Assembly (NCBI RefSeq): GCF_003427025.1
Contig: NZ_QVAI01000006.1
Coordinates: 248,001-312,000, forward strand
DNA from: Jiangella endophytica
GTDB lineage: Bacteria > Actinomycetota > Actinomycetes > Jiangellales > Jiangellaceae
DNA length: 64,000 nucleotides
Direction: 5' to 3'
Shown here piece by piece: positions 1 to 64,000 of the stretch. The notes beneath the pieces were generated by a model. That model searched no databases, had not been told where the DNA came from, and saw only the letters and a list, made by a program, of their open reading frames with translations. Position numbers and translations under genes: made by a program. Numbering within the stretch: position 1 is the first letter of the stretch; each line of letters starts with the position of its first letter.

Positions 1-244
1 CCTCGTACGCGAACGCCGAGAACGCGACGGCGCCGCGGACGCGGTCCTTGACCGTCGGCCCGGAGATGTACTCGGCACCCCCGGTGGAGATCTGGATGAT
101 GCCGTCGCTCTCGGCTTCGGCGAACCCGCGGATCGCCGCGTTGATCGTCTGCGACGACGTCACGTTGATGGCGGGATAGGCGAACGAGCCGGCCTTGGCC
201 CGGTCGATCATCTCGGCGTAGACCTCGGGAGTGGCGATGGGCAT
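1..244 (-). CDS. fbaA: Class II fructose-bisphosphate aldolase, N-terminal part
   Basis: Only the first 81 codons are present; the gene runs off the left edge. The reading starts MPIATPEVYAEMIDRAKAG and continues through AINVTSSQTINAAIRGFAEA and IIQISTGGAEYISGP, the N-terminal signature of zinc-dependent class II aldolases, which split fructose-1,6-bisphosphate into glyceraldehyde-3-phosphate and dihydroxyacetone phosphate in cytosolic glycolysis and gluconeogenesis. The ATG at 244 follows a GGAG-type ribosome site in its leader. The zinc ligands and catalytic Asp lie outside the window. It is divergent from ptsH across about 200 bp, so the two probably have separate promoters. Family assignment is firm; completeness cannot be judged. 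Confidence 0.9.
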   Translation of the reverse strand, partial: MPIATPEVYAEMIDRAKAGSFAYPAINVTSSQTINAAIRGFAEAESDGIIQISTGGAEYISGPTVKDRVRGAVAFSAFAYE

Positions 245-449
245 AGACGCTCCGTTCCGGTCGGACGGCAGTACCCAGCCGCCCGGGCTCAGCCCCACGT
301 CTACGGGGGGCACGCATGTCAGGCCCAGTATTCACCGTAACCGGTTGGTAACGCGAAACCGTCCGTACCTGCGCCGCGCACGGCATGCTCCCTGGGCCGG
401 CCGATAGGCTGAGGGCCGCACTACCCACGACCTCAGCAGAGGAGACGCC
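245..449. promoter_or_regulatory. Divergent intergenic region between fbaA and ptsH
   Basis: No gene is supported in these 205 bases. A TAGGCT hexamer near 412, about 30 bases before the ptsH start, is a plausible actinobacterial -10 box for ptsH. A palindromic AACCGGTT sits near 336-348 between two GTAAC repeats and could be an operator. Both assignments rest on pattern only. Confidence 0.35.
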
Positions 450-716
450 GTGCCCGAGCGCACCGCAGTCGTCGCAAGCAAGGCCGGTCTGCACGCCCGG
501 CCCGCCGCGGTCTTCGTCAAGGCCGCCGCGGAACAGCCCACCAAGGTGTCGATCCGCAAACCCGACGGAGATCCGGTCGACGCGTCCAGCATCCTGTCGA
601 TCATGACGCTCGGGGTCGAGCAGGGCGACCAGGTGATTCTGTCCGCCGAGGGCGAGAAGGCCGACGCTGCCCTCGACACCCTCGTCGCGCTGCTGGAACG
701 CGATCTCGACGAGTAG
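450..716 (+). CDS. ptsH: Phosphocarrier protein HPr
   Basis: HPr is the small cytosolic protein that passes a phosphoryl group from enzyme I to the EIIA proteins of sugar phosphotransferase systems. The 88-residue product has the normal family length. The active-site motif AGLHARPAA puts the phosphorylated histidine at H15, and SSILSIM puts the regulatory serine at S46. The GTG start at 450 is chosen because a GAGGAGA ribosome site lies just upstream. It stands alone, about 38 kb from the EI, EIIA, EIIB and EIIC genes in this same window, so it must be shared in trans. A repeat-derived hairpin follows the stop codon. Identity is firm. Confidence 0.97.
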   Translation: MPERTAVVASKAGLHARPAAVFVKAAAEQPTKVSIRKPDGDPVDASSILSIMTLGVEQGDQVILSAEGEKADAALDTLVALLERDLDE

Positions 717-721
717 CCGGT

Positions 722-775
722 GGCTCCCGGGTCTCGGCCGTAGCGAGCTGGGCCTCGCCCGGTAGGCCAGGAGCC
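722..775. repeat. Short intergenic repeat with imperfect hairpin
   Basis: Directly after ptsH, bases 724-748 are identical over 25 bp to 25416-25440, which form the left side of the 158-bp inverted-repeat element in the glycan operon. Here the ends 722-730 and 767-775 can pair in 8 of 9 positions, so it may also act as the ptsH terminator. It looks like a shortened copy of a dispersed repeat. Confidence 0.6.
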
Positions 776-901
776 CGGAACACCCTCGCGACGACGCTGC
801 AGGTGGCCTGTCCACCTGCAGCGTCGCTGTTTATCGGTGCTTGTGGTCCCGGACATTACTCGGTTATCCTACAAATCAACGCCATGCTGGGAGGAGTTCA
901 C

Positions 902-1627
902 GTGGCTCAGGGGGACCAACTCACGCGACTGACGGCGCTGCCGCGCCCGCCGAGCCTGCACGAATCCGTGCAGACGGCGCTGCGCGACTACATCCTCACC
1001 AACGGACTGCGCGCCGGCGACGGCCTACCGGCCGAGGGCGCGCTGGCCCAGCAGCTCGGCGTCAGCCGCAACTCCGTCCGCGAGGCGGTCAAGGGGCTGG
1101 TGTCCCTCGGCATCCTCGAGACCCGGCGAGGCAGCGGCGTGTTCGTCAAGGACTTCTCGCTGTCCCTGCTCATCGACAACCTCCCGTTCAACCTGCTCTT
1201 CGACCTCAGCGAGCTCGACGACCTGCTCGAGGTGCGCCGCGCCGTCGAGAACGACCTCATCGAGCGGGCAGTCCGCAACATGACCGACCGCACCCGGTCC
1301 GAGCTCGAGCAGATCCTCAGCGAGATGAAGGAGAAGTCCGACCGCGGCGCCGACGTCCTCGACGAGGACCGCCGGTTCCACCGGACGTTGTTCGCCGACG
1401 CCGGCAACGCGGTCGCGCTCAAGCTGCTCGACGCGTTCTGGCTGACGATGAGCCGTGCGGTCGCGCAGCGCGCCGAGATCGCCGACGACCGCCCGTCCAA
1501 CACCTACCGGCAGCACGACGCCATCTATCGGGCCGTGCTCGGTGGCGACGTCGCGGCCGTGCTCGACGCTCTGTCCGACCACTACGACCCGATCCTGAGC
1601 CGCCTGGACCGCACCAAGCCGCTCTAG
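902..1627 (+). CDS. GntR-family transcriptional regulator, FCD type
   Basis: A 241-residue DNA-binding regulator of the FadR/FCD branch. Residues about 15-80 form the winged helix (SLHESVQTALRDYI, LGVSRNSVREAVKGL, RRGSGVFV). Residues about 100-230 form the helical FCD effector domain, with the usual metal ligands in EDRRFHRTLF, RQHDAIYRAV and SDHYDPI. GTG at 902 is preferred because GGGAGGAG ends 6 bases before it; an in-frame ATG at 884 would place this ribosome site inside the gene. FCD regulators usually respond to sugar acids or other organic acids. The downstream Tat-exported beta-helix gene starts 97 bp after the stop and is a likely target. The effector is unknown. Confidence 0.9.
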   Translation: MAQGDQLTRLTALPRPPSLHESVQTALRDYILTNGLRAGDGLPAEGALAQQLGVSRNSVREAVKGLVSLGILETRRGSGVFVKDFSLSLLIDNLPFNLLFDLSELDDLLEVRRAVENDLIERAVRNMTDRTRSELEQILSEMKEKSDRGADVLDEDRRFHRTLFADAGNAVALKLLDAFWLTMSRAVAQRAEIADDRPSNTYRQHDAIYRAVLGGDVAAVLDALSDHYDPILSRLDRTKPL

Positions 1628-1724
1628 AACCACCCGCACCCTTCCCGGGCGCCGACCCGTCGTGGTCCGCGCTCGGCTTCGCCCTGCTCTCTTCCGTTCG
1701 CATCGATGCATTCGAGGAGTGGCC

Positions 1725-3533
1725 ATGTCCGTGTCGCCGATGACCCGACGTTCATTGCTGGGGGCCGCCGGAGCGGGAGCGGTGGGAGTGGCGGCCGCCG
1801 GTCCCACCGTCGCCGCCGACCCCTCGGGCGCCGAGGCGGAGACGGTGTCGTCGCGGGCGGTGGCCGAACAGCGGCTGGTCAACGGGCGGGTGCGAGCATT
1901 GCGCACCTGCGGCTACGCCGAGGCCGGCGACGGCGGTGGTGCGCTCTACCGGCGGCTCGACGCGGCGCCGGACGAGCCGGAGCGCTGGCACCTGCGCACC
2001 CGCGACGGCTCGTGGTGGGAACTGGCCGACGACGTCGTCTCGGTGAAGGCGCTCGGCGCGGTCGGTGACTACGACCTGTCGACCGGCGCCGGGACGGACG
2101 ACACCCTCGCGCTGCAGGCGGCGGCGCGGCGCGGCGGCACGGTGTACGTGCCGGGGGTGGACGGCGCCTATCTCACCACCGACTCGATCAGCCTGCTCAC
2201 CGACGGCACGCACTGGTTCGGCGACGGGCTGCGCTCGCGCATCACGCTGGTGTCGGGGTCGGGTGGGGCGGGTGAGCTGCTGGGCATCCACGGCTCCGCG
2301 CCGTCCACCCCCGCCGGGCCGCCGCAACGCTACGTGCAGGGTGTGCGGGTCAGCGGGCTGCACCTCGACACCAGCGACGGATCGAACGACAACGGGCTGG
2401 GCGGCTCGTTCTGCCGCGACGTGCAGCTGGACAACCTCTACTTCTCCCGCGTCGGGCGCAAGGCGCTGACGTTCCAGTACCACTGCGCGAACATCCGCTG
2501 CCGCGACGTGACGGTGTACGAGGCTGCCACCGAGCCCCGGTCGACGTTCGCCGTCATCAGCATCGAGGGCCAGACCGCCGGCGTCGACCTCAGCTACTAC
2601 CCCGGCGGCACGACGAGCACCGAGGACCTCGGCGGCGCGGACGTCCACGACATCACGTTCAGCGACATCACGTGCCACTCGACCGGCTACAACTACGTGG
2701 TCGTCTCCAACGCGCACCGGATCCGCATGGAGAACCTCGCGCTCGGCGACACCGGCGGCGCCGGGTCGTTCATCATCTTCACCCGCAAGGTTTGGGACAG
2801 CCACGTCCGTGGCGTGCGCGGCGGCGACACGGCGCGGCGCTTCCTCGAGATCGGCGAGCTGGCCGACTCGTGCACGTTCGAGGACTTCCGGTTCGGCGCC
2901 ACCACCGGCACCGGCGCCGACGGCCGGGCGATCCGCATCGGGGGCACCCGCATCCGCCTCTCCGACGGCTCGTTCCGGCACGGCAACGCGACGCCGCCGG
3001 AGGCGATCCAGGTGGCCGGCGCCGACGCGACGATCACCGGCCTGCACGTCACCGAGTGTGCGTCGCAGTACGTGCTGAACGCGCCGCCGGCCGGGGTCCG
3101 GCTCAAGGTCACCGGCTGCACGTTCGTGTCATCGGCCGGTGCGGCGTTCCGCGTCAAGGGCGACCACGCGCAGCTGTCGGGCAACCACTTCCGCACCCCG
3201 GCCGGGCCGTTCGCCGGGCGGTTCGAGGGCCCCGGCAACGTGTTCACCGGCAACGACGTCGCCGGCGCCGCACCCGGCCGGCTGGTGGTGACGGCCGAGG
3301 GCTCCGTCGTCGCGACGCTGAACACCTTCGAGACCGGCGCGACCATGACGTTCGACGGCGCCAGCCTCTACGCCAGCGCCGCGTTCGGCAACATCGGGCT
3401 CACCGGCGCCGCACCCAACCTGGTGCCGCTGGCCGGCGGCGCGCTGCACGCCGACGGCTCCGGCGTCCTTCGCGTCAAGGGGTCCCGGTTCACGTCCGAC
3501 ACCGACGGTGTCGTGGTGGGTGGGCAGGGCTAG
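1725..3533 (+). CDS. Tat-exported right-handed beta-helix protein (pectate-lyase superfamily fold)
   Basis: A 602-residue predicted secreted protein. The N-terminus MTRRSLLGAAGAGAVGVAAA is a twin-arginine signal with cleavage probably near AADPS. Residues about 110-160 (VVSVKALGAVGDYDLSTG, DDTLALQAAARRGGTVYVPG) match the start of the pectate-lyase-superfamily beta-helix, where a short degenerate N-terminus leads into stacked coils. The remainder has repeating turns such as VQLDNLYFSRV and IRMENLALGDT, typical of parallel beta-helix glycan-active enzymes. No catalytic residues can be named without a structure. ATG at 1725 follows GAGGAG with good spacing. It may be controlled by the FCD regulator just upstream. 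A polysaccharide lyase, hydrolase or binding protein are all possible. Confidence 0.75.
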   Translation: MSVSPMTRRSLLGAAGAGAVGVAAAGPTVAADPSGAEAETVSSRAVAEQRLVNGRVRALRTCGYAEAGDGGGALYRRLDAAPDEPERWHLRTRDGSWWELADDVVSVKALGAVGDYDLSTGAGTDDTLALQAAARRGGTVYVPGVDGAYLTTDSISLLTDGTHWFGDGLRSRITLVSGSGGAGELLGIHGSAPSTPAGPPQRYVQGVRVSGLHLDTSDGSNDNGLGGSFCRDVQLDNLYFSRVGRKALTFQYHCANIRCRDVTVYEAATEPRSTFAVISIEGQTAGVDLSYYPGGTTSTEDLGGADVHDITFSDITCHSTGYNYVVVSNAHRIRMENLALGDTGGAGSFIIFTRKVWDSHVRGVRGGDTARRFLEIGELADSCTFEDFRFGATTGTGADGRAIRIGGTRIRLSDGSFRHGNATPPEAIQVAGADATITGLHVTECASQYVLNAPPAGVRLKVTGCTFVSSAGAAFRVKGDHAQLSGNHFRTPAGPFAGRFEGPGNVFTGNDVAGAAPGRLVVTAEGSVVATLNTFETGATMTFDGASLYASAAFGNIGLTGAAPNLVPLAGGALHADGSGVLRVKGSRFTSDTDGVVVGGQG

Positions 3534-3550
3534 CACGCCACACGGCTGCC

Positions 3551-3591
3551 GTCGCCGGCCGACGGGCAGGGCGCCGCGGTAGGCCGGCGAC
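3551..3591. terminator. Terminator-like hairpin between convergent genes
   Basis: Perfect 10-base arms GTCGCCGGCC (3551-3560) and GGCCGGCGAC (3582-3591) lie between the converging beta-helix and MFS genes. The loop is 21 bases and there is no T run, as is usual in high-GC actinobacteria. Confidence 0.55.
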
Positions 3592-3616
3592 GCCCAGCCC
3601 ATCCCGAGAGCAGGCA

Positions 3617-5020
3617 TCACGAGCGGCCGGGCGCCGCGATCCGCGGCAGCCGCAGCGCGGCCAGCAGCCCGATCAGCCCGGCCGCGGCGAGCACGACCAT
3701 CGCCAGGCCATAGGCGCGGTCCGGAGTGGCCGTCAGCCCGGCGACCAGGACGGTTCCGGCGATCGCCGTGCCCAGCGTCGAGCCGAGGTTCGACACACTG
3801 CGCGACAGGCCGGAGATCTCACCCTGCAGGTCCTCGCCGAAGCTGGACTGGACGATGTTGACCGACGGCGTGAGCATCAGGCCCAGCCCCAGGCCGATCA
3901 CCAGCAGGCCCGGCGCGAACGCCCACACCGACGGAGAGCCGATCACCAGCGCCAGCAGCACACCGATCCCGGCGATCGTCAGCACGAACCCCGCGACGAC
4001 GAGCGTGCGCTGCGCCCGTCGCCGCGCCAGTCGCTCGGCTGCCAGCGACGACACCAGCAGGCCGGCCGTGGCGGCGGTGAAGATCACACCGGTCTCGATG
4101 GCGTCGTACCCGCGCACCACCTGAAGGAACGTCGCGACGACGAACGACGTGCCGAGCAGCATCAGCCACTGCATGCTCTGCGTCACCAGGCCCAGGTTCG
4201 CCGTGCGGCTGCCGAACACGGCCGTCGACAGCAGCGGCTCCTCGCCGGAGCGCTCCTTCGCCCGGATCGACAGGACGAACCCGGCGAGCAGCACCGCGCC
4301 GACGGCCAGCAGCACCAGCATCAGCACCGCACTGTTGTCCGCCGCCAGAATGCCCATGACCAGCGCCGTCAGCCCCGTCGCCGACAGCACCGAACCGCGC
4401 ACGTCGAACGGCCGGTCCGGGTTCGGCGGCAGTGGATCGCGCAGGTCGCGGCTGAGCCAGATGATCACGGCGATCACCAGCGCCTGGAAGACGAACGCCG
4501 CCCGCCAGCTGATCGCCCACGTGATCAGCCCGCCGATCAGCGGCCCGGCGGCGCCGCCGATCCCGCCCATCGCGCTGATCAGGCCGAACGCCCGCGCCCG
4601 CGACGTCACCTCGGTGAACAGCAGCGTCGCCAGGATGTAGACCGGCGGGATCAGCAGCGCCGTCCCGACGCCCTCGAGGATCGAGTTGCCCAGGATCAGG
4701 ACACCGAGTCCCGGCGCCGCCGCACTCAGCAGCGCGCCGACGCCGTAGATCGTCAGGCCGACGCGGAAGCAGCGCTTGCGACCGTATTTGTCGGTCAGTT
4801 TGCCGCCCGGGATCATCAGCGCGGCCATCACCAGCAGGAAGACGGTGATCGCGACCTGGACGCCCTGCACGGTGGTGTCCAGGTCGGTGCTGATGTCGTT
4901 GATCATCACGTTCATGTTCGAGCCGGCGAAGCTGCAGATGAACTGCGCGAGCGCGAGCGGGACCAGAACCCGCCGCAGCGCCTTCGACGGCCGGTCCGAC
5001 GACGTCGTGTGCTCGGCCAC
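3617..5020 (-). CDS. MFS drug exporter, 14-helix DHA2 type
   Basis: A 467-residue inner-membrane antiporter of the EmrB/QacA kind. About 14 hydrophobic helices are visible. The loop between helices 2 and 3 has the MFS motif A form GGKLTDKYGRKR (about residues 72-83), and GAAGPLIGGLITWAISWR resembles the exporter-specific motif C region. Such proteins use the proton gradient to expel hydrophobic drugs or secreted metabolites. The start is GTG at 5020 behind GGGG; translation ends just inside the convergent gap after the beta-helix gene. It shares the strand with the kinase-like gene 5072-5737, with 51 bp between, so co-transcription is possible. No regulator lies beside it, and the substrate cannot be inferred. 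Confidence 0.88.
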   Translation of the reverse strand: MAEHTTSSDRPSKALRRVLVPLALAQFICSFAGSNMNVMINDISTDLDTTVQGVQVAITVFLLVMAALMIPGGKLTDKYGRKRCFRVGLTIYGVGALLSAAAPGLGVLILGNSILEGVGTALLIPPVYILATLLFTEVTSRARAFGLISAMGGIGGAAGPLIGGLITWAISWRAAFVFQALVIAVIIWLSRDLRDPLPPNPDRPFDVRGSVLSATGLTALVMGILAADNSAVLMLVLLAVGAVLLAGFVLSIRAKERSGEEPLLSTAVFGSRTANLGLVTQSMQWLMLLGTSFVVATFLQVVRGYDAIETGVIFTAATAGLLVSSLAAERLARRRAQRTLVVAGFVLTIAGIGVLLALVIGSPSVWAFAPGLLVIGLGLGLMLTPSVNIVQSSFGEDLQGEISGLSRSVSNLGSTLGTAIAGTVLVAGLTATPDRAYGLAMVVLAAAGLIGLLAALRLPRIAAPGRS

Positions 5021-5071
5021 GGTGCACCCCTGCCATCGATGCTGGCACGGCGGCCCGGCCGCGACCAGAGG

Positions 5072-5737
5072 TCAGCGGCGATCGGTGACGATGCGCGGCT
5101 CGGCCGGATCGGTGTGGTCGACGACCAGGACGGCGCGCTCCAGCGGCCGGTCCCGCTCGCGGTACAGCGCCTGGGCGGGCAGGTAGCGGCGGGTGTACCG
5201 CTCGACGACCTGTCGCTCACCGCCGAACAGGTCGCGGTCGCGGACCAGCGCGCGACGCAGTGTCTCCTCCGGTTCGACGTGCAGGTAGACGCTGAACTCC
5301 CAGTGGTCGCGCAGCTCCGGCCGCAGCAACAGGACGCCGTCGACGATCATGACGGCGTCAGGCGGCGCCTCGGCGGTGGCCCGCGCCGTGGGACGTCCGG
5401 CCCGGTGGTCGAACGTCGACAGCAGGTAGCGGCGGTCGCCGCCGGGGCCGAGCGGTCGCAGCACCCCGTCGCGGATCGCGTCCAGGTCGAACGCGTCGAG
5501 GTAGTAGCCCTCGGCCGACAACCCGCCCCGCCGGGACCGCACCTGCGGCGGCTGGTGGAAGTCGTCGATGCCGAGCCGCAGCACGGGGCGGCCGGTGCCG
5601 AGCGCCGCCGCGAGGTCGTCGGCGAACGTCGTCTTCCCGGCCGCATCGGGCCCGTCGACGGCGACCCTGACCGGATGGCCCGGACGCAGACCGCCCAGCG
5701 TCGTCGCGACCGAGTCGAGCAACCGCCGCCGTTCCAC
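5072..5737 (-). CDS. Uridine kinase-like P-loop NTPase
   Basis: A 221-residue cytosolic kinase-fold protein. The Walker A motif is VDGPDAAGKTTFADDL (about residues 27-42). IDDFHQPP follows, with the Asp and His found in the uridine kinase/phosphoribulokinase superfamily, and VMIVDGVLLLRPEL forms the Walker B strand. ERYTRRYLPAQ..Y and the C-terminal VVDHTDPAEP agree with uridine-kinase-like proteins common in actinobacteria. The assigned role is phosphorylation of a nucleoside or related small molecule; the exact substrate is uncertain because this subfamily is poorly studied. GTG at 5737 is preceded by GAGGAGAGG. It is divergent from the lipoprotein at 5840. Confidence 0.75.
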   Translation of the reverse strand: MERRRLLDSVATTLGGLRPGHPVRVAVDGPDAAGKTTFADDLAAALGTGRPVLRLGIDDFHQPPQVRSRRGGLSAEGYYLDAFDLDAIRDGVLRPLGPGGDRRYLLSTFDHRAGRPTARATAEAPPDAVMIVDGVLLLRPELRDHWEFSVYLHVEPEETLRRALVRDRDLFGGERQVVERYTRRYLPAQALYRERDRPLERAVLVVDHTDPAEPRIVTDRR

Positions 5738-5839
5738 GTCGCGCCCCTCTCCTCGGTGTTCGGCGATTGTCTCCTGGGCCGTCGCCGGCGCGTGCTAGCC
5801 TGCCGCGCGGTTCTGCCACCTCTTGCTGGGACGTCCCCC

Positions 5840-6457
5840 ATGTCGTTCTCGTTCGTCCGCCGCGCCGCCGTGCTGTCCGCCGGTGTGGTCCTCGCCCTCA
5901 CCGTGTCAGGCTGCGGCTCCTCCGACGACGACGATCCGTCGGCGGGCGGGACGGACACGTCGGCCCCGAGCACGTCCGAGCCGACCGCGGAGCCGACGGC
6001 GGAACCGTCGGAGCCGGCGCCGTCGGAGACACCCGCTCAGACCCCCACACCGACGCCCACGGCCACCGAGACGCCGGCGCCGCCGCCGGCCGGTGGGGCC
6101 GGGTCGCCCGAGACGACCGAGGCGGCGGTCACGCGGTTCGAGACGTTCCTGCACGCGCTCGGCACCACCGACGTCCCCACCATGTGCGCCATCGCCGGGC
6201 CGGCCGCCGCCCAGGCCGAGGCGGACGGCTTCGGCCCGTGCGAGTCGACCATGGCGATCATGGCCGGCATGGTGTCGGCCGAGCAGTCGGCGGCCCTCGA
6301 GACCGCCACCATCGACCCCGAACTGGTGGACGACAGCGCCCCCGGTCAGGTGACCATCCCGGTCGAGGCGATCGTCGCCGACGCCTCGTTCACGTCGCAG
6401 GAGCTCGGCGACACCACCCTCGCCTACCAGGACGGCGACTGGTTCATCGTCGACTGA
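5840..6457 (+). CDS. Secreted lipoprotein with Thr/Pro/Glu-rich linker
   Basis: A 205-residue predicted lipoprotein of unknown function. A signal peptide ends in the lipobox VSGC (Cys about residue 25). A disordered linker of about 70 residues rich in T, P, E and S follows, and then a folded domain (about 95-205) beginning TEAAVTRFETFLHALGTTD, with a pair of cysteines in TMCAIAG and GPCEST that may form a disulfide. The C-terminal YQDGDWFIVD resembles small NTF2-like or DUF4878-like extracytoplasmic domains, but the match is not decisive. The last 14 bases overlap the 3' end of the convergent methyltransferase gene. Confidence 0.7.
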   Translation: MSFSFVRRAAVLSAGVVLALTVSGCGSSDDDDPSAGGTDTSAPSTSEPTAEPTAEPSEPAPSETPAQTPTPTPTATETPAPPPAGGAGSPETTEAAVTRFETFLHALGTTDVPTMCAIAGPAAAQAEADGFGPCESTMAIMAGMVSAEQSAALETATIDPELVDDSAPGQVTIPVEAIVADASFTSQELGDTTLAYQDGDWFIVD

Positions 6458-7112
6458 CGCCGCGAGCGTCCTTGCGCGCCAGGAAGTAGGCGAACGACCG
6501 CCCGGCGCCGTCGGGGCTGGGCTCGTCGAGCCGCGCGACGACGGTCAGCCCGGCGTCGTCGATCAGCGCGGCGATGCGCTCGCCCGGCACCAGGTACGAC
6601 TCGTAGGAGACCGGGTGACCGCCGTAGCCCACGGTCGGGCGCAGGTGCTCGTCCTGGCCGAGGTGAGTGCCCAGCAGCAGGTGGCCCCCGGGCGCGAGCG
6701 TGCGGTGGAACTCGGCGAACACGCCCGGCAGCTGATCGGGCGGTGTGTGGTGCGTCGAGAAGTGCGCGAGCAGGCCGCCCAAGCCGCCGTCGGGGAGGTC
6801 GAGCGCCGTCATGGAGCCCACGGCGAACGGCAGCTCCGGATGTGCGGCGCGGGCCAGCTCGATCATGCGCGGCGACAGATCGATGCCGGACGCGTCGAGC
6901 CCGTGGCCGGCCAGCTCCGCCGTCAACCCACCCGGCCCGCACCCGACGTCGGCGACCGGGCCCTTCCTCTCGGCCAGCACGACCTCGGCGAACGCCCGCA
7001 GCATGGCGTGCCCCAGCGGGCCCAGCCGGGAGACGGGGAAGCGCTCGACGTAGGTGTCGGCGACGGTGTCGTAGGACGTGCTGACGGCGGCGAGGAAGGC
7101 GGGTTCGGTCAC
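6444..7112 (-). CDS. Class I SAM-dependent methyltransferase
   Basis: A 222-residue cytosolic methyltransferase. Motif I is VADVGCGPGGLTAELA (about residues 51-66), followed by ASGIDLSPRMIELARAAHP, which binds the adenosine of SAM, and by the central strand region GGLGGLLAHFSTHH. PGVFAEFHRTLAPGGHLLLGTH is the typical post-I motif of the Methyltransf_11/25 families. The GTG at 7112 is chosen because homologous proteins begin near FLAAVSTSYDTVADTYVERF; the open frame extends further upstream without family resemblance. The substrate is unknown; family members methylate small molecules. Its 3' end overlaps the converging lipoprotein gene by 14 bases, so antisense interference is possible. Confidence 0.85.
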   Translation of the reverse strand: MTEPAFLAAVSTSYDTVADTYVERFPVSRLGPLGHAMLRAFAEVVLAERKGPVADVGCGPGGLTAELAGHGLDASGIDLSPRMIELARAAHPELPFAVGSMTALDLPDGGLGGLLAHFSTHHTPPDQLPGVFAEFHRTLAPGGHLLLGTHLGQDEHLRPTVGYGGHPVSYESYLVPGERIAALIDDAGLTVVARLDEPSPDGAGRSFAYFLARKDARGVSRR

Positions 7113-7122
7113 GCGGCCGACG

Positions 7123-7338
7123 CTAGCCGCTGCCTCCGACAGCCTCGCCCGGCAGGAGAGCCGGGAGCAGCCGCGCAAGGGCGGCCGCCTGCTGACGCAG
7201 CCGCTTGCGGGTGAGGCCGGGCGAGTGTGCGTTCCGCGGGACGTCGTTCAGCGGCCCGCACCCGGCGGCGAGCAGGAACGCGAAGATCGCCGGTCCCTCG
7301 TCCTGGACCAGCTCGATCAGCCGCGGCCGGCCGTGCAT
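7123..7338 (-). CDS. Possible small protein, unrecognised
   Basis: An open frame of 71 codons begins MHGRPRLIELVQDEGPAIF and ends in a basic, leucine-rich helix (LTRKRLRQQAAALARLL). It has no convincing ribosome site and I recognise no family. It ends 11 bases before the methyltransferase start on the same strand, so it could be a leader gene, a gene remnant or a chance frame. The upstream bases 7339-7619 hold no supported gene. Confidence 0.25.
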   Translation of the reverse strand: MHGRPRLIELVQDEGPAIFAFLLAAGCGPLNDVPRNAHSPGLTRKRLRQQAAALARLLPALLPGEAVGGSG

Positions 7339-7523
7339 CTGCCCATGATCCAGCAGAATGTGCCCATGGTGCGCGACGGTGCGCCGGATCCGGGCGGCTG
7401 GGCTTCTCGGAGATCAACGAGGACATCGCGCAGCAGACCCGGTTCCTCCTCTGCGCTCGCGCTGGACCGAGGGCGCGTCTCGCCTCGCGAGGGAGCCGGT
7501 TGACTCCGCTGACACCCGGCACG

Positions 7524-7539
7524 GTGGAGAAATCTCCAC
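7524..7539. promoter_or_regulatory. Short palindrome upstream of the amidohydrolase
   Basis: GTGGAGA (7524-7530) and TCTCCAC (7533-7539) form a perfect inverted repeat with a two-base centre, 80 bases before the amidohydrolase start. It has the size and symmetry of a repressor site; no cognate regulator is adjacent. The surrounding stretch 7339-7619 otherwise shows no supported feature. Confidence 0.3.
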
Positions 7540-7619
7540 GCCAAGGCGGGGGTTGGCCGCCGATCGGAGGGGAGCCAGCAGGAGTGCCCACGGCACCCCC
7601 GCCGCCGGACGATGAGGGC

Positions 7620-9170
7620 ATGAACCCGACTCCCTCTCGCCGCAACCTCATCGCCGGCGGCCTGGCCGCCAGTCTGCTGGGCGTCGTCGCGCCGCGGGCG
7701 GCCGCGAGCCCGGCCACCGCCGCGACGCCGCCCGGGGCGCCCTCCCGAGGGGTCGCCTTCACCCATGCCACCGTCATCGACGTCGAGCGGGGCCGGCGGC
7801 TGCCGGACACCACCGTCGTCGTGCGCGGTGATCGGATCGCGCAGGTCGGCCCGTCCACGCAGGTCCCGATCCCGCCGGGCGTCCGCGCCGTCGACCTGCG
7901 CGGCGCGTTCCTGATCCCGGGTCTGGTCGACGCGCACGTGCACAGCTCGTTCGCGACCATCGACCCGGCGCTGTACGTCGCGAACGGCGTGACGACCGTC
8001 CGCGAGATGTCCGGCCGCGAGGAGCTGCACGACTGGCGCGACCAGGCCGACGCGGGCGAGCTGCTGGGGCCGCGGTGGGTGATCGCGAGCCGGATCATCG
8101 ACGGCGCGCCGACGCTCTGGGACCCGAACCTGCTGCCCGTCGTCGAGGTCGCGACCGCCGCCGAGGGGCGTGCGGCCGTCCGGGACGCCGTCGCCGAAGG
8201 CGCGGACGCCGTCAAGGTCTACTCCCGGCTCGCGCCGGACGTCTACCGCGCGATCGTCGACGAGGCGCGCCGGCGCGGTATCGCCGTCGTCGGGCACACG
8301 CCGGACGAGCTCGACGTCGCCGAGGCGTCTGACCTGGGCCAGGCCAGCATCGAGCACACCTTCACCGTCTCCGTCGCGACGTCGCGGGACGAGCGGGAGC
8401 TGCGCCGGCGGATCGCGGCGATCCGGCTCGACCGCGGCGACTACAACGGCTGGTTCAACGCGCTGCACCCGATCGACGTCCAGGCGATGCGCACCTACGA
8501 CCGCGACAGGGCTGCCCGGCTGTTCGACCGGTTCGCCCGCAACGGCACCCATCAGGTCCCGACGCTGGTCATGCACGACGCGCTCAACCACGCCCGCACG
8601 CTCGACCTCACCGACCCGCGCCGCCGCTACCTGCCCCAGCCGATGCTCGACTTCCTCGACGGCCTGCTGCAGACGCTGTACCTGAACGGCCGCGCGCCGG
8701 AGCAGGACGCGGACTGGGCGGCGAAGTCGGAGCACCAGCTCGCGCTCGTCGGCGCCATGCACGCGGCCGGCGTCCCGCTGCTGGCCGGCACCGACTACGG
8801 CACCTGCGGCCTGTTCCCCGGCTTCAGCCTGCACGACGAGCTGCGGCTGCTGGTGCGGGCCGGCCTGTCGACGGCGGCCGCCCTGCGCGCCGCGACGGTC
8901 GAGCCGGCCCGATTCCTCGGCAACCGGCGAGGCGGCCGTATCGCCGCCGGCGCACCCGCCGACCTCGTCGTCCTGGCCGCCGATCCGCTCGCCGACATCG
9001 CCAACACCCAGCGCATCGACGGCCTCGTCACCCGCGGCCGTTACCTCGACGCCGCGGAGCGCCAGGCCGTCCTCGACCGCGTCGCCGACGAGGCCGCCGC
9101 GATGTCTCCGGACACCGTCGTCGCCGCCGGGTGTGCCTGTCACGGCCCGGTCGATCCGCCATCCGTCTGA
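7620..9170 (+). CDS. Tat-exported amidohydrolase
   Basis: A 516-residue metal-dependent hydrolase predicted to act outside the membrane. SRRNLIAGGLAASLLGVVAP is a twin-arginine signal. The core is the amidohydrolase (TIM-barrel) fold: VDAHVH with H106 and H108, probable carboxylated lysine K199 in AVKVYS, H226 in VVGHTPDE, H246 in SIEHTFT and the catalytic aspartate D392 in AGTDYGT. The C-terminal half of the composite beta-sandwich, GGRIAAGAPADLVVLAADPL, is characteristic of imidazolonepropionase- and dipeptidase-like members. It probably cleaves an amide, peptide or cyclic amide; the substrate cannot be read from sequence. The PL8 lyase follows after about 100 bp on the same strand. Confidence 0.87.
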   Translation: MNPTPSRRNLIAGGLAASLLGVVAPRAAASPATAATPPGAPSRGVAFTHATVIDVERGRRLPDTTVVVRGDRIAQVGPSTQVPIPPGVRAVDLRGAFLIPGLVDAHVHSSFATIDPALYVANGVTTVREMSGREELHDWRDQADAGELLGPRWVIASRIIDGAPTLWDPNLLPVVEVATAAEGRAAVRDAVAEGADAVKVYSRLAPDVYRAIVDEARRRGIAVVGHTPDELDVAEASDLGQASIEHTFTVSVATSRDERELRRRIAAIRLDRGDYNGWFNALHPIDVQAMRTYDRDRAARLFDRFARNGTHQVPTLVMHDALNHARTLDLTDPRRRYLPQPMLDFLDGLLQTLYLNGRAPEQDADWAAKSEHQLALVGAMHAAGVPLLAGTDYGTCGLFPGFSLHDELRLLVRAGLSTAAALRAATVEPARFLGNRRGGRIAAGAPADLVVLAADPLADIANTQRIDGLVTRGRYLDAAERQAVLDRVADEAAAMSPDTVVAAGCACHGPVDPPSV

Positions 9171-9274
9171 ATGCAGTGCGGCAATGGGGCGAACTCATGG
9201 GCAAGCGCTTGCTGACGAATTGTCATGCCTGCTTGACTCCTAGCTGCCTGGTTCGCACCTTCCGAGGAGAATAT

Positions 9275-11821
9275 GTGGAGATCACCCGCCGCCATCTGCT
9301 GTCTCTCCTGTCCGCCGCCGGCGTGCTCACCGTCGTGTCACCGCCACGATGGGCAGGCGCGTCCGACCCGGGTACCGGCACGACGGGGCTGTTGGCCAAT
9401 ACCGTCGACGTCTTCGCCGGCACGGCCGAGTCCAATGCCCGCCCCGAGGTCGCGGCCAAGTTGTCCGCCATCGATCAGACCGCACGCACCTGGCTCGCCG
9501 CGCTGGACACGGCCCGCGACGGCGAGCTGTTCAACGGGCTGCCCCTCGGCACCAGCGACCCCAACCTGAACGCGTCGTTCCAGCACCTCTACGAGATCGC
9601 CCTCGCCACGCGCACGCCGGGCGGGGCCCCGTCAGACCTGGACGGCGACGTCGACACGCAGCGGCGCGTGATCGACGCACTGGTCTGGCTGCACGAGAAC
9701 TACTACGGCGACCAGGCGCAGGGCTACTACGGCAACTGGTTCACGTGGGAGATCGGCATCTCCGCCCATGTCGGCAAGACCCTGGCGCTCCTCGACGAGC
9801 AGGTCCGCGCCTACCGCCCGGACCTCGTCGGCACGTACGTCGCGTCGATGGACGCCTACCTGCGCAACGGCATCGACGGCGACGTGAACCTGGACTCGCG
9901 CTTCCACACCGGCGCCAATCTCGCCGACATCACGACCAACCGGATGCTCCAGGGTGCGCTGCTCGGCGACGAGGCGCGCATCCGCAAGGCGGTCGAGGAC
10001 CAGCTCACCGTCTTCGCGACCATCGACCCCTATGCGCTGCGACACGGCAACACCGACGGCTATTACGCCGACGGCTCGTTCATCCAGCACCATTCGGTGG
10101 CCTATACCGGCTCGTACGGGAAGGCCCTGCTGACCCGGGTGGTCCAGACACTGAAGATCCTCGACGGAACCGGTCTCGCCAACACCGAGGCCCTCGTGCC
10201 GGTCGTGCAGGGCTGGGTGACGAACGGGTTCGCGCCGCTGATCTTCGAGGGCTGGATGATGGAGATCGTCAAGGGACGGGCCGTCTCGCGGACGACGTCC
10301 GGCTACACCGACGTCGCGGCGGTCGTGGAGGCCGTCGTCGACCTGACCGGCTACGCGACCGGCGCCGACGCGGCGGCGTTGAAGAGCTACGTCGCGTTCA
10401 TCCGGTCGACGTCGCGGGCGGCGCTGAACCCGACGACGTTCGTGTCGCCGGTCACCATCGCGCGCTACACCGACATCGTCGACGACGACACCGTGCAGCC
10501 CGCGGACCTCGGTCCGGCTCACCGGAGGGTCGCGTTCAACGCCATGGACAAGAACGTGCATCGCCGGCCCGGCTTCGCATTCGCGCTGTCGCGCAGCTCG
10601 GACCGGATCAGCAAGTACGAGTACATGAGCGGCGAGAACCTCATGCCGTGGTTCCAGGGCGACGGCGCCCACTACCTCTACCTGTCCGGGCAGGACCAGA
10701 CGGAGGCGTACGGAGTCGACTACTTCACGACGGTGTCGCCGTACGCCCTGGCCGGTGTCACCGCTCCGGTGGAACACCGGCAGACCATCCCGCAGCTGTA
10801 CGGCACGCCCTTTTACGACAACCCAGGCCACCCGCTGGAGTTCACAGCCTCGTCGGAGTCGCAGAACACCTACGTCTACTTCCCGCGCGGCACCAACGGG
10901 CACTCCGGCGGCGCCGCACTCGGCGCATACGGCGCGGCCGGCATGGTGCTGTCCAGCGACGCCGCCTATGCCGCGAAGCAGACCGGGATCCTGCCCGACG
11001 ACTTCGTCGTGTACCAGAACGTCACGGCCATGAGGTCCTGGTTCATGCTCGACGACGAGATCGTCGTGCTGGTCGCCGGCATCGACGACGGCGCCGGCCG
11101 GGCGGTGACGACGTCGGTCGACGCCCGGATCTCGGCACCGTCCGACGACGTCTCGATCAGCGGCTCGGCACGGGACGGCAGCGCGTGGTCCGGCCCGGGC
11201 ACCGGCGACCCGCTCTGGCTGCGCTACGCCAACGAGAGCAAGGGCACCGCCGTCGGCTACGTGTTCCTCACCTCCCAGCAGGCACGGGTCGCCCTCGACC
11301 CCGTCACCCGCAGCCGCCGCGTCGTGCGCACGGCCAACCCGGACACGGCCGTGACCAAGAACGTCTTCGACGTCTCGGTCAGCCACGCGGCCGGGGCCGA
11401 GCCGGGGCCGCTCGCCTACGCGCTGGTGCCGAACGCGACGGAGGCGCAGCTGCGCGGGTACTCGCCCGCCGGCCCGATCATCGTGCTGGCGAACGACACC
11501 CGGGTGCAGGCTGTCCTTCACGCGGGCCTGGGGCTGGTGGCGGCCAACGTGTTCCACGCCGGCTGGCACGAGTCGGTGGGCATGCGCATCGAGGGCCCGG
11601 CCTCGGTGATCGTCCAGAACCGGCCGCGGTTGACCACCATCGCCGTCTCCGACCCGACCATGGGGCGCGACACGGTCAGCGCGACGTTGCTCGGCCGCTC
11701 GCTGACCAAGGTCGCCGGCGACCGCGGCGTGCGGGTGAACCGGTCCGACGGCAACACCCACCTGGAGTTCCCGACCCGGCAGGCGTACGGACGGAGCCTG
11801 ACGGTCACCCTTCGCGGCTGA
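9275..11821 (+). CDS. Tat-exported polysaccharide lyase family 8
   Basis: An 848-residue secreted lyase. The signal TRRHLLSLLSAAGVL is twin-arginine type. The alpha/alpha toroid (about 40-400) shows the PL8 landmarks NWFTWEIG (154-161), TGANLAD (212-218, with the active-site Asn at 215) and DGSFIQHHSVAYTGSYG (266-282) with the catalytic His and Tyr. The remaining beta-sandwich domains include the KNVHRRPGFAFALSRSS segment typical of the family. PL8 enzymes cut hyaluronan, chondroitin, xanthan or alginate-type uronic polymers by beta-elimination; which polymer is used here is open. GTG at 9275 follows GAGGAGAATAT. A strong hairpin after the stop ends transcription. Confidence 0.93.
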   Translation: MEITRRHLLSLLSAAGVLTVVSPPRWAGASDPGTGTTGLLANTVDVFAGTAESNARPEVAAKLSAIDQTARTWLAALDTARDGELFNGLPLGTSDPNLNASFQHLYEIALATRTPGGAPSDLDGDVDTQRRVIDALVWLHENYYGDQAQGYYGNWFTWEIGISAHVGKTLALLDEQVRAYRPDLVGTYVASMDAYLRNGIDGDVNLDSRFHTGANLADITTNRMLQGALLGDEARIRKAVEDQLTVFATIDPYALRHGNTDGYYADGSFIQHHSVAYTGSYGKALLTRVVQTLKILDGTGLANTEALVPVVQGWVTNGFAPLIFEGWMMEIVKGRAVSRTTSGYTDVAAVVEAVVDLTGYATGADAAALKSYVAFIRSTSRAALNPTTFVSPVTIARYTDIVDDDTVQPADLGPAHRRVAFNAMDKNVHRRPGFAFALSRSSDRISKYEYMSGENLMPWFQGDGAHYLYLSGQDQTEAYGVDYFTTVSPYALAGVTAPVEHRQTIPQLYGTPFYDNPGHPLEFTASSESQNTYVYFPRGTNGHSGGAALGAYGAAGMVLSSDAAYAAKQTGILPDDFVVYQNVTAMRSWFMLDDEIVVLVAGIDDGAGRAVTTSVDARISAPSDDVSISGSARDGSAWSGPGTGDPLWLRYANESKGTAVGYVFLTSQQARVALDPVTRSRRVVRTANPDTAVTKNVFDVSVSHAAGAEPGPLAYALVPNATEAQLRGYSPAGPIIVLANDTRVQAVLHAGLGLVAANVFHAGWHESVGMRIEGPASVIVQNRPRLTTIAVSDPTMGRDTVSATLLGRSLTKVAGDRGVRVNRSDGNTHLEFPTRQAYGRSLTVTLRG

Positions 11822-11827
11822 CCCGCC

Positions 11828-11881
11828 GTGATCGGCAGGGAGCGCTCACCCCGTGGTGGGTGGCGACTCCCTGCCGATCAC
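11828..11881. terminator. Bidirectional terminator between PL8 lyase and rnhA
   Basis: Perfect 15-base arms (11828-11842 and 11867-11881) flank a 24-base centre between two converging genes. The right arm includes the rnhA stop codon. This is the strongest simple hairpin in this part of the window. Confidence 0.8.
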
Positions 11882-12516
11882 TGGGCGATCTTGGCGGCGA
11901 CGGCGAGTTCGTCGACGAGGTCGTTCATGGGATGGCCGGAGTGGCCCTTCACCCAGTGGAAGACGACGTCGCCGCGCTCTTCGACGAGGTCGACGAAGGG
12001 CTCCCAGAGGTCGCGGTTGGCCACCGGCGACTTGGTCGACGTGACCCAGCCCCGCGTGCGCCAGTTGCGCCACCACCCGTCGCGGAAGCAGTTGACGACG
12101 TAGGCGGAGTCGCTGACGACGACCAGCGGGCCGGCCAACGCCTTGACCGCCTCGAGCGCCGCCGTGATCTCCATGCGCTGGTTGGTGGTGCTCGGCGCGG
12201 ACCCGGACGCGAACCGCTCGCGCGAGATCGCCCACGCCCAGCCACCCGGGCCGGGCGTGCCGGAGCAGGCGCCGTCGGTGTAGACCTCGACCGCACCCTC
12301 GGGCGCCACCATGGCCGGCGGACGGGGCCGCTTGGCGCGGGCCGGTTTCGCCGCGGGCGCCTCGGTGTCGCCCGGGACGGGGATCAGGGCCGGCGCGCCG
12401 GCACAGGCCGCGTGCACCCAGGCGCGGTTGCGGCCACTGCCCGAGCTCTCGAGCTCGTCGCCCGGATGGATGTCTCCACCACACGCACCACACCGGCCGG
12501 CGTACTTCGCGAGCAC
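11878..12516 (-). CDS. rnhA: Ribonuclease HI with N-terminal zinc-knuckle-like domain
   Basis: A 212-residue enzyme that cuts the RNA strand of RNA:DNA hybrids. The C-terminal RNase H domain (about 74-212) has all catalytic residues: D81 in YTDGACSG, E116 in MEITAALEA, D136 in VSDSAYV, H192 in VKGHSGHP and D202 in VDELA. Ahead of it, residues 1-40 carry C9, C12, H35 and C38 (CGAC and WVHAAC), which look like a small zinc-binding module, followed by a proline/alanine linker. The second of two nearby GTG codons (12516) is preferred, since GAGGAG lies 7 bases before it; using 12522 would add two residues. The extra domain might bind nucleic acid. Confidence 0.93.
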   Translation of the reverse strand: MLAKYAGRCGACGGDIHPGDELESSGSGRNRAWVHAACAGAPALIPVPGDTEAPAAKPARAKRPRPPAMVAPEGAVEVYTDGACSGTPGPGGWAWAISRERFASGSAPSTTNQRMEITAALEAVKALAGPLVVVSDSAYVVNCFRDGWWRNWRTRGWVTSTKSPVANRDLWEPFVDLVEERGDVVFHWVKGHSGHPMNDLVDELAVAAKIAQ

Positions 12517-12583
12517 AAGCACTCTCCTCGGATGACGAACGAACTCCCGGCACTTTACCGGCGGTCGCCGAGAAGACCGTGGA

Positions 12584-13504
12584 TCACGCCCGGTGCCGCA
12601 GCAGGACGGTCGCGAGGGCGACGTCAGCGGGGTCCAACGCCACCTTGCCGTCCTCGACCTCCCAGAGCGCGTTCTGCAGGACGCGGCCCAGCGTCCAGCT
12701 CGCCGCCCGGCCGCGGTCGAGGCCGACCAGCTCGCTGAGGAGGTCGAACCGCCGCAGCACCACCCGCTCGACCCCGCCGGCGACGACGGCGTCCCAGCGG
12801 CTGTTCAGCGCCGGCCAGAGGTCGAATCCGGGGTCGCCGGCCAGCGGCACCGGATCGATCGCCAGCCACGGCTCGCGCTCCCCGGCCAGCACGTTCTCGT
12901 CGTGCAGGTCCCAGTGCAGCAGGCGGTCACCGGCCTCGGGCAGCAGCTGCGCCACGGCCGCCGCGCAGGTCTCGACCAGCCGGCGCTCGGCGGGGTCGGA
13001 CAGCGCGGGCACCGCGTCGGGCACGGCGGCGATCATCGCGGCGGCGACGTCGCCCAGCCGCGGCAGGCCGTCCGGCGCCGGACGCGCAGCCAGCCGGGCC
13101 AGCAGCCCGCCCAGCACGGCCATGGTGGCGTCGTCGTCGGCCACGGACGAGAGCGGCCGGCCGGCGTCGAGCCGCTCCAGCAGCATGGCGCCGGTGCCGG
13201 CGTCGTGGTCGAGCAGCCGCACGACGCCGTCGCCGTCCCACGTGCGCAGCCCGAGCACGGCCACGGTGTTCTCGTCGCCGACCGGCTGCAGCCGCAGCAC
13301 GGCGGGCGTGCCGTCGGCGCGCACGACCGGCTGCACCAGCGCCGCCATGCCGTTGCCGGCCGGGCCGTCCGGACGCAGCCCCCAGTGCTCCGCCGTCCGG
13401 ACGAGCAGCCGCGGCAGCCCGTCCAGCCAGGCCCGGCCGGCGTCGTCGCGTCCGTACGACGCGACGAGGGCGTCCGGGACCTCGGTGTGGATCATCACCG
13501 CCAT
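12584..13504 (-). CDS. Aminoglycoside phosphotransferase, APH(6)-like
   Basis: A 306-residue cytosolic kinase of the aminoglycoside/hydroxyurea resistance family. The catalytic loop is LLHWDLHDENVL (about residues 192-203) and the metal-binding DFG-equivalent is AIDPVPLAGDPGFDLWP just after it. LLERLDAGRPLSS and the W-rich N-terminus (RAWLDGLPRLL, HWGL) agree with streptomycin 6-kinase relatives. The likely reaction is ATP-dependent phosphorylation of an aminoglycoside or a related amino-cyclitol or hydroxyurea-type compound. Many chromosomal members of actinobacteria have no proven resistance role, so this should not be taken as evidence of resistance. The ATG at 13504 has a weak ribosome site; an ATG three codons later is an alternative. 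Confidence 0.85.
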   Translation of the reverse strand: MAVMIHTEVPDALVASYGRDDAGRAWLDGLPRLLVRTAEHWGLRPDGPAGNGMAALVQPVVRADGTPAVLRLQPVGDENTVAVLGLRTWDGDGVVRLLDHDAGTGAMLLERLDAGRPLSSVADDDATMAVLGGLLARLAARPAPDGLPRLGDVAAAMIAAVPDAVPALSDPAERRLVETCAAAVAQLLPEAGDRLLHWDLHDENVLAGEREPWLAIDPVPLAGDPGFDLWPALNSRWDAVVAGGVERVVLRRFDLLSELVGLDRGRAASWTLGRVLQNALWEVEDGKVALDPADVALATVLLRHRA

Positions 13505-13517
13505 CGTAGGAGGGGCG

Positions 13518-14828
13518 CTATCGCAGCGCCTCCGTCAGGACGCGCCCCTCGGCCCGTCCCGGTGCGGGAATGCCCAGCAGCGCGGCGATCGTCGGTGTGA
13601 CGTCGATGTGACGCGCGCCGTCGAGCCGGGCGCGCGGGCGGACCCCCCGGCCGGCGATCAGCAGCGCGGCCTCGCGCTCGCCCGTCCGGCCGTGGTAGCC
13701 GCGCGGGCCGTCCGGGTCGGTCAGGCCGAACGACCAGCCGGCGGCCGGCTCGGCCACCAGCTCGCCGAGCAGCGGGCTGGCCCCGAACGCGTCGAGGCCG
13801 GCGCGGTCGTGGACCCGTTCCACTGCCTCGACCGACTCCAGCGCGGCGCGGGCCCGTGCGATGCCGGCCGGCGTCCGGGCGGCGCCGAGCAGGTGGACAC
13901 TGGCGACCCCGCCGACCACCATCGCGACGTCGGTCGACGGCGCCGGCGCGGCACCGGGCGCCACGAACTCCGGCGTGAACCCGGCCTCGGTCAGCGCGGC
14001 GAGCACGAGGCCGCCGAACGCGCGGGTGAACGTCGTCATGCCGTGGTCGCCGAGGACCACGAACGCGGTGCTGCCGTAGATCCCGACGTCCTTCGTGGCC
14101 TGCACGAGGCGGCCCAGAGCGGCATCCAGCCCGGCCAGCCGGCCCGCCATGCCGGGCGACTCCGCACCCTCCGCGTGCCCGAGCGCGTCGAGGTCGTCGG
14201 CGTACACGGCGAGCAGCGTCGGCGGCTCCTCGACGACGACCGTCTCGGACCCCGACCGGATCGGCCGCCCGTGCAGCAGGTCGACGGCCAGGTCCAGTCG
14301 CGACGGGCCGGTGCCGCCCGGCTGGACGTACAGGGCCCGCGGGTCGCCGAAGACGACGCCGTGGTTCTGCAGGATGAAGAACTGCACCGAGGCGACCGTC
14401 CCGCCGGCCGCCGTCACCGCCTCGGCGATGGTCTGCGCCTCGAGCGTCCGGCTCTGGCTCACCGCACGGCCGGTGGCCGGGTCGAGGAAGTACGGCGTGT
14501 TGAGGTGCGTGTGCGGCCAGGCGCCCGAGACGACGGTGGCCCACGACGTGTTCGTGATGGAGGGGAAGCACCCGGTCGTCGTGCCGATGACGCCGCGGCG
14601 AGTCAGCGCGTCGAGGTGCGGGGTGCCGACCAGGTCGAGGTAGGCGGGGTCGAACCCGTCCCACCCGACGAGCACCACGTGCCGGGCCCGGTCGCCACCG
14701 CCGGCGGTGCCCTCCGCGGCGGCCACGGAGGGCAGCGCGACCGCGGCGGCGGCACCGGCGCCGGCGGCGAGCACCGCGCGGCGGCTGACGGAACGTCCGG
14801 ACAGGGGCGCGGCGGTCGGCTTCGTCAT
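13518..14828 (-). CDS. Tat-exported type I phosphodiesterase / nucleotide pyrophosphatase
   Basis: A 436-residue secreted enzyme of the alkaline-phosphatase superfamily. VSRRAVLAAGAGAAAAVALP is a twin-arginine signal. The metal-binding strand is VVLVGWDGFDPAYLD (about residues 51-65, Asp ligand), the nucleophile lies in TTGCFPSITNTSWATVVSG (Thr/Ser), and VVLGDHGMTTF supplies Asp and His ligands. The C-terminal GYHGRTGEREAALLIAG and HIDVTPTIAALLGIPAPG segments are family hallmarks. It likely releases phosphate or nucleoside monophosphate from extracellular phosphodiesters. It ends 13 bases before the phosphotransferase gene on the same strand, so the two may share a transcript. Confidence 0.9.
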   Translation of the reverse strand: MTKPTAAPLSGRSVSRRAVLAAGAGAAAAVALPSVAAAEGTAGGGDRARHVVLVGWDGFDPAYLDLVGTPHLDALTRRGVIGTTTGCFPSITNTSWATVVSGAWPHTHLNTPYFLDPATGRAVSQSRTLEAQTIAEAVTAAGGTVASVQFFILQNHGVVFGDPRALYVQPGGTGPSRLDLAVDLLHGRPIRSGSETVVVEEPPTLLAVYADDLDALGHAEGAESPGMAGRLAGLDAALGRLVQATKDVGIYGSTAFVVLGDHGMTTFTRAFGGLVLAALTEAGFTPEFVAPGAAPAPSTDVAMVVGGVASVHLLGAARTPAGIARARAALESVEAVERVHDRAGLDAFGASPLLGELVAEPAAGWSFGLTDPDGPRGYHGRTGEREAALLIAGRGVRPRARLDGARHIDVTPTIAALLGIPAPGRAEGRVLTEALR

Positions 14829-14873
14829 GGAAGCCGACCCTTCCGGATCGGGATGAACGTGGCGAGGACGCGC

Positions 14874-17231
14874 TCAGTCGGCGAGATAACGGGCCAGGTA
14901 CCGGCCCGTGTACGTCGACTCGTCGGCGGCCAGGGTCGCGGGTGTCCCCTCGAACACCACCCGGCCGCCGTCGTGGCCGGCGCCGGGCCCCAGGTCGACG
15001 ACCCAGTCGGCCGCCGCGACGACGTCCAGGTTGTGCTCGATGACGATCAGCGTGTTGCCGTCGTCGACCAGCCGGTGCAGCAGCGCGATCAGGTGCTCGA
15101 CGTCGGCGAGGTGCAGGCCCGTGGTGGGCTCGTCCAGCACGTACAGCTTGCCACCGACGACCAGCTCACTGGCCAGCTTCAGCCGCTGCCGTTCGCCGCC
15201 GGACAGCGTGGTGAGGGTCTGGCCGAGCGTGAGGTAGTCGAGGCCGACGTCGCTCAGCCGCCGCAGCACGGTCCTGATCGCCTTCTCGGTGAAGAACTCC
15301 AGCGCCTCGGCGACGCTCAGCTCGAACACGTCGGCGATGGACCGGCCGCGGACGAGATGCCGCTGCGCCTCGTCCTTGAACCGGCGGCCGCGGCACACCT
15401 CGCAGATCGTGGTGACGCCGTCCATGAACGCGAGGTCGGTGAAGATCACCCCGGTGCCCTGGCACTCCGGGCACGCGCCGCTGGAGTTGGGGCTGAACAG
15501 CGCCGCCGGCGCGCCCGTCGTGCGGGCGAACAGCGACCGGATGGGGTCGAGCATGCCGGTGAACGTCGCCGGGCTGGACCGCCGCGACCCGCGGACCGGA
15601 CTCTGGTCCAGCATGACGGCGTCCGGCCGGATCGCCGGCAGGTGGCCGCGGATCAGGCTGCTCTTCCCCGACCCCGCCACCCCGGTGACGACGCTCAGCA
15701 CCCCCAGCGGCAGGTCGACGGTCACGTCGCGCAGGTTGTGCGTCGACGCCTGCTCGATGCGCACGTGTCCCGACGGCGTCCGCACGGCTGCGTCGTCGCG
15801 CGAGACCCGCGGCGCCCGCAGCCCGAGCCCCGTGCGCGTCTCGGACTTCACCAGCCCGTCGTAGGACCCCTCGTACGTGACGGCGCCACCCGCCCGCCCC
15901 GCCCCCGGCCCCATGTCGATGCAGTGATCCGCGATGGCCATGATCTCCGGATCGTGCTCCACGACGACCACCGTGTTGCCCTTGTCGCGCAGCTCGATCA
16001 GCAACTCGCCGAGCCGGTGCACGTCGCGCGGGTGCAGCCCGACCGTCGGCTCGTCGAACACGTAGAGCAGGTCGGACAGGCTGCTGCCGAGGTGCCGGAC
16101 CATCTTCACCCGCTGCGACTCGCCACCGGACAGCGTGGACGTCGCGCGGTCGAGGCTGAGGTAGCCGAGGCCGAGGATGCCGAGCCGTTCGACCTGCTCC
16201 GCGGCGTCCTGGACGAGTGGCGCGACGCTGGGGTCGTCGATGGCCCGGATCACGTCGACGAGGTCGTCGGCCTGCAGGGCGTTGAGGTCGGCGATGGAAC
16301 GTCCGCCGATGAGCGACGAGCGGGCCGCCTCGGCCAGCCGGGTGCCGCCGCAGTCGGGACACACCCCGCGCGTGACGATGCGCTCGAACGCCTCGCGGGT
16401 CTTGCCCTTGTAGGCGTCGGCCTGCTTGTGCAGGTAGAGCCGGTTGAACCGGGCGATGACCCCCTCGTAACTGGTGACCTCGGGCTCGGGCGCCTTCAGC
16501 TCGCCCTGTTCGGCGTACATGAGGATGCGCCACTGCTCGTCGGTGTAGTCGCGCAGCGGCATCGACGGGTCGAAGAACCCGCTCCTGGCGTAGGACCGCC
16601 AGAACCAGTGCCCGACCCCGAATGCCGGCCAGGTCAGGGCGCCGTCCTCGAGTGACCGGTCGCGGTCGACCAGCTGCGACTCGTCGACCACGCTCACGAC
16701 ACCCAGGCCCTGGCACGCCGGGCACATGCCCTGCGGGTCGTTGAACGAGAACGCGTTGGAATACCCGGCGAACGGCCGGCCGGCCCGCGAGAAGATCAGC
16801 CGCAGCCGGGCGCCGATGTCCGTCGCGGTGCCGACGGTGGACCGCGCACCGCCGCCGAGCCGCTTCTGGTCGACGACGGTGACGGCGCACAGGTGCGCCA
16901 GGCGGTCGACGTCGGGCTGGCCGTAACTGGGCAGCCGGCTCTGCGCGAACGCGCTGAAGGTGGCGTTGAGCTGGCGTTGCGACTCCGCGGCGAGTGTGTC
17001 GAAGACCAGCGACGACTTGCCCGACCCGGACACGCCGGTGACCACCGTCAGCTGGTGCTTCGGGATGTCGACGTCGATGTTCCTGAGAGTGTGTTCACGG
17101 GCACCACGGACCTCGATGACGCCGTTGCGCCGATGCTGTCGGTGCCCGCCCGTAGGGTGGGCTTCCCTCCCAGCCGGGCGGGCTGCGTCTTCGCCGTGCT
17201 CGGCAGCGCTCGGCATCTGGGCACACGTCAT
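14874..17231 (-). CDS. UvrA-like ABC ATPase, DrrC type
   Basis: A 785-residue cytosolic protein with two ABC cassettes of the UvrA type. Walker A motifs are [12 protein letters not shown] (about residue 66) and [13 protein letters not shown]; signature motifs are [12 protein letters not shown] and [37 protein letters not shown] and CEVCRG supply the zinc-module cysteines. It is shorter than repair UvrA (about 950 residues), as in the drug-resistance branch typified by DrrC of Streptomyces peucetius, thought to clear intercalated drug from DNA. The ATG at 17231 overlaps the permease stop as ATGA, which fixes the start and shows translational coupling. Codons 17-32 are built from a 46-bp repeat. 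Confidence 0.9.
17137..17183 (+). repeat. 46-bp repeat, copy 1, with PafBC-like box, inside the UvrA-like gene
   Basis: TGTCGGTG, eight bases, then TAGGGT (17137-17158) fits the DNA-damage promoter motif recognised by mycobacterial PafBC. Bases 17144-17152 and 17175-17183 are perfect 9-base inverted repeats. Twenty-five of the first 26 bases, and 38 of 46 overall, equal 29674-29719. It is antisense to the gene it lies in and no plus-strand gene follows, so a promoter role here is doubtful. Confidence 0.55.
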
Positions 17232-18007
17232 CGGTTCAGCCTCCGGTAGGCGACGGCGGACAGCGGCGCGAACACCGCCACCATCAGGATCGGCCAGATC
17301 ACTGACAACTCCTGTCCGTGATCGGCCGGCCAGCTCCCGCCGGTCACGCCGGGGTTGCCGAACAGCTCGCGCACCGCGTCCGCCGTCGCCGACAGCGGGT
17401 TCCACTCCGCGACGGCGCCCAGCCACGACGGCATCGTCGCCGGGTCGAGGAACACCGTCGACAGGAACCCGACCGGCCAGACCATGATCTGCACGGCGGC
17501 GACGGCCTCCAGACCGGGCGCTCTCAGCCCGGCCCAGACGCCCAGCCACAGCAGCCCGAGGCGGAGGAGGAGCAGCAGCCCGTACGCCGCCAGCACGTCA
17601 CCCGGACCGCCCGACCATCGCCAGCCGAGGGCGAACCCGGCGGCGGTCATCGCGGCCAGCGCGGCGACCGACGCGGCGAGGTCGGCCAGGCAACGCCCGG
17701 CCAGCACCGCGCCACTGTGCAGCGGCAGCGACCGGAACCGGTCGGTCACGCCGCGCTGGGCGTCCGTGGTGATCGCGATCATCGTCGTCTCGAGCCCGAA
17801 CAGCATGGTCAGCGCCAGCACCCCGGGCACGACGAACGGGACGTAGTCGCCCGCGCTGCCGGCGACGGCGCCGCCGAACAGGCCGCCCATCATCAGCACG
17901 ACGAGCACCGGGAACAGCAGCGTGACCAGGAACGGCACCGGCTGCGCCCGCCAGTGTGCGAACGTCCGCCCGGCCAGCAGCAGAGAGTCGTGGACCAACG
18001 AGCTCAT
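17228..18007 (-). CDS. ABC-2 type drug export permease, DrrB type
   Basis: A 259-residue membrane subunit of an ABC exporter. Six hydrophobic segments are visible, beginning [22 protein letters not shown], with the ABC-2 signature near [27 protein letters not shown], the conserved region of DrrB/NodJ-like permeases. Such proteins pair with a single-cassette ATPase to expel anthracycline-type or other hydrophobic drugs. The start at 18007 overlaps the ATPase stop as ATGA, and its own stop overlaps the UvrA-like start the same way, so the three genes are translated as one coupled unit. Longer upstream reading frames are rejected since they lie inside the ATPase gene. Confidence 0.92.
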
Positions 18008-18945
18008 CGAACCTCCTCGACCGTGTTCACGTGCACGAAGACGTCGTCGAGCGTGGGCCGGCGCACCGCGACGTCGAGCGGTGCCGGACCGGTCGCGGCC
18101 AGCGCCGCGCAGAACCCGGTGACGGCGCCCGCGTCGGCCACCGGGACCGCGACGGCCACCCCGTCGACGTCGACCGGGCCGACGGCGTACGGCCCGGCCG
18201 CCCGTCCCGCCGCGGCCGCGTCGTCCGCCGTCGCGAACCGCACTTCCACCCGCGTCTCGCCGACCAGCGACGTCAGCTCGGCCGGGCTGCCCTCCAGCAC
18301 GACCCGGCCGTCGCGGAGCATGGCGACGTGGTCGGCCAGTTCGTCGGCCTCCTCCAGGTACTGCGTGGTCAACAGCACGGTGACGCCGTCGTCGACCAGC
18401 CGCCGGACCGTGGCCCACACCTCCCGGCGGGCGTCAGGATCCAGGCCGGTCGTGGGCTCGTCGACGAACAGCACCGACGGCGGCACGACCAGGCTCGCGG
18501 CGAGATCGAGCCGGCGCCGCATGCCGCCGGAGTAGGTACCGACCGCGCGCCCGGCCGCGTCGTCCAGCCCGAACCGGGTGATCAGCTCGTCCGCGCGGGC
18601 CCGCGCCGCGGCCTTGGCCAGCCCGCGGAGCCGGCCGAAGAGCACCAGGTTGGCCCGGCCGCCCAGGACCTCGTCGACGGCGGCGTTCTGCCCGACCAGC
18701 CCGATGGCCCGCCGCACGCCGTCGCCGTCGGACCGCACGTCGCACCCGGCCACCGCCGCCGTGCCGTCGTCCATGGTCAGCAGCGTGGTCAGGATCCGCA
18801 CCGCCGTCGTCTTGCCCGCGCCGTTGCGGCCCAGTAGTGCGCACACCGACCCCGCCGCGACGCGCAGGTCGAACCCGTCCAACGCCGGCCGCCGCGCCCC
18901 GCGGTAGTGCTTACGCACCGCTCCCGCCTCGATGGCTGCGTCCAC
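18004..18945 (-). CDS. ABC exporter ATPase, DrrA type
   Basis: A 313-residue ATP-binding subunit that drives the coupled permease. Walker A is LLGRNGAGKTTAV (about residues 37-49), signature YSGGMRRRLDLAAS, Walker B VLFVDEPTTGLDPDAR and the switch motif LLTTQYLEEADELAD. The C-terminal 80 residues (EVRFATADDAAAAG..PTLDDVFVHV) match the DrrA-type regulatory extension ending in the conserved LDDVF segment. GTG at 18945 is the first in-frame start behind GGAGGAG; it is the first gene of the three-gene operon. The promoter must lie in the 69-base gap shared with the divergent TetR gene, where a palindromic operator is present. Confidence 0.94.
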   Translation of the reverse strand: MDAAIEAGAVRKHYRGARRPALDGFDLRVAAGSVCALLGRNGAGKTTAVRILTTLLTMDDGTAAVAGCDVRSDGDGVRRAIGLVGQNAAVDEVLGGRANLVLFGRLRGLAKAAARARADELITRFGLDDAAGRAVGTYSGGMRRRLDLAASLVVPPSVLFVDEPTTGLDPDARREVWATVRRLVDDGVTVLLTTQYLEEADELADHVAMLRDGRVVLEGSPAELTSLVGETRVEVRFATADDAAAAGRAAGPYAVGPVDVDGVAVAVPVADAGAVTGFCAALAATGPAPLDVAVRRPTLDDVFVHVNTVEEVR

Positions 18946-18969
18946 TCGCCCTCCTCCGTCTCGATTGCC

Positions 18970-18994
18970 CGTACAGTGTACGGTACAACGTACG
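18970..18994. promoter_or_regulatory. Palindromic operator between DrrA-like operon and TetR gene
   Basis: A 25-base near-palindrome made of GTAC, TGTAC, GTACA and GTAC blocks is centred at 18982 in the 69-base divergent gap; 20 of 25 positions are symmetric. Size, position and symmetry fit binding by the adjacent TetR repressor to control both directions. Confidence 0.7.
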
Positions 18995-19014
18995 GAGAGT
19001 GAGAGGATATTTCC

Positions 19015-19758
19015 GTGCCCTCGAACGCGCCCCGCCCGTCCGACCCGACCCGGCTGGTCTCCCTGCTCTGGGAGCCGTCGGACCGGCCCGGCCGCACCGG
19101 GCTGACCAAGCGGGCCGTGGTCGAGAACGCCATCGCGATCGCCGACGCCGAGGGCCTGGGCGCGCTGACCATGCGGCGGGTCGCCGACCGCCTCGGCGTC
19201 GGCGCGATGAGCCTCTACACGCACGTGCCCGGCAAGCCGGAGCTGGTCGAGCTGATGCTCGACGCCGTCGCCGGCGAGGCCTACGCCGACGGCGCGCTCC
19301 CGGGCGAGCAGGGCGGCTGGCGGGCCGGGCTGCGGCACATCGCCGAGCGCAACTGGCGGCACCACCTGCGCCACCCGTGGACGGTCGAGGTGGTGCCCGG
19401 CCGGCCGGTGCTCGGGCCCGGCGTGTCCGCCAAGTACGAGCTCGAACTCGCGCCGCTCGACGGCATCGGGCTGTCCGACCTCGAGATGGACCAGGTGCTG
19501 TGCGGGGTGCTGGCGCTCGTCGAGTCGACGGCGCGGCAGCAGATCGGGCTGGACCGCGTGCGGGCCGGCAACGGCGACCTCGACTGGTGGGCGACGGTCA
19601 GCCCCGTGCTCACGCGGGCGATGAGCGGGCATCGGTTCCCGCTGGCCGAGCGGGTCGGCGCCGCGGCCGGCGAGGCCGTCGAGGCGGGCGACCCGCTCGC
19701 GATCATGCGGCTGTCGCTCGACCTGCTGCTCGACGGCGTCGCCGGCCGGTTGCGCTGA
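19015..19758 (+). CDS. TetR-family repressor, TetR_C (tetracyclin-repressor-like) type
   Basis: A 247-residue repressor. The N-terminal helix-turn-helix is about residues 25-72 (TKRAVVENAIAIADAEGLG, ALTMRRVADRLGVGAMSLYTHVPGK). The C-terminal half, with WRAGLRHIAERNWRHHLRHPW and the effector-pocket helices after it, resembles the TetR_C_1 ligand domain of actinobacterial drug-responsive repressors. It is divergent from the DrrABC-like operon with a palindromic operator in the gap, so it very likely represses that operon and itself until a drug or metabolite binds. The GTG at 19015 sits 10 bases after GAGAGGA. The ligand is not predictable. Confidence 0.92.
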   Translation: MPSNAPRPSDPTRLVSLLWEPSDRPGRTGLTKRAVVENAIAIADAEGLGALTMRRVADRLGVGAMSLYTHVPGKPELVELMLDAVAGEAYADGALPGEQGGWRAGLRHIAERNWRHHLRHPWTVEVVPGRPVLGPGVSAKYELELAPLDGIGLSDLEMDQVLCGVLALVESTARQQIGLDRVRAGNGDLDWWATVSPVLTRAMSGHRFPLAERVGAAAGEAVEAGDPLAIMRLSLDLLLDGVAGRLR

Positions 19759-19761
19759 CGC

Positions 19762-20142
19762 TCACCAGGGCGCCGGCGCCCCGTCGGCCAGGAACCCGGT
19801 CTGGGTGAGGTGGACCCGGGTCCCGCCGCGCTCCGGGACCAGCGCGAACGTGACCAGCAGCGGCGGCCCGCCGCCGCCCGGCTCCGGCGAGGTCGAGCGG
19901 TACGCGATCCGCCGCGGCGGATCGGCGTCGACGACGGCGAGCGCGACCGTCGCCGACCCGCCGGTGGCCGTGTTGCGCCACATGAGTTCGCCACGCGCGC
20001 CGACGACCGGCTCGAACCGCGCGTCGTCGGGCCACCACCGCCGCAGGTGCTCGGGCCGGCTGAGCACCTCGTAGACCACGTGCGGCGGCGCCTCGACGTG
20101 GATGACGCGTTCGATGGAGCCCTGCTCCATCACGTCGATCAC
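19762..20142 (-). CDS. SRPBCC / AHSA1-like protein
   Basis: A 126-residue cytosolic protein with the START-like hydrophobic-cavity fold. IERVIHVEAPPHVVYEVLSRPEHLRRWW (residues about 9-36) is the standard opening of AHSA1/activator-of-Hsp90-like SRPBCC proteins, and LVTFALVPERGGTRVHLTQTGF is the matching C-terminal strand set. It lacks the final helix seen in longer relatives, so it is slightly short. The start is GTG at 20142, three bases after the stop of the SnoaL-like gene on the same strand; an ATG at codon 5 is the alternative. Its function is unknown; relatives bind small hydrophobic ligands or act beside ArsR regulators, absent here. Confidence 0.8.
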   Translation of the reverse strand: MIDVMEQGSIERVIHVEAPPHVVYEVLSRPEHLRRWWPDDARFEPVVGARGELMWRNTATGGSATVALAVVDADPPRRIAYRSTSPEPGGGGPPLLVTFALVPERGGTRVHLTQTGFLADGAPAPW

Positions 20143-20145
20143 GGG

Positions 20146-20649
20146 CTACTGCGCCGGCGCCGGGAAGGCGGTGCCCTGGTCGTAGATCGAGAGCCAGCGG
20201 CCGCGCTCGAACGTGTAGGTGACGACGGTGAGTGCACGCGACTTGAACCCGATGCTGGGCAGCTCGTACGTGGCGTCGTACTCGATGGTCGCGGTCTTGC
20301 AGCCGTAGACGTGGCGGTCGATCTCGGTCCACGTCCAGATCGCCTCGCGGTTCTCGAAGTGGCTCTTCTGCGCCGCCATGATCGCGTCGATGCCGGCGAA
20401 CCGGTGACCACTGGCGAAGACGCTGACGGCGTCCTCGTGGTGGCCGTCGCGCCAGGCCTCGGCGTCGAAGTCGCGGAACGACTCCATGTCGATGCGCTGC
20501 GCCTCGTCGAACTTGGCCGCGCAGTCGCGGTGGTGGCCGCCGCCACGCGCGTCGTCCCCGCCCGCCGCGGACGTGGCCGCGATGCCGGGCAGCGCGAGCG
20601 CGCCGGCCGCCAGCACGCCCAAGATCGTCCGAACCGTGTTCTTGCGCAT
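20146..20649 (-). CDS. Secreted SnoaL/NTF2-like protein
   Basis: A 167-residue protein with a Sec signal peptide (MRKNTVRTILGVLAAGALALPG, cleavage near ATSA). The mature part folds as a cone-shaped NTF2/SnoaL-like domain: CAAKFDEAQRIDMESFRDFDAEAWRDGHHEDAVSVFASG resembles the helical opening with the polyketide-cyclase-like DH motif, and ALTVVTYTFERGRWLSIYDQGT is a characteristic strand hairpin. Two cysteines (in DCAAK and YGCKT) may pair after export. Such exported domains may bind ligands rather than act as enzymes. It is divergent from the MocR gene across 141 bases and is followed closely by the SRPBCC gene. Confidence 0.75.
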   Translation of the reverse strand: MRKNTVRTILGVLAAGALALPGIAATSAAGGDDARGGGHHRDCAAKFDEAQRIDMESFRDFDAEAWRDGHHEDAVSVFASGHRFAGIDAIMAAQKSHFENREAIWTWTEIDRHVYGCKTATIEYDATYELPSIGFKSRALTVVTYTFERGRWLSIYDQGTAFPAPAQ

Positions 20650-20790
20650 CGTGAACCCTCCTGACCAGTATGTTTCTCCCCTGCCGTCGTCACGCTAGCC
20701 GCGACCGGACGGTCTCCTCTGGGCCACGGCAGCGGGTTCTGCACTGGGCCGGTCACGGGCGAGTCACCGGCGGTCCTAGGCTCGGCACAC

Positions 20791-22212
20791 ATGGACCTGC
20801 ACGTGCGACTGGACGGGCGCAGCGACCTGTCCGGGCAGCTGTACCGGCAGGTCCGGGCCGCGATCCTGGCCGGCCGGCTGCCGGCGGGCCAGCCGCTGCC
20901 GCCGTCGCGCGAGCTGGCCGGCGACCTCGGCATCGCCCGCAACACCGTCAGCATGGCCTACGACCGGCTGGCCGCCGAGGGATTCCTCACCGCCCGGCCC
21001 GGGGTCGGCACGTTCGTCGCCGACGGCCTCGCCGGCGACGGGCGCGCCGACGACGACGGCGACCAGGTCGCCCTCGCGCCACGCGCGGTCTGGGCCGGGC
21101 TGTCCGAGGCGACCGATCTCGCCGCGGCCTCCGCCGAGTTCGACTTCCGTCCCGGTGTCCCTGACGCAGCGTTGTTCCCGTACGCCGCGTGGCGCCGGGT
21201 GACGGCGCGCCAGTTGCGTGCGACGGCGGTCGGCAGCGGCGCGCACATCGCGGCCGCCGGTCACCCGCCGCTGCGCGCGGCCGTCGCCCGGCACGTCGCC
21301 GTCGCCCGTGGCGTCCCGGCGGCCGCCGACGACATCATCGTCACCAGCGGCAGCCAGCAGGCCGTCGATCTCATCGCGCGGGTGCTGCTGGCGCCCGGCG
21401 ACGTCGTGGCGGTCGAGGATCCCGGCTACCCGCTCCCCCGCAAGCTGCTGGCGTCGTCCGGCTTCGACGTCGTGCCGGTGCCGGTCGACGGCGAGGGCCT
21501 CGTGGTCGGCGCGCTGCCGGAGGCCGCCCGGCTGGTCTACGTGACGCCGTCGCACCAGTTCCCGCTCGGCACGCCGATGTCGCTGGGCCGGCGGCTGGCG
21601 CTGCTCGAGTGGGCCCGGCGGACCGGCGCGCTGATCGTCGAGGACGACTACGACAGCGAGTTCCGCTTCGCCGGCCGCCCGTTCGAGCCGCTCGCCGGAC
21701 TCGGCGCCGCCGGCCACGTCGCCTACGTCGGCTCGTTCTCCAAGACGCTGCTGCCCACGCTGCGGCTGGGCTTCGTCGTCGCGCCGCGGTCGCTGCGCGA
21801 CGCCATGCACAAGGCCAAGCAGCTGCTCGACTGGCACACGGCGGTACCCACGCAGGCGGCGCTGGCCGAGCTGATCGACGAGGGCCTGTTCGCCCGGCAC
21901 CTCAAGGCGATGCGCCGGGTGTACGCGCGGCGGCACCACCTGGTGACGTCGCTGCTGCGCCGCGACTTCGCCGGCGTCCTCGAACCGGTCCCCTCGCTGG
22001 TCGGCCTGCACGTCACGGCCCTGCTCGCCGACCCCTCCGCCGACGACGTCGAGGTCGCGGACCACGCCCGGGCGGCCGGGGTCGAGACGCTGCCGCTGTC
22101 GCCACTCGCGCTGGCGCACCCGGTCCGCGGGCTGGCGCTCGGCTACGGCGCCATCACCGAGGAGCGCATCCCCACCGGCCTCGCCCGCCTCCGCACCGCC
22201 CTCCGCAGTTGA
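20791..22212 (+). CDS. MocR/PdxR-type regulator (GntR fused to aminotransferase fold)
   Basis: A 473-residue regulator joining a winged helix (about 15-80: LYRQVRAAILAGRLPAGQPLPPSRELAGDLGIARNTV) to a class I aminotransferase domain (about 115-470). The PLP-binding region is visible: the ligand loop in SQQAVDLIARVLLAPGDVV, EDDYDSEFRF, and the Schiff-base lysine in SFSKTLLPTLRLGF. MocR proteins sense PLP or an amino-compound adduct and often control vitamin B6 or amino-acid genes. Its usual target pdxST is not in the window; the divergent secreted SnoaL-like gene is the nearest candidate. The stop codon lies inside a long inverted repeat. Confidence 0.92.
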   Translation: MDLHVRLDGRSDLSGQLYRQVRAAILAGRLPAGQPLPPSRELAGDLGIARNTVSMAYDRLAAEGFLTARPGVGTFVADGLAGDGRADDDGDQVALAPRAVWAGLSEATDLAAASAEFDFRPGVPDAALFPYAAWRRVTARQLRATAVGSGAHIAAAGHPPLRAAVARHVAVARGVPAAADDIIVTSGSQQAVDLIARVLLAPGDVVAVEDPGYPLPRKLLASSGFDVVPVPVDGEGLVVGALPEAARLVYVTPSHQFPLGTPMSLGRRLALLEWARRTGALIVEDDYDSEFRFAGRPFEPLAGLGAAGHVAYVGSFSKTLLPTLRLGFVVAPRSLRDAMHKAKQLLDWHTAVPTQAALAELIDEGLFARHLKAMRRVYARRHHLVTSLLRRDFAGVLEPVPSLVGLHVTALLADPSADDVEVADHARAAGVETLPLSPLALAHPVRGLALGYGAITEERIPTGLARLRTALRS

Positions 22213-22279
22213 TCTTGGAGTTGTTCGGCCATCGCGGGCGAAATGTCCGATGGATACCCGAAGAACTCCAAGATCAACT
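22207..22279. terminator. Long hairpin between MocR and GH36 genes
   Basis: Arms 22207-22228 and 22258-22279 pair in 21 of 22 positions, with a second small pairing inside (CCATCG with CGATGG). The left arm contains the MocR stop codon. It lies between converging genes, so a two-way terminator is the simplest reading; its AT-richer make-up than its surroundings could also mark a small inserted repeat. Confidence 0.75.
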
Positions 22280-22305
22280 TGGTTTGTGACGGCGGCGGGA
22301 CGGGG

Positions 22306-24426
22306 CTAGGGCTGAACGGCGGTGAGCTCGAGGATGAGGACCTGGGCCGGGTTCAGCGGCGGTGCCTGCAGGCCGACCGTCGCGAGCACCCGGCCCGGGA
22401 GCTGCACCTCGCCGGCCGCGAGCCAGGCGGCCGGCCGGGCCCAGCGCGGCAGCGCGCTGCTCAACCCGGCGATCGGCGTCACCCGGTACGTGACCGAGGG
22501 GTCGAGACCGGGCAGCCGCAGCCGTGGCGGGATGTCCGCGGTCATGGTCTCCAGCGCGACGTAGCCGAACACGGCGTGACCGTCGCCGACGACACCGTGC
22601 AGGACGTGCGCGTCGTCGGTGTCGGCGCGGACGACGCGGCCGGTGTGCAGCAGCGGCCGCAGCCGCTTGTACGTCGCCGCCCACTCGGTCAGCAGGGCCA
22701 GCTCGTCGGACGAGCACTCGGTGATGTCCCACTCGATGCCCGCGTGGCCGAACAGCGCGGTCGCGCAGCGCAGCTGCAGCTCGGTGACCCGGCCCGAGAC
22801 GTGGGTCCGCGACGGCCCGACGTGCGCGCCGATCAGCTCCGGCGGCAGCAGCAGCGAGGTCCATCGCTGGATGGCCTGGCGGTCCAGCGGGTCGTTGCTG
22901 TCCGACGCCCACACGCGGTCGGTGCGCTGGAGGATGCCGAGGTCGACCCGGGCGCCGCCGGACGAGCAGGACTCGATCTCCAGCCGTGGGTGCCGCGACC
23001 TCAGCTCGTCCAGCAGCCGGTACACGGCGGCGGTCTGCTCGTGCACGCCGGCGTGGCCGTCGTGGACCGCCTCGAGCAGGTCGCGGTTGTGGTCCCACTT
23101 GAGGTAGTCGATGCCGTACTCGCTGACGAGCGCGTCGAGCCGCTCCAGCAGGTACGCGTAGGCCTTCGGGTTCGCGACGTCGACGGTGTGCTGGTTGCGC
23201 CACTCGCGGGGCAGCCGGTCGGGGTCGTTGAGCAGCCAGTCGGGGTGCTCCTCGACCAGCCGTGAGCGCGGGTTCGCCATCTCCGGCTCGACCCAGAGCC
23301 CGAACTGCATGCCCAGCGACTTCACGTGGTCGACCAGCGGGTGCAGCCCCTGCGGCCACAGGTCGGGGTCGACGTACCAGTCGCCGAGCCCGCCGAGGTC
23401 GTTGCGCCGGCCGAGGAACCAGCCGTCGTCGACGACGAACCGTTCCACCCCCACGGACGCCGCGACGTCGGCCAGTCCGCACATCCGGTCGAGGTCGTGG
23501 TCGAAGTAGACCGCCTCCCAGGTGTTCAGCACCAGCGGCCGCGGCGTCGACGGGTGTGACGCGCGGGCCCGCAGCGACGCGTGCAGCCGGGCCGACAGCC
23601 CGTCCAGGCCGTCAGCCGAGTACACGAAGTAGACGTCCGGTGTCGCGTAGGACTCCCCCGGCGCCAGCACGATCTCGCCGGGGGCGAGCAGCTCTCCGGC
23701 ACCCAGCGTCGACCAGCCCTCGGCCACCCGCTCGGCGTCGTGCACCGTCCAGCCGCTCCAGCCGGCGTGCACGCCCCACACCTCGCCGGAGCCGAAGCCG
23801 AAGCCCTCGGCGCCGGCGACCAGCAGCCCGGTGTGGGAGTGCCCCGTGCGACCGCGCCGCGTCTCCAGCGACCGGATGCCTGGCAGGAACCGCTCGCGCT
23901 GCGGGATCTTCTCCAGACCCCAGCGGCCGGTGAAGTGCAGCAGCTCGGCCGCGTGGTCGGGCACCGGCAGGACGGCGCGCACCCCGCCGACCGACCACGC
24001 GGTGCCGCCGTCGTTGGTGAGCGTGTGCCGCACCAGCAGCACGCCGGCCTCGTCGAGGGTCAGGGCGCTGACGACGGAGACCGCGGCGACCTCGTCGCGC
24101 GACGCGACCTCGACGCTCCCGCCGTCCGGCGCGATGGACACCGAGACCGGAGCCAGCCGCAGGTGCGGGTGGGCGCGGTCCCGGACGCCGTCGACCCCGG
24201 CCCGCCCGGCCCAGCCGTCGGCCTGGGCCGGCAACAGCGACGGCGCCGCCGGGTCGGCCGGTGCACCACCGCGCCGGCCCGGGACCGCCACGGCCCGCAG
24301 CGCCGCGGGGTCGACCCCGGGACCGAGGTCGGCGCCCCAGTGCAGCACCCGCGGCAGCCACGGCGTGTCCAGGTCGAGCACCAGGCTGGCACCGGCCCGG
24401 GCCAGCACCACCAGCGACAGGTCCAT
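22306..24426 (-). CDS. Alpha-galactosidase, glycoside hydrolase family 36
   Basis: A 706-residue enzyme predicted to remove terminal alpha-linked galactose (or N-acetylgalactosamine) from oligosaccharides. The N-terminal beta-sandwich (1-290) leads into a TIM barrel starting PLVLNTWEAVYFDHD. The nucleophile is D445 in YLKWDHNR, and the acid/base Asp lies in WASDSND (506-512) after CSSGGARVDLGI. VDDGWFLGRRND and FGLWVEPEMANP are GH36 signatures. No signal peptide is present, so it acts on imported sugar. ATG at 24426 is chosen for the GAGGGG site before it; GTG at 24441 would add five residues. It is the last gene of the minus-strand glycan operon. Confidence 0.94.
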   Translation of the reverse strand: MDLSLVVLARAGASLVLDLDTPWLPRVLHWGADLGPGVDPAALRAVAVPGRRGGAPADPAAPSLLPAQADGWAGRAGVDGVRDRAHPHLRLAPVSVSIAPDGGSVEVASRDEVAAVSVVSALTLDEAGVLLVRHTLTNDGGTAWSVGGVRAVLPVPDHAAELLHFTGRWGLEKIPQRERFLPGIRSLETRRGRTGHSHTGLLVAGAEGFGFGSGEVWGVHAGWSGWTVHDAERVAEGWSTLGAGELLAPGEIVLAPGESYATPDVYFVYSADGLDGLSARLHASLRARASHPSTPRPLVLNTWEAVYFDHDLDRMCGLADVAASVGVERFVVDDGWFLGRRNDLGGLGDWYVDPDLWPQGLHPLVDHVKSLGMQFGLWVEPEMANPRSRLVEEHPDWLLNDPDRLPREWRNQHTVDVANPKAYAYLLERLDALVSEYGIDYLKWDHNRDLLEAVHDGHAGVHEQTAAVYRLLDELRSRHPRLEIESCSSGGARVDLGILQRTDRVWASDSNDPLDRQAIQRWTSLLLPPELIGAHVGPSRTHVSGRVTELQLRCATALFGHAGIEWDITECSSDELALLTEWAATYKRLRPLLHTGRVVRADTDDAHVLHGVVGDGHAVFGYVALETMTADIPPRLRLPGLDPSVTYRVTPIAGLSSALPRWARPAAWLAAGEVQLPGRVLATVGLQAPPLNPAQVLILELTAVQP

Positions 24427-24484
24427 CGGCGATCCCCTCACGCAGCGACACGTCCGGGACAGCCTGTCAGACCGCCGGGAGCGG

Positions 24485-25393
24485 TCAGGAATCGGCCGCC
24501 TTGAGCTCCTCGACCAGCCCGTCGACCGCGGCGATCGCGTCGGCGTTGAGCCGTCCCCACGGCGCCCGCGCCGACCCGGCGTCCGGGCCGAACCGGTTGA
24601 TCAGCTCCTTGACGACCGGGATGGATCCCCACCGGTCGGCGACGGCGGCGATCTGCCGGAACGGACGGTGCAGCGCGAGCGCCGACTCGACCTCGCCGGC
24701 CAGCATCCGGGTCCGCACCTCACGGGCGACCGGGGCGAGCACGTTGTACAGGCTGCCGATGGCGCCGGTCGCGCCGCAGGCCACACCGGCCGGCAACAGC
24801 TCGTCCCTGCCGAAGTAGACCCGGATGCCGTCAGCGGCCTCACGGGTGCGGATGAACTCCAGCAGGTCGCCGTCGGTGAACTTGACGGCCCGCAGGGTCG
24901 GCACCCGCCCGGCGGCCTGCTCGACCACCGCCGAGGGCGCCGCGCGCAGCCCCGTCATCGAGGGGATGTGGTAGTAGCACAGCGGCACGTCCGGGGCGGC
25001 CTCGGCGAGCGCGGCCAGGTAGTCGACGATCGCGGTGACCGACGGCGGCTCGCCGTAGAACGGCGCCACCGCGGCGATGAGGTCGACACCGGCGTCGGCG
25101 GCGTGCCGGGCCAGCCGCCGGGCGTCGACCAGGCTGAGGTCGCCCACGTGCGCGCCGAGCAGCAGCCGGTTGCCGCGGTGCTCGGCCCAGGCGCTGATCA
25201 GCTCGGCCCGCTCGTCGACCGTCAGCGCCATCGACTCGCCCGTGGTGCCGCCGACGAACGCGCCGTCGATGCCCAGCGCGACCAGGTGCTCGGCCTGTGC
25301 CGGGACGACCTCGGCGGCCAGGCTCTCGTCGGGCCGGAACGGCGTCGGCGTGGCCGCCCAGAGCTCGAACGCGTCCGTGGTCTCTGTGCTCAT
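24485..25393 (-). CDS. N-acetylneuraminate-lyase-like aldolase (DapA/NanA family)
   Basis: A 302-residue class I aldolase of the dihydrodipicolinate-synthase superfamily. The glycine-rich loop GGTTGESMALT (48-58), YYHIPSMTG (140-148) with the catalytic Tyr, and the Schiff-base lysine K171 in AVKFTDG are all present. The GTTGES and YYHIP forms are closer to N-acetylneuraminate lyases of the animal kind than to DapA, so cleavage of sialic acid or another 2-keto-3-deoxy sugar acid is favoured; other sugar-acid lyases remain possible. No nanE or nanK lies nearby. It sits between the ABC permeases and the alpha-galactosidase, but a 158-bp repeat separates it from the permease gene. Confidence 0.85.
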   Translation of the reverse strand: MSTETTDAFELWAATPTPFRPDESLAAEVVPAQAEHLVALGIDGAFVGGTTGESMALTVDERAELISAWAEHRGNRLLLGAHVGDLSLVDARRLARHAADAGVDLIAAVAPFYGEPPSVTAIVDYLAALAEAAPDVPLCYYHIPSMTGLRAAPSAVVEQAAGRVPTLRAVKFTDGDLLEFIRTREAADGIRVYFGRDELLPAGVACGATGAIGSLYNVLAPVAREVRTRMLAGEVESALALHRPFRQIAAVADRWGSIPVVKELINRFGPDAGSARAPWGRLNADAIAAVDGLVEELKAADS

Positions 25394-25408
25394 GCGGGTG
25401 CTCCTCCA

Positions 25409-25566
25409 GGGGTGTCTCCCGGGTCTCGGCCGTAGCGAGCGGCGTCCAGGTGGATGCCTCGCAAGGCCGAGGAGGGAGTCAAGCGGGGTTCTATGACGAC
25501 TGACGAGAACGCAGCGAGGCGCCGCCTGGGCGTCGCGCAGTGGGCCATGGACCCGGGAGACACCCC
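25409..25566. repeat. 158-bp inverted-repeat element inside the glycan operon
   Basis: The ends 25409-25425 and 25550-25566 are perfect 17-base inverted repeats; the right end touches the stop codon of the permease gene and the left end lies 15 bases before the lyase start. Bases 25416-25440 are identical to 724-748 behind ptsH. A small inner hairpin (CCTCG..CGAGG) is also visible. No reading frame is supported. It has the form of a MITE-like or REP-like element and would make a long stem in the operon mRNA. Confidence 0.8.
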
Positions 25567-26400
25567 CTAGCTCTTGGTGGCACCGGCGGTGAGTCCACCG
25601 ACGATGTAGCGCTGCAGGAAGACGAAGACGACGATGATCGGCAGCGCCACGACGACGGAGACGGCCATCAGGTCGTTCCAGCGGGTCCCGAACGAGTTCG
25701 TCAGTCCGGCCAGCACGACGGTGATCGGCTGCATGCCCTCGTCCGAGGCCAGCGCCAGCCCGAACACGAACTCGCCCCACGCGCCGAGGAAGCTGATGAC
25801 CGCCACGGTGATCACCCCCGGCACCGAGACCGGCAGCGCGACCCGCAGGAACGCCGTCCACGTGTTGCAGCCGTCGATCTTGGCCGCCTCGATGACCTCG
25901 CCCGGCACGGACAGGAAGTAGGGCCGCAGGATCGTGATGGCCAGCGGAACCGCCAGCGAGCAGTTCGCCAGGATCAGCCCGACGTAGGAGTTCACCAGCT
26001 CGGCCCGGCTGAAGATCACGAACATCGGCAGCGCGAGGTTGACCGCCGGGATCATCTGCACGACCAGGAACAGCAACATCAGCAGCGCGACGAACCGGAC
26101 CCGCAGCCGGGCGAGCGCGTACGCCGCCGGCACGGCGACCGCCAGCGTCACGACCGTGGTCCCGACGGCGATGACGGTGCTGTTCAGCAGCCCGCGGCCG
26201 ATGCCGACGTGGTTGACGACGGTCTCGGTGTACGACGTCAGGCTGATCGGCGACGGGAACAGGTCCGGCGGCGAGGAGAAGATGTCCGAGGACTGCTTCA
26301 GCGACGTCGCCAGCATCCAGTACACCGGCAGCAGGTAGGCGATGGTGATGAGGACGCCACCGACGCTCAGCCAGCCGCGCCGTCGCCTGGTCGCCGTCAC
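25567..26400 (-). CDS. Sugar ABC transporter permease, MalG type
   Basis: A 277-residue membrane subunit of a carbohydrate importer. Six transmembrane helices are visible, and the ATPase-contacting EAA loop is EVIEAAKIDGCNTWTAFLRVALPVSVPG (about residues 165-192). The N-terminal RRRRGWLSVGGVLITIAYLLPVYWMLATSLK and the C-terminal YIVGGLTAGATKS are typical of the MalG/LacG branch. It overlaps the upstream permease gene by four bases (ATGA). No ATPase is encoded in this operon, so a shared MsiK-like ATPase is expected, as usual for actinobacterial sugar importers. The 158-bp inverted repeat begins at its stop codon. Confidence 0.93.
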   Translation of the reverse strand: MTATRRRRGWLSVGGVLITIAYLLPVYWMLATSLKQSSDIFSSPPDLFPSPISLTSYTETVVNHVGIGRGLLNSTVIAVGTTVVTLAVAVPAAYALARLRVRFVALLMLLFLVVQMIPAVNLALPMFVIFSRAELVNSYVGLILANCSLAVPLAITILRPYFLSVPGEVIEAAKIDGCNTWTAFLRVALPVSVPGVITVAVISFLGAWGEFVFGLALASDEGMQPITVVLAGLTNSFGTRWNDLMAVSVVVALPIIVVFVFLQRYIVGGLTAGATKS

Positions 26401-27335
26401 GACAGCTCCTCACGGCGCAGCGAGCGGAAGTAGAAGACCGACAGTCCGAGCGGCACGACCAGCATCAGCGTGGTCGCCACGGCGCCGGTGTCGAACCGGA
26501 AGAACTCGAACGCCTCGTTGTAGGCGTAGATCGGCAGGATCATCGTGGCCTCACCCGGACCGCCGCGGGTCATCAGGAACACCGTGTCGAAGGTCTTGAA
26601 GGTGGAGATGAAGCAGAGCAGCAGCGCGGTCAGGTTGACCGGCTTCAGCAGCGGCAGCGTCACGCTGGTGAATCGCCGCCACGCGCCCGCGCCGTCGATG
26701 GTGGCCGCCTCGTACAGCGTGTCCGGAATGCCCTGCAGGCCGGCCAGCAGCAGGATCATGATGAACGGCGTGAACGACCACGCCGTCGCGATGACCACGG
26801 CGAACAGCGCCGGCACCGGCCGGGCCAGCCAGAACACGTCGCCGTCGACCAGCCCGACGGCCTCGAGCAGCGTGTTGATCAGCCCATAGCTGCCGTCGAG
26901 CATCCAGCGCCAGACGTTCGCGCTGACCACCGTCGGCAGAATCCAGGCGAGCAGCAGCAGCGACCGCATGATGTTGCGACCCGGGAAGCGCTGGTTGAAG
27001 TAGACCGCCAGCGCCATGCCGAGCGCGAACGCGGCGGTGACCGCGAGCCCGGTGTAGAGCAGCGAGATGACCAGCGCGTGCCAGAACTCGTCCCGGCCGA
27101 GCTGGTCGGTGTAGTTCTCCCAGCCGACCCATTCGGCCCCGCCGCTGACGATCTGCGCGACGCCGACATCGCGGAAGCTGAGGTCGATGTTGAAGATCAG
27201 CGGGTACAGCACGGTCGCCGCGACGAAGATGACCGCGGGAACGACGAACAGGTGGTCGCCCCAGCGCCGGGCCCGCCGCGGGGCCCGGGCCGGAGTGGAG
27301 CTCGCCGTTCCCGGCGGGGCGACTGTGGTGGTCAC
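26397..27335 (-). CDS. Sugar ABC transporter permease, MalF/UgpA type
   Basis: A 312-residue membrane permease. Six helices follow a basic, cytosolic N-terminal stretch (about 28 residues). The EAA loop is DTLYEAATIDGAGAWRRFTSVTLPLLKP (about residues 204-231), and VFLMTRGGPGEATMILPIYAYNEAF is the conserved segment of the MalF/UgpA group. It forms the heterodimeric channel with the MalG-type permease downstream. Start and stop both overlap neighbours by four bases (ATGA), giving tight translational coupling with the binding protein upstream. Confidence 0.93.
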   Translation of the reverse strand: MTTTVAPPGTASSTPARAPRRARRWGDHLFVVPAVIFVAATVLYPLIFNIDLSFRDVGVAQIVSGGAEWVGWENYTDQLGRDEFWHALVISLLYTGLAVTAAFALGMALAVYFNQRFPGRNIMRSLLLLAWILPTVVSANVWRWMLDGSYGLINTLLEAVGLVDGDVFWLARPVPALFAVVIATAWSFTPFIMILLLAGLQGIPDTLYEAATIDGAGAWRRFTSVTLPLLKPVNLTALLLCFISTFKTFDTVFLMTRGGPGEATMILPIYAYNEAFEFFRFDTGAVATTLMLVVPLGLSVFYFRSLRREELS

Positions 27336-28609
27336 TCGACGTTCGCCAGCGCCTCGTCGATCTGGCCCTGCGCGTCGGCCAGCGCGTCCTCGACGCTCGC
27401 CCCGCCGCCCGCGGCGGACTGCAGTGCGCCCTGGATGCGGGTGAGCACCTCCGACGACGCCGCGGCGAGGTCGCCCTCGGGCGCCCAGGCCTGCTGCAGC
27501 TGCTCGGCGAAGATGGCTCGCACCGGGTCGTCACCGGTGTCGACGTCGTCGCGCGCGGCCAGCTTGTTGCGCTCCGGCAGGTACTCGGCGAGCACCTCGG
27601 GCCGCTGCATCCACGCGATGACGTCCCACGCCGCGTCCGCGTTCTCCGTCGACGTGCTGATGGCGAGGTTCTCCTGGCTGAGGAACGTGGCCGCCTCGGT
27701 GTCGGCGGGCAGCAGTGCGACGTTCCACTGCAGCTCCGGGTTCTCCTCGGCCAGAACGCTCAGGTAGGTCGCCGAGTTGATCATCATGGCGGCCTGGCCG
27801 TTGGCGAACTGGTTCTTGACGTCCTCCTCGTTCCAGGTGAGGACGCCGTTGGAGACCGCGCCGGCCGCGATCATGTCGGTGAACTGACCCAGGGCGACGG
27901 CACCGGCCTCGGTGTCGATGTCGGCCGGGTCGCCGCCGGCCGCGAGCAGCCGGATGACCAGCGCCGTGGCGCCCTCGTCGCCCTCGATGCCGCTGAAGGC
28001 GAGGCCGTAGCGCTCGCCGTTGGAGAGCTGGGTGGCGTAGTCCTGCATCTGCGCCCACGTGGTGGGCGGCTCCAGGCCGGCCTCGGATAGCAGGGTCTCG
28101 TTGTAGTAGACGGCGTACGCGTCGGCGACGTGCGGAATGGCGTACGTGGCGCCGTCGGCCTGCGTGGTCTCCCAGCCGGTCGCGAAGTAGGCGTCGGACT
28201 CGCCCCATTCCTCGACGCGGTCGCTGAGGTCCTGGATCACCCCGGCGTCGGCCAGTGCCTGCGTCGAGAAGCCGTTGATCAGCGCGATGTCCGGCAGGTC
28301 GCCGCCGGCCGCGGACTGCAGCAGCGTGCGGGTGAAGTCGCCGAACGGGATGTGCCGCGCCTCGATGGTGACGCCGTCGTGCTCCTCCTCGTACCGGTCG
28401 AGCAGGCCCTGCAACGCCGCCCCGGTCGGGGTGTCGGGCGTGCCGTAGTAGTGCCACAGCGACAGCGTCGTCTCGCCGCCGTCACCGCCGCCGCTGGTCT
28501 CGTCGTCGGAGCCGCCGCTGCCGCACGCGGCGAGCAGCCCCGCCGCGGCGAGCACCCCCACCGCTCGTGCCGTCCATGCGGCCACCGACCGCCCGCCTGT
28601 CGTGCCCAT
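27332..28609 (-). CDS. Sugar-binding lipoprotein of ABC importer
   Basis: A 425-residue extracellular solute-binding protein, cluster B family 1. The signal peptide ends in the lipobox LLAAC (Cys about residue 29), followed by a Gly/Ser/Asp-rich spacer. LSLWHYYGTPDTP opens the binding fold, and NGFSTQALADAGVIQDLSDRV and YAIPHVADAYAVYYNETLLSEAGLEPPTTWAQM are family-typical. ATG at 28609 is preferred over the longer frame because AGGGAGG sits 5 bases before it. It is the first gene of the operon; a GATAT-N3-ATATC palindrome lies 48-60 bases upstream. Given the enzymes that follow, galactosides or sialyl/galactosyl oligosaccharides are possible ligands. Confidence 0.94.
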   Translation of the reverse strand: MGTTGGRSVAAWTARAVGVLAAAGLLAACGSGGSDDETSGGGDGGETTLSLWHYYGTPDTPTGAALQGLLDRYEEEHDGVTIEARHIPFGDFTRTLLQSAAGGDLPDIALINGFSTQALADAGVIQDLSDRVEEWGESDAYFATGWETTQADGATYAIPHVADAYAVYYNETLLSEAGLEPPTTWAQMQDYATQLSNGERYGLAFSGIEGDEGATALVIRLLAAGGDPADIDTEAGAVALGQFTDMIAAGAVSNGVLTWNEEDVKNQFANGQAAMMINSATYLSVLAEENPELQWNVALLPADTEAATFLSQENLAISTSTENADAAWDVIAWMQRPEVLAEYLPERNKLAARDDVDTGDDPVRAIFAEQLQQAWAPEGDLAAASSEVLTRIQGALQSAAGGGASVEDALADAQGQIDEALANVE

Positions 28610-28656
28610 GACACCTCCCTGTGTCCGCGAATCGCGCCTCGCGGAGACACTAGTCA

Positions 28657-28669
28657 GATATCCCATATC
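28657..28669. promoter_or_regulatory. Operator candidate ahead of the glycan ABC operon
   Basis: GATATCCCATATC is a perfect GATAT-N3-ATATC palindrome in an AT-rich pocket (28651-28676), 48 bases before the binding-protein start. Its form resembles sites of GntR-family regulators. No regulator gene is adjacent on this side. Confidence 0.55.
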
Positions 28670-28680
28670 CCGTCAATGGG

Positions 28681-28702
28681 TGGATCTGCGCAGGCAGATC
28701 CA
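28681..28702. terminator. Terminator-like hairpin after the SDR gene
   Basis: Perfect 9-base arms TGGATCTGC (28681-28689) and GCAGATCCA (28694-28702) with a 4-base loop lie 15 bases after the stop of the SDR gene. It separates that gene from the promoter of the glycan operon on the same strand. Confidence 0.7.
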
Positions 28703-28716
28703 GGAGGGTGACGCGC

Positions 28717-29478
28717 TCAGCCGACCGGGCCGCCGGCTACGTAGATCACCTGCCCGGTGACGAACCCCGCATCGGGGCTGACCAGATATGACGCGGTGTG
28801 CGCGATGTCCTCGGGCCGGCCCACCCGGCCCACCGGGATGGACTGCGCGGCGATGCGCTGATGCTCCTCGACGTCGCGCCCGAGCCGGCGCGCGGTGGCC
28901 GCCGTCATGTCGCTGACGATGAAGCCGGGTGCGATCGCGTTGACGGTGACCCCGTGGCGGCCCAACTCGAGCGCCAGCGACTTGGTGAAGCCGAGCAGCC
29001 CGGCCTTCGCACTGGAGTAGTGCGAGCGGCCCTCGTCGCCGAGCGCGGAGATGCTGGAGACGTTGACGATGCGTCCCCAGCCGGTGGCCACGAGGTGCCC
29101 GACGACCGCACGGGTGACCAGGAAGTGCCCGCGCAGGTTGATGCCGAGCAGCTGGTCCCACTGCTCGACGGACATCTCGGTGATGCCGGCGGGCGGACCG
29201 AGGCCGGCGTTGTTCACCAGCACGGCCGGGGGCCCGAGGATGGCCACGACCTGGTCGACGGCGGCCGTGACGGCGGCCTCGTCGGCGATGTCGCAGCGCA
29301 GGCCGATGGCGCGGCCACCACTGTCGGTGATGGCGGCCGCGGTGTCGGCGGCGGTCCGTTCGTCCAGGTCGAGGACGGCGACGGCGTGCCCGTCGCGGGC
29401 CAGCCGGGCGGCCACGGCGGCGCCGATGCCGCGAGCGCCGCCGGTCACGATCGCCACCGGAGTGTCGGGTCGAGTCAT
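28717..29478 (-). CDS. Short-chain dehydrogenase/reductase, FabG-like
   Basis: A 253-residue classical SDR. The cofactor site is VTGGARGIGAAVA (about residues 12-24), with DLDERT after the second strand, where the acidic residue suggests preference for NAD over NADP. The structural NNAG motif is at LVNNAGLG. The catalytic Ser is in VNVSSISA and the Tyr/Lys pair in YSSAKAG. The C-terminal PVGRVGRPEDIAHTASYLVSPDAGFVTGQVIYVAGG is typical of FabG-like enzymes. The substrate is unknown; a sugar or polyol dehydrogenase role is possible from its position upstream of the glycan operon, though a terminator separates them. ATG at 29478. Confidence 0.9.
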   Translation of the reverse strand: MTRPDTPVAIVTGGARGIGAAVAARLARDGHAVAVLDLDERTAADTAAAITDSGGRAIGLRCDIADEAAVTAAVDQVVAILGPPAVLVNNAGLGPPAGITEMSVEQWDQLLGINLRGHFLVTRAVVGHLVATGWGRIVNVSSISALGDEGRSHYSSAKAGLLGFTKSLALELGRHGVTVNAIAPGFIVSDMTAATARRLGRDVEEHQRIAAQSIPVGRVGRPEDIAHTASYLVSPDAGFVTGQVIYVAGGPVG

Positions 29479-29571
29479 GGCCAGCAGCACACACCACAAG
29501 CCCCGGACCGCGCCACCGGGTAACGCCGCGGCGCGCCGGCCCGGTGCGGCGGCGCGGCGGCGCGGCGGCGC

Positions 29572-29664
29572 GGCGATGCGGCGCGGCGATGCGGCGCGGC
29601 GATGCGGCGCGGCGATGCGGTGCGGTGCGGCGCGGCGATGCGGTGCGGTGCGGCGATGCGGCGC
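29572..29664. repeat. 13-bp GC-rich tandem repeats
   Basis: The unit GGCGATGCGGCGC occurs three times head to tail (29572-29610), then recurs at 29611, 29634 and 29652 with T for C changes, spaced by GGTGC or GGCGC pentamers. Reading frames here only translate the repeat and are not genes. The array lies just before the PafBC-like box; unit number may vary between strains. Confidence 0.85.
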
Positions 29665-29673
29665 GGCGGCGAG

Positions 29674-29719
29674 TGTCGGTGCCCGCCCATAGGGTGGGCA
29701 CCCTCCCTGACCGGGCGGG
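29674..29719 (+). promoter_or_regulatory. PafBC-like DNA-damage promoter box, copy 2 of the 46-bp repeat
   Basis: TGTCGGTG, eight bases, then TAGGGT (29674-29695) fits the known mycobacterial DNA-damage consensus (TGTCRGTG-N8-TANNNT). It points toward the two-gene operon starting 114 bases downstream. GTGCCCGCCC and GGGTGGGCAC around it form a near-perfect hairpin. A separate CATACT hexamer at 29771-29776 could serve as another -10 box. Confidence 0.6.
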
Positions 29720-29808
29720 GTCCAGCCGGCGCCCGAACCGTTCGACTGGTGCGCACCGGGCGTTTCGGGGCCATACTCGGACCGTCGATCAACTTCTGGG
29801 GGGAAGTC

Positions 29809-29949
29809 ATGGGACCGAAGCACGGTGACGTGAAGATCGAGGACGGCCTGACCTGGCAGTACCAGGATCCGCCGGGTACGTGGGTCATCGTCACGCCCGA
29901 GGGGCCGCTGCTGCGGCCGACCGAACCCGACGACGTCGCCGGCGCATGA
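29809..29949 (+). CDS. Small acidic protein, unrecognised
   Basis: A 46-residue reading frame starting MGPKHGDVKIEDGLTWQYQD and ending EPDDVAGA. It has a strong GGGGGGAA ribosome site 4 bases before ATG 29809, and its stop overlaps the next start as ATGA, so it is very likely translated and coupled to the membrane protein. WQYQDPPGTWVIVTPEG suggests two beta strands rather than a helix. I know no family for it. It is the first gene after the PafBC-like promoter box. Confidence 0.7.
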   Translation: MGPKHGDVKIEDGLTWQYQDPPGTWVIVTPEGPLLRPTEPDDVAGA

Positions 29950-31049
29950 TCACTGATGGGACCCCCGGCGGTGGGCCGGCGGGCTCCTGGCAGCTCACCG
30001 CCGAGCTGACGCCCAAGACGGCCGAGGCCGAGGCCGCCGCGACGACGGGCCCCGCCGAGCCCGCGGCGCCGGCCTGGGACGACGCCGCCGCCGACCTGCG
30101 CACGACGGTCAAGTGGATGGTGGCGGCCTTCGCCGCGGTGGGCGCCGCCATGTTCGCGAAGGGCTTCGTCACCACCCCGGAGCTCAGCTGGGCCGACGAC
30201 ACCTGGCAGCTGGTCCTCGCCTGGATCGTCGGCGCGGCGGGAGTGGTCGGGGTCGGCGTCCTGATCTACCAGGCGGTGCAGCTGCTCCGCCCGACGGCCT
30301 ACGAGCTGGGCACGCTGCCCGCGGAGTACGTCGCGGAGATCGACGCGAACCCGCGGTTCCACCTGCCCTCCGACGTCGACACCCTCGCCGACTACCTGAC
30401 CAGGCTGCAGGCGCTGCGCGTCCAAGCGACCCGGACGACGGAGGAGGCCGCGCGGCAGGAGGGCGTGCTGGACGCCGCGACACAGGCCGTGCCGCCCGAC
30501 CCGGACGCCGTCGCCGCCGCCCGGCTGGAGGTCCGGCGGGCGACGGTCCGCCGCGACTCCGTGCGCATGGCGCTCGCCGTCTACAGCTCGGTGCGCGAGA
30601 CTCTGCTCGACCGCGCGGGGTACTGGAAGCCGGACCGGGGTCTGAACCGCGGCGGCACGATCATGCTCGCCGCCGGCATCCTGGCCGCGGTAGGCGGCAT
30701 CGGCTACCAGCTGCTGCTGGCCTCACCCGCCGAGTCCGGCGACGACACCGGCGGGTCGGCGTCCGCACCGTCGATCGGCGAGCTGGTCCGTTCCGACACC
30801 GCCGCCGGCGAGGAACTGTGGCGGCAGCTGCGGCTGGCCGAGTGCCAGGCCGACCCGGCCAGCCCGCGCATCGCCGTCGTCGTCGCCTCCGGCACGGGCA
30901 CCGCCGCCGACCCCTACGTGGTGTCGACGGTGCCCAGCGCGACCTGCCGGGCGGCGACGTTCAGCGTGGTCGACGACGTCGCCAGGGTCAGCGTGCCGGA
31001 GCCGGCGCCGATCACCTACGAACCGGCCGAGGCGGTTCAGAGCCCGTAG
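29946..31049 (+). CDS. Three-helix membrane protein, unrecognised
   Basis: A 367-residue protein with no family I can name. The N-terminus (about 45 residues) is Ala/Pro/Glu-rich. Helices are seen at about 58-78 (TVKWMVAAFAAVGAAMFAKG), 92-115 (LVLAWIVGAAGVVGVGVLIYQ) and 238-260 (GGTIMLAAGILAAVGGIGYQLLL). Between helices 2 and 3 is a helical, probably cytosolic region with coiled-coil character (LADYLTRLQALRVQATRT, ARLEVRRATVRRDSVRM). After helix 3 comes an acidic linker and a small C-terminal domain with two cysteines (AECQADP, SATCRAA). The start at 29946 overlaps the 46-residue gene. The last 13 bases overlap the converging SDR gene. Confidence 0.75.
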   Translation: MITDGTPGGGPAGSWQLTAELTPKTAEAEAAATTGPAEPAAPAWDDAAADLRTTVKWMVAAFAAVGAAMFAKGFVTTPELSWADDTWQLVLAWIVGAAGVVGVGVLIYQAVQLLRPTAYELGTLPAEYVAEIDANPRFHLPSDVDTLADYLTRLQALRVQATRTTEEAARQEGVLDAATQAVPPDPDAVAAARLEVRRATVRRDSVRMALAVYSSVRETLLDRAGYWKPDRGLNRGGTIMLAAGILAAVGGIGYQLLLASPAESGDDTGGSASAPSIGELVRSDTAAGEELWRQLRLAECQADPASPRIAVVVASGTGTAADPYVVSTVPSATCRAATFSVVDDVARVSVPEPAPITYEPAEAVQSP

Positions 31050-31795
31050 CCGCCGGAGATCTCGAGGTGCTGGGCGGTGATCCAGCGGCCCTCCTCACCG
31101 GTCAGCATCGCGATGACCAGACCCACGTCATCGGGCTCGCCGACGCGGCCGAGCGCGGCCTTCGCGGCGAGCGGCGCGATGACCTCCGGGAACCGCTCGA
31201 AGGCGTTGTCGGACAGCCGCGTGCGGGTGGGGCCGGGGGCGACGGCGTTGACCCGGATGCCGCGCGGGCCGAGCTCCTTCGCGAGGAAGCGCGTGGCGAT
31301 CGCGAGGCCGCCCTTCATCGCCGCATACCCGGAGTACCCGGGTTCAGGGGCGGCGGCCAGCGCGGAGCTGCTGGTGACGTTGACGACGGCGGCACCGTCG
31401 GCCAGCAGCGGCAGCAGCGTCTGGGTGAGGAAGTACGGGCCCTTGAACAGGCCGCGGTAGAGCCGGTCGAAGCGGTCCTCGGTCATGTCCGCGAACGGCA
31501 CGGCCTCGGCGAAGCCGGCGTTGTTGACGAGGACGTCGAACGTGTCCCGCTCCCAGCGCTCACGCAGCGCCGCGGCGACGGCGTCGCGGAAGGCCGGGAA
31601 GGTGGCCGTGTCGCCGACGTCCAGCGGCAGCGCGACGGCGGTGCCGCCGTCCTTCTCGATGCGCGCGACGGTGTCCAGCGCGCCCGCCTCGTTGCGGCGG
31701 TAGGTGAGGATGACGCCGGCGCCGCGCGCGGCGATCTGGACGGCCGCGCTCTGCCCGATGCCCGAGCTCGCGCCGGTGACGATGGCGACTCGCAT
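31037..31795 (-). CDS. Short-chain dehydrogenase/reductase
   Basis: A 252-residue classical SDR. VTGASSGIGQSAA (about 6-18) is the nucleotide loop; TYRRNE after the second strand, with arginines, suggests NADP use. NNAGFAEA, VTSSSALAAAP and YAAMKGG supply the NNAG, Ser and Tyr/Lys motifs. RVGEPDDVGLVIAMLTGEEGRWITAQHLEISGGYGL is the usual C-terminus. It is divergent from an AraC regulator across 127 bases, a common arrangement in which the regulator controls the reductase. The substrate is unknown. The 3' end overlaps the membrane-protein gene by 13 bases. Confidence 0.9.
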   Translation of the reverse strand: MRVAIVTGASSGIGQSAAVQIAARGAGVILTYRRNEAGALDTVARIEKDGGTAVALPLDVGDTATFPAFRDAVAAALRERWERDTFDVLVNNAGFAEAVPFADMTEDRFDRLYRGLFKGPYFLTQTLLPLLADGAAVVNVTSSSALAAAPEPGYSGYAAMKGGLAIATRFLAKELGPRGIRVNAVAPGPTRTRLSDNAFERFPEVIAPLAAKAALGRVGEPDDVGLVIAMLTGEEGRWITAQHLEISGGYGL

Positions 31796-31922
31796 GATCG
31801 ACCTACCTGCTCTCTTGACGGTGGATGCTGACCCGTCCATCAGAGCAGCTCAACCAGTACCTCCGGTAGATCGATCCTCGTCAAAGCTTGCCCGATCCTC
31901 TTGGTCTGGAGAGAATCGGTTC

Positions 31923-32804
31923 ATGTCGCTCGATGAGCTGCGCGCGTTGATCGACCGCCATGCGCGGCCCGACACCACCACGGCCATCGACGACGTGCTG
32001 ATCTCGAAGGTCGACCGCTCCGACCCGCCGTCGGCGTCGATGAGCAGCACGGTGGTGGCGCTCATCGCGCAGGGCGAGAAGCGGCTGGCGCTGGGCGACC
32101 GCGTCTACGACTACCGCGCGGGCCAGTACCTCGTGGCGTCGGTCGACCTTCCGGTCACCGGGCATTTCGTCGGGGCCGCACCGGAGCGGCCGGCGCTGGG
32201 GTTCGGCCTGGTCCTGCGGCCGGCCGCCGTCGCCGAGGTTCTCCTGCAGGCCGACCCCGGCGACGTCCCGCGCGGGGTGGCCGGCGCACCGTCGGCCCTC
32301 GCCGTCAGCGACGCGTCCGCCGAACTGCTCGACGCCGTCGTCCGGCTGGTGCGGCTGCTCGACCATCCGCGCGACCGCGGCGTGCTCGCTCCGCTGGTCC
32401 GGCGCGAGATCCTCTGGCGACTGCTCAGCGGCCCGCAGGGTGGCCTGGTCCGTCAGCTCGGCCTCGCCGACAGCAGCCTCAGCCACGTCGCGCGGGCGGT
32501 CCGGTGGATCCGCGACCACTACCGCGAGTCGTTCCGGGTCGAGGACGTCGCACGGCTGTCCGGCATGAGCGTCTCGGCGTTCCACCGCAACTTCCAGGCC
32601 GTCACCGCGATGAGCCCGATCCAGTTCCAGAAGCAAATCCGGCTCCAAGAGGCCCGGCTGCTGCTCGCCACGCACCCGGGCGACGTCACCGGCGTCGGCC
32701 ACCGTGTCGGCTACGACAGCCCGTCGCAGTTCAGCCGCGAGTACCGCCGGCAGTTCGGCATCCCGCCCAGCCGCGACGCCGCGCTGCTGGTGGCCGTCAC
32801 CTGA
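31923..32804 (+). CDS. AraC-family transcriptional activator
   Basis: A 293-residue regulator. Residues about 1-160 match the AraC_N (cupin-like) domain of the YqhC group, including VALIAQGEKRLALGDRVYDYRAGQYLVASVDLPVTG. The double helix-turn-helix is at about 190-285 (ESFRVEDVARLSGMSVSAFHRNFQAVTAMSPIQFQK, GVGHRVGYDSPSQFSREYRRQFG). YqhC-type regulators respond to reactive aldehydes and switch on a neighbouring reductase, which fits the divergent SDR gene. ATG at 31923 begins where the family begins. The final bases overlap the converging dehydrogenase gene by 8. Confidence 0.93.
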   Translation: MSLDELRALIDRHARPDTTTAIDDVLISKVDRSDPPSASMSSTVVALIAQGEKRLALGDRVYDYRAGQYLVASVDLPVTGHFVGAAPERPALGFGLVLRPAAVAEVLLQADPGDVPRGVAGAPSALAVSDASAELLDAVVRLVRLLDHPRDRGVLAPLVRREILWRLLSGPQGGLVRQLGLADSSLSHVARAVRWIRDHYRESFRVEDVARLSGMSVSAFHRNFQAVTAMSPIQFQKQIRLQEARLLLATHPGDVTGVGHRVGYDSPSQFSREYRRQFGIPPSRDAALLVAVT

Positions 32805-33849
32805 GCGGTGCGGCCGGGAAGGCCAGCACCACCTGCAGCGCCTCGGCCGGACGCTGGTCCAGCAGCTCGAACGCGCCCGCCACCTGACCCACGGGCGTGA
32901 CGTGCGAGATCAGCGGCGCGACGTCCACCTGGCCGGACGCCACCAGCGACATGAACACCGCCAGCAGCCGGTCGTGGTTCCACCGGTCGCCGAGCGCCCG
33001 CGGCGTGCCGCTGATCTGGCTGGCGACGATCTCGACCCGGTTGTGGTGGAACTCCTCGCCCAGTCGCAACCCACCCGCCTCACCCTGGTAGAAGCCGGCC
33101 GCGACGACCCGGCCCGCCGGGCGCACCGACCGGATCGCCTCGTGCAGGGCCCGGTAGCTGCCACTCAACTCGATCGCCGTGTCGGCCCCGACGCCGGTCG
33201 CGGACCGCACCGCCACCGCCGCCCCGCCCGGCACGTCCGCCGGCACCGCCTGCACGGCCCCGAACCGCGACGCCAGCGCGACCCGGTCGGCCAGCCCGTC
33301 GACCGCCGTCACGGAGGCGCCGTTCAGGCCGGCCAGCCGGGTGGCCAGCAGCCCGATGACGCCCTGGCCGAAGATCGCCACGTGCTCGCCGAGATGCACG
33401 TCGGCGGCGAGCACGGCGTTCAGCGCGATGGCGCCGACGCGCGCGAAGACGCCGTGCACCGGGTCGACGCCGGCCGGGAGCAGCCGCCGGGCGGCGATGA
33501 CGGCCGGGACGACGGTCTCGGCGCGGTGGCCCCAGATGCCGTAGACGACGTCGCCGACGCGGGGCGACGTGACGTCCGGCGCGACGTCGGTGACCTGCCC
33601 GACCTCCTGGTAGCCCCAGCCGGAGACGGGGTAGGTGAACGCCGGCGCACCCTCGGTGAACAGCCGTGCGCCCGCGTCCCACGTCTTCGTCAGGTACGGG
33701 TTCGAGCCGCGATAGGCGGTCAGCTCCGTGCCGGCGGAGATGCCGGAGTACCACGTGGCGATGCGGACCTGCCCCGCACCCAGCGGCGACGACGGTTCGT
33801 CGGCCACGCCGACCTGACGGGGTCCGGTGAACTGCACGACGAGCGGCAT
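32797..33849 (-). CDS. Medium-chain (MDR) dehydrogenase, zinc-binding-alcohol-dehydrogenase-like
   Basis: A 350-residue MDR protein. The N-terminal GroES-like domain contains SGISAGTELTAYRGSNP and VSGWGYQEVGQV, while the usual catalytic Cys and the structural four-cysteine zinc lobe are missing; this form is common in bacteriochlorophyllide/threonine-type dehydrogenase-like proteins found beside sugar transport genes. The Rossmann part has VAIFGQGVIGLLATRLAGLNGASVTAVDG (about 157-185). It is divergent from the ABC operon at 33983, so a sugar or polyol dehydrogenase role for that pathway is reasonable inference. A TGGTCTAG core lies in its leader. Confidence 0.82.
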   Translation of the reverse strand: MPLVVQFTGPRQVGVADEPSSPLGAGQVRIATWYSGISAGTELTAYRGSNPYLTKTWDAGARLFTEGAPAFTYPVSGWGYQEVGQVTDVAPDVTSPRVGDVVYGIWGHRAETVVPAVIAARRLLPAGVDPVHGVFARVGAIALNAVLAADVHLGEHVAIFGQGVIGLLATRLAGLNGASVTAVDGLADRVALASRFGAVQAVPADVPGGAAVAVRSATGVGADTAIELSGSYRALHEAIRSVRPAGRVVAAGFYQGEAGGLRLGEEFHHNRVEIVASQISGTPRALGDRWNHDRLLAVFMSLVASGQVDVAPLISHVTPVGQVAGAFELLDQRPAEALQVVLAFPAAPLR

Positions 33850-33860
33850 GGGCCCACCTT

Positions 33861-33910
33861 CTAATTTGGTCTAGCAATCGGGCAGATTATGTCTTGTCAT
33901 CGGACATTAT
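33861..33910. promoter_or_regulatory. Divergent control region of MDR gene and ABC operon
   Basis: This AT-rich stretch holds two candidate sites. TGGTCTAG (33867-33874) equals the core of the DasR-responsive element, although only 9 of 16 consensus positions agree. ATTATGTC (33886-33893) and GACATTAT (33903-33910) form a 7-of-8 inverted repeat with a 9-base spacer, a form that could suit the ROK regulator encoded at the end of the operon. Confidence 0.45.
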
Positions 33911-33982
33911 TGGGTGTTTCATGACCGTAACCCAAGAGGCTGTCACCCCAAGAACTTCCACTCTCGACGATGAGAGGTTCGC

Positions 33983-35383
33983 ATGAGAGCAACCAGCATC
34001 GGCCGCGGGGCCGCCGCCGTCCTGGCCGGGTCCGTCGCGCTCGCCGCGTGCGGCGGTGGCGACGACAGCAGCGGCGGGTCGCAGGACGCCGACACCATCA
34101 CCGTGTGGGTGGTCGAGGACATCGCCGACCGCGTCACCGCCATCGAGGCGATCGCCGACGCCTTCAGCCAGTCCTCCGGCGTCGACGTCGAGCTGGTCTC
34201 GGTCGGCGAGAACGACTTCGACCAGCTCATCACGTCGTCCGCGGCGGCCGGTGACCTGCCCGATGTCATCGGCGCGACATCGCTGGCCGGCGTCCAGTCG
34301 ATGGCGGTCAACGAGCTGCTGGACACCGAGACGCCGGCGACCATCGTCGACGACCTCGGCGAGGACACCTTCGCCCAGGCCGCGCTCGAGCTGACCCGCG
34401 ACGGCGACTCCCAGCTCGCGGTGCCCAGCGACGGCTGGCCGCAGCTCATGGTCTACCGCAAGGACCTGTTCGAAGCGGCCGGTCTCGAGCCGCCGACGAC
34501 GTTCGACGCCATCACGACCGCCGCCGAGACGCTCGACGGCGACGGCGTCGCCGGCATCGCCGCGCCGACCATCCCGGGCGACGCGTTCACCCAGCAGAGC
34601 TTCGAGTACTTCGCGCTGGGCAACGGCTGCGAGCTGGTCGACGACGACAGCACCGTCACGCTGGACTCGCCGGAGTGCGCCGAGACGTTCGACTTCTACG
34701 CCGGCCTCGTCCGCGACCACTCCGTCGCCGGCAACCAGGACGTCGACACCACCCGGGCGACCTACTTCGCCGGGCAGGCGGCCATGGTCGTGTGGTCGTC
34801 GTTCATCCTCGACGAGCTGGCCGGGCTGCGGAACGACGCGCTGCCGACCTGCCCCGAGTGCCGCGCCGACCCGACGTTCCTGGCGCAGAACAGCGGCGTC
34901 GTGACGGCGGTCCAGGGGCCGAGCGGCGACGAACCGGCGTCGTACGGCGAGATCACCTCGTGGGTGCTGACGGCCGGCTCCGCGACCGAGCCGTCGTCGG
35001 AGTTCGTCCGGTACGTGATGTCCGACGGCTACGTCGACTGGCTCGCCGTCGCTCCCGAGGGCCGCATCCCCACCCGCCAGGGGACGGCGGACGACGCCGA
35101 GGAGTACGTCACCGCCTGGGAGGGCCTCGACGCCGGCGTCGACACCCTGGCGCCGCTCGGCGACTTCTACGACGCGCAGACGCTGGAGACCGTGCGCACC
35201 AGCGCCGAGACGATCCAGCGCTGGGGGTTCGAGCAGGGCCAGGGCCAGCTGGTCGGCGCCACGCTCGGTGAGCTGCCCGTCGCGGCCGCGCTGAACGAGC
35301 TGGTCAGCGGCAGCGGCACCGGTGAGGAGGCCGCGCAGCAGGCACAGGACGCCGTCGCCGAGATCCAGCAGAGTCTGGAGTGA
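33983..35383 (+). CDS. Sugar-binding lipoprotein of ABC importer
   Basis: A 466-residue extracellular binding protein. The signal peptide ends in the lipobox VALAAC (Cys about residue 23). TITVWVVEDIADRVTAIEAIADAFSQSSGVDVELVSV opens the fold typical of family 1 carbohydrate-binding proteins. QLMVYRKDLFEAAGLEPPTTFDAI is the hinge-side segment, and ATYFAGQAAMVVWSSFILDEL follows. It is slightly longer than average. It is the first of four coupled genes; the stop overlaps the next start as GTGA. ATG at 33983 sits 7 bases after GAGAGG. The ligand is not clear from sequence; the ROK regulator and nearby PTS locus suggest a sugar or amino sugar. Confidence 0.92.
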   Translation: MRATSIGRGAAAVLAGSVALAACGGGDDSSGGSQDADTITVWVVEDIADRVTAIEAIADAFSQSSGVDVELVSVGENDFDQLITSSAAAGDLPDVIGATSLAGVQSMAVNELLDTETPATIVDDLGEDTFAQAALELTRDGDSQLAVPSDGWPQLMVYRKDLFEAAGLEPPTTFDAITTAAETLDGDGVAGIAAPTIPGDAFTQQSFEYFALGNGCELVDDDSTVTLDSPECAETFDFYAGLVRDHSVAGNQDVDTTRATYFAGQAAMVVWSSFILDELAGLRNDALPTCPECRADPTFLAQNSGVVTAVQGPSGDEPASYGEITSWVLTAGSATEPSSEFVRYVMSDGYVDWLAVAPEGRIPTRQGTADDAEEYVTAWEGLDAGVDTLAPLGDFYDAQTLETVRTSAETIQRWGFEQGQGQLVGATLGELPVAAALNELVSGSGTGEEAAQQAQDAVAEIQQSLE

Positions 35384-36333
35384 CGCGCGTGCCGGCCCGC
35401 ACCGACACGCTGGCCCGCCAGGAGTCCCGGCTGGCGTACCGGCTCATCTCGCCGACGCTGCTCATCGTGGTCGTCGTCGTGGTGCTGCCGGTGATCTGGA
35501 CGATCTCGCTGGCGTTCCAGGACGTCAGGCTGATCAACCTGCGCGACGCAGGGTTCTTCGGCGAGTACGTCCTGGACAACTTCGCGACGGTGTTCGGGTC
35601 GTCCGGGTTCTGGTCGTCGCTGTGGACCACCGTCGTCTACACCGTCGGCGCGACGCTCGGCTCGATCGCCATCGGGCTGGTCGCCGCGCTGGCGCTGCGC
35701 AAACCGTTCCGCGGCCGCGGCGTGCTGCGGGCGGCGATGCTGCTGCCCTACGTCGCGCCGGTGGTCGCGGTGACGTTCGTCTGGTCGGTCGCGCTGAACC
35801 CGCAGTTCGGCATCGTCAACGCCTGGGGCACGCGGTTCCTCGGCTGGGACGAGCCGGTGCCGTTCCTGTCACAGCGCGACTACTCGGTCGGGCTGTTCGG
35901 GGTGGACGTGACGGTGCCGCTGGCGCTGCTGACGGTCATCGCGTTCGAGGCGTGGCGGTACTTCCCGTTCGCGTTCCTGTTCATCATCGCCCGGCTGCAG
36001 GCGCTGCCCGGCGAGCTGGACGAGGCCGCCATGGTGGACGGGACGTCGATCTGGCAGCGCTTCCGCCACATCACGCTGCCGCAGCTGATGCCGGTGATCG
36101 CGCTGCTGACGATCCTGCGGTTCATCTTCACCTTCAACAAGTTCGACGACGTCTACCTGCTGACCGGCGGTGGCGCCGGCACCGAGGTGGTGTCGATCCG
36201 GGTGTACGAGTTCCTCACCGCCCGCACCGACATCGGCGCGGCGGCCGCCCAGTCGCTGGTGCTGGCCGGCGTGCTGGTCGTCTTCATCGCCGTCTATCTG
36301 CGGACGGCCGCCGCCCGAGGGGAGACGTCGTGA
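35380..36333 (+). CDS. Sugar ABC transporter permease, MalF/UgpA type
   Basis: A 317-residue permease with six main helices, first LISPTLLIVVVVVVLPVIWTISLAF. The EAA loop is GELDEAAMVDGTSIWQRFRHITLPQLMP (about residues 208-235), and NKFDDVYLLTGGGAGTEVVSIRVYEF follows, as in the UgpA/MalF group. GTG at 35380 overlaps the binding-protein stop (GTGA). Its stop in turn overlaps the next permease start. No ATPase gene is present, so a shared MsiK-type ATPase is expected. Confidence 0.93.
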   Translation: MTRVPARTDTLARQESRLAYRLISPTLLIVVVVVVLPVIWTISLAFQDVRLINLRDAGFFGEYVLDNFATVFGSSGFWSSLWTTVVYTVGATLGSIAIGLVAALALRKPFRGRGVLRAAMLLPYVAPVVAVTFVWSVALNPQFGIVNAWGTRFLGWDEPVPFLSQRDYSVGLFGVDVTVPLALLTVIAFEAWRYFPFAFLFIIARLQALPGELDEAAMVDGTSIWQRFRHITLPQLMPVIALLTILRFIFTFNKFDDVYLLTGGGAGTEVVSIRVYEFLTARTDIGAAAAQSLVLAGVLVVFIAVYLRTAAARGETS

Positions 36334-37259
36334 GCGTGGACACCGTCGCGACCGCACCGTCCGCGGCGCCGGCCCGCCCGCCGTCGCGTCGGCGCCGCCC
36401 GCGCAGCCGCGAGGAGCGGGTCTGGGGTGCGCTGCGGGTAGCCGCGATCGTCGTGCTGGCGCTGGTCACGATCGTGCCGTTCGTGTACATGCTGGTGCTG
36501 TCGGTGCGCCCGATCGCCGAGGTGCTGCTGGAGCCCGGCCGGCTGTGGGTGGCGCCGTCGGAGGTCACCACCGACACCTACCGCGAGGTGCTGACGCCCG
36601 TCGACGACGGAGGTCAGGGGTTCCTGCGGTACATGGGCAACAGCGCGCTGGTCGCGACCGTCACCGTCGTGGTGACGCTGGTGGCGTCGATCCTCGGCGC
36701 CTACGCCGTCAGCCGGCTGTCCTTCCGCGGCCGCGGCGCGTCCGGCTTCCTGTTCCTGATCGTGTACCTGTTCCCGCCGATCCTGCTGGCGATCCCGCTG
36801 TTCGTGCTGTTCTCGCAGCTCAGCCTCCGGGGGAACCTGCTGGCGCTGGCGATCGTGTACGTGGCGCAGACTGTGCCCGTGGCGATCTACATGCTGCGCA
36901 ACTACTTCGCGACCATCCCGGTGTCGCTGGAGGAGGCGGCGCTGATCGACGGGTGCACGCGGCTCGGCGTCATCCGGCGCATCAGCCTGCCGCTGTCGAT
37001 GCCGTCGCTGATCGCGACCGGGCTGTACGTGTTCATGATCGCGTGGAACGAGTTCCTGTTCGCGCTGCTGTTCCTGGTCGAGCGGCGCGACAACTGGACG
37101 GTCAGCCTGGGGCTGTCGAGGCTGTCCGGATCGATCGAAGTGCCGACGACCGTGCTGATGGCCGGCTCGGTGGTGCTGACGCTGCCGATCATCGCGTTGT
37201 TCTTCCTGGCCGAGCGGATGCTCGTCGAGGGCCTCACCAGCGGTGCGGAGAAGGGATGA
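36330..37259 (+). CDS. Sugar ABC transporter permease, MalG type
   Basis: A 309-residue permease. A basic, proline/arginine-rich N-terminus of about 30 residues precedes VAAIVVLALVTIVPFVYMLVLS. The EAA loop is VSLEEAALIDGCTRLGVIRRISLPLSMP (about 195-222), and the C-terminus LVEGLTSGAEKG is MalG-like. GTG at 36330 overlaps the upstream stop (GTGA), and ATG of the ROK gene overlaps its own stop (ATGA). It forms the channel dimer with the MalF-type permease. Confidence 0.93.
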   Translation: MSVDTVATAPSAAPARPPSRRRRPRSREERVWGALRVAAIVVLALVTIVPFVYMLVLSVRPIAEVLLEPGRLWVAPSEVTTDTYREVLTPVDDGGQGFLRYMGNSALVATVTVVVTLVASILGAYAVSRLSFRGRGASGFLFLIVYLFPPILLAIPLFVLFSQLSLRGNLLALAIVYVAQTVPVAIYMLRNYFATIPVSLEEAALIDGCTRLGVIRRISLPLSMPSLIATGLYVFMIAWNEFLFALLFLVERRDNWTVSLGLSRLSGSIEVPTTVLMAGSVVLTLPIIALFFLAERMLVEGLTSGAEKG

Positions 37260-38428
37260 CGGGGACGACGGCGGGCCAGATCCTCGAACTGGTCCGCTCC
37301 GGCGAGGTCAGCACCCGCCGCGAGCTGCTGGAGCAGACGGGACTGTCGCGGTCGACGCTGACCCAGCGGCTGGCCATGCTGACGGCCGCCGGGTACCTGA
37401 GCGAGGCGGCGGCCATGCACTCCGGCGTCGCCGGGCGGCCGGCGAAGGCGCTGTCGTTCGTCGACACCGACAAGTACGTGCTGACCGCCGACCTCGGCGC
37501 CACGCACGCGCGGCTGGCACTACAGGACGCCGCAGGGGCGATCCTGGCCGAGAGCACCGACCGCATCCACATCCAGGACGGGCCCGGTCCCGTCCTGACG
37601 GCCGTGCTCGACGGATTCACTGCCCTGCTCGCGAAGGCCGGTCCGGCGGCGCGCGAGCGGCTGTGCGGCATCGGGATCGGCGTGCCCGGCCCGGTGAACG
37701 TCGCGACGAAGCGGCTGCAGCAGCCGCCGATCATGCCCGGCTGGGACGACTACCCGGTGACGACGGTGTTCGAGGAGCGGTTCGGGGTGCCCGCCCTGAT
37801 CGACAACGACGCCAACCTCATGGGGCTGGGCGAGGCGCGGCGCTACCACCCGGACGTGCCGAGCCTGCTCTACGTCAAGGTCGGCACCGGCATCGGCGCC
37901 GGGCTGATCATCGGCGGGCGGCCCGAGCGCGGCATCGCGGGCGGCGCCGGCGACATCGGGCACATCCGCATCGCGCACCCCGTCGCCGGTGCGGTCTGCG
38001 CGTGCGGCGCCAACGGCTGCCTGGCCGCGCACGCCAGCGGCGGCGCGCTGGTCCGGCAGCTGACCGACCGCGGCATCGCGGCCGAGACGGCCACCGACGT
38101 GGCCCGGCTCGTGCAGGCCGGCAACGCCGACGCGATCGCGCTGGTGCGCACCGCCGGCCAGCTGGTCGGCGAGGTGCTGGCGACGGCGGTGGCGCTGCTC
38201 AACCCCGGCGTGCTGGTGATCGGCGGGTCGATGGCACTGACGCACGAGCACTTCCTCATCGGCGTGCGCGAGTCGCTCTACGAGCGGACGGTGCCGCTGG
38301 CCACCAGCGACCTCACCATCACCGCGTCGGCCCTGCAGGACCGTGCCGCCATCGAAGGCGCCCGCATCATGGTCGTCGACCACGTGTTCTCCGCCACCGC
38401 CGTCGACGCCCGCCTCGGCACCCCCTGA
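37256..38428 (+). CDS. ROK-family transcriptional regulator
   Basis: A 390-residue repressor of the NagC/XylR branch. The N-terminal winged helix (about 8-65: GQILELVRSGEVSTRRELLEQTGLSRSTLTQRLAML) is joined to a ROK kinase-like domain with the ATP/sugar loops ADLGATHARLAL and GIGIGVPGPV, the catalytic-type INDANLMGLGE, and the zinc site CACGANGC (CxCx4C). The usual Glu after the zinc motif is Ala-Ala, so sugar-kinase activity is unlikely and a regulator role is favoured. It closes the ABC operon by ATGA overlap and probably senses the imported sugar to control it. A large inverted repeat follows the stop. Confidence 0.92.
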   Translation: MTGTTAGQILELVRSGEVSTRRELLEQTGLSRSTLTQRLAMLTAAGYLSEAAAMHSGVAGRPAKALSFVDTDKYVLTADLGATHARLALQDAAGAILAESTDRIHIQDGPGPVLTAVLDGFTALLAKAGPAARERLCGIGIGVPGPVNVATKRLQQPPIMPGWDDYPVTTVFEERFGVPALIDNDANLMGLGEARRYHPDVPSLLYVKVGTGIGAGLIIGGRPERGIAGGAGDIGHIRIAHPVAGAVCACGANGCLAAHASGGALVRQLTDRGIAAETATDVARLVQAGNADAIALVRTAGQLVGEVLATAVALLNPGVLVIGGSMALTHEHFLIGVRESLYERTVPLATSDLTITASALQDRAAIEGARIMVVDHVFSATAVDARLGTP

Positions 38429-38436
38429 CCCCCCTT

Positions 38437-38668
38437 GGAATGATCACGTTAAGTGGGGGTGCTCCCGCCCTAACAGGCATGCATGCCTAGTGGAGCGAAC
38501 GGACACCTGGTGAAGCGAACGGACACCTGGTGAAGCGAACGGACGCCTACTGAAGCGAACGGACGCCTACTGAAGCGAACGGACGCCTGCTGAACCAGGC
38601 GTTCTCCCGCTTCACCAGGAATGCATGCCCCTGGAAGCGGGAGCACCCCTACTCAACGTGATCATTCC
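38437..38668. repeat. 232-bp inverted repeat enclosing tandem units
   Basis: Outer arms 38437-38468 and 38637-38668 pair in 30 of 32 positions. After a 7-base mismatch, pairing resumes for about 22 bases around a GCATGCAT palindrome. The centre holds five 20-base tandem units. It occupies the whole gap between the converging ROK and ptsI genes, stopping 4 bases before the ptsI stop codon. Only fragments of reading frames cross it. It may terminate both transcripts, but it is far larger than a terminator needs to be. Confidence 0.88.
38491..38590. repeat. Five contiguous 20-bp tandem repeats
   Basis: Five units starting at 38491, 38511, 38531, 38551 and 38571 follow the pattern TGAAGCGAACGGACGCCTAC with changes at a few positions (A/G at the second and ACACC/ACGCC; ends TGG, TAC or TGC). 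There are no spacers. The 20-base period places each unit nearly two helical turns from the next. Confidence 0.9.
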
Positions 38669-38672
38669 CGGG

Positions 38673-40325
38673 TCAGGCGAGGGGTGGGAGTTCAGCGTGC
38701 ACGGCGGCGCGGGCGGACCGGGCGTCCGGCGCGGACAGCGCCAGCTCGGCCAGCCGCACGCACTCGTCGCGGGTGACGGAGAGCAGCGTCGCCGCGACCT
38801 CGGGGATGGCCCGCGCCGTCATCGACAGGCTGGTCACACCCAGCCCGACGAGGACGACGGCGAGGGCGGGGTCGGCCGCGGCCTCACCACAGACGCCGAC
38901 CGGACGATCGGCCTGCAGTCCCGCCTCCGCCGTCAGGTGCACCAGCCGCAGCACGGCGGGCTGCCAGCCGTCGCTGAGCTCGGCCAGCTCGCCGAGCAGG
39001 CGGTCGGCGGCCATCGCGTACTGGGTGAGGTCGTTGGTGCCGAGGCTGGCGAACGCGACCCGCGCCATCAGTGCGTCGGCGGTCAGCGCGAGCGCCGGCA
39101 CCTCGACCATCACGCCGGCCGTGGCCAGGCCGAACGTGCCGGCCCGGGCGACGAAGTCGGCGGCCTCGCCGGGGGTGGAGATCATCGGCGCCATCACCCA
39201 GACGTCGGCGCCGGACGCCTCCGCGGCCCGGGCGATCGCCTCCAGCTGGTGGTCGAGCACCTCCGGGTGCTCCCACGCGGTCCGGTAGCCGCGCACGCCC
39301 AGGGCCGGGTTGGCCTCGGAGGTGTCGGTGAGGAACGGCAGCGGCTTGTCCGCACCCGCGTCGAGCGTGCGGACGACCACCTTCTTGCCCGCGAACGGCG
39401 CGAGCACGGCCGTGTACTGCTCGGTCTGCTCGTCGACCGTCGGCTCCTCGGCGCGGTCGAGGAAGCAGAACTCGGTGCGGAACAGCCCGACGCCCTCGGC
39501 GCCGGTATCCGCGGCGGCCTCGGCGCCCTTCGGGTCGCCGACGTTGGCCAGCAGCTGGACGCGGTGCCCGTCGGACGTGCGGCCGGTGCCGTCGAACGTC
39601 CACTCACGGGCGGCGGCGGCCTGGACCTGCGCGACGACGTCGGCCGGCGGGTCGGGCTCGACCGTCCCGGCGCCGCCGTCGACCAGCACGACGGCGTCCT
39701 CGGCGACGTCGAGGATCCCGCGCGCCGCGACCACGGCGGGCAGCCCCAGCGCCCGCGCCAGGATCGCGGTGTGCGACGTCGGCCCGCCGCCCTCGGTGAC
39801 CAGCGCCAGGCAGGTCGCCGGGTCCAGCGTCGCGGTGTCGGCCGGGGCGAGATCGTGCGCCACCAGGACGAACGGCGTTTCGCGCTCGGGCACGCCGGGC
39901 GCCGGTCGGCCGTCGAGCACGGCCACGATGCGATCGCGGACGTCGGCGACGTCGCGGGCGCGCTCGGCCATGTAACCGCCCAGCGACTCCAGCATCGCCT
40001 GGACCTCGGCCGCCGCGTCCCACACCGCGCGGGCCGCCGACGTCGCGTCGGACAGCTTCTTCTGCGCGGCCGTGACCAGCGCCGGGTCGGCCGCCATCAG
40101 CGCCGTCGCCTCCAGCACCGCGGCGCCGTCGCCGTGCGCAGTCGACGCCCGCCGTTCGAGGTCGGCACGGACCTGCTCCGCGGCCGCGGCGATGCGGGCG
40201 CCCTCGGCCTCGACGTCGGCGGCCGGCGTCGCACCGGCCGCCGGCTCGGCCACCGGGTCCGGCATGCGGACCACCGGCCCCACCGCTCGCCCGGAACTGA
40301 CACCCACTCCGCTGATCACTGCCAC
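38673..40325 (-). CDS. ptsI: PTS enzyme I (phosphoenolpyruvate-protein phosphotransferase)
   Basis: A 550-residue cytosolic enzyme that takes phosphate from phosphoenolpyruvate and gives it to HPr. The phosphorylated histidine is H185 in GGGPTSHTAILAR. The N-terminal HPr-binding helical domain spans about 35-140. The C-terminal PEP-binding barrel shows GVGLFRTEFCFLDR, ALGVRGYRTAWEHPE, GVMVEVPALALTADAL and ASLGTNDLTQYAMAADR, with the conserved catalytic Cys in PVGVCGEAAADP. GTG at 40325 has GGAGGAG before it. It lies downstream of the EIIC gene, with a strong hairpin in the 90-base gap, so its expression may be partly set there. The HPr partner is at 450-716. Confidence 0.97.
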   Translation of the reverse strand: MAVISGVGVSSGRAVGPVVRMPDPVAEPAAGATPAADVEAEGARIAAAAEQVRADLERRASTAHGDGAAVLEATALMAADPALVTAAQKKLSDATSAARAVWDAAAEVQAMLESLGGYMAERARDVADVRDRIVAVLDGRPAPGVPERETPFVLVAHDLAPADTATLDPATCLALVTEGGGPTSHTAILARALGLPAVVAARGILDVAEDAVVLVDGGAGTVEPDPPADVVAQVQAAAAREWTFDGTGRTSDGHRVQLLANVGDPKGAEAAADTGAEGVGLFRTEFCFLDRAEEPTVDEQTEQYTAVLAPFAGKKVVVRTLDAGADKPLPFLTDTSEANPALGVRGYRTAWEHPEVLDHQLEAIARAAEASGADVWVMAPMISTPGEAADFVARAGTFGLATAGVMVEVPALALTADALMARVAFASLGTNDLTQYAMAADRLLGELAELSDGWQPAVLRLVHLTAEAGLQADRPVGVCGEAAADPALAVVLVGLGVTSLSMTARAIPEVAATLLSVTRDECVRLAELALSAPDARSARAAVHAELPPLA

Positions 40326-40356
40326 AGCGCTCCTCCTTGCGTCTTCCTCACACGAT

Positions 40357-40399
40357 CATCGGCACTTCCCGGTCCGTGTGGGACCGGAAAGTGCCGATG
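40357..40399 (-). terminator. Strong hairpin between EIIC and ptsI
   Basis: Arms 40357-40375 and 40381-40399 match in 18 of 19 positions with a 5-base loop. It sits after the EIIC stop and 32 bases before the ptsI start on the same strand. It could terminate, attenuate or stabilise the EIIC transcript, so that ptsI may need its own promoter or read-through. Confidence 0.8.
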
Positions 40400-40415
40400 C
40401 TCACAGTGTTCTCGG

Positions 40416-41897
<1,482 letters not shown>

Positions 41898-41950
41898 CCC
41901 GTCGTCCCTCTCGTCGTCATGGGGAGGTGAGGGTTCACGTGCGTTCTCCT

Positions 41951-42721
41951 CTACAGGTGATGGCCTGGGCCGGAGCCCAGATGGGGGGTTCGTTCCAGCG
42001 TCATGTGCACCTGGTACCGGTCGGCGCGGTACCACGAGGTGACGTGCTCCATCGGCCGTCCGGAGGCGTAGGAGGTCTTGCGGAACACCAGCAGCGGCGC
42101 GGCTGGTGGGACGCGCAGGAGGCGGGCCCGCAGCGGGTCGGCACCCTCGGCCCACACCGTCTGCGCGGCGGAGTCGAGGACCCGGCCGTAGTCGTGGGCC
42201 AGGATCGAGTAGACGGAACTGGTGAGGTCGCGCTCGAGCAGCCCGGGCAGCGGCGCGGCCGGCAGCCAGGACACCTCGTGCGCCATCGGGGCGCCGTCGG
42301 CCGACCGCAGCCGCTCGATCCGGTAGGCACGGTCGGTGACGTCGAGGCCGAGCGCGGCACGGGCCGGCGGCGGCGCCGCGGTCTCGTCGGCGCCCAGGAC
42401 CACCGTCGATGGCTTGTGCCCTCGGCGGCGCATGTCCTCGGTGAACGAGGACAGGTGCATCTGCGACTCGATGCTGGCCGCCGCGACGAACGTGCCCTTG
42501 CCGCGGACGCGGTAGAGCCGGCCCTCGGCGACCAGCCGCCCGACGGCCTCGCGTACGGTGGCTCTACTGACCTTGAACCGGGCCACCAACTCGCGTTCCG
42601 AGGGCACTGGCGCATCGGGCACCAGTTCGCCCTCGATCATCGCGAGCAAGATCTCTCTCAGCTGCCGGTGTTTGGGCACCGGTCCGTCGACCACGTTCAC
42701 GGAGACCCTCTTTTCCGACAT
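41951..42721 (-). CDS. GntR/UTRA-family regulator (DasR-like), copy A
   Basis: A 256-residue regulator of the HutC/DasR branch. The winged helix is about residues 14-80 (PVPKHRQLREILLAMIEGELVP, VPSERELVARFKVSRATVREAVGRLVAEG, VRGKGTFV). The UTRA effector domain (about 95-250) opens HLSSFTEDMRRRGHKPST and has RIERLRSADGAPMAHEVSWLP, the sugar-phosphate-binding type segment. ATG 42721 is chosen since homologous proteins start near here; the open frame runs 57 codons further without similarity. It is divergent from a second GntR/UTRA gene across a dre-like operator and heads the EIIC-ptsI direction. Likely effectors are GlcNAc-6-P or glucosamine-6-P, by analogy with DasR. Confidence 0.9.
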   Translation of the reverse strand: MSEKRVSVNVVDGPVPKHRQLREILLAMIEGELVPDAPVPSERELVARFKVSRATVREAVGRLVAEGRLYRVRGKGTFVAAASIESQMHLSSFTEDMRRRGHKPSTVVLGADETAAPPPARAALGLDVTDRAYRIERLRSADGAPMAHEVSWLPAAPLPGLLERDLTSSVYSILAHDYGRVLDSAAQTVWAEGADPLRARLLRVPPAAPLLVFRKTSYASGRPMEHVTSWYRADRYQVHMTLERTPHLGSGPGHHL

Positions 42722-42728
42722 CTCGGAC

Positions 42729-42762
42729 ACTGGTAGGAACTGGTCTAGATGACTTGACCAGT
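42729..42762. promoter_or_regulatory. DasR-like (dre) operator cluster
   Basis: Three half-sites are visible: ACTGGT at 42729, ACTGGTC at 42739 (10 bases later, same direction) and GACCAGT at 42756 (inverted). Bases 42739-42749 equal the first 11 of the published DasR consensus ACTGGTCTAGACCAGT, and 12 of 16 positions agree overall. It lies in the gap between the two divergent GntR/UTRA genes and so could control the whole PTS locus. Confidence 0.75.
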
Positions 42763-42863
42763 GGCCCATACAATGTGGCTGCGCCCAAGACTTGTCAAGG
42801 GGTGTGTGTCCCGAATCAGCCGGCCGGCCGGATTTCCGACGGCCCCGACCCGATGCGAGTCCT

Positions 42864-43628
42864 GTGCTCTCCTTGCGCCGATCGACGCTCAAGTACCTCC
42901 AGGTGCGCGACTACCTGCGCAGTCTCGTCGTCAGTGAGCTGCGCCCCGGCGACCCGGTCCCGTCGGAGCGCATGCTGTGCGAGCGGTTCGGAGTGTCGCG
43001 CATGACCGTCCGCCAGGCCGTCGACGCGCTGGTCGTCGAGGGCGTCCTGGAACGCGTGCAGGGCCGCGGCACCTTCGTCGCGCCGCCCAAGGTCGACCTG
43101 CAGGTCCGGCTCGCGTCGTTCACCGAGGAGATGACCCGGCGCGGCATGTCGGCCGGCGTCAAGGTGCTCGCGTCCGAGCTGGTGGCGGCCGAACCGGACA
43201 TCGCCGAAGCGCTCAAGGTGGCGCCCGGCGACCGCCTCATCCACCTGCACCGGCTGCGCTACGCCGACGACGAGCCGATGGCCGTCGAGCACACCTGGCT
43301 GCCCGCCGACCGGCTGCCCGGCTTCCTCGACGGCGGCACCCCCGACAGCGTGTACGTCGAACTGGACACCCGCGGGCTGATCCCGGACTGGGGCGAGGAC
43401 ACCATCGACGCCGGCGAGGCCGATCACGAGGAGGCGAAACTCCTGATGATCAAGGCGGGCAAGCCGGTGCTGCGGATCTCGCGGCGCGCGTTCACCGGCG
43501 ACTCCGCCATCGAGTACAGCCGGTCGGCGTTCCGCTCGGACCGCTACACGCTCTGGGTGCCGGTCGCCCGGCCGCAACCGCCGGTCGTGCCGCGCAAGCG
43601 CACCGAGGCGCCCGGCGCCACCCCCTGA
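42864..43628 (+). CDS. GntR/UTRA-family regulator (DasR-like), copy B
   Basis: A 254-residue regulator of the same family as its divergent neighbour. Winged helix about 8-72 (LKYLQVRDYLRSLVVSELRPGDPVPSERMLCERFGVSRMTV, VQGRGTFVAPPK), then the UTRA domain with RLASFTEEMTRRGMSAG, HLHRLRYADDEPMAVEHTWLPADRLP and the final YSRSAFRSDRYTLWVP. The start is uncertain: GTG 42864 gives the usual length, while TTG 42873 or GTG 42804 in the same frame are possible, and none has a strong ribosome site. It is the first gene of the SIS-EIIB-EIIA-HAD direction. Having two related regulators face each other suggests either divided control of the two arms or mutual repression. Confidence 0.9.
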   Translation: MLSLRRSTLKYLQVRDYLRSLVVSELRPGDPVPSERMLCERFGVSRMTVRQAVDALVVEGVLERVQGRGTFVAPPKVDLQVRLASFTEEMTRRGMSAGVKVLASELVAAEPDIAEALKVAPGDRLIHLHRLRYADDEPMAVEHTWLPADRLPGFLDGGTPDSVYVELDTRGLIPDWGEDTIDAGEADHEEAKLLMIKAGKPVLRISRRAFTGDSAIEYSRSAFRSDRYTLWVPVARPQPPVVPRKRTEAPGATP

Positions 43629-43669
43629 CCCGACCCCGTCACCGACCCACCGACAGGAGAGACCGCCCC

Positions 43670-44725
43670 GTGACCCACACGATCATGGCCCGTGAGATCG
43701 CCGAACAGCCGGAGGCGCTGGCCCGGACCCTCGAGTCGCTGCTGCCACTGCGGGCGGAGCTGAAGGCGCTCACCGAGGACCGCCGCGTGGTGCTGTTCGT
43801 CGCCCGCGGGTCGTCGGACAACGCCGCGATCTACGGCCGGTACCTGCTGGAGGTGCATGCCGGCAGGCCGGGCGGGCTGGCCGCGCCGAGCGTCGCGACG
43901 CACTACCACTCCGACCTCGACCTCTCCGAGGCCGTCGTCGTGTCGGTGTCGCAGTCGGGCGAGACCGAGGAGATCGTCGAGACGCAGGCGTGGGCCGCCG
44001 CGCACGGCGCCCGCACCATCGCCGTCACCAACGACGGCGGCAGCTCGCTCGCCGGCGCCGCCGACCTCGCGCTGGTCACCCAGGCCGGCGCCGAGCGCGC
44101 GGTGCCCGCGACGAAGTCGTACACCACGCAGCTGGCCGCGATGGCCGTCCTGGCCGACGCGCTCGCCGCCAAGCCGGGCACGCTCGACGCCGAGCTCGAC
44201 CGCGTCCCGGGCGAGGTGCAGCGGCTGATCGAACGGCGCGAGGGCGTCGACGAAGCGGCCGAGCGACTCGCGTCGACACCGGAGACGCTGGTCAGCGGCC
44301 GCGGCCTGACGTTCGGCACGGCGCTGGAGGCGGCGCTGAAGCTGGAGGAGACCTGCCTGCGGCCGGTGCGCGGGCTGTCGTACGCCGACCTGCGGCACGG
44401 GCCGATCGCGGTCGTCGACGCCGAGCACGTGGCGCTGCTGGTGTCCGCGGCCGACGGCCCGATGGTGGCGGGCATGACGGAGCTGGCGCACGACCTGCGC
44501 CGCCGGGGTGCCGCCGCGACCATCGGCATCGGCGGCGACGCCGGGTTCGCCGGCGCCGTCGACGTCTGCGTGCCCGGTCCCGCGCTGCGCGAACTGGTGG
44601 CGCCGCTGGCTCTCGTGGTGCCGGCGCAGTTGACGGTCGAGGCACTGGCGCGCAAGCTCGGGCTCGACCCGGACGCGCCCCGCGGGCTCTCGAAGGTCAC
44701 CCAGACCGACCCGGCCGGCAACTGA
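43670..44725 (+). CDS. SIS-domain aminosugar-phosphate protein (candidate NagB-II glucosamine-6-phosphate deaminase)
   Basis: A 351-residue cytosolic protein made of two SIS domains, equivalent to the isomerase half of GlmS with no glutaminase part. VLFVARGSSDNAAIYGRYLLE (about 42-62) and VSVSQSGETEEIVE form the first sugar-phosphate site; SGRGLTFGTALEAALKLEETC and YADLRHGPIAVV form the second. GlmS-like proteins of this length and context include NagB-II deaminases, which turn glucosamine-6-phosphate into fructose-6-phosphate and ammonia; AgaS-type ketose/aldose isomerases are the alternative. GTG 43670 has AGGAGAG upstream. Its place between a DasR-like gene and EIIB/EIIA supports an aminosugar role; nagA is not in the window. 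Confidence 0.82.
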   Translation: MTHTIMAREIAEQPEALARTLESLLPLRAELKALTEDRRVVLFVARGSSDNAAIYGRYLLEVHAGRPGGLAAPSVATHYHSDLDLSEAVVVSVSQSGETEEIVETQAWAAAHGARTIAVTNDGGSSLAGAADLALVTQAGAERAVPATKSYTTQLAAMAVLADALAAKPGTLDAELDRVPGEVQRLIERREGVDEAAERLASTPETLVSGRGLTFGTALEAALKLEETCLRPVRGLSYADLRHGPIAVVDAEHVALLVSAADGPMVAGMTELAHDLRRRGAAATIGIGGDAGFAGAVDVCVPGPALRELVAPLALVVPAQLTVEALARKLGLDPDAPRGLSKVTQTDPAGN

Positions 44726-44760
44726 GCCGGCCGCACACTCGTCACACGGAGGGGACATCC

Positions 44761-44991
44761 ATGGACAAGGCCGAGCAGATCCTGGCGGCGCTGGGCGGCG
44801 CCGACAACATCGTCGAGATCGAGCCGTGCGCCACGCGGCTGCGCACCGAGGTGCACGACTCGTCCAAGGTCGACGAGAAGGCACTGAAGGCCGCGGGCGC
44901 GTTCGGCGTCATCTCGGCGGGCCAGGTCGTGCAGGTCGTCGTCGGACCCGAGGCGGACACCATCGCCACCGACATCGAGGATCTGATGTGA
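44761..44991 (+). CDS. PTS EIIB subunit, glucose/N-acetylglucosamine class
   Basis: A 76-residue stand-alone EIIB domain. The phosphorylated cysteine is C23 in IEPCATRLRTEV, the conserved motif of glucose-superfamily EIIB (consensus D-A-C-x-T-R-L-R), and VDEKALKAAGAFGVISAGQVVQVVVGPEAD is the usual second half. It passes phosphate from EIIA to the sugar on EIIC, corresponding to Streptomyces NagF. ATG 44761 follows GGAGGGG. Its stop overlaps the EIIA start as GTGA, so the two are made together. Length is normal for the free subunit. Confidence 0.96.
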   Translation: MDKAEQILAALGGADNIVEIEPCATRLRTEVHDSSKVDEKALKAAGAFGVISAGQVVQVVVGPEADTIATDIEDLM

Positions 44992-45449
44992 CCCAGCTCG
45001 ATGTGCTGTCGCCGGTGCCGGGGCGGGTGATCGAGCTGGCGGAGGTGCCGGACCCGGTCTTCGCCCAGGCGCTGGTCGGTCCCGGGCTGGCGGTCGACCC
45101 CGACCGGTCCGGCCCGGTGACCGCGGTCGCGCCGGTGCCGGGCCGGCTGGTGAAGCTGCACCCGCACGCGTTCGTCGTCCAGACCGACGACGGCGCCGGC
45201 GTGCTCACCCACCTCGGCATCGACACCGTCCAGCTGTCCGGCGAGGGCTTCCAGCTGCACGTCGCCGAGGGCGACGTCGTGGCCGCCGGCGCCGCCGTCG
45301 TGACCTGGGACCCGGCCGCCGTCGAGGCCGGCGACCGGTCGCCGGTCGTGCCGGTGATCGCGCTCGAGGCGATGCCCGGCGACCTCACCGGGCTGCGCGC
45401 CGCCGGCCCGGCCGAAGCGGGCGACGTGCTGTTCGCGTGGAAGCGGTGA
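44988..45449 (+). CDS. crr: PTS EIIA subunit, glucose class
   Basis: A 153-residue cytosolic phosphocarrier. The two active-site histidines of EIIA-Glc are visible: H60 in KLHPHAFVV and the phosphorylated H75 in GVLTHLGIDTVQL. PVPGRVIELAEVPDPVFAQALVGPGLAV opens the beta-sandwich, with the family's conserved D-P-V-F segment. It takes phosphate from HPr and gives it to EIIB; in Streptomyces the equivalent is Crr. GTG 44988 overlaps the EIIB stop, and its stop overlaps the HAD start, showing a continuous operon. Confidence 0.96.
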   Translation: MTQLDVLSPVPGRVIELAEVPDPVFAQALVGPGLAVDPDRSGPVTAVAPVPGRLVKLHPHAFVVQTDDGAGVLTHLGIDTVQLSGEGFQLHVAEGDVVAAGAAVVTWDPAAVEAGDRSPVVPVIALEAMPGDLTGLRAAGPAEAGDVLFAWKR

Positions 45450-46111
45450 GCGCCGGGCTCGACGCGGCGCTCACCGGCCGGAGGGCCGCGCTGCTCGATC
45501 TCGACGGCACCCTGGTCGACAGCGAGCCGGCCAACCAGGCCGCCTACCGGTCGTACTTCAGCGCCCGCGGCTGGGACCTCGGCCCGGAGGTGCTGCGCGA
45601 GTTCGCCGGCCGCCGCGGTTCCGAGGTGTTCGCGCAGCTCCCCGGGCCGTGGACCGGCGAGGACGCCGTCGCCCTGGTCGACGGTGTCGTGGCCCACCTC
45701 GACCACGACGCGTACCCGCCGCGGCCGGTGCCCGGCGCGGCCGAGCTGATCCGCCGGCTGCACGCGGCTGGCATGCGGGTCGCGCTGGTGACGTCGGCCG
45801 GGCGGGCCTGGGCGGAGCTCGCGGTGGGCGACGTCCTCGGCGTCCGTGACCTCTTCGCCGCCATGGTCACCGCCGAGGAGACCGAGACCGGCAAGCCGGA
45901 CCCCTCCCCATACCTCGCCGGAGCCGCCGCCCTCGGCGTCGCGCCGGCCGACGCCGTCGCCCTGGAGGACACCGTGGCCGGCCTGCGGTCGGCGCTCGAC
46001 GCGGGCGTCGGGCTGGTCGTCGGCGTCGCGACCGGAACGTCGCCCCGCGCCCTCCTCGACGGCGGCGCTCATCGGGTCGTCGCCGGGCCGGCGGAGCTGC
46101 TGAGATCCTGA
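45446..46111 (+). CDS. HAD-family phosphatase / beta-phosphoglucomutase-like
   Basis: A 221-residue HAD hydrolase, subfamily IA. DLDGTLVDSEPANQAAY carries the nucleophile Asp and acid/base Asp; VTSAGRAW gives the motif II Thr/Ser, GKPDPSPYL the motif III Lys, and ALEDTVAGLRSALDAG the motif IV acidic pair. A helical cap of about 65 residues follows motif I. It is likely to dephosphorylate or isomerise a sugar phosphate, fitting the end of the PTS operon. GTG 45446 is preferred because it overlaps the EIIA stop as GTGA, as elsewhere in the operon; GTG 45437 would add three residues. Confidence 0.88.
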   Translation: MSAGLDAALTGRRAALLDLDGTLVDSEPANQAAYRSYFSARGWDLGPEVLREFAGRRGSEVFAQLPGPWTGEDAVALVDGVVAHLDHDAYPPRPVPGAAELIRRLHAAGMRVALVTSAGRAWAELAVGDVLGVRDLFAAMVTAEETETGKPDPSPYLAGAAALGVAPADAVALEDTVAGLRSALDAGVGLVVGVATGTSPRALLDGGAHRVVAGPAELLRS

Positions 46112-46178
46112 CCACGCGGTTTCGCCGGGCTCCGGAGGGGTACGTAGCGATGGCAGACTCCGGAGGAGGTCAGGAGCC

Positions 46179-46628
46179 ATGTTGATCGTGCTCGCACTGC
46201 TGTTGTTCGCGGTCGCCGGCGCCGCGGTGTACGTGGTCGCGGCGGACGGGACCGGCCAGGTGCTGCTGGACTCGCTCGGCCTGAACACGGACATTCCGGT
46301 GTGGGGTGTGTTCGTCGCCGGCGCCGTGACGATGCTCGTGGTGCTCGCCGCGGTGGCCGCCTTCGCCTCGGGCATGCGTGCCGCCCGGGCGCGGCGGACG
46401 GAGATCAGGTACCTGCGCCAGAAGGTGGCCAACCAGGAACTGGCCGAGGACCGCGCCGCCACCGACCGCCCGGCGGCCACGGGGACGCCGGTGGCCGGTA
46501 CCGGGACGGGCACCACGGATCGACCTGCCGCCGAGGCACCGGCGGACGAGGACGGCAGGCACGGCCGGCTGGGCCGCTGGCGTCGTCAACGCGCCGACGA
46601 GAAACCACCGGCCGAAGCCGCCCACTAG
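46179..46628 (+). CDS. Small two-helix membrane protein, LapA-like
   Basis: A 149-residue protein. Two transmembrane helices, LIVLALLLFAVAGAAVYVVAA (2-22) and VWGVFVAGAVTMLVVLAAVAAFASG (about 41-65), are followed by a charged stretch (RAARARRTEIRYLRQKVANQELAEDRAATD) with coiled-coil character and a disordered, basic tail. The layout matches LapA-domain/DUF1049-like proteins, whose function in actinobacteria is unknown. ATG 46179 has a strong GGAGG ribosome site. It follows the PTS operon by 67 bases on the same strand but need not belong to it. A hairpin after the stop ends the transcript. Confidence 0.75.
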   Translation: MLIVLALLLFAVAGAAVYVVAADGTGQVLLDSLGLNTDIPVWGVFVAGAVTMLVVLAAVAAFASGMRAARARRTEIRYLRQKVANQELAEDRAATDRPAATGTPVAGTGTGTTDRPAAEAPADEDGRHGRLGRWRRQRADEKPPAEAAH

Positions 46629-46642
46629 CAGGGGGTGATGAC

Positions 46643-46676
46643 CATCGGCCGCCGGCACCGTCGCCGGCGGTCGATG
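46643..46676. terminator. Terminator-like hairpin
   Basis: Arms 46643-46656 and 46663-46676 pair in 13 of 14 positions with a 6-base loop, between the converging small membrane protein and DUF4262 genes. It would serve both. Confidence 0.7.
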
Positions 46677-46691
46677 ATCGTTGTGGGCTGT

Positions 46692-47171
46692 CTAGGGCCG
46701 GGGTGCCGGCTGCAGCCCCGCGGGCAGGTCGTAGCCGTCCTCCCAGGGGAAGCGCCCACCGGCGTCGTCCCAGAAGAGCTGGAGGGCGGGGACCGCGTCG
46801 GTGCCGCCTCGGGTGTAGTAGCGCTGTGCCGACCCGAGCACCGGCTGGTCGGCGTCGTCGCGGAAGGGGAACAGCTGCAGCCGGTGCGACCAGCCGGCCA
46901 GCCGCATGGGCCGGCCGGGGCCGAAGTGTTCGCCCTCGCGGATCTTGTCGCCGAACTGGTTCAGCACCCAGGCGCTGGCCTGCAGGTCGAGCCCGTAGAC
47001 CAGCAGCTCGGGATGGCCGAGACCGTACAGCCCGACGGTGTAGGCGAACGGCGGGGCGCCGGCCGCGTACTGGACCGCCCAGCCGTGCCGGCGGACGGTG
47101 TCGCGCAGCCACGCGTCCTCCTGGTCCTGCCATTGCTGCAGCTGAAGCGGCGTGCACGCGCTCAACGCCAT
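46692..47171 (-). CDS. DUF4262 protein
   Basis: A 159-residue protein of a domain family with unknown function. PFAYTVGLYGLGHPELLVYGLDLQAS (about 41-66) is the recognisable DUF4262 core, and DKIREGEHFG follows. The C-terminal QLFWDDAGGRFPWEDGYD is the family's conserved W-D-x2-G-x-F-P-W-E ending. No catalytic residues are known. ATG 47171 lies 7 bases after GGAGG. It is alone, between converging and non-overlapping neighbours. Confidence 0.85.
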   Translation of the reverse strand: MALSACTPLQLQQWQDQEDAWLRDTVRRHGWAVQYAAGAPPFAYTVGLYGLGHPELLVYGLDLQASAWVLNQFGDKIREGEHFGPGRPMRLAGWSHRLQLFPFRDDADQPVLGSAQRYYTRGGTDAVPALQLFWDDAGGRFPWEDGYDLPAGLQPAPRP

Positions 47172-47253
47172 GGTTCGACCTCCGGGGAAACCTCAGGGGA
47201 ACAGGAGTTCGAACACTAGCAGCGGCCACCGACAACGTCAGGTCGAATCGGAC

Positions 47254-47901
47254 CTACATGTCGCGGTACCGCTGCGCTGCGGCGACGTCGGCGCGCAGCT
47301 CATCGGCGGTGCGTCGCTGGACGTAGCCGGGGGTGTCGCGCTGGATGCGCCAGCCCTCGGCGAGCGGGCCGATGTCGACGGGGTCGAAGCCGAACGTGTC
47401 GATCACCTTCGCCACCCGTGCCTTGGCCTCGGCGTCGTCACCGGCGACGACGAGCGCCCGCCGGCCCGGCGTGCCCGGCGGCCGGCCGTCGGTGGTGAGC
47501 TCGCCGGCGATGATGTGGTTGAACGCCTTGACGACGTGCGACTGCGGCAGGTGCGCCTGCAGCAGCTCGGACGTCGTGGTGGACTCGTTCTCCAGTTCGG
47601 CGATGCGGCCGTCGCGCTGCCAGTAGTAGTTGTTGGCATCGACCACGGTCTTGCCGGCCAGCGGTTCGACCGGCAGGTCACCGACGGCCCGCAGCGGGAC
47701 CGCCACCACGACGACGTCGCCGTCGCGGGCCGCCTCCTCAGCCGTGCCGGCCCGGGCGCGGTCGCCCAGCTCGTCGACCAGCCCGACCAGCGTCTCGGGC
47801 CCACGCGAGTTGCTGATGACCACGTCGTAGCCGTTCTCCACGGCGAGCCGCGCGAGCTGTCCCCCGATGTTGCCCGCGCCGATGAACCCCAAAGTCGTCA
47901 T
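47254..47901 (-). CDS. NADP-dependent oxidoreductase, F420/NADP reductase-like
   Basis: A 215-residue protein with an N-terminal Rossmann fold: TLGFIGAGNIGGQLARLAVENGYDVVISNSRGP (about 3-35), where SRG after the second strand suggests NADP. DVVVVAVPLRAV and VVDANNYYWQRDG follow the F420-dependent NADP reductase (NAD_binding_10/F420_ox) family, and VVKAFNHIIAGEL is its conserved substrate-side motif. Many relatives reduce F420 or act on unknown partners. ATG 47901 is chosen because the Rossmann fold starts at once; the frame extends 11 codons further upstream. Confidence 0.85.
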   Translation of the reverse strand: MTTLGFIGAGNIGGQLARLAVENGYDVVISNSRGPETLVGLVDELGDRARAGTAEEAARDGDVVVVAVPLRAVGDLPVEPLAGKTVVDANNYYWQRDGRIAELENESTTTSELLQAHLPQSHVVKAFNHIIAGELTTDGRPPGTPGRRALVVAGDDAEAKARVAKVIDTFGFDPVDIGPLAEGWRIQRDTPGYVQRRTADELRADVAAAQRYRDM

Positions 47902-48084
47902 GGTCTCTGCAACACCGAACCGGTCGCCCGGCATCCCGGACGCCGGCCCCGCCCCCCTGCGGGAGGGATCTCACCCTAGCGGTGCGCACCGACACCCTCC
48001 GCCGGCATGTCGAGAACGCGATGCCGGCTCCGTCCCCGGGGTACGAGCGGCCCTGACGGGCCTCGCCACGAGAGGACGACCATC

Positions 48085-48582
48085 ATGCGGCAGCACGAGA
48101 TCACCGAGATCCTGAACCGCCCGCTGAGCCAGGAGCTGCTGGCCCGCGACATCACCCGGCTGGCCTACGTCGCGGCGGACGGCACGCCGCGCACCGTCCC
48201 GATCGGGTTCACCTGGAACGGCACCGAGATCGTCATGTGCACGACGACGAACGCCCCGAAGCTCGCGGCCCTGCGGGCGAACCCGGCGGTCGCCCTGACG
48301 ATCGACACCGAGGTGCACCCGCCGAAGATCCTGCTCATCCGCGGCCGCGCCGAGCTCGACCTCGTCCAGGGCATCCCGGAGGAGTACCTGCAGATGAACG
48401 GCAGCTACGAGATGACGCCCGAGCAACGGGTCGAGTGGGAGGCCGAGGTCCGCTCGCTCTACGACAGCATGGTGCGGGTCGTCGTCAGGCCGACGTGGGC
48501 GAAGCTGATCGACTTCGAGACGACGCTGCCGAGCCCCGTCGAGGAGCTGATCCGGCAGCGCGCCGAGCGTCAGAACGCCTGA
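48085..48582 (+). CDS. Pyridoxamine 5'-phosphate oxidase-like flavin-binding protein
   Basis: A 165-residue split-barrel protein. ITRLAYVAADGTPRTVPIGFTWNGTEIVMCTTTNAPKLAALRANPAVALTID (about 23-74) is the flavin/F420-binding strand set of the PPOX-like family. It lacks the extra dimer features of true PdxH, so it is more probably a general FMN- or F420-binding reductase or heme-type protein. ATG 48085 follows AGAGGACG. The stop lies one base before the converging ABC permease stop, with no room for a terminator. Confidence 0.85.
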   Translation: MRQHEITEILNRPLSQELLARDITRLAYVAADGTPRTVPIGFTWNGTEIVMCTTTNAPKLAALRANPAVALTIDTEVHPPKILLIRGRAELDLVQGIPEEYLQMNGSYEMTPEQRVEWEAEVRSLYDSMVRVVVRPTWAKLIDFETTLPSPVEELIRQRAERQNA

Positions 48583-48583
48583 C

Positions 48584-49300
48584 TCACTCTTCGCCGGCCA
48601 GTGAGAGCACCCGCAGCCGCTGGCCGGCGTACCAGGTGGCGCCGACGATCACGACGGCCAGCAGCACGCCGGCGACCGCCAGCCGCACGTCGGACGACAC
48701 GAGGTCGCGGGTCGTGATGGCCTCGGTGAGCGACAGCGACCACTGCTGCACGCTCAGCGTCCGCGCGCCGGGGACGAACGAGCCGAGCAGGCCCTCCCAG
48801 ATGAGCGCGTACGCCAGCCCGTACACCACCGCGTGCCGGGTGACGACGGACAGCAGCAGGAAGATCGCGCTGTAGGCCACCGACGCGACCAGCGCCGCGA
48901 CACCGAAACCGAGCGCGATGCGGTCGGCTGTGCCCGACATCACCAGGCCGGCGACGAACGTCGGCACGGCGGCGAACAGCACCGTCCCGGTGGCAGCGAC
49001 GGCCAGCTTGCTGAGGATGATCCTCGGCCGGGAGATCGGCTTGGACAGCAGGTAGACGATGGAGCCGTCGTCGATCTCGGGACCGATGACGCCGGTGCCG
49101 ACGATCAGCCCGAACAGCGGCACCAGCGCGGCCACCGAGACCGCGCCGAGGAAGTCGGCGGTGACCTGGTGATCGACACCCACGGTGAGGCGCAGCAGCA
49201 CCGCCATGGCGAGCAGCACCACCGACATCAGCAACAGCAGCCAGGCCCGCCGGCCTCCGAGCAACGCCCGGTAGGTCAGCCGGACAACGGTCCCGTTCAT
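48584..49300 (-). CDS. ABC-2 type permease, second pair
   Basis: A 238-residue membrane subunit with six hydrophobic segments (LLLLMSVVLLAMAVLLRLTV, AVSVAALVPLFGLIVGTGVIG, and so on). PEIDDGSIVYLLSKPISRPRIILSKLAV is the conserved cytosolic loop of ABC-2 export permeases of the NosY kind. It pairs with the ATPase gene just upstream; 11 bases separate them. It is the last of four genes encoding two ABC-2 transporters. The substrate is unknown; similar pairs export peptides, lipids or drugs. Confidence 0.88.
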   Translation of the reverse strand: MNGTVVRLTYRALLGGRRAWLLLLMSVVLLAMAVLLRLTVGVDHQVTADFLGAVSVAALVPLFGLIVGTGVIGPEIDDGSIVYLLSKPISRPRIILSKLAVAATGTVLFAAVPTFVAGLVMSGTADRIALGFGVAALVASVAYSAIFLLLSVVTRHAVVYGLAYALIWEGLLGSFVPGARTLSVQQWSLSLTEAITTRDLVSSDVRLAVAGVLLAVVIVGATWYAGQRLRVLSLAGEE

Positions 49301-49311
49301 GCCTTGTACCC

Positions 49312-50225
<914 letters not shown>

Positions 50226-50229
<4 letters not shown>

Positions 50230-51119
50230 GAGACGGCGACCTTCCGGTAGCGCAGGTTGAGCAGTGCCCAGCAGGCGCCGATGACGGCGAACGTCACCAG
50301 CACGTACACCACTCCGCCCGCGGCGCCCGGCGGCGGCGCGACGGACGACGAGGACGCGTCGAGCACCCAGGTCTGGAAACCGTCGACCAGCGTGGCCGGC
50401 GACAGCAGCCCCAGCCAGCCGGCGAGGTCGGCGTCGCCCACCTCGTAGCGGATGATCCCCTGGAGGGCGCTGACGGCCGCGAAGCTCAGCGCCAGGACGG
50501 TGATGATGGCCGCGACGCCGAACCCGCGCCGGGGCGTCAGCGACGCGATGACCAGGCCGATGCCGGCGAACACGACGGCGAACACCGCGGCGCCGAGCAG
50601 CGCCAGCAGCAGGTCGCCGGTCTGCTCGCCCGCCGGCAGCTCGGCCAGCAGCGCACCGACGTACATGATCAGCAACGGCAGCGTGAGCAGCAGGAACACC
50701 GCGGTCGCCAGCGCGCCGTACTTCGCCAGCACGTAGTCGGAGCGCTCCATGGGCCGGGAGAAGTACAGCGGGACGGTCTTGAACCGCAGGTCGCGCGACA
50801 GCGACGCGGGCGCCTGCGCGGCCAGGAAGATGGCCAGGATCGGCATGGTCACCATGACGTAGCGCGAGTACGGCAGCGGCAGCCCGCCGGTGATGTCGGA
50901 CGTGACGTTCGTGATGACCGCGATGATGAACGCCGGCAGCGCCATGACGCCGAGCAGCAGCATCGGCAGCACCTTCGCCCGGGCCGACCGGCCGAGGCCG
51001 TAGGCGCCGCGCAAGCTGTGCGCGTACAGCGCCCGAGTGACCCGCGCCCGGCCGAGCCGGGGCCCGTCGTACTTGCGGTAGCCGATGTCGTGAATGACCC
51101 CCGACGGCTGCTCGGTCAT
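50226..51119 (-). CDS. ABC-2 type permease, first pair
   Basis: A 297-residue membrane subunit with six hydrophobic helices. The soluble N-terminus IGYRKYDGPRLGRARVTRALYAHSLRGAYGLGRSARAK is characteristic of NosY-like permeases encoded beside paired ATPases. LRFKTVPLYFSRPMERSDYVLAKYGALA is the conserved cytosolic loop. Both start and stop overlap neighbouring ATPase genes by four bases. It should form its own exporter with the ATPase at 51116-52030, although mixed complexes with the second pair cannot be excluded. Confidence 0.9.
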
Positions 51120-52030
51120 CGGCCCACTCCCCCCTGGTCCTCGCCGAAGATCTCCGAGATGTGGTGCCGGCCCTGCTCCAGCCGGATGAGCCCGACGCCT
51201 TCGGCGGCGACGGCGTCGCGCACGAGGTCGTAGACCTCGTCGTCGTCGAGCGGCAGCACCAGCTGCGCGCCGTCGCGCTTCACCGTCAGCCCGGCCGACG
51301 TCAGCGTGGCGGCGACGGCGTCGGCCTCGGCCGAGACCTCGATGAGCAGGGTCTGGCTGGTGCGGGTGAACTCCGACGTCGACGACGACCGCAGCAGCGT
51401 GCCGCCGTCGATGACCACCACGTGATCGGAGATGCGCTCCAGCTCGCCGAGCAGGTGCGACGTCACCAGCACCGTGATGCCGAACTCGGCCCAGATGCGC
51501 CGGATCAGCAGCAGCATGTCGTCGCGGCCGACCGGGTCGAGGCCGTTGGTGGGCTCGTCGAGCATGACGATCTCGGGGTCGTGCACCAGCGCCTGCGCGA
51601 GCTTGACCCGTTGCTTCATGCCGGTGGAGTAGCCGCCGATGGGGCGGTACCGCTCCTCGTAGAGGCCGACGTGGCGCAGGATGTCGGCGGTCCGTTCGCG
51701 GGCGGCGTCGGGCGGCAGCCCGGACATGCGGGCCATGTGCACGACGAACTCGGTGGCGGAGACGTCGCCGGGCAGGCAGTCGTGCTCGGGCATGTAGCCG
51801 ACCCGCTCGCGGATCTGCGGGCCGTCCTCGGTGACGTCGAGCCCGAAGACGCTGGCCCGCCCCGACGTGGCCGGCGACAGCCCGAGCAGGATCTTGATCA
51901 GCGTGGACTTGCCCGCGCCGTTGGCGCCGACCAGGCCGACGACGCCCGGCTCGACCTCGATGCTGAGCCGGTCGAGCGCGGTGGTCGCCGGGAACCGTTT
52001 CGTCAGTTCCTCGGTCTGGATGACAGGCAC
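51116..52030 (-). CDS. ABC-2 exporter ATPase, first pair
   Basis: A 304-residue ATP-binding subunit and the first gene of the four-gene operon. Walker A GANGAGKST (about 35-43), signature YSTGMKQRVKLAQ, Walker B IVMLDEPTNGLDPVGR and H-loop TSHLLGELER are present, with a C-terminal domain of about 90 residues. It starts at ATG 52030; upstream 52031-52160 holds its promoter region but no recognised regulator gene. The four ORFs alternate ATPase-permease-ATPase-permease, so one transcript makes two exporters. Confidence 0.94.
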   Translation of the reverse strand: MPVIQTEELTKRFPATTALDRLSIEVEPGVVGLVGANGAGKSTLIKILLGLSPATSGRASVFGLDVTEDGPQIRERVGYMPEHDCLPGDVSATEFVVHMARMSGLPPDAARERTADILRHVGLYEERYRPIGGYSTGMKQRVKLAQALVHDPEIVMLDEPTNGLDPVGRDDMLLLIRRIWAEFGITVLVTSHLLGELERISDHVVVIDGGTLLRSSSTSEFTRTSQTLLIEVSAEADAVAATLTSAGLTVKRDGAQLVLPLDDDEVYDLVRDAVAAEGVGLIRLEQGRHHISEIFGEDQGGVGR

Positions 52031-52132
52031 GGATCGACGCTACCGCCGCGATGCGGCATCGCGCGTCCGGCGGTGGTACGACACGCGAGATCGTCCCCGA
52101 GCACGATCATCCCGGAGGTGCCGGCGCGGGCG

Positions 52133-52154
52133 ACCCTGAGGTCGTCCTCAGGGT
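52133..52154 (-). terminator. Terminator-like hairpin after the flavoenzyme gene
   Basis: Perfect arms ACCCTGAGG (52133-52141) and CCTCAGGGT (52146-52154) with a 4-base loop lie 6 bases after the stop of the CoA-disulfide-reductase-like gene and before the promoter of the ABC operon. Confidence 0.75.
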
Positions 52155-52160
52155 GACCCC

Positions 52161-53519
52161 TCAGAGCCGGTCGGCGGCCTTGCGAGCGGCGATCTGCACG
52201 GGATCCCACACCGACGAGAACGGCGGCGCGTAGGCGAGGTCGGTCATCGCCAGCTCACCTACCGTCAGCTCGGTCCAGAGTGCCATGGCGCACACGTCGA
52301 TGCGTTTGGCCGAGCCGTCGCGGCCGACGATCTGGGCGCCGAGCAGCCGGCCGGTGGGACGCTCGGCGACCATCTTCACGGTGATCGGCTGCGTGCCCGG
52401 GAAGTAGCCGGACCTCGTGGTCGACTCGATGGTGACGGCGACGTGGTCCAGCCCGGCCTCGACGGCGTCGCCCTCGGTGAGGCCGGTGCGGGCCAGCTCG
52501 AGGTCGCACACCTTCGTCAGCGCGGTGCCGACGATGCCGGGGAACCGGGCGCTGCCGCCGCCGAGGTTCGTCCCCAGCACCCGGCCCTGCTTGTTGGCGT
52601 GCGTCCCCAGCGGCACGTGCACCCACTCGTGCCGGACGCGGTCCCACGACTCGACGCAGTCGCCGGCGGACCACACGCCGTCGATCACCCGCTGGGTGTC
52701 GTCGGTGCGCAGCCCGCCGGACGGGCCCAGCGGCAGCCCGGCGGCGCGAGCGAGGTCGGTGGCCGGGCGTACACCGGTGCCGAGCACGACGATGTCGGCC
52801 GGGTACGTGCCGGCGTCGGTGACGACGGCCGTGACGGCGCCGCCGGGCCCGGTCTCGAACGCCGTCACCGCGGCCGACGTGACGACGTCGATGCCCATGC
52901 GCTCCATGGCCGCGTGCACCTGCGTGCCGAGGTCGGGGTCGAGGGTGTTCATCGGTTCCCGGCCGCGGTCGACGACGGTGACCGTCAGGCCGCGGCGGAC
53001 CAGCGCCTCGGCCATCTCCAGCCCGATGTACCCGGCGCCGACGACGACCGCGCGGCGCACCTCGCGGCCGAGATGGTCGATGACCTCGCCTCCGTCGTCG
53101 AGCGTCTGCACGCCGTAGATGCCGGACGCCTCGGCGCCGGGGACGTCGGGCCGCACGGGCGCCGCGCCGGTGGCGATGACGAGCTCGTCGTAGCCGAGCC
53201 GATCGCGCCGGCCGGCCGCGTGGTCGACGACCTCGACCCAGCCGGCGTCGGTGTCGATCTCGACCGCCTCGGTCACCAGACGGACGTCGATGCCGTTGGC
53301 GCGGTGCTGCTCGGGCGTGCGGGCCACCAGCGCGCCGGGCGAGGCGACGTCGCCGCCGATCCAGTACGGAATGCCGCACGCGGAGTAGGACGTCCAGTGC
53401 CCGCGGTCGACGGCGACGACGTCGAGGTCGCGGCCGGCCGCTTTCGCCGTCCGCAACGCCTGCGACGCCGCACTCATACCGGCGGCGTCCGCCCCGATCA
53501 CCAGCACACGGTCAGCCAT
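52161..53519 (-). CDS. FAD/NAD(P)-dependent oxidoreductase, CoA-disulfide-reductase-like
   Basis: A 452-residue flavoenzyme. Two nucleotide loops are visible: VIGADAAGMSAASQAL (FAD, about 7-22) and VVVGAGYIGLEMAEAL (NAD(P), about 155-170). A single active-site cysteine, C48, occurs in SYSACGIPYWIGG, the arrangement of CoA-disulfide reductases and NADH oxidases rather than two-cysteine disulfide reductases. DVVVLGTGVRPAT and WSAGDCVE bind FAD, and the C-terminal dimer domain has YAPPFSSVWDPVQIAA, a family hallmark. It may keep low-molecular thiols reduced; the natural thiol in actinobacteria is mycothiol, so the exact substrate is uncertain. ATG 53519 overlaps the upstream methyltransferase stop by 8 bases. 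Confidence 0.9.
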   Translation of the reverse strand: MADRVLVIGADAAGMSAASQALRTAKAAGRDLDVVAVDRGHWTSYSACGIPYWIGGDVASPGALVARTPEQHRANGIDVRLVTEAVEIDTDAGWVEVVDHAAGRRDRLGYDELVIATGAAPVRPDVPGAEASGIYGVQTLDDGGEVIDHLGREVRRAVVVGAGYIGLEMAEALVRRGLTVTVVDRGREPMNTLDPDLGTQVHAAMERMGIDVVTSAAVTAFETGPGGAVTAVVTDAGTYPADIVVLGTGVRPATDLARAAGLPLGPSGGLRTDDTQRVIDGVWSAGDCVESWDRVRHEWVHVPLGTHANKQGRVLGTNLGGGSARFPGIVGTALTKVCDLELARTGLTEGDAVEAGLDHVAVTIESTTRSGYFPGTQPITVKMVAERPTGRLLGAQIVGRDGSAKRIDVCAMALWTELTVGELAMTDLAYAPPFSSVWDPVQIAARKAADRL

Positions 53520-54180
53520 CGGCACCTCCGGGCACGACGTGCCGGCGGATCCAGGCGTGCATGGCGATGGCCGCCGCCGCGCCGGCGTTGATGGAACGGG
53601 TGGAACCGAACTGGGCGATCGACAGGACGGCGCCGACGTGCTCGCGGGCGGCCTCGGACAGGCCGGGCCCCTCCTGGCCGAACAGCAGGACGCAGCCGCG
53701 AGGCAGGTCGTAGGTCTCCAGCGGGACCGCGCCGGGCAGGTTGTCGATGCCGATGACCGGGAGTCCCTCGCCCTGCGCCCACGAGGCGAGCGCGGCGAGG
53801 TCGGCATGGTGCCGGACGTGCTGGTAACGGTCGGTGACCATCGCGCCGCGGCGGTTCCAGCGGCGCCGCCCCACGATGTGCACCTCGGCCGCGAGGAACG
53901 CGTTGGCCGTCCGGACGACCGAGCCGATGTTGAAGTCGTGCTGCCAGTTCTCGATGGCGACGTGGAAGGGGTGCCGGCGCCGATCGAGGTCGGCGACGAT
54001 CGCGTCGTTGCTCCAGTAGCGATAGGCGTCGACCACGTTGCGGCGGTCGCCGAGCTCGAGGAGTTCGGGGTCGTACCGCGGGTCGTCGGGCCACGGTCCC
54101 CGCCACGGCCCGACGCCCGGCTGATGGTCCGCCGCGGGACCGGTCGCGGAGTCCGCCGCCGGGGCCGCCTGGTCGCTCAC
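53512..54180 (-). CDS. SpoU/TrmH-family RNA methyltransferase
   Basis: A 222-residue SPOUT methyltransferase (225 if GTG 54189 is used; GTG 54180 is preferred because GGTGGG precedes it). An extended N-terminus of about 70 residues leads to the knotted SAM-binding domain: ENWQHDFNIGSVVRTANAFLAAEVHIVGRRRW (motif 1, with the catalytic-type N and R), LLFGQEGPGLSEAARE (motif 2) and SIAQFGSTRSINAGAAAAIAMHAW (motif 3). It probably 2'-O-methylates a tRNA or rRNA ribose; the target position is unknown. It overlaps the next gene by 8 bases. Confidence 0.92.
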   Translation of the reverse strand: MSDQAAPAADSATGPAADHQPGVGPWRGPWPDDPRYDPELLELGDRRNVVDAYRYWSNDAIVADLDRRRHPFHVAIENWQHDFNIGSVVRTANAFLAAEVHIVGRRRWNRRGAMVTDRYQHVRHHADLAALASWAQGEGLPVIGIDNLPGAVPLETYDLPRGCVLLFGQEGPGLSEAAREHVGAVLSIAQFGSTRSINAGAAAAIAMHAWIRRHVVPGGADG

Positions 54181-54217
54181 GAGACCCACCGTAGTTCGTG
54201 CCGGGCGGCCGGACCGG

Positions 54218-54880
54218 TCAGCCCCGCGCGGCGCGCAGCTTCTCCAGCGCCTTCGCCGTCAACGCGTCGAGGTCGAACACCGTGGAGTCGGGGGTGACGG
54301 CGACGAACATGCCCTCGCCGCCGTCGATCAGGTAGACGACGTGGTTCACCGCCTCCGGCGCACCGGCCGCGGCCGTGGTGCTGTCCAGCGCGATCACGTG
54401 GTCGGCGTCGACCGGCGGCCCGTCGGAGAGCTCGGTCGTGATCGTCAGATCGACGGTCTGGCCGGCCATCTCGCCGCTGACGGTGACCTCGTCGCAGCGC
54501 TGGTAGTACTCCTCGATGGCGGCCAGGTCGTCTGTGGAGGCGCCGGTGTAGACGGCCTGGACGAAGACGTCCTCGCCGGACACCGCCGTCATGCCCGCGG
54601 ACTCGGCGCCGTCGCGGCGCAGCGGGTCGGCCGCGGCGTCCTCGCAGCCGGCCGGCTCGTACGTGACGTTCTCGAGCAGCTGCGCCATGCTCTGGATGGT
54701 CCCGGTCAGCTCGATCGCGTCGACGGGCATCACCTCGACGCCGCTCGGCAGGTCGTCCGCGGTGAGCAGCGCCGCCTGCAGGTCGACGCCGGCGCCGCCA
54801 CACGCGCTGAGCAGCCCGGCGGCGGTCAGCGCGGTGACGGCGGCTCGGCGCGTCCTGAGGAGGTCAGCCCGTGGCGGCAC
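54218..54880 (-). CDS. Lipoprotein paralog 3 of 3, without linker
   Basis: A 220-residue exported lipoprotein with the lipobox LLSAC (Cys about residue 27). It goes straight from the lipobox to the shared domain (VDLQAALLTADDLPSGVEVMPVD), without the acidic linker of its two paralogs. It keeps the family's conserved features: MAQLLENVTYEPAGCE, YYQRCDEVTVSGEMAG (two cysteines likely in a disulfide), HVVYLIDGGEGMFVAVTPDSTVFDLDAL and the closing ALEKLRAA. Start GTG 54880 has GGAGAA 6 bases upstream and overlaps the preceding paralog by 17 bases. Function unknown; the layout resembles exported sensor-like domains such as those of mycobacterial PknH-type proteins, but similarity is not firm. Confidence 0.85.
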   Translation of the reverse strand: MPPRADLLRTRRAAVTALTAAGLLSACGGAGVDLQAALLTADDLPSGVEVMPVDAIELTGTIQSMAQLLENVTYEPAGCEDAAADPLRRDGAESAGMTAVSGEDVFVQAVYTGASTDDLAAIEEYYQRCDEVTVSGEMAGQTVDLTITTELSDGPPVDADHVIALDSTTAAAGAPEAVNHVVYLIDGGEGMFVAVTPDSTVFDLDALTAKALEKLRAARG

Positions 54881-55637
54881 GCAACTTCTCCAGTGCGGCC
54901 GTCGTCAGCGCGTCCAGGTCGAACTCCGCGGAGTCGGGGTTCCCCGCCACGTAGACGCCGTGGCCGCCGTCGATCAGGTAGACGACGCGCGTCACCGTGC
55001 CCGGCAACCCCGACCCGGCCATGGTGGTGTCCAACGCGATCATGTGGTCGGCGTCGACGGACGGGCCGTCGACGATCTCGGTCGTGGTCGTCAGCTCGAT
55101 GGGCTGCTCACCCATGTCACCGCTCACGGTGACCTCGCCGCAGCGCTCGTAGTACTCCTTGACGGCCGTGAGGTCGTCCTCGGTGGCGCCGGCGTACACG
55201 GCGTGCATGAGGACGTCGGTGCCGGACATGGCGGTCATGGCGGCGGCCTCGACGCCGTCGCGCCGCATCGGGTCGTCCGAGTTGTTCTGGCAGTCGGCCG
55301 GCTCGTAGGTGATGCCCTCGAGCAGCTGCGCCATGCCGTCGGTGGCCGCGGCGAGTTGGGCGACGTCGAGCGGCATCAGCTCGGCGCCGTCTGGGAGGTC
55401 CGCGGCGGTGAACAGCGCCGCCTGCAGGTCGGCGTCGCCACCGGCGGGCTCGTCCGTGGCCGGCTCGTCCGCCGGCTCGTCCGCCGGCTCGTCCGTGGCC
55501 GGCGCGTCGGTCGCGGTGTCGTCGCCGCTGGGCTGCTCGGCCGTGGCGGTCGCGTCGGCAGCGGGGTCGTCGTTACCGCCGCACGCGCTCAGCAGCACAG
55601 TGGTGGCGATCAGTGCGGTCATGGCCGTCTTGCGCAT
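54864..55637 (-). CDS. Lipoprotein paralog 2 of 3, with acidic linker
   Basis: A 257-residue lipoprotein. Signal MRKTAMTALIATTVLLSAC (lipobox Cys about residue 19) is followed by a linker of about 50 residues of D, E, T, P and A repeats (DEPADEPADEPATDEPA), then the shared domain from DLQAALFTAADLPDGAELMPLD. Conserved points are MAQLLEGITYEPADCQ, YYERCGEVTVSGDMG, VVYLIDGGHGVYVAGNPDSAEFDLDAL and ALEKLRAA. It is very like paralog 1 (55776-56528) and more distant from paralog 3. A strong terminator precedes it, so it should have its own promoter in 55638-55730. Confidence 0.87.
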   Translation of the reverse strand: MRKTAMTALIATTVLLSACGGNDDPAADATATAEQPSGDDTATDAPATDEPADEPADEPATDEPAGGDADLQAALFTAADLPDGAELMPLDVAQLAAATDGMAQLLEGITYEPADCQNNSDDPMRRDGVEAAAMTAMSGTDVLMHAVYAGATEDDLTAVKEYYERCGEVTVSGDMGEQPIELTTTTEIVDGPSVDADHMIALDTTMAGSGLPGTVTRVVYLIDGGHGVYVAGNPDSAEFDLDALTTAALEKLRAATG

Positions 55638-55730
55638 GATGGAGCCGGCTCCTCGTTCACTGGGGTGGTCGTGGTTCGGGTCGACACCACCCGTCCGTGC
55701 CCCACCAGTGGCGATCGGCCAATCTACCGG

Positions 55731-55765
55731 CCGGGCCGGGCCGCCCGCACGGCGGCCCGGCCCGG
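55731..55765 (-). terminator. Very strong terminator hairpin between lipoprotein paralogs
   Basis: Perfect 15-base arms (55731-55745 and 55751-55765) made only of G and C, with the 5-base loop CGCAC, lie 10 bases after the stop of paralog 1. It should stop most read-through into the paralog 2 gene. Confidence 0.88.
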
Positions 55766-55775
55766 AACGACTGCG

Positions 55776-56528
55776 TCAGCCCTGCGCCTTGAGCTTGTCG
55801 AGAGCGGCGACGGCCAGCGCCTCCAGGTCGAAGGTCGCCGATTCCGGGTTGCCGGCCACGTACACGCCGCGGTCGCCGTCGATCATGTAGATGATCCGGG
55901 TCGGGACCGCCGGCATGGCCGCGGACTCGGTGACCGTCTCGACCGCGAGGACCTCGTCGGCGTCGACGTCCGGCGCGTCCACCGTCGACGTGCGGACCGT
56001 CATGTCGAGCGGCTGGCCGGCCGCTTCACCGCTGATGGTGATCTCGCCGCAGCGGTCGTAGTACTCCTGGACGTCGGCGACATCGTCGGCGCTGGCGTTG
56101 GTGTAGACCGCGTTGACCAGCACGTCGGTGCCGGAGGTCGCCGTCATGCCGGCCGCGTCGGCGCCGTCCTTCTGCAGCGGGTCGGCGTCGTAGGCCTGGC
56201 AGTCGGCCGGCTCGTAGGTGACGCCCTCGAGCAGCTGCGCCATGCTCTCGCCGGCGCTGCTCAGCTGGGCGACGTCGAACGCGGACACCGTCGCACCGTC
56301 GGGGAGGTCCTCGGCCGCCAGCAGCGCGGCCTGCAGGTCGGTGGCGCCGGCATCGCCGCCCTCGTCCTCGGCGGCGGCGTCGTCGGTGGCGTCGTCCGCG
56401 GGGGTCTCCTCCGCGGCGGCGGTCTCCTCGCTCGTGGCGGTCGCGTCGTCGCCCGACTCGTCGTCACCCCCGCACGCGGCGAGGAACAGGGTGGCGGCCA
56501 CCAGCGCAGAAATTCCGAGCTTTCGCAT
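55776..56528 (-). CDS. Lipoprotein paralog 1 of 3, with acidic linker
   Basis: A 250-residue lipoprotein. The signal MRKLGISALVAATLFLAAC ends in the lipobox LAAC (Cys about residue 19); an acidic D/E/A/T linker of about 45 residues follows, then the shared domain TDLQAALLAAEDLPDGATVSAFD. The conserved MAQLLEGVTYEPADCQ, YYDRCGEITISGEAAG and VYVAGNPESATFDLEAL segments match paralogs 2 and 3. ATG 56528 is preferred over the longer frame because the signal peptide starts there. It is divergent from the sigma-factor gene (187 bases apart), so regulation by that sigma factor is possible but unproven. Confidence 0.87.
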   Translation of the reverse strand: MRKLGISALVAATLFLAACGGDDESGDDATATSEETAAAEETPADDATDDAAAEDEGGDAGATDLQAALLAAEDLPDGATVSAFDVAQLSSAGESMAQLLEGVTYEPADCQAYDADPLQKDGADAAGMTATSGTDVLVNAVYTNASADDVADVQEYYDRCGEITISGEAAGQPLDMTVRTSTVDAPDVDADEVLAVETVTESAAMPAVPTRIIYMIDGDRGVYVAGNPESATFDLEALAVAALDKLKAQG

Positions 56529-56714
56529 GGTTCGTCTGATTCCTTGACAGAGGGGTGTGCATAGGACATCCCCTGACATGAGCAGTCGTATGTGCTGTCA
56601 CGCAGGGGAACGGCGGCAAATTTACCGACCACGGGGCGCCCGCGTGGGCGGTGTGCGAGATTCGCGCCGTACGGACGATGCAGCGGATCGGCCGCCCCGC
56701 TACGTCTGAGAGAC

Positions 56715-57200
56715 ATGGGCGTGGACTTCCACGAGTACGTGGTCACCCGGCGGCAGCCGCTGCTGCGGCTGGCCTACCTGCTCACCGGCGACACCCACCT
56801 CGCCGAGGACGTCGTCCAGACGGCGCTGCTGCGGGCGTTCCGGCAGTGGCGGCGGGTCAGCCGCGCGGACCGGCCCGACGCCTACGTGCGGCGCATGGTC
56901 GTCAATGCCTACGTCGACGGCAAGCGGCTGCGCAGTTCCGCGGAGGCCCCGACGGCGCCGGCCGACCTGCCCGGGGTGACGGCCGGGCCCGACCACGGCG
57001 ACACTCACGCCGAACGGTCGGTCATGTGGACCGCGCTGGCGGGGCTGCCGCGGGTGCAGCGGGCGGTGCTGGTGCTGCGGTTCTACGAGGACCTCGACGA
57101 CGCCCGCATCGCCGAGTTGCTGGGCAGCACGCCGTCGACGGTCCGGTCGAACGCGTCCCGGGCGCTGGCGACGCTGCGGAAGGAGTGGACCCGTGTCTGA
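56715..57200 (+). CDS. SigE-family RNA polymerase sigma factor (ECF)
   Basis: A 161-residue extracytoplasmic-function sigma factor of the actinobacterial SigE/SigM-like kind. Region 2 (about 8-75) contains YVVTRRQPLLRLAYLLTGDTHLAEDVVQTALLRAFRQW and the -10-reading RRMVVNAYVDGKR. Region 4 (about 105-158) is MWTALAGLPRVQRAVLVLRFYEDLDDARIAELLGSTPSTVRSNASRALATLR, a clear helix-turn-helix. ATG 56715 is 6 bases after GAGAGA. Its stop lies inside the start of the membrane partner gene (8-base overlap), a typical sigma/anti-sigma arrangement. Confidence 0.93.
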   Translation: MGVDFHEYVVTRRQPLLRLAYLLTGDTHLAEDVVQTALLRAFRQWRRVSRADRPDAYVRRMVVNAYVDGKRLRSSAEAPTAPADLPGVTAGPDHGDTHAERSVMWTALAGLPRVQRAVLVLRFYEDLDDARIAELLGSTPSTVRSNASRALATLRKEWTRV

Positions 57201-58086
57201 CGCCGACCTCGAGACCGCGCTGCGGGCCACGTTGGCCGGGCGCGCTGCGGACGCCCCGGCGGGCGACGAGCTCGCCGACACCGTCACCCGGGTGGGCACC
57301 GCGCGACGACGCCGGCGCCGGGTCGCGGGTGCGGTGGCGGTGCTCGCCGTCGGCGCCGTGGCCGGGCTGGCCGGACGGGGTCTCGTCCCCGTCGCCGGCG
57401 ACGGGGATCCCCAGCCGGCGGGCACCCCGCCAGCCGCGGTCACCGATCTCGTGACCTGCAACATGTACAACGAGTGGCCGCCGTTCGACCCCGTGCTGCT
57501 CACGGAGCGGCCGGCGCTGGACCCGGAGAGCGATCTCGGCATCGCCGTACGGACCACAGCGCGGCCATCCATCGCGGCCCGGCTGATCGACCACTGGACG
57601 CTGATCGACCAGGTGGGCTCGACGGCCTATCTGCTGATCTGGATGAAGGACACCGAGGAAGCACGGAGCCTAGGCGGCGAACTGGCGACAGCCGTCTACA
57701 CCCAGGCGGCGGACGGCAGTTGGGCGTACCAGGGCGGCGGCGGCGGCTGTGAGCCGCAGCGCTACTTCGATGACGGCCTCATGCCTGGATGGTGGTCGCT
57801 GCGCACCGTGCCGAGCCCCGACGACACCTCGGTCGACATCGAGGTCAACTCAGACGAGTGCTCCAGCGGCCAGTCGCCCGCGGACCGGTTGACCGAGCCG
57901 ATCGTGGAGTACCGCGCCGACACCGTCCTGATCACCACCCGCGTCGAGCCGCTACCGCCCGGCGGGTACACCTGCCCGGGCAGCCCGTCGGCGCCGTTGA
58001 CCGTCCACCTCGACGAGCCGCTGGGCGACCGGCAACTGCTGGACGGGCAGTGGTATCCACCCCGACCGGCGACTCCGGAACCCTAG
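57193..58086 (+). CDS. Membrane partner of the SigE-like factor, anti-sigma-like
   Basis: A 297-residue protein translated with the sigma factor (8-base overlap; GTG 57193). The N-terminal about 45 residues are charged and helical (LETALRATLAGRAADAP, RVGTARRRRRR) and would be cytosolic. One transmembrane helix, VAGAVAVLAVGAVAGLAGRGL (about 43-63), follows. The outside part is about 230 residues, with several cysteines (VTCNMYNEWPP, GGCEPQRYF, DECSSGQ, YTCPGSP) and aromatic-rich segments. No zinc-binding anti-sigma motif (HxxxCxxC) is seen, so the anti-sigma role rests on position and topology. Its stop overlaps the converging pyrE by 4 bases. Confidence 0.75.
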   Translation: MSDADLETALRATLAGRAADAPAGDELADTVTRVGTARRRRRRVAGAVAVLAVGAVAGLAGRGLVPVAGDGDPQPAGTPPAAVTDLVTCNMYNEWPPFDPVLLTERPALDPESDLGIAVRTTARPSIAARLIDHWTLIDQVGSTAYLLIWMKDTEEARSLGGELATAVYTQAADGSWAYQGGGGGCEPQRYFDDGLMPGWWSLRTVPSPDDTSVDIEVNSDECSSGQSPADRLTEPIVEYRADTVLITTRVEPLPPGGYTCPGSPSAPLTVHLDEPLGDRQLLDGQWYPPRPATPEP

Positions 58087-58622
58087 AGGCCGAGGTCGGC
58101 CTGGGAGTAGGCGGCGCGGTACTCCAGCCCGGCCGCCTCGATGCGCTCCCGCGACCCGGTGGCGCGGTCGACGATCACCGCGACCGCGACGACGTCGGCG
58201 CCCGCCTCGCGCAGCGCCTCGACCGCCGTCAGCACGCTGCCGCCCGTGGTGGACGTGTCCTCGACGGCCAGCACGCGGCGGCCGGTGACGTCGGGGCCCT
58301 CGATGCGGCGGCGCAGGCCATGCTGCTTCGCGTCCTTGCGGACGACGAACGCGTCGAGGGTGTGCCCGGCGGACGACGCGGCGTGCAGCATGGACGTCGC
58401 GACGGGGTCGGCGCCGAGAGTGAGCCCACCGGCGGCGGCGTAGTCGAGGTCGGCGGTGAGGTCGCGCATCACCTGACCGACCAGCGGCGCGGCGGCACCG
58501 TCGAGCGTGATGCGCCGCAGGTCGACGTAGTAATCGGCCTCCTTGCCCGACGACAGGACGACGCGGCCGTGCACGACGGCCTTCTCGACGATGTGGCGGC
58601 GCAGCTCATCCCAAGCACTCAC
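58083..58622 (-). CDS. pyrE: Orotate phosphoribosyltransferase
   Basis: A 179-residue enzyme that joins orotate to PRPP to form orotidine 5'-phosphate in pyrimidine synthesis. VLSSGKEADYYVDLRRITLDG (about 21-41) binds orotate, VVRKDAKQHGLRRRIEGP is the flexible catalytic loop with K and H, and RRVLAVEDTSTTGGSVL (about 116-132) is the PRPP-binding motif with the acidic pair. GTG 58622 begins VSAWDELRRHI, the usual start. It is divergent from the hydrolase-like gene by 30 bases. Length is normal for the actinobacterial form. Confidence 0.97.
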   Translation of the reverse strand: MSAWDELRRHIVEKAVVHGRVVLSSGKEADYYVDLRRITLDGAAAPLVGQVMRDLTADLDYAAAGGLTLGADPVATSMLHAASSAGHTLDAFVVRKDAKQHGLRRRIEGPDVTGRRVLAVEDTSTTGGSVLTAVEALREAGADVVAVAVIVDRATGSRERIEAAGLEYRAAYSQADLGL

Positions 58623-58652
58623 GAGGCACGAGCGTACGGCAGGCTGTTCGGC

Positions 58653-59288
58653 GTGCAGCCCGGAGCCGTCGTCGTCGTGTCCGGCCCGCTCGGTCCGTGG
58701 GACGGCGGGCCACCGGCCGCGAGCACGCCGTACCCCGTCGTCGTCGCGGCGCCGGTCGCCGAGCGCCGCCCGTACGCCGTCAGCTGGCTGGCCGACGCCG
58801 CGCGGCGACTGCTCGCGGTCGCGCCCGCGCCGCCGCTGGTCCTGGTCGCGCATGGCACCGCCGGGCCGCTGCTGCCGGCGCTGGCCCGGGCCCAGCGGGC
58901 GGCCGGCCGTCGCGTCGGGGGCTACGTGTTCGCCGACGCCACGCTGCCGCGACCGGGGGCTCCGTCCCACCTGGACCTGCTCCGCGCCGCCGACGGAGCG
59001 GCCGCCGACGCCGCCCACGACGCGCTGCACGCGAGCGACGCCGGCTGGCCGTCCGACGCCGCGCACCCGGGCGACCACGACTTCTGGACCGAGCGGCTGC
59101 CGCCGGCGCCGGACTGGCCGGACGCGCCGTGCGCCTACCTGCACACCGGCGCCACAGTGCCGGGCGTCGGGCCGGTCGACTTCTGGGCACGCTCGGCGGC
59201 GGCCCGCGGCTGGCCGGTCCGGACGCTGGCTGACGGCGAGGACGTGCCGGCCGCACTGGCCGCGACGATCGCCGCACTGCCCGGATGA
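58653..59288 (+). CDS. Alpha/beta-hydrolase-like protein
   Basis: A 211-residue protein. LVLVAHGTAGPLLPALARAQRAAGR resembles the nucleophile elbow region of alpha/beta hydrolases, but the nucleophile Ser is Thr-Ala in HGTAG, and no clear acid is visible; catalytic activity is therefore doubtful. GYVFADATLPRPGAPSHLDLLRA and CAYLHTGATVPGVGPVDFWARSA are consistent with a hydrolase fold. GTG 58653 is the chosen start; the open frame runs much further upstream through pyrE in antisense and is spurious there. The gap to pyrE (30 bases) must hold both start regions. A weak ribosome site keeps confidence moderate. Confidence 0.65.
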   Translation: MQPGAVVVVSGPLGPWDGGPPAASTPYPVVVAAPVAERRPYAVSWLADAARRLLAVAPAPPLVLVAHGTAGPLLPALARAQRAAGRRVGGYVFADATLPRPGAPSHLDLLRAADGAAADAAHDALHASDAGWPSDAAHPGDHDFWTERLPPAPDWPDAPCAYLHTGATVPGVGPVDFWARSAAARGWPVRTLADGEDVPAALAATIAALPG

Positions 59289-59336
59289 CCGATAGTCACG
59301 CGAACGCCTGACCTCTGGCCGCAGAACCACCAGAAT

Positions 59337-60464
59337 GTGCCCGTGATCGACGCCTGGACCTGGCCCGCCTACGTCGCCGTGCTGTTCGGGACCGTCACGT
59401 TCGTGATGTTCTTCGCGCCCATCGTCGTGATCGAGTCGCGCACGTACGGCCGGCTCAGCCCGCTGCGGCTGGCCGGCGCCGCGCTGTTCGCGATCTACGG
59501 CATGGCGTTGGTCGCGTACACGTTGCTGCCGTGGCCCGATGCGGACTGGTGCGCCGCCCAGGAGTCGCCGCCGGCGCAGTGGCGGCCGTTCCACTCGGTC
59601 GACGACATCGTCGGCGACACCGCCGGCCTGTCGCTCATGGCCCGGCTGGAGAGCGCGGCCGTCCTGCAGGTCGTCTTCAACGTCGTGCTGTTCGTGCCGT
59701 GGGGGCTGTACCTGCGCCGGTTCTTCGGCCGCGGCCTCGGCCTGACGGTGCTCAGCGGGGCCGCGGTGTCGGTGCTGATCGAGGTCACTCAGGGCACCGG
59801 CGTGTTCGGCCTGGCCGGCTGCGTCTATCGGGTGGCCGACGTCGACGACGTGCTGACCAACACGACCGGCGCGGCGATCGGCGCGCTGCTGGCGCCGGTG
59901 CTGCTGCGCTGGATGCCCGGCCGGGAGCTGCGCCGGACCCGCCGGGAGCCGCGCCCGGTGACGCGCACGCGGCGGCTGCTCGGCATGGTCGTCGACCTCG
60001 CCGCCTACACCGCGGTCGCGGCCGTCGTGGCGACCGCGTACCGGGCCTACGTCTTCTACGGCCGCGGGGACGAGCTGCCCACCGACTCCGACTGGGGCAA
60101 CCACGCGGTGCCGTCGATGGTGGCGTTCGTGCTGGTGGTGCTGGTCCCGGCGATGTCCGGGCGGGGAGCGTCACCGGGTCAGCGCGCGCTCTGGCTGACG
60201 CCGCGCTGGCCCGGCGGCGCCGCCCGACGCTCGCGGGCGCTCGTCCGGTCGCTGTGCGGGCTCGGCCTCTACGGGGTGCTCGACGTGATCAGCGCGCTGC
60301 CGCCGCTCGGCGACGGTGTGACCGACGCCGCGGAGTCGCTGACGAACGTCGTCATCCTGGTGGCCGGGCTGGCCGTGCTGTTCGGCGGGCCGCGCGGGCT
60401 GTCGTTCCGGCTGGCCGGCGCCGCGGTGGCCGACGCCCGGGAGGAGGTCGCCGTCGCTCGCTGA
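59337..60464 (+). CDS. VanZ-like membrane protein
   Basis: A 375-residue membrane protein. The N-terminal half (about 1-200) matches VanZ-like proteins: RLAGAALFAIYGMALVAYTLLPWP, RPFHSVDDI, NVVLFVPWGLYLRRFFGR and LIEVTQGTGVFGLAGCVYRVADVDDVLTNTTGAAIGAL, the phosphotransbutyrylase-like VanZ core with N-V-L-F-V-P. A second half (about 215-370) has four further helices resembling an RDD-like domain (GRGASPGQRALWLTP). VanZ contributes to low-level teicoplanin resistance in enterococci, but chromosomal relatives are common and usually have no known role. GTG 59337 is taken; GTG 59343 is the alternative. Confidence 0.82.
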   Translation: MPVIDAWTWPAYVAVLFGTVTFVMFFAPIVVIESRTYGRLSPLRLAGAALFAIYGMALVAYTLLPWPDADWCAAQESPPAQWRPFHSVDDIVGDTAGLSLMARLESAAVLQVVFNVVLFVPWGLYLRRFFGRGLGLTVLSGAAVSVLIEVTQGTGVFGLAGCVYRVADVDDVLTNTTGAAIGALLAPVLLRWMPGRELRRTRREPRPVTRTRRLLGMVVDLAAYTAVAAVVATAYRAYVFYGRGDELPTDSDWGNHAVPSMVAFVLVVLVPAMSGRGASPGQRALWLTPRWPGGAARRSRALVRSLCGLGLYGVLDVISALPPLGDGVTDAAESLTNVVILVAGLAVLFGGPRGLSFRLAGAAVADAREEVAVAR

Positions 60465-61229
60465 TCAGCGACGGCGACCGGCGGGGTGCCGCTGCCCGAG
60501 CCCGAGCACCAGCCGGCGCGGCAGCCGCGGCAGCATGGCGGCGGCCACCTTGTACACGGGCCCCGGAACGGACACGACCTTCTGGCGGCGCAGGTCCTTC
60601 AGCGCGGCGGCGACCACCGCGTCGGCGTCGAGCCACATCCACGACGGCAACGCGGACATGTTGATCTCGGCGCGGTCATGGAACTCGGTGCGAACGAACC
60701 CCGGCGCCAGCGCCATCACCTGGACGCCGGTTCCGCGCAGCTGTGGCGCGAGACCCTCACTGAACGCCGTCACCCAGGCCTTCGCCGCGCTGTACGTGCT
60801 GCGCGGCACCCAGCCGGCCACCGAGCTGACGTTGACCACGGCGCCGCGGCCGCGCTCGACCATGCCGGGCAGCGCGGCGTGCGTCAGCCGCAACACGGCC
60901 CGGACCAGCACGTCCAGCAGGTACTCCTCGTCGGCGACGTCGTTGGTGAGGAACCGGCCGCGCAGCGTGAAGCCGGCATTGTTGACCAGCAGGTCGACCG
61001 GGCGCACCTCGTCGCGCAGCCGCTTCTCGACCAGCTCGGGGTCGGTCGCGAGGTCGGCCGGCAGCACCTCGGCGCCCACGCCGTAGGCGCCGCGCAGTTC
61101 GGTGGCGACGGTCTGCAGCCGGGCCTCGTCGCGGGACACGAGGACGACGTCGTGGCCGCGCGCCGCGAGCGCCCGGACGAAGGCCAGGCCGATGCCCGCG
61201 GTGGGTCCGGTGACGAGTGCCGTAGCCAT
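60465..61229 (-). CDS. Short-chain dehydrogenase/reductase
   Basis: A 254-residue SDR, DltE/YqjQ-like group. TGPTAGIGLAFVRAL (about 7-21) is the nucleotide loop, with SRDE after strand 2 suggesting NADP. NNAGFTLRG, VNVSSVAGW and YSAAKAWVTAF hold the NNAG, Ser and Tyr/Lys motifs. The C-terminal part (PSWMWLDADAVVAAALKDLRRQKVVSVPGPVYKVAAAMLPRLPRRL) is the family's lipid-directed extension, which may contact the membrane. Its stop abuts the VanZ gene stop with no gap, so the two converge without a terminator. Confidence 0.9.
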   Translation of the reverse strand: MATALVTGPTAGIGLAFVRALAARGHDVVLVSRDEARLQTVATELRGAYGVGAEVLPADLATDPELVEKRLRDEVRPVDLLVNNAGFTLRGRFLTNDVADEEYLLDVLVRAVLRLTHAALPGMVERGRGAVVNVSSVAGWVPRSTYSAAKAWVTAFSEGLAPQLRGTGVQVMALAPGFVRTEFHDRAEINMSALPSWMWLDADAVVAAALKDLRRQKVVSVPGPVYKVAAAMLPRLPRRLVLGLGQRHPAGRRR

Positions 61230-61339
61230 GGGCCGAACCCTACGCCGCCGACCACGATGCGAGACCGGCGGCCGAATCGCCTTACATCGTGACGATCATG
61301 GTCACACTTCGCTCATTGCGGTCGATAAGGTCATGATTC

Positions 61340-62779
61340 GTGAGCGATCTCCCCCACCCCGCCGTAGCCGACGCCGCCCGCTACTTCGACACGTGGATCG
61401 CCTTCCGGCAGCAGTACGACCACGTTCCCGGCATCCAGGCCGCCGTCCTCCACGAGGACAAGCTGCTGCTGTCCAGCGCGCACGGACTCGCCGACGTCGA
61501 GGACGGCGTCGCGCTGACCCCGCAGCACCTGTTCCGGATCGCGTCGCACTCGAAGACGTTCACGGCCACCGCGGTGCTCCAGCTGGCCGAGCGCGAGCAG
61601 CTGCGCCTGGACGACCAGGCGGTGCACTGGCTGCCGTTCCTGCGCGGCACGCCGCTGGCCGTGGTGACGGTGCGCGAGCTGCTCGGGCACGGCGGCGGCG
61701 TGGTCCGCGACAGCCGCGACGGCGACTTCTGGCAACTGGCGCACGCGTTCCCCGACGAGGACCGGCTGCGCGCCATCCTGCTCGCCGACGGCGCCGACGT
61801 GCTGCCGGCGAACGAGCGGTTCAAGTACTCCAACATCGGCTACTCGATGCTCGGCATGATCGTCGCGACCGCGTCCGGGCAGCCGTACCACGCGTTCGTG
61901 CACGAGAACATCGTCGAGGCGCTGTCGCTGGAGAACACCGGCCCCGAGTACGACCCGGTCCGGGCCGGCGACTACGCCACCGGCTACACCGCACTCTCCT
62001 ACGCCGACCGGCGCATCCCGATCGACCACGTCGACACCGCCGCGATGGCCGCCGCCACCGGGTTCTTCAGCACCGCCGAGGACCTCGTCCACTACGTGGC
62101 GGCGCATTTCCACGGCGACACCCGGCTCGTGTCGGACGCGTCCAAGCGGCGCATGCAGCGGGCGGAGTGGAAGGTCCAGGGGCGCGGCGACGCGGAGTAC
62201 GGCCTCGGCTTCGGCCGGGCGATGATCGGCGACCGGCTGGTGTTCGGCCACGGCGGCGGCTACCCCGGCCACATCACCCGGACGTCGTTCGACCCGGCCG
62301 GGCGGCTGGCGGTCTCGGTGCTCACCAACACCATCGACGGGCCCGCGCAGATGCTCGCCGACGGGCTGATCCGGCTGGTGAACCTCGCCCAGACCACGGG
62401 TCCGCAGCTGGCGCCGTCACCGGCCGACCTGTCCCGGTTCACCGGGCGCTTCGCCAGCATGTGGCGGGTGTTCGACGTGGTCGACCTGGCCGGACGGCTC
62501 TTCCTGCTCGATCCGACCGAGCGCGACCCCACGGAGGAACCCATGCGGCTCGCCGTCGTCGACGACCACACGCTGCGGATCACCGGCGGCACCGGCTACG
62601 CGCCCGTGGGCGAGACGATCCGCTTCCACTTCGGCGTCGACGGCGTCGACTCCGTGCAGGCGTTCGCGATGACCGCGCACCCGATCGACCGGGTGGCCCG
62701 GGCGGTGCGCACGCGCGACCGCGTCTCCCCGGGCACACCGCTGGTCACGAATGGTGCCGGCGACGTTCCCGCGAGATGA
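61340..62779 (+). CDS. Class C beta-lactamase-fold serine hydrolase
   Basis: A 479-residue hydrolase of the penicillin-binding/esterase fold. The three catalytic motifs are S69-H-S-K72, Y163-S-N165 and HGGG near residue 306. No signal peptide or membrane helix is visible, so it may be cytosolic. A C-terminal domain of about 120 residues (LSRFTGRFASMWRVFDVVDLAGRLFLLDPT) is the lipocalin-like tail of DUF3471-type esterases. These proteins act as esterases or D-aminopeptidases rather than antibiotic-destroying enzymes in most cases. GTG 61340. Its last 35 bases overlap a small minus-strand frame. Confidence 0.9.
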   Translation: MSDLPHPAVADAARYFDTWIAFRQQYDHVPGIQAAVLHEDKLLLSSAHGLADVEDGVALTPQHLFRIASHSKTFTATAVLQLAEREQLRLDDQAVHWLPFLRGTPLAVVTVRELLGHGGGVVRDSRDGDFWQLAHAFPDEDRLRAILLADGADVLPANERFKYSNIGYSMLGMIVATASGQPYHAFVHENIVEALSLENTGPEYDPVRAGDYATGYTALSYADRRIPIDHVDTAAMAAATGFFSTAEDLVHYVAAHFHGDTRLVSDASKRRMQRAEWKVQGRGDAEYGLGFGRAMIGDRLVFGHGGGYPGHITRTSFDPAGRLAVSVLTNTIDGPAQMLADGLIRLVNLAQTTGPQLAPSPADLSRFTGRFASMWRVFDVVDLAGRLFLLDPTERDPTEEPMRLAVVDDHTLRITGGTGYAPVGETIRFHFGVDGVDSVQAFAMTAHPIDRVARAVRTRDRVSPGTPLVTNGAGDVPAR

Positions 62780-62834
62780 GCTCGCAGACGGCCCACAGGA
62801 GGGGCAGGGCAAGGACGACGAGGGTCGAGGTCAT
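62745..62834 (-). CDS. Possible 29-residue membrane peptide
   Basis: A short frame encodes one hydrophobic helix (MTSTLVVLALPLLWAVCEL) with a basic tail ending RRRHHS, behind a good AGGTGAGAG ribosome site. It overlaps the serine hydrolase 3' end and directly follows the zinc-knuckle-like gene on the same strand. It is too short to judge by composition. Confidence 0.4.
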   Translation of the reverse strand: MTSTLVVLALPLLWAVCELISRERRRHHS

Positions 62835-62848
62835 CTCTCTCACCTGGT

Positions 62849-63082
62849 TCAGAACCGCGGGCGCGGTTCGGTACGGGTCACGCTGTGGCTCCACTGGCCG
62901 GCCCATGCCGCCGCGGGGCAGGGCCAGCTCTCTCCGCACTCGCGGCACGACGAGGAGCGGTGCGGCACCCAGCGCCGACCCGGAACGTGGTCGCGTAGCA
63001 GCCGGGAGGCGTAGGCGTCGAGCTCATCGGCGCTCCAGTCGACGAGGCCGTACCCGTGCGCTCGGGCCGTGAAGCGGGCCAT
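62849..63082 (-). CDS. Small CxxC protein of the XRE-partner type
   Basis: A 77-residue basic protein. RSSSCRECGESWPCPAAAWAGQW (about 48-70) has the C-x2-C-x4-P-C pattern seen in many short actinobacterial proteins encoded beside XRE/DUF5753 regulators. The N-terminus (FTARAHGYGLVDWSADELDAYASRLLRDH) is helical and charged. ATG 63082 follows GGAGGAGAG closely. It is divergent from the XRE gene. Zinc binding is plausible but unproven, and function is unknown. Confidence 0.7.
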   Translation of the reverse strand: MARFTARAHGYGLVDWSADELDAYASRLLRDHVPGRRWVPHRSSSCRECGESWPCPAAAWAGQWSHSVTRTEPRPRF

Positions 63083-63265
63083 CTCTCCTCCGTCGTGCCG
63101 CGCCTGTCGAAGGTCCGTGCTCCGGGCTCGGCCACACCCCGTTCCAAGCGGGCGCGAACCTGTGCCTGGCATCGCTTCGCCACGGCTCGGATCAGCCGAA
63201 ACGCTGCGCCGTAGCCCTTGGCGAAGTATCGTGCATGAACTGAGCCACCCGCGGGAACAATTTCG

Positions 63266-63308
63266 GTGTCACGCCCCCCACTTGTGACGCTGCCCGCGAC
63301 TTTGTGAC
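63266..63308. promoter_or_regulatory. TGTGAC repeats ahead of the XRE gene
   Basis: TTGTGAC occurs at 63282-63288 and again at 63302-63308, exactly 20 bases apart, and an inverted GTGTCAC is at 63266-63272. The start codon of the XRE gene follows at 63325. The pattern looks like a self-regulated operator. The rest of 63083-63324 shows no supported gene. Confidence 0.45.
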
Positions 63309-63324
63309 ATCGCCTGGAGATGCC

Positions 63325-64000
63325 GTGACAGACCATGATCCGGATTCCGCGGCCGCCTTTTTCGGTGGTGAGCTGGCGCGGGCGCGTCACCGTGCTGGCC
63401 TGACCCAAGAACAGTTGGCAGAAAAGCTCAACTACTCCCGCGGGGCCGTCGCTAATGTGGAAACCGCGCAGCGGCCTCCGCAGCGAGAGTTCGCGGAACG
63501 TTGCGATGAGATCCTGGGAACCGACGGCCTCCTCGTCCGCGCTTGGAAGATGGTGAGCCGCGAGTCGGTGCCCGCGAAGTATCGAGGGTTCATCGAGGAG
63601 GAAGAACGGGCAAAGTCGATCCACACGTACGAGCAGACCTTTCCGCCCGGACTCCTGCAGACACAGGCGTATGCACGCGAGCTCCTGGCGGGCGTCAGGA
63701 TGGCCTATGACAACCATGTCGACACACAGGTCGAAGCCCGGATCCGGCGGCAGGAGATCCTGCGCCGCGACGATCCGCCGAGGCTGCGAGCGGTGATCGA
63801 CGAGGCCGCGCTCCGTCGGATGATCGGCGGGCCGGACGTCATGAGAGATCAACTTCAACACCTGCTCAAAATGGGCGAGATGCGGCATATCACCATTCAG
63901 GTGATGCCATTCGGCGCGGGAGCACATGCCGCACTGAACGGACAAATGACGATCTTCGACCGCCTGAACGGGCAGCCGGTGTTGTACTACGAGGGCCCCA
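63325..64000 (+). CDS. XRE-family regulator with DUF5753, cut by window end
   Basis: The first 225 codons are present and the frame is open to the edge. The N-terminal helix-turn-helix (about 14-70: FFGGELARARHRAGLTQEQLAEKLNYSRGAVANVETAQRPP) is followed by DUF5753 (about 100 onward): SIHTYEQTFPPGLLQTQAYARELLAGV, RRQEILRRDDPPRLRAVIDEAALRR and EMRHITIQVMPFGAGAHAALNGQMTIFD. These regulators (Scr1-like) often pair with small DUF397-type or CxxC proteins that bind them. GTG 63325 lies 6 bases after GGAG. The local base composition is lower in GC than the surroundings, as is usual for this often mobile gene family. Confidence 0.92.
   Translation, partial: MTDHDPDSAAAFFGGELARARHRAGLTQEQLAEKLNYSRGAVANVETAQRPPQREFAERCDEILGTDGLLVRAWKMVSRESVPAKYRGFIEEEERAKSIHTYEQTFPPGLLQTQAYARELLAGVRMAYDNHVDTQVEARIRRQEILRRDDPPRLRAVIDEAALRRMIGGPDVMRDQLQHLLKMGEMRHITIQVMPFGAGAHAALNGQMTIFDRLNGQPVLYYEGP

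Follow-up and report, generated by a model that had tools for sequence, protein, structure and literature searches.

The closest described counterparts of the elements analyzed here are the REP and REPIN sequences that accompany RAYT (TnpAREP) genes. In the portions of PMC3116915, PMC8266576 and PMC3733652 on which we draw, these sequences form inverted doublets with a preferred spacing, leave solo remnants, and flank a gene that is usually present in one copy. The GI doublet of P. fluorescens SBW25 has 71 bp between its ends, as described in the same portions of those sources. CGTC-tagged REPs and TIRtrons, taken from part of PMC3733652, are palindromic families like those described below, and the TIRtrons carry tyrosine transposases.

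The window that we analyzed is a 64,000-nucleotide stretch of DNA from Jiangella endophytica (genome G000). It contains a large inverted repeat with 20-bp tandem units in its loop. The original prediction, made from the sequence letters, offered four readings of this region: a mobile non-autonomous element, a structured RNA, a protein-binding array, or a recombination site.

Anatomy of the window element

The element sits between the stop codons of two convergent genes, which, following the original prediction, we take to be a ROK-like gene (37256–38428, + strand, with its stop codon 12 bp from the left end motif) and a ptsI-like gene (38673–40325, − strand). Its outer arms, at 38437–38468 (+ strand, GGAATGATCACGTTAAG...) and 38637–38668 (− strand), pair in 30 of 32 bases. 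Both contain an end motif, TGATCACGTNNAG, at 38441–38453 (+ strand) and 38652–38664 (− strand), 211 bp apart from start to start, so the core from end motif to end motif is 38441–38664. Tandem Repeats Finder placed the array of 20-bp units at 38485–38594 (+ strand; period 20, 5.5 copies, 92% matches), and a right-end hairpin follows at 38597–38650 (− strand; AGGCGTTCTCCCGCTTC / GAAGCGGGAGCACCCCT; inverted pair I4). The inverted repeat, the array and their coordinates were correct as originally predicted. The fold of 38425–38690 was calculated at −149.1 kcal/mol compared with a shuffle mean of −94.3 (n = 200; z = −11.5), and none of the shuffled sequences folded as well.

By eye, the window 20-mer, CCTGGTGAAGCGAACGGACG, can be recognized as a variant of the arm of the element itself (CCTGGTGAAGCG..., CCTGGTGAAGCGGGAG..), and because of this we read the array as a probable expansion of that arm. 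More than about two of the 20-bp units were present in only 2 of 66 J. endophytica loci, namely the window copy and its sister (L041). The sister copy (C56:313144–313378) is 89% identical, inverted, and 26 kb away. By one measure it contains about 4.9 of the 20-mers versus 6.0 in the window copy. The window copy is of the double form, with a spacing of 211, two end hairpins, and the apparently expanded arm inside.

Several candidate identities were tried and set aside. At E ≤ 1, no Rfam 15 covariance model gave a match over the element (two weak ones fell inside the ROK gene), and a known structured RNA was rejected for that reason. A consensus scan of 38300–38800 found no G+C-rich stem followed by a T-run, the stem itself being present. 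An intrinsic terminator was rejected as a sufficient explanation on the basis of this stem without a T-run and the dispersal of the element; it is possible that the element additionally acts as a terminator. A presumed likeness of the end motif to integron attC sites was dropped because the second half of the motif varies (TTCAG, TCAAG, TGAAG). The original prediction had also found the position between sugar-ABC and PTS genes worth remarking. This position looks incidental, since the other copies that we read adjoin different genes (in L022, the copy precedes a hemB-like gene), and regulation of the sugar locus was rejected on the same by-eye observation.

A dispersed family of palindromes

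The original prediction proposed a search of the host genome, and the region proved to be multi-copy. With 40 of 200 first-look candidates scored, a 301-bp query gave at least 99 matching pieces, which we group into 40 places. There are 104 occurrences of the end motif, and the pattern read backwards does not occur at all. We estimate that about fifty or more copies of the hairpin-forming element are scattered through the genome. The mobile or regulatory reading had been expected to fail for a region that was single copy, invariant and solely a terminator; what we found is a region that is multi-copy and differs between species.

Among 100 of the 104 ends, 33 pairs had spacings of 69 (14 pairs), 138/139 (6 pairs), 159/160 (7 pairs), 191, 202, 211, 212, 787 and 1188 bp, and 34 ends were unpaired. 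A 69-bp spacing corresponds to an 82-bp palindrome, and the larger spacings correspond to two end hairpins plus a spacer. Some of the single matches may be due to chance, and one falls in a coding region (L085). The 1.2-kb gene-bearing, 138–212-bp double, 82-bp single, and solo forms fit an autonomous element with its derivatives.

Other repeats were seen in and around these loci. Near-palindromes resembling GGAAAGCGNTTGCC stand in or beside the spacers of several elements (L023 3088, L026 3100, L032 3163, L033 3091, L043 3134 and 3175, L057 3014, L087 1144, L089 1147 and L202, with a variant in L201), and they are also found in G001 and, as a variant, in G007. They resemble a LacI-type operator. 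A longer, non-coding-looking repeat (about 350–470 bp aligned) with one TGATCACG end has five copies in J. endophytica (L066, L068, L069, L072, L090), and another palindrome, of 56 bp (ATGATCATCAACCGTTGGCGACGTC...), lies at L068 372–427 and also in L069 and L072. Two element ends are 452 bp apart around a spacer in G005 (L064, C72:911–1375). Small host-like ORFs lie between two inverted element ends in L063 (G006, 1557–1943) and L065 (J. endophytica, 1302–1823). The lipoprotein-like ORF of L063 and the kinase-like ORF of L065 may be cargo, but solo ends flanking a host gene would look alike.

Beyond J. endophytica, the end motif was found 280 times in J. asiatica (G006) and 2 to 38 times in ten other congeners, with counts falling to 2–3 in four congeners. 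Genomes of other genera (28 in all) had 0 to 13, and two genomes of family f40 had 34 (G168) and 49 (G256). Of the 393 genomes from the class, 7 had the 82-bp form, namely those of five Jiangella (J. endophytica among them), G168 and G256. In named genomes, the exact form accounted for at least 80 stretches, with 71 in J. asiatica, 8 in J. anatolica and 1 in J. ureilytica among the matches listed; the J. asiatica genome G006 has 75 exact 82-bp palindromes.

The gap between the ROK and ptsI genes differs among species. It is filled by the element in J. endophytica, and the two stop codons are 14 bp apart in G010 and 21 bp apart in G008. In G002 the gap has a 22-bp palindrome, GGAATGACCACGTGGTCATTCC, similar to the two outer arms fused directly, with the inside missing. 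G001, G004, G005 and G009 have other DNA at this position, and the ROK gene was unmatched in the stretches examined of G003, G006, G007 and G011. Of the four original readings, the mobile non-autonomous element is the one supported by these data, specifically by the multiple copies, the species differences at this gap, and the sister copy with fewer 20-mers. When seven gaps were compared between J. endophytica and J. asiatica, both species had an element in each and the inner sequence was the species' own; the J. asiatica loci were chosen for carrying elements, so these gap counts are not a sample. At one further gap (L071/L132), J. asiatica is without the element. The species-specific insides at common gaps could be the result of gene conversion.

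Arm pairing and genomic position

Among 31 elements of the 82-bp form, 22 of 37 arm pairs had changes on both sides, and 86.0% of cells were paired. None of 500 shuffles reached any of the five measures used, and slid controls gave 34–42%. Since pairs change on both sides and shuffles are never as good, the arms stay paired while their sequence changes, through compensatory changes. Twelve of the 37 pairs never vary, and eleven of those are fixed by the search pattern.

None of 113 elements lay inside a predicted gene, according to a simple, home-made gene caller that missed the ROK gene beside the window element. Elements less than 150 bp from an end were left out of this position count, and three edge cases were unclassified. 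In J. endophytica, 26 of 31 elements were between convergent genes; among control gaps the figure was 23 of 83 (p = 9e-8). The J. asiatica elements numbered 25 between convergent genes, 33 between tandem genes, 5 between divergent genes and 2 at an edge, versus 21, 78 and 33 in the control; the convergent share was 25 of the 63 classified compared with 21 of 132 (p = 5e-4). Convergent placement was seen for 4 of 8 elements in J. anatolica and 4 of 9 in f40. The family is recognizable by its conserved ends (TGATCACGT), paired arms, preferred unit lengths, intergenic placement, and presence or absence between species.

A nuclease-like gene flanked by family ends

At one place in J. endophytica, inverted ends approximately 1.2 kb apart bracket an ORF (L061 1523–2497) between genes that we take, by eye, to be mshC-like and PAC2-like. 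J. asiatica (L062) and G007 (L188) have an ORF of this type in the corresponding position, and in f40 (L189, L191) it is next to a presumably fba-like gene. Overall, the gene occupies the mshC|PAC2-like gap in seven Jiangella (the mshC side alone is visible in G007), is elsewhere in G008, and elsewhere again in f40. Among the 13 genomes searched, orthologues with 41–75% identity were found in G001, G002, G003, G006, G007, G008, G011, G168 and G256, the one in G008 having one stop codon. The best matches in G004, G005, G009 and G010 were far weaker (E 7.8e-18 to 6.5e-27, 32–34% identity). No homologue of the nuclease was detected by tblastn in the window or its related-DNA loci.

Family inverted repeats were present on both sides of the gene in 10 of 10 orthologue loci, with scores of 26–66 versus 8–12 for shuffled sequences. 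Both end motifs were found with at most one mismatch in nine of those ten loci, and G011 has two mismatches in one end. The flanked loci span two families and three or more places, and the dispersed palindromes are linked to one protein family. Genomes with an intact gene also had more end motifs (104, 280, 38, 23, 20, 15, 13) than those without (2, 35, 3, 2, 3; one-sided p = 0.017). G005 is a clear exception, with 35 end motifs and no close orthologue, and G003 is near background, having the gene and just 13 end motifs, a count within the range of 0–13 in 28 genomes of other genera. The nuclease genes are nearly absent from plasmids, with 1 record matching L106 (a paralogue described below) and 2 matching the L061 protein among 72,556.

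An aligned set of 32 homologues was chosen from 76 loci to examine the protein. PADLOC AbiEi profiles matched all 32, and Pfam searches at E 0.1 matched MTES_1575 in 20, DUF559 in 19 and AbiEi_4 in just 13; no Y1 transposase family was among the Pfam matches. Four residues are invariant in the 32 homologues (Ser207, Glu210, Asp240 and Gly254 in L101 numbering), with Gly254 falling within an E/Q-x-D/E/H/Q-G-x-x-K/H pattern. We take this to be the layout known from Vsr-like PD-(D/E)XK nucleases. Solved relatives were the endonuclease-like 3hrl (E 6e-6), the mobile-intron protein 3r3p (0.024) and Vsr (0.23). MTES_1575 is described as a Vsr-type REase in the part of PMC3710099 consulted. The protein is predicted to be a nuclease whose N-terminal part is of AbiEi type and whose C-terminal part is DUF559/MTES_1575 (Vsr-like PD-(D/E)XK).

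The region upstream of these genes has a characteristic motif. Between −200 and +90, the nonamer TTRTCCACA was found 36 times in 21,384 bp (34 of 74 loci), compared with 0 in the gene bodies, 0 in the 200 bp downstream, and 4 in the 165,805 bp of the rest, an enrichment of approximately 70-fold over the rest of the loci. Control motifs in the upstream regions gave 0 (reversed) and 5 (part-complemented). Five loci have two DnaA-box nonamers 29 bp apart. The high-affinity DnaA box is given as TTGTCCACA in S. coelicolor and M. tuberculosis and as TTATCCACA in E. coli in the consulted part of PMC4285127.

Paralogues and their own palindromes

A protein family that tends palindromes would be expected to include paralogues with other palindromes. 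We found such palindromes next to paralogues, and both of those tested are dispersed. L106, in J. endophytica itself, has hairpins of about 74 bp on both sides (TTGATCTTGGAGTTGTTC...). Their motif (≤1 mismatch) occurs 100 times in J. endophytica, 118 in G002, 125 in G007 and 73 in G008, with 0–9 in ten others and 0 for the control; G008 is an exception, since no close orthologue of L106 accompanies its 73 copies (best E 3e-13). Hairpins of the form GCAGATACCCGCC... enclose L233 in G256, and this palindrome (≤3 mismatches) was found 23 times in G256 and not at all in three other genomes. The window itself has a copy of the second palindrome family, the TTGATCTTGGAGTTGTTC hairpin, at 22209–22277, with its gene partner L106 in the same genome.

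Flanking palindromes were present at 18 of 19 L106-family loci, L106 included, and the remaining locus is at a contig end; L251 is absent from this tabulation. The palindrome shifts with the protein, being TTGATCTTGGAG at 62–100% identity, GATCATGGAG at about 38–45%, and CAGAGAAGTGGGGC-like at 38% in f40. Homologues of L106 at E ≤ 1e-10 were found in 129 of 216 genomes of the class. Of 20 new homologue loci in this survey, 14 reached an inverted-repeat score of at least 15, a count that includes L271, with just 25 bp of flank on one side, and L270, whose match looks like coding sequence. Mismatched pairs reached 15 in 2 of 57 cases, one of them between homologous loci.

Across all usable homologues, 41 of 71 reached a score of 15 versus 2 of 150 mismatched pairs, and we read those two as homologous loci. 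The count of 71 omits L220, L241 and L271 (short flank) as well as duplicates. Five of the 30 homologues below the threshold (L229, L246, L250, L255, L256) show repeats when tighter gene bounds are used; the others are without clear repeats, and many of them are in L102–L105 and L218–L237. Protein similarity and palindrome similarity were correlated (Spearman 0.28; 0 of 1000 permutations as high). In the closest protein class, 44% of pairs had alike palindromes, compared with no more than 2.5% in any other class, so the correlation is carried by close homologues, and our confidence in the explanation favored below is slightly lower because of this.

Two further observations concern these loci. 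The gap between what we take, by eye, to be pstB-like and pit-like genes has related nuclease genes in G168 (L229) and G256 (L233) with completely different flanking palindromes. Repeated CTTGGCACGCC / GGCGTGCCAAG motifs surround another group of homologues (L217, L219, L221).

Discussion

On balance, we think it probable that the window region is a non-autonomous copy, without the gene, of a family of dispersed palindromes served by an AbiEi + DUF559 nuclease gene in a REPtron-like arrangement. As in REPtrons, the palindromes are extragenic and dispersed (104 ends here; of 113 elements, none fell within a predicted gene), solo ends occur, the palindromes stand on both sides of a gene (10 of 10 orthologue loci), and repeat and protein diverge together. 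Doublet spacing is 69 here versus 71 bp for the SBW25 GI doublet in the portions of the sources cited above. There are also differences. The flanked gene is AbiEi + DUF559/MTES_1575 nuclease-like rather than a Y1 HUH transposase, a GTAG tag is present at columns 13–16 in just 4 of 31 elements, and single palindromes are 70–82 bp (three families measured) versus 20–50 nt for REP. The system is REPtron-like by anatomy, and it falls outside the REPtrons proper on the flanked gene and the GTAG tag.

Other known systems share individual parts with this one. Vsr-like homing nucleases home into one allelic site. The mobile-intron nuclease 3r3p belongs to the same nuclease group (weak profile match, E 0.024), but the palindromes described here are dispersed among unrelated flanks. 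TnsA of Tn7 is a PD-(D/E)XK nuclease that takes part in DNA transposition together with the DDE transposase TnsB; here no TnsB-like partner was seen. The AbiE type IV toxin-antitoxin system has in common the AbiEi-type N-terminal part, whereas the C-terminal half of the present protein is nuclease-like, and no AbiEii gene was noticed beside the nuclease gene in the ORF lists that we read by eye. ERIC, NEMIS/Correia and other bacterial MITEs are intergenic palindromes of about 100 bp that are not known to be linked to a nuclease gene. In the openly licensed literature, we found no report tying AbiEi or DUF559 genes to palindromes.

The same observations could be explained differently. The palindromes might be two-way terminators or mRNA-end stabilizers that are useful to the host and that spread and become homogenized by gene conversion. 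The nuclease gene would then be selfish and homing-like, having inserted itself between two palindromes that it uses as its target. The convergent bias in J. endophytica (26/31 vs 23/83, p 9e-8) and J. asiatica (25/63 vs 21/132, p 5e-4) points in this direction, as do the strong fold of the window element (z −11.5), the weak structural relationship to a mobile-intron protein, and the seven gaps filled in both species with species-specific insides, keeping in mind that the J. asiatica loci were chosen for their elements. However, the consensus scan was without any stem plus T-run, elements in J. asiatica are more often between tandem genes (33) than convergent ones (25), and element-free sites exist. 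A needed host function is also hard to square with 280 end motifs in one species and 2–3 in four others, and we consider this explanation unlikely.

Dispersal, conserved terminal inverted repeats and several lengths are also what a conventional MITE would show if it were moved by a DDE transposon that shares its terminal repeats and has so far escaped notice. Yet no target-site duplication was found in 79 + 14 elements at lengths of 2–9 and offsets of 0–11 (93 kept after elements less than 60 bp from a locus end and duplicates were left out), so a DDE MITE with target duplication was rejected. The sole excess, a 2-mer at offset 3 (34/79), is in our reading explained by the CG palindrome in the ends. 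At all ten orthologue loci, AbiEi/DUF559 genes lie between paired ends separated by about 1.2 kb, ends 615–1023 bp apart hold host-like ORFs (lipoprotein-like L063, kinase-like L065 and methyltransferase-like L190, by eye), and no DDE transposase was seen between the paired ends that were read, which are part of all ends. A MITE of this kind seems to us quite improbable. Least credible is that the elements are binding sites of a protein that organizes the chromosome or acts in regulation, the 20-bp units then forming its operator array, akin to the protein-binding array of the original prediction. TGATCACGT half-sites at preferred spacings would suit such a protein, but the 20-mer array is present in 2 of 66 loci, the inner arms are kept as pairs and not as sequence, and the end motif is down to 2–3 in four congeners; we regard a binding-site role as very improbable.

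Returning to the gene-less, REPtron-like copy that we favor, we infer that the nuclease mobilizes the palindromes. The protein would bind its own palindrome through the AbiEi-type part, and the nuclease part would cut the palindrome as a hairpin or cruciform. Repair or replication might then copy the element elsewhere without target duplication, much as the RAYT transposase is thought to serve REP elements, and expression of the nuclease gene may be tied to DnaA. The window copy would be a gene-less derivative that has a hairpin at each end and whose arm has grown into a series of 20-bp units. Its location suggests that it may, in addition, end transcription of the two convergent genes.

More broadly, and tentatively, actinomycetes may carry a separately evolved counterpart of REP/RAYT, in which fusions of AbiEi with a Vsr-like PD-(D/E)XK domain each tend and propagate a palindrome family of their own, with replication possibly setting the timing through the upstream DnaA boxes and with the nuclease as the only dedicated mobility enzyme. 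If that reading is true, a PD-(D/E)XK nuclease works here without a DDE, HUH or recombinase partner.

Actinobacterial proteins that carry the annotation AbiEi antitoxin or DUF559, such as the Tsukamurella plasmid match, thereby gain a proposed function that can be tested, and palindromic repeat families without a Y1 transposase gain a candidate enzyme. Because scores of intergenic gaps in each genome contain the palindromes, they are also relevant to where transcription ends and to how the genomes of these organisms are assembled. If the nuclease does move the palindromes, bacteria would have arrived at the arrangement of REP/RAYT two or more times, using unrelated enzymes, and this may be a new way of spreading short repeats in the genomes of soil actinobacteria.
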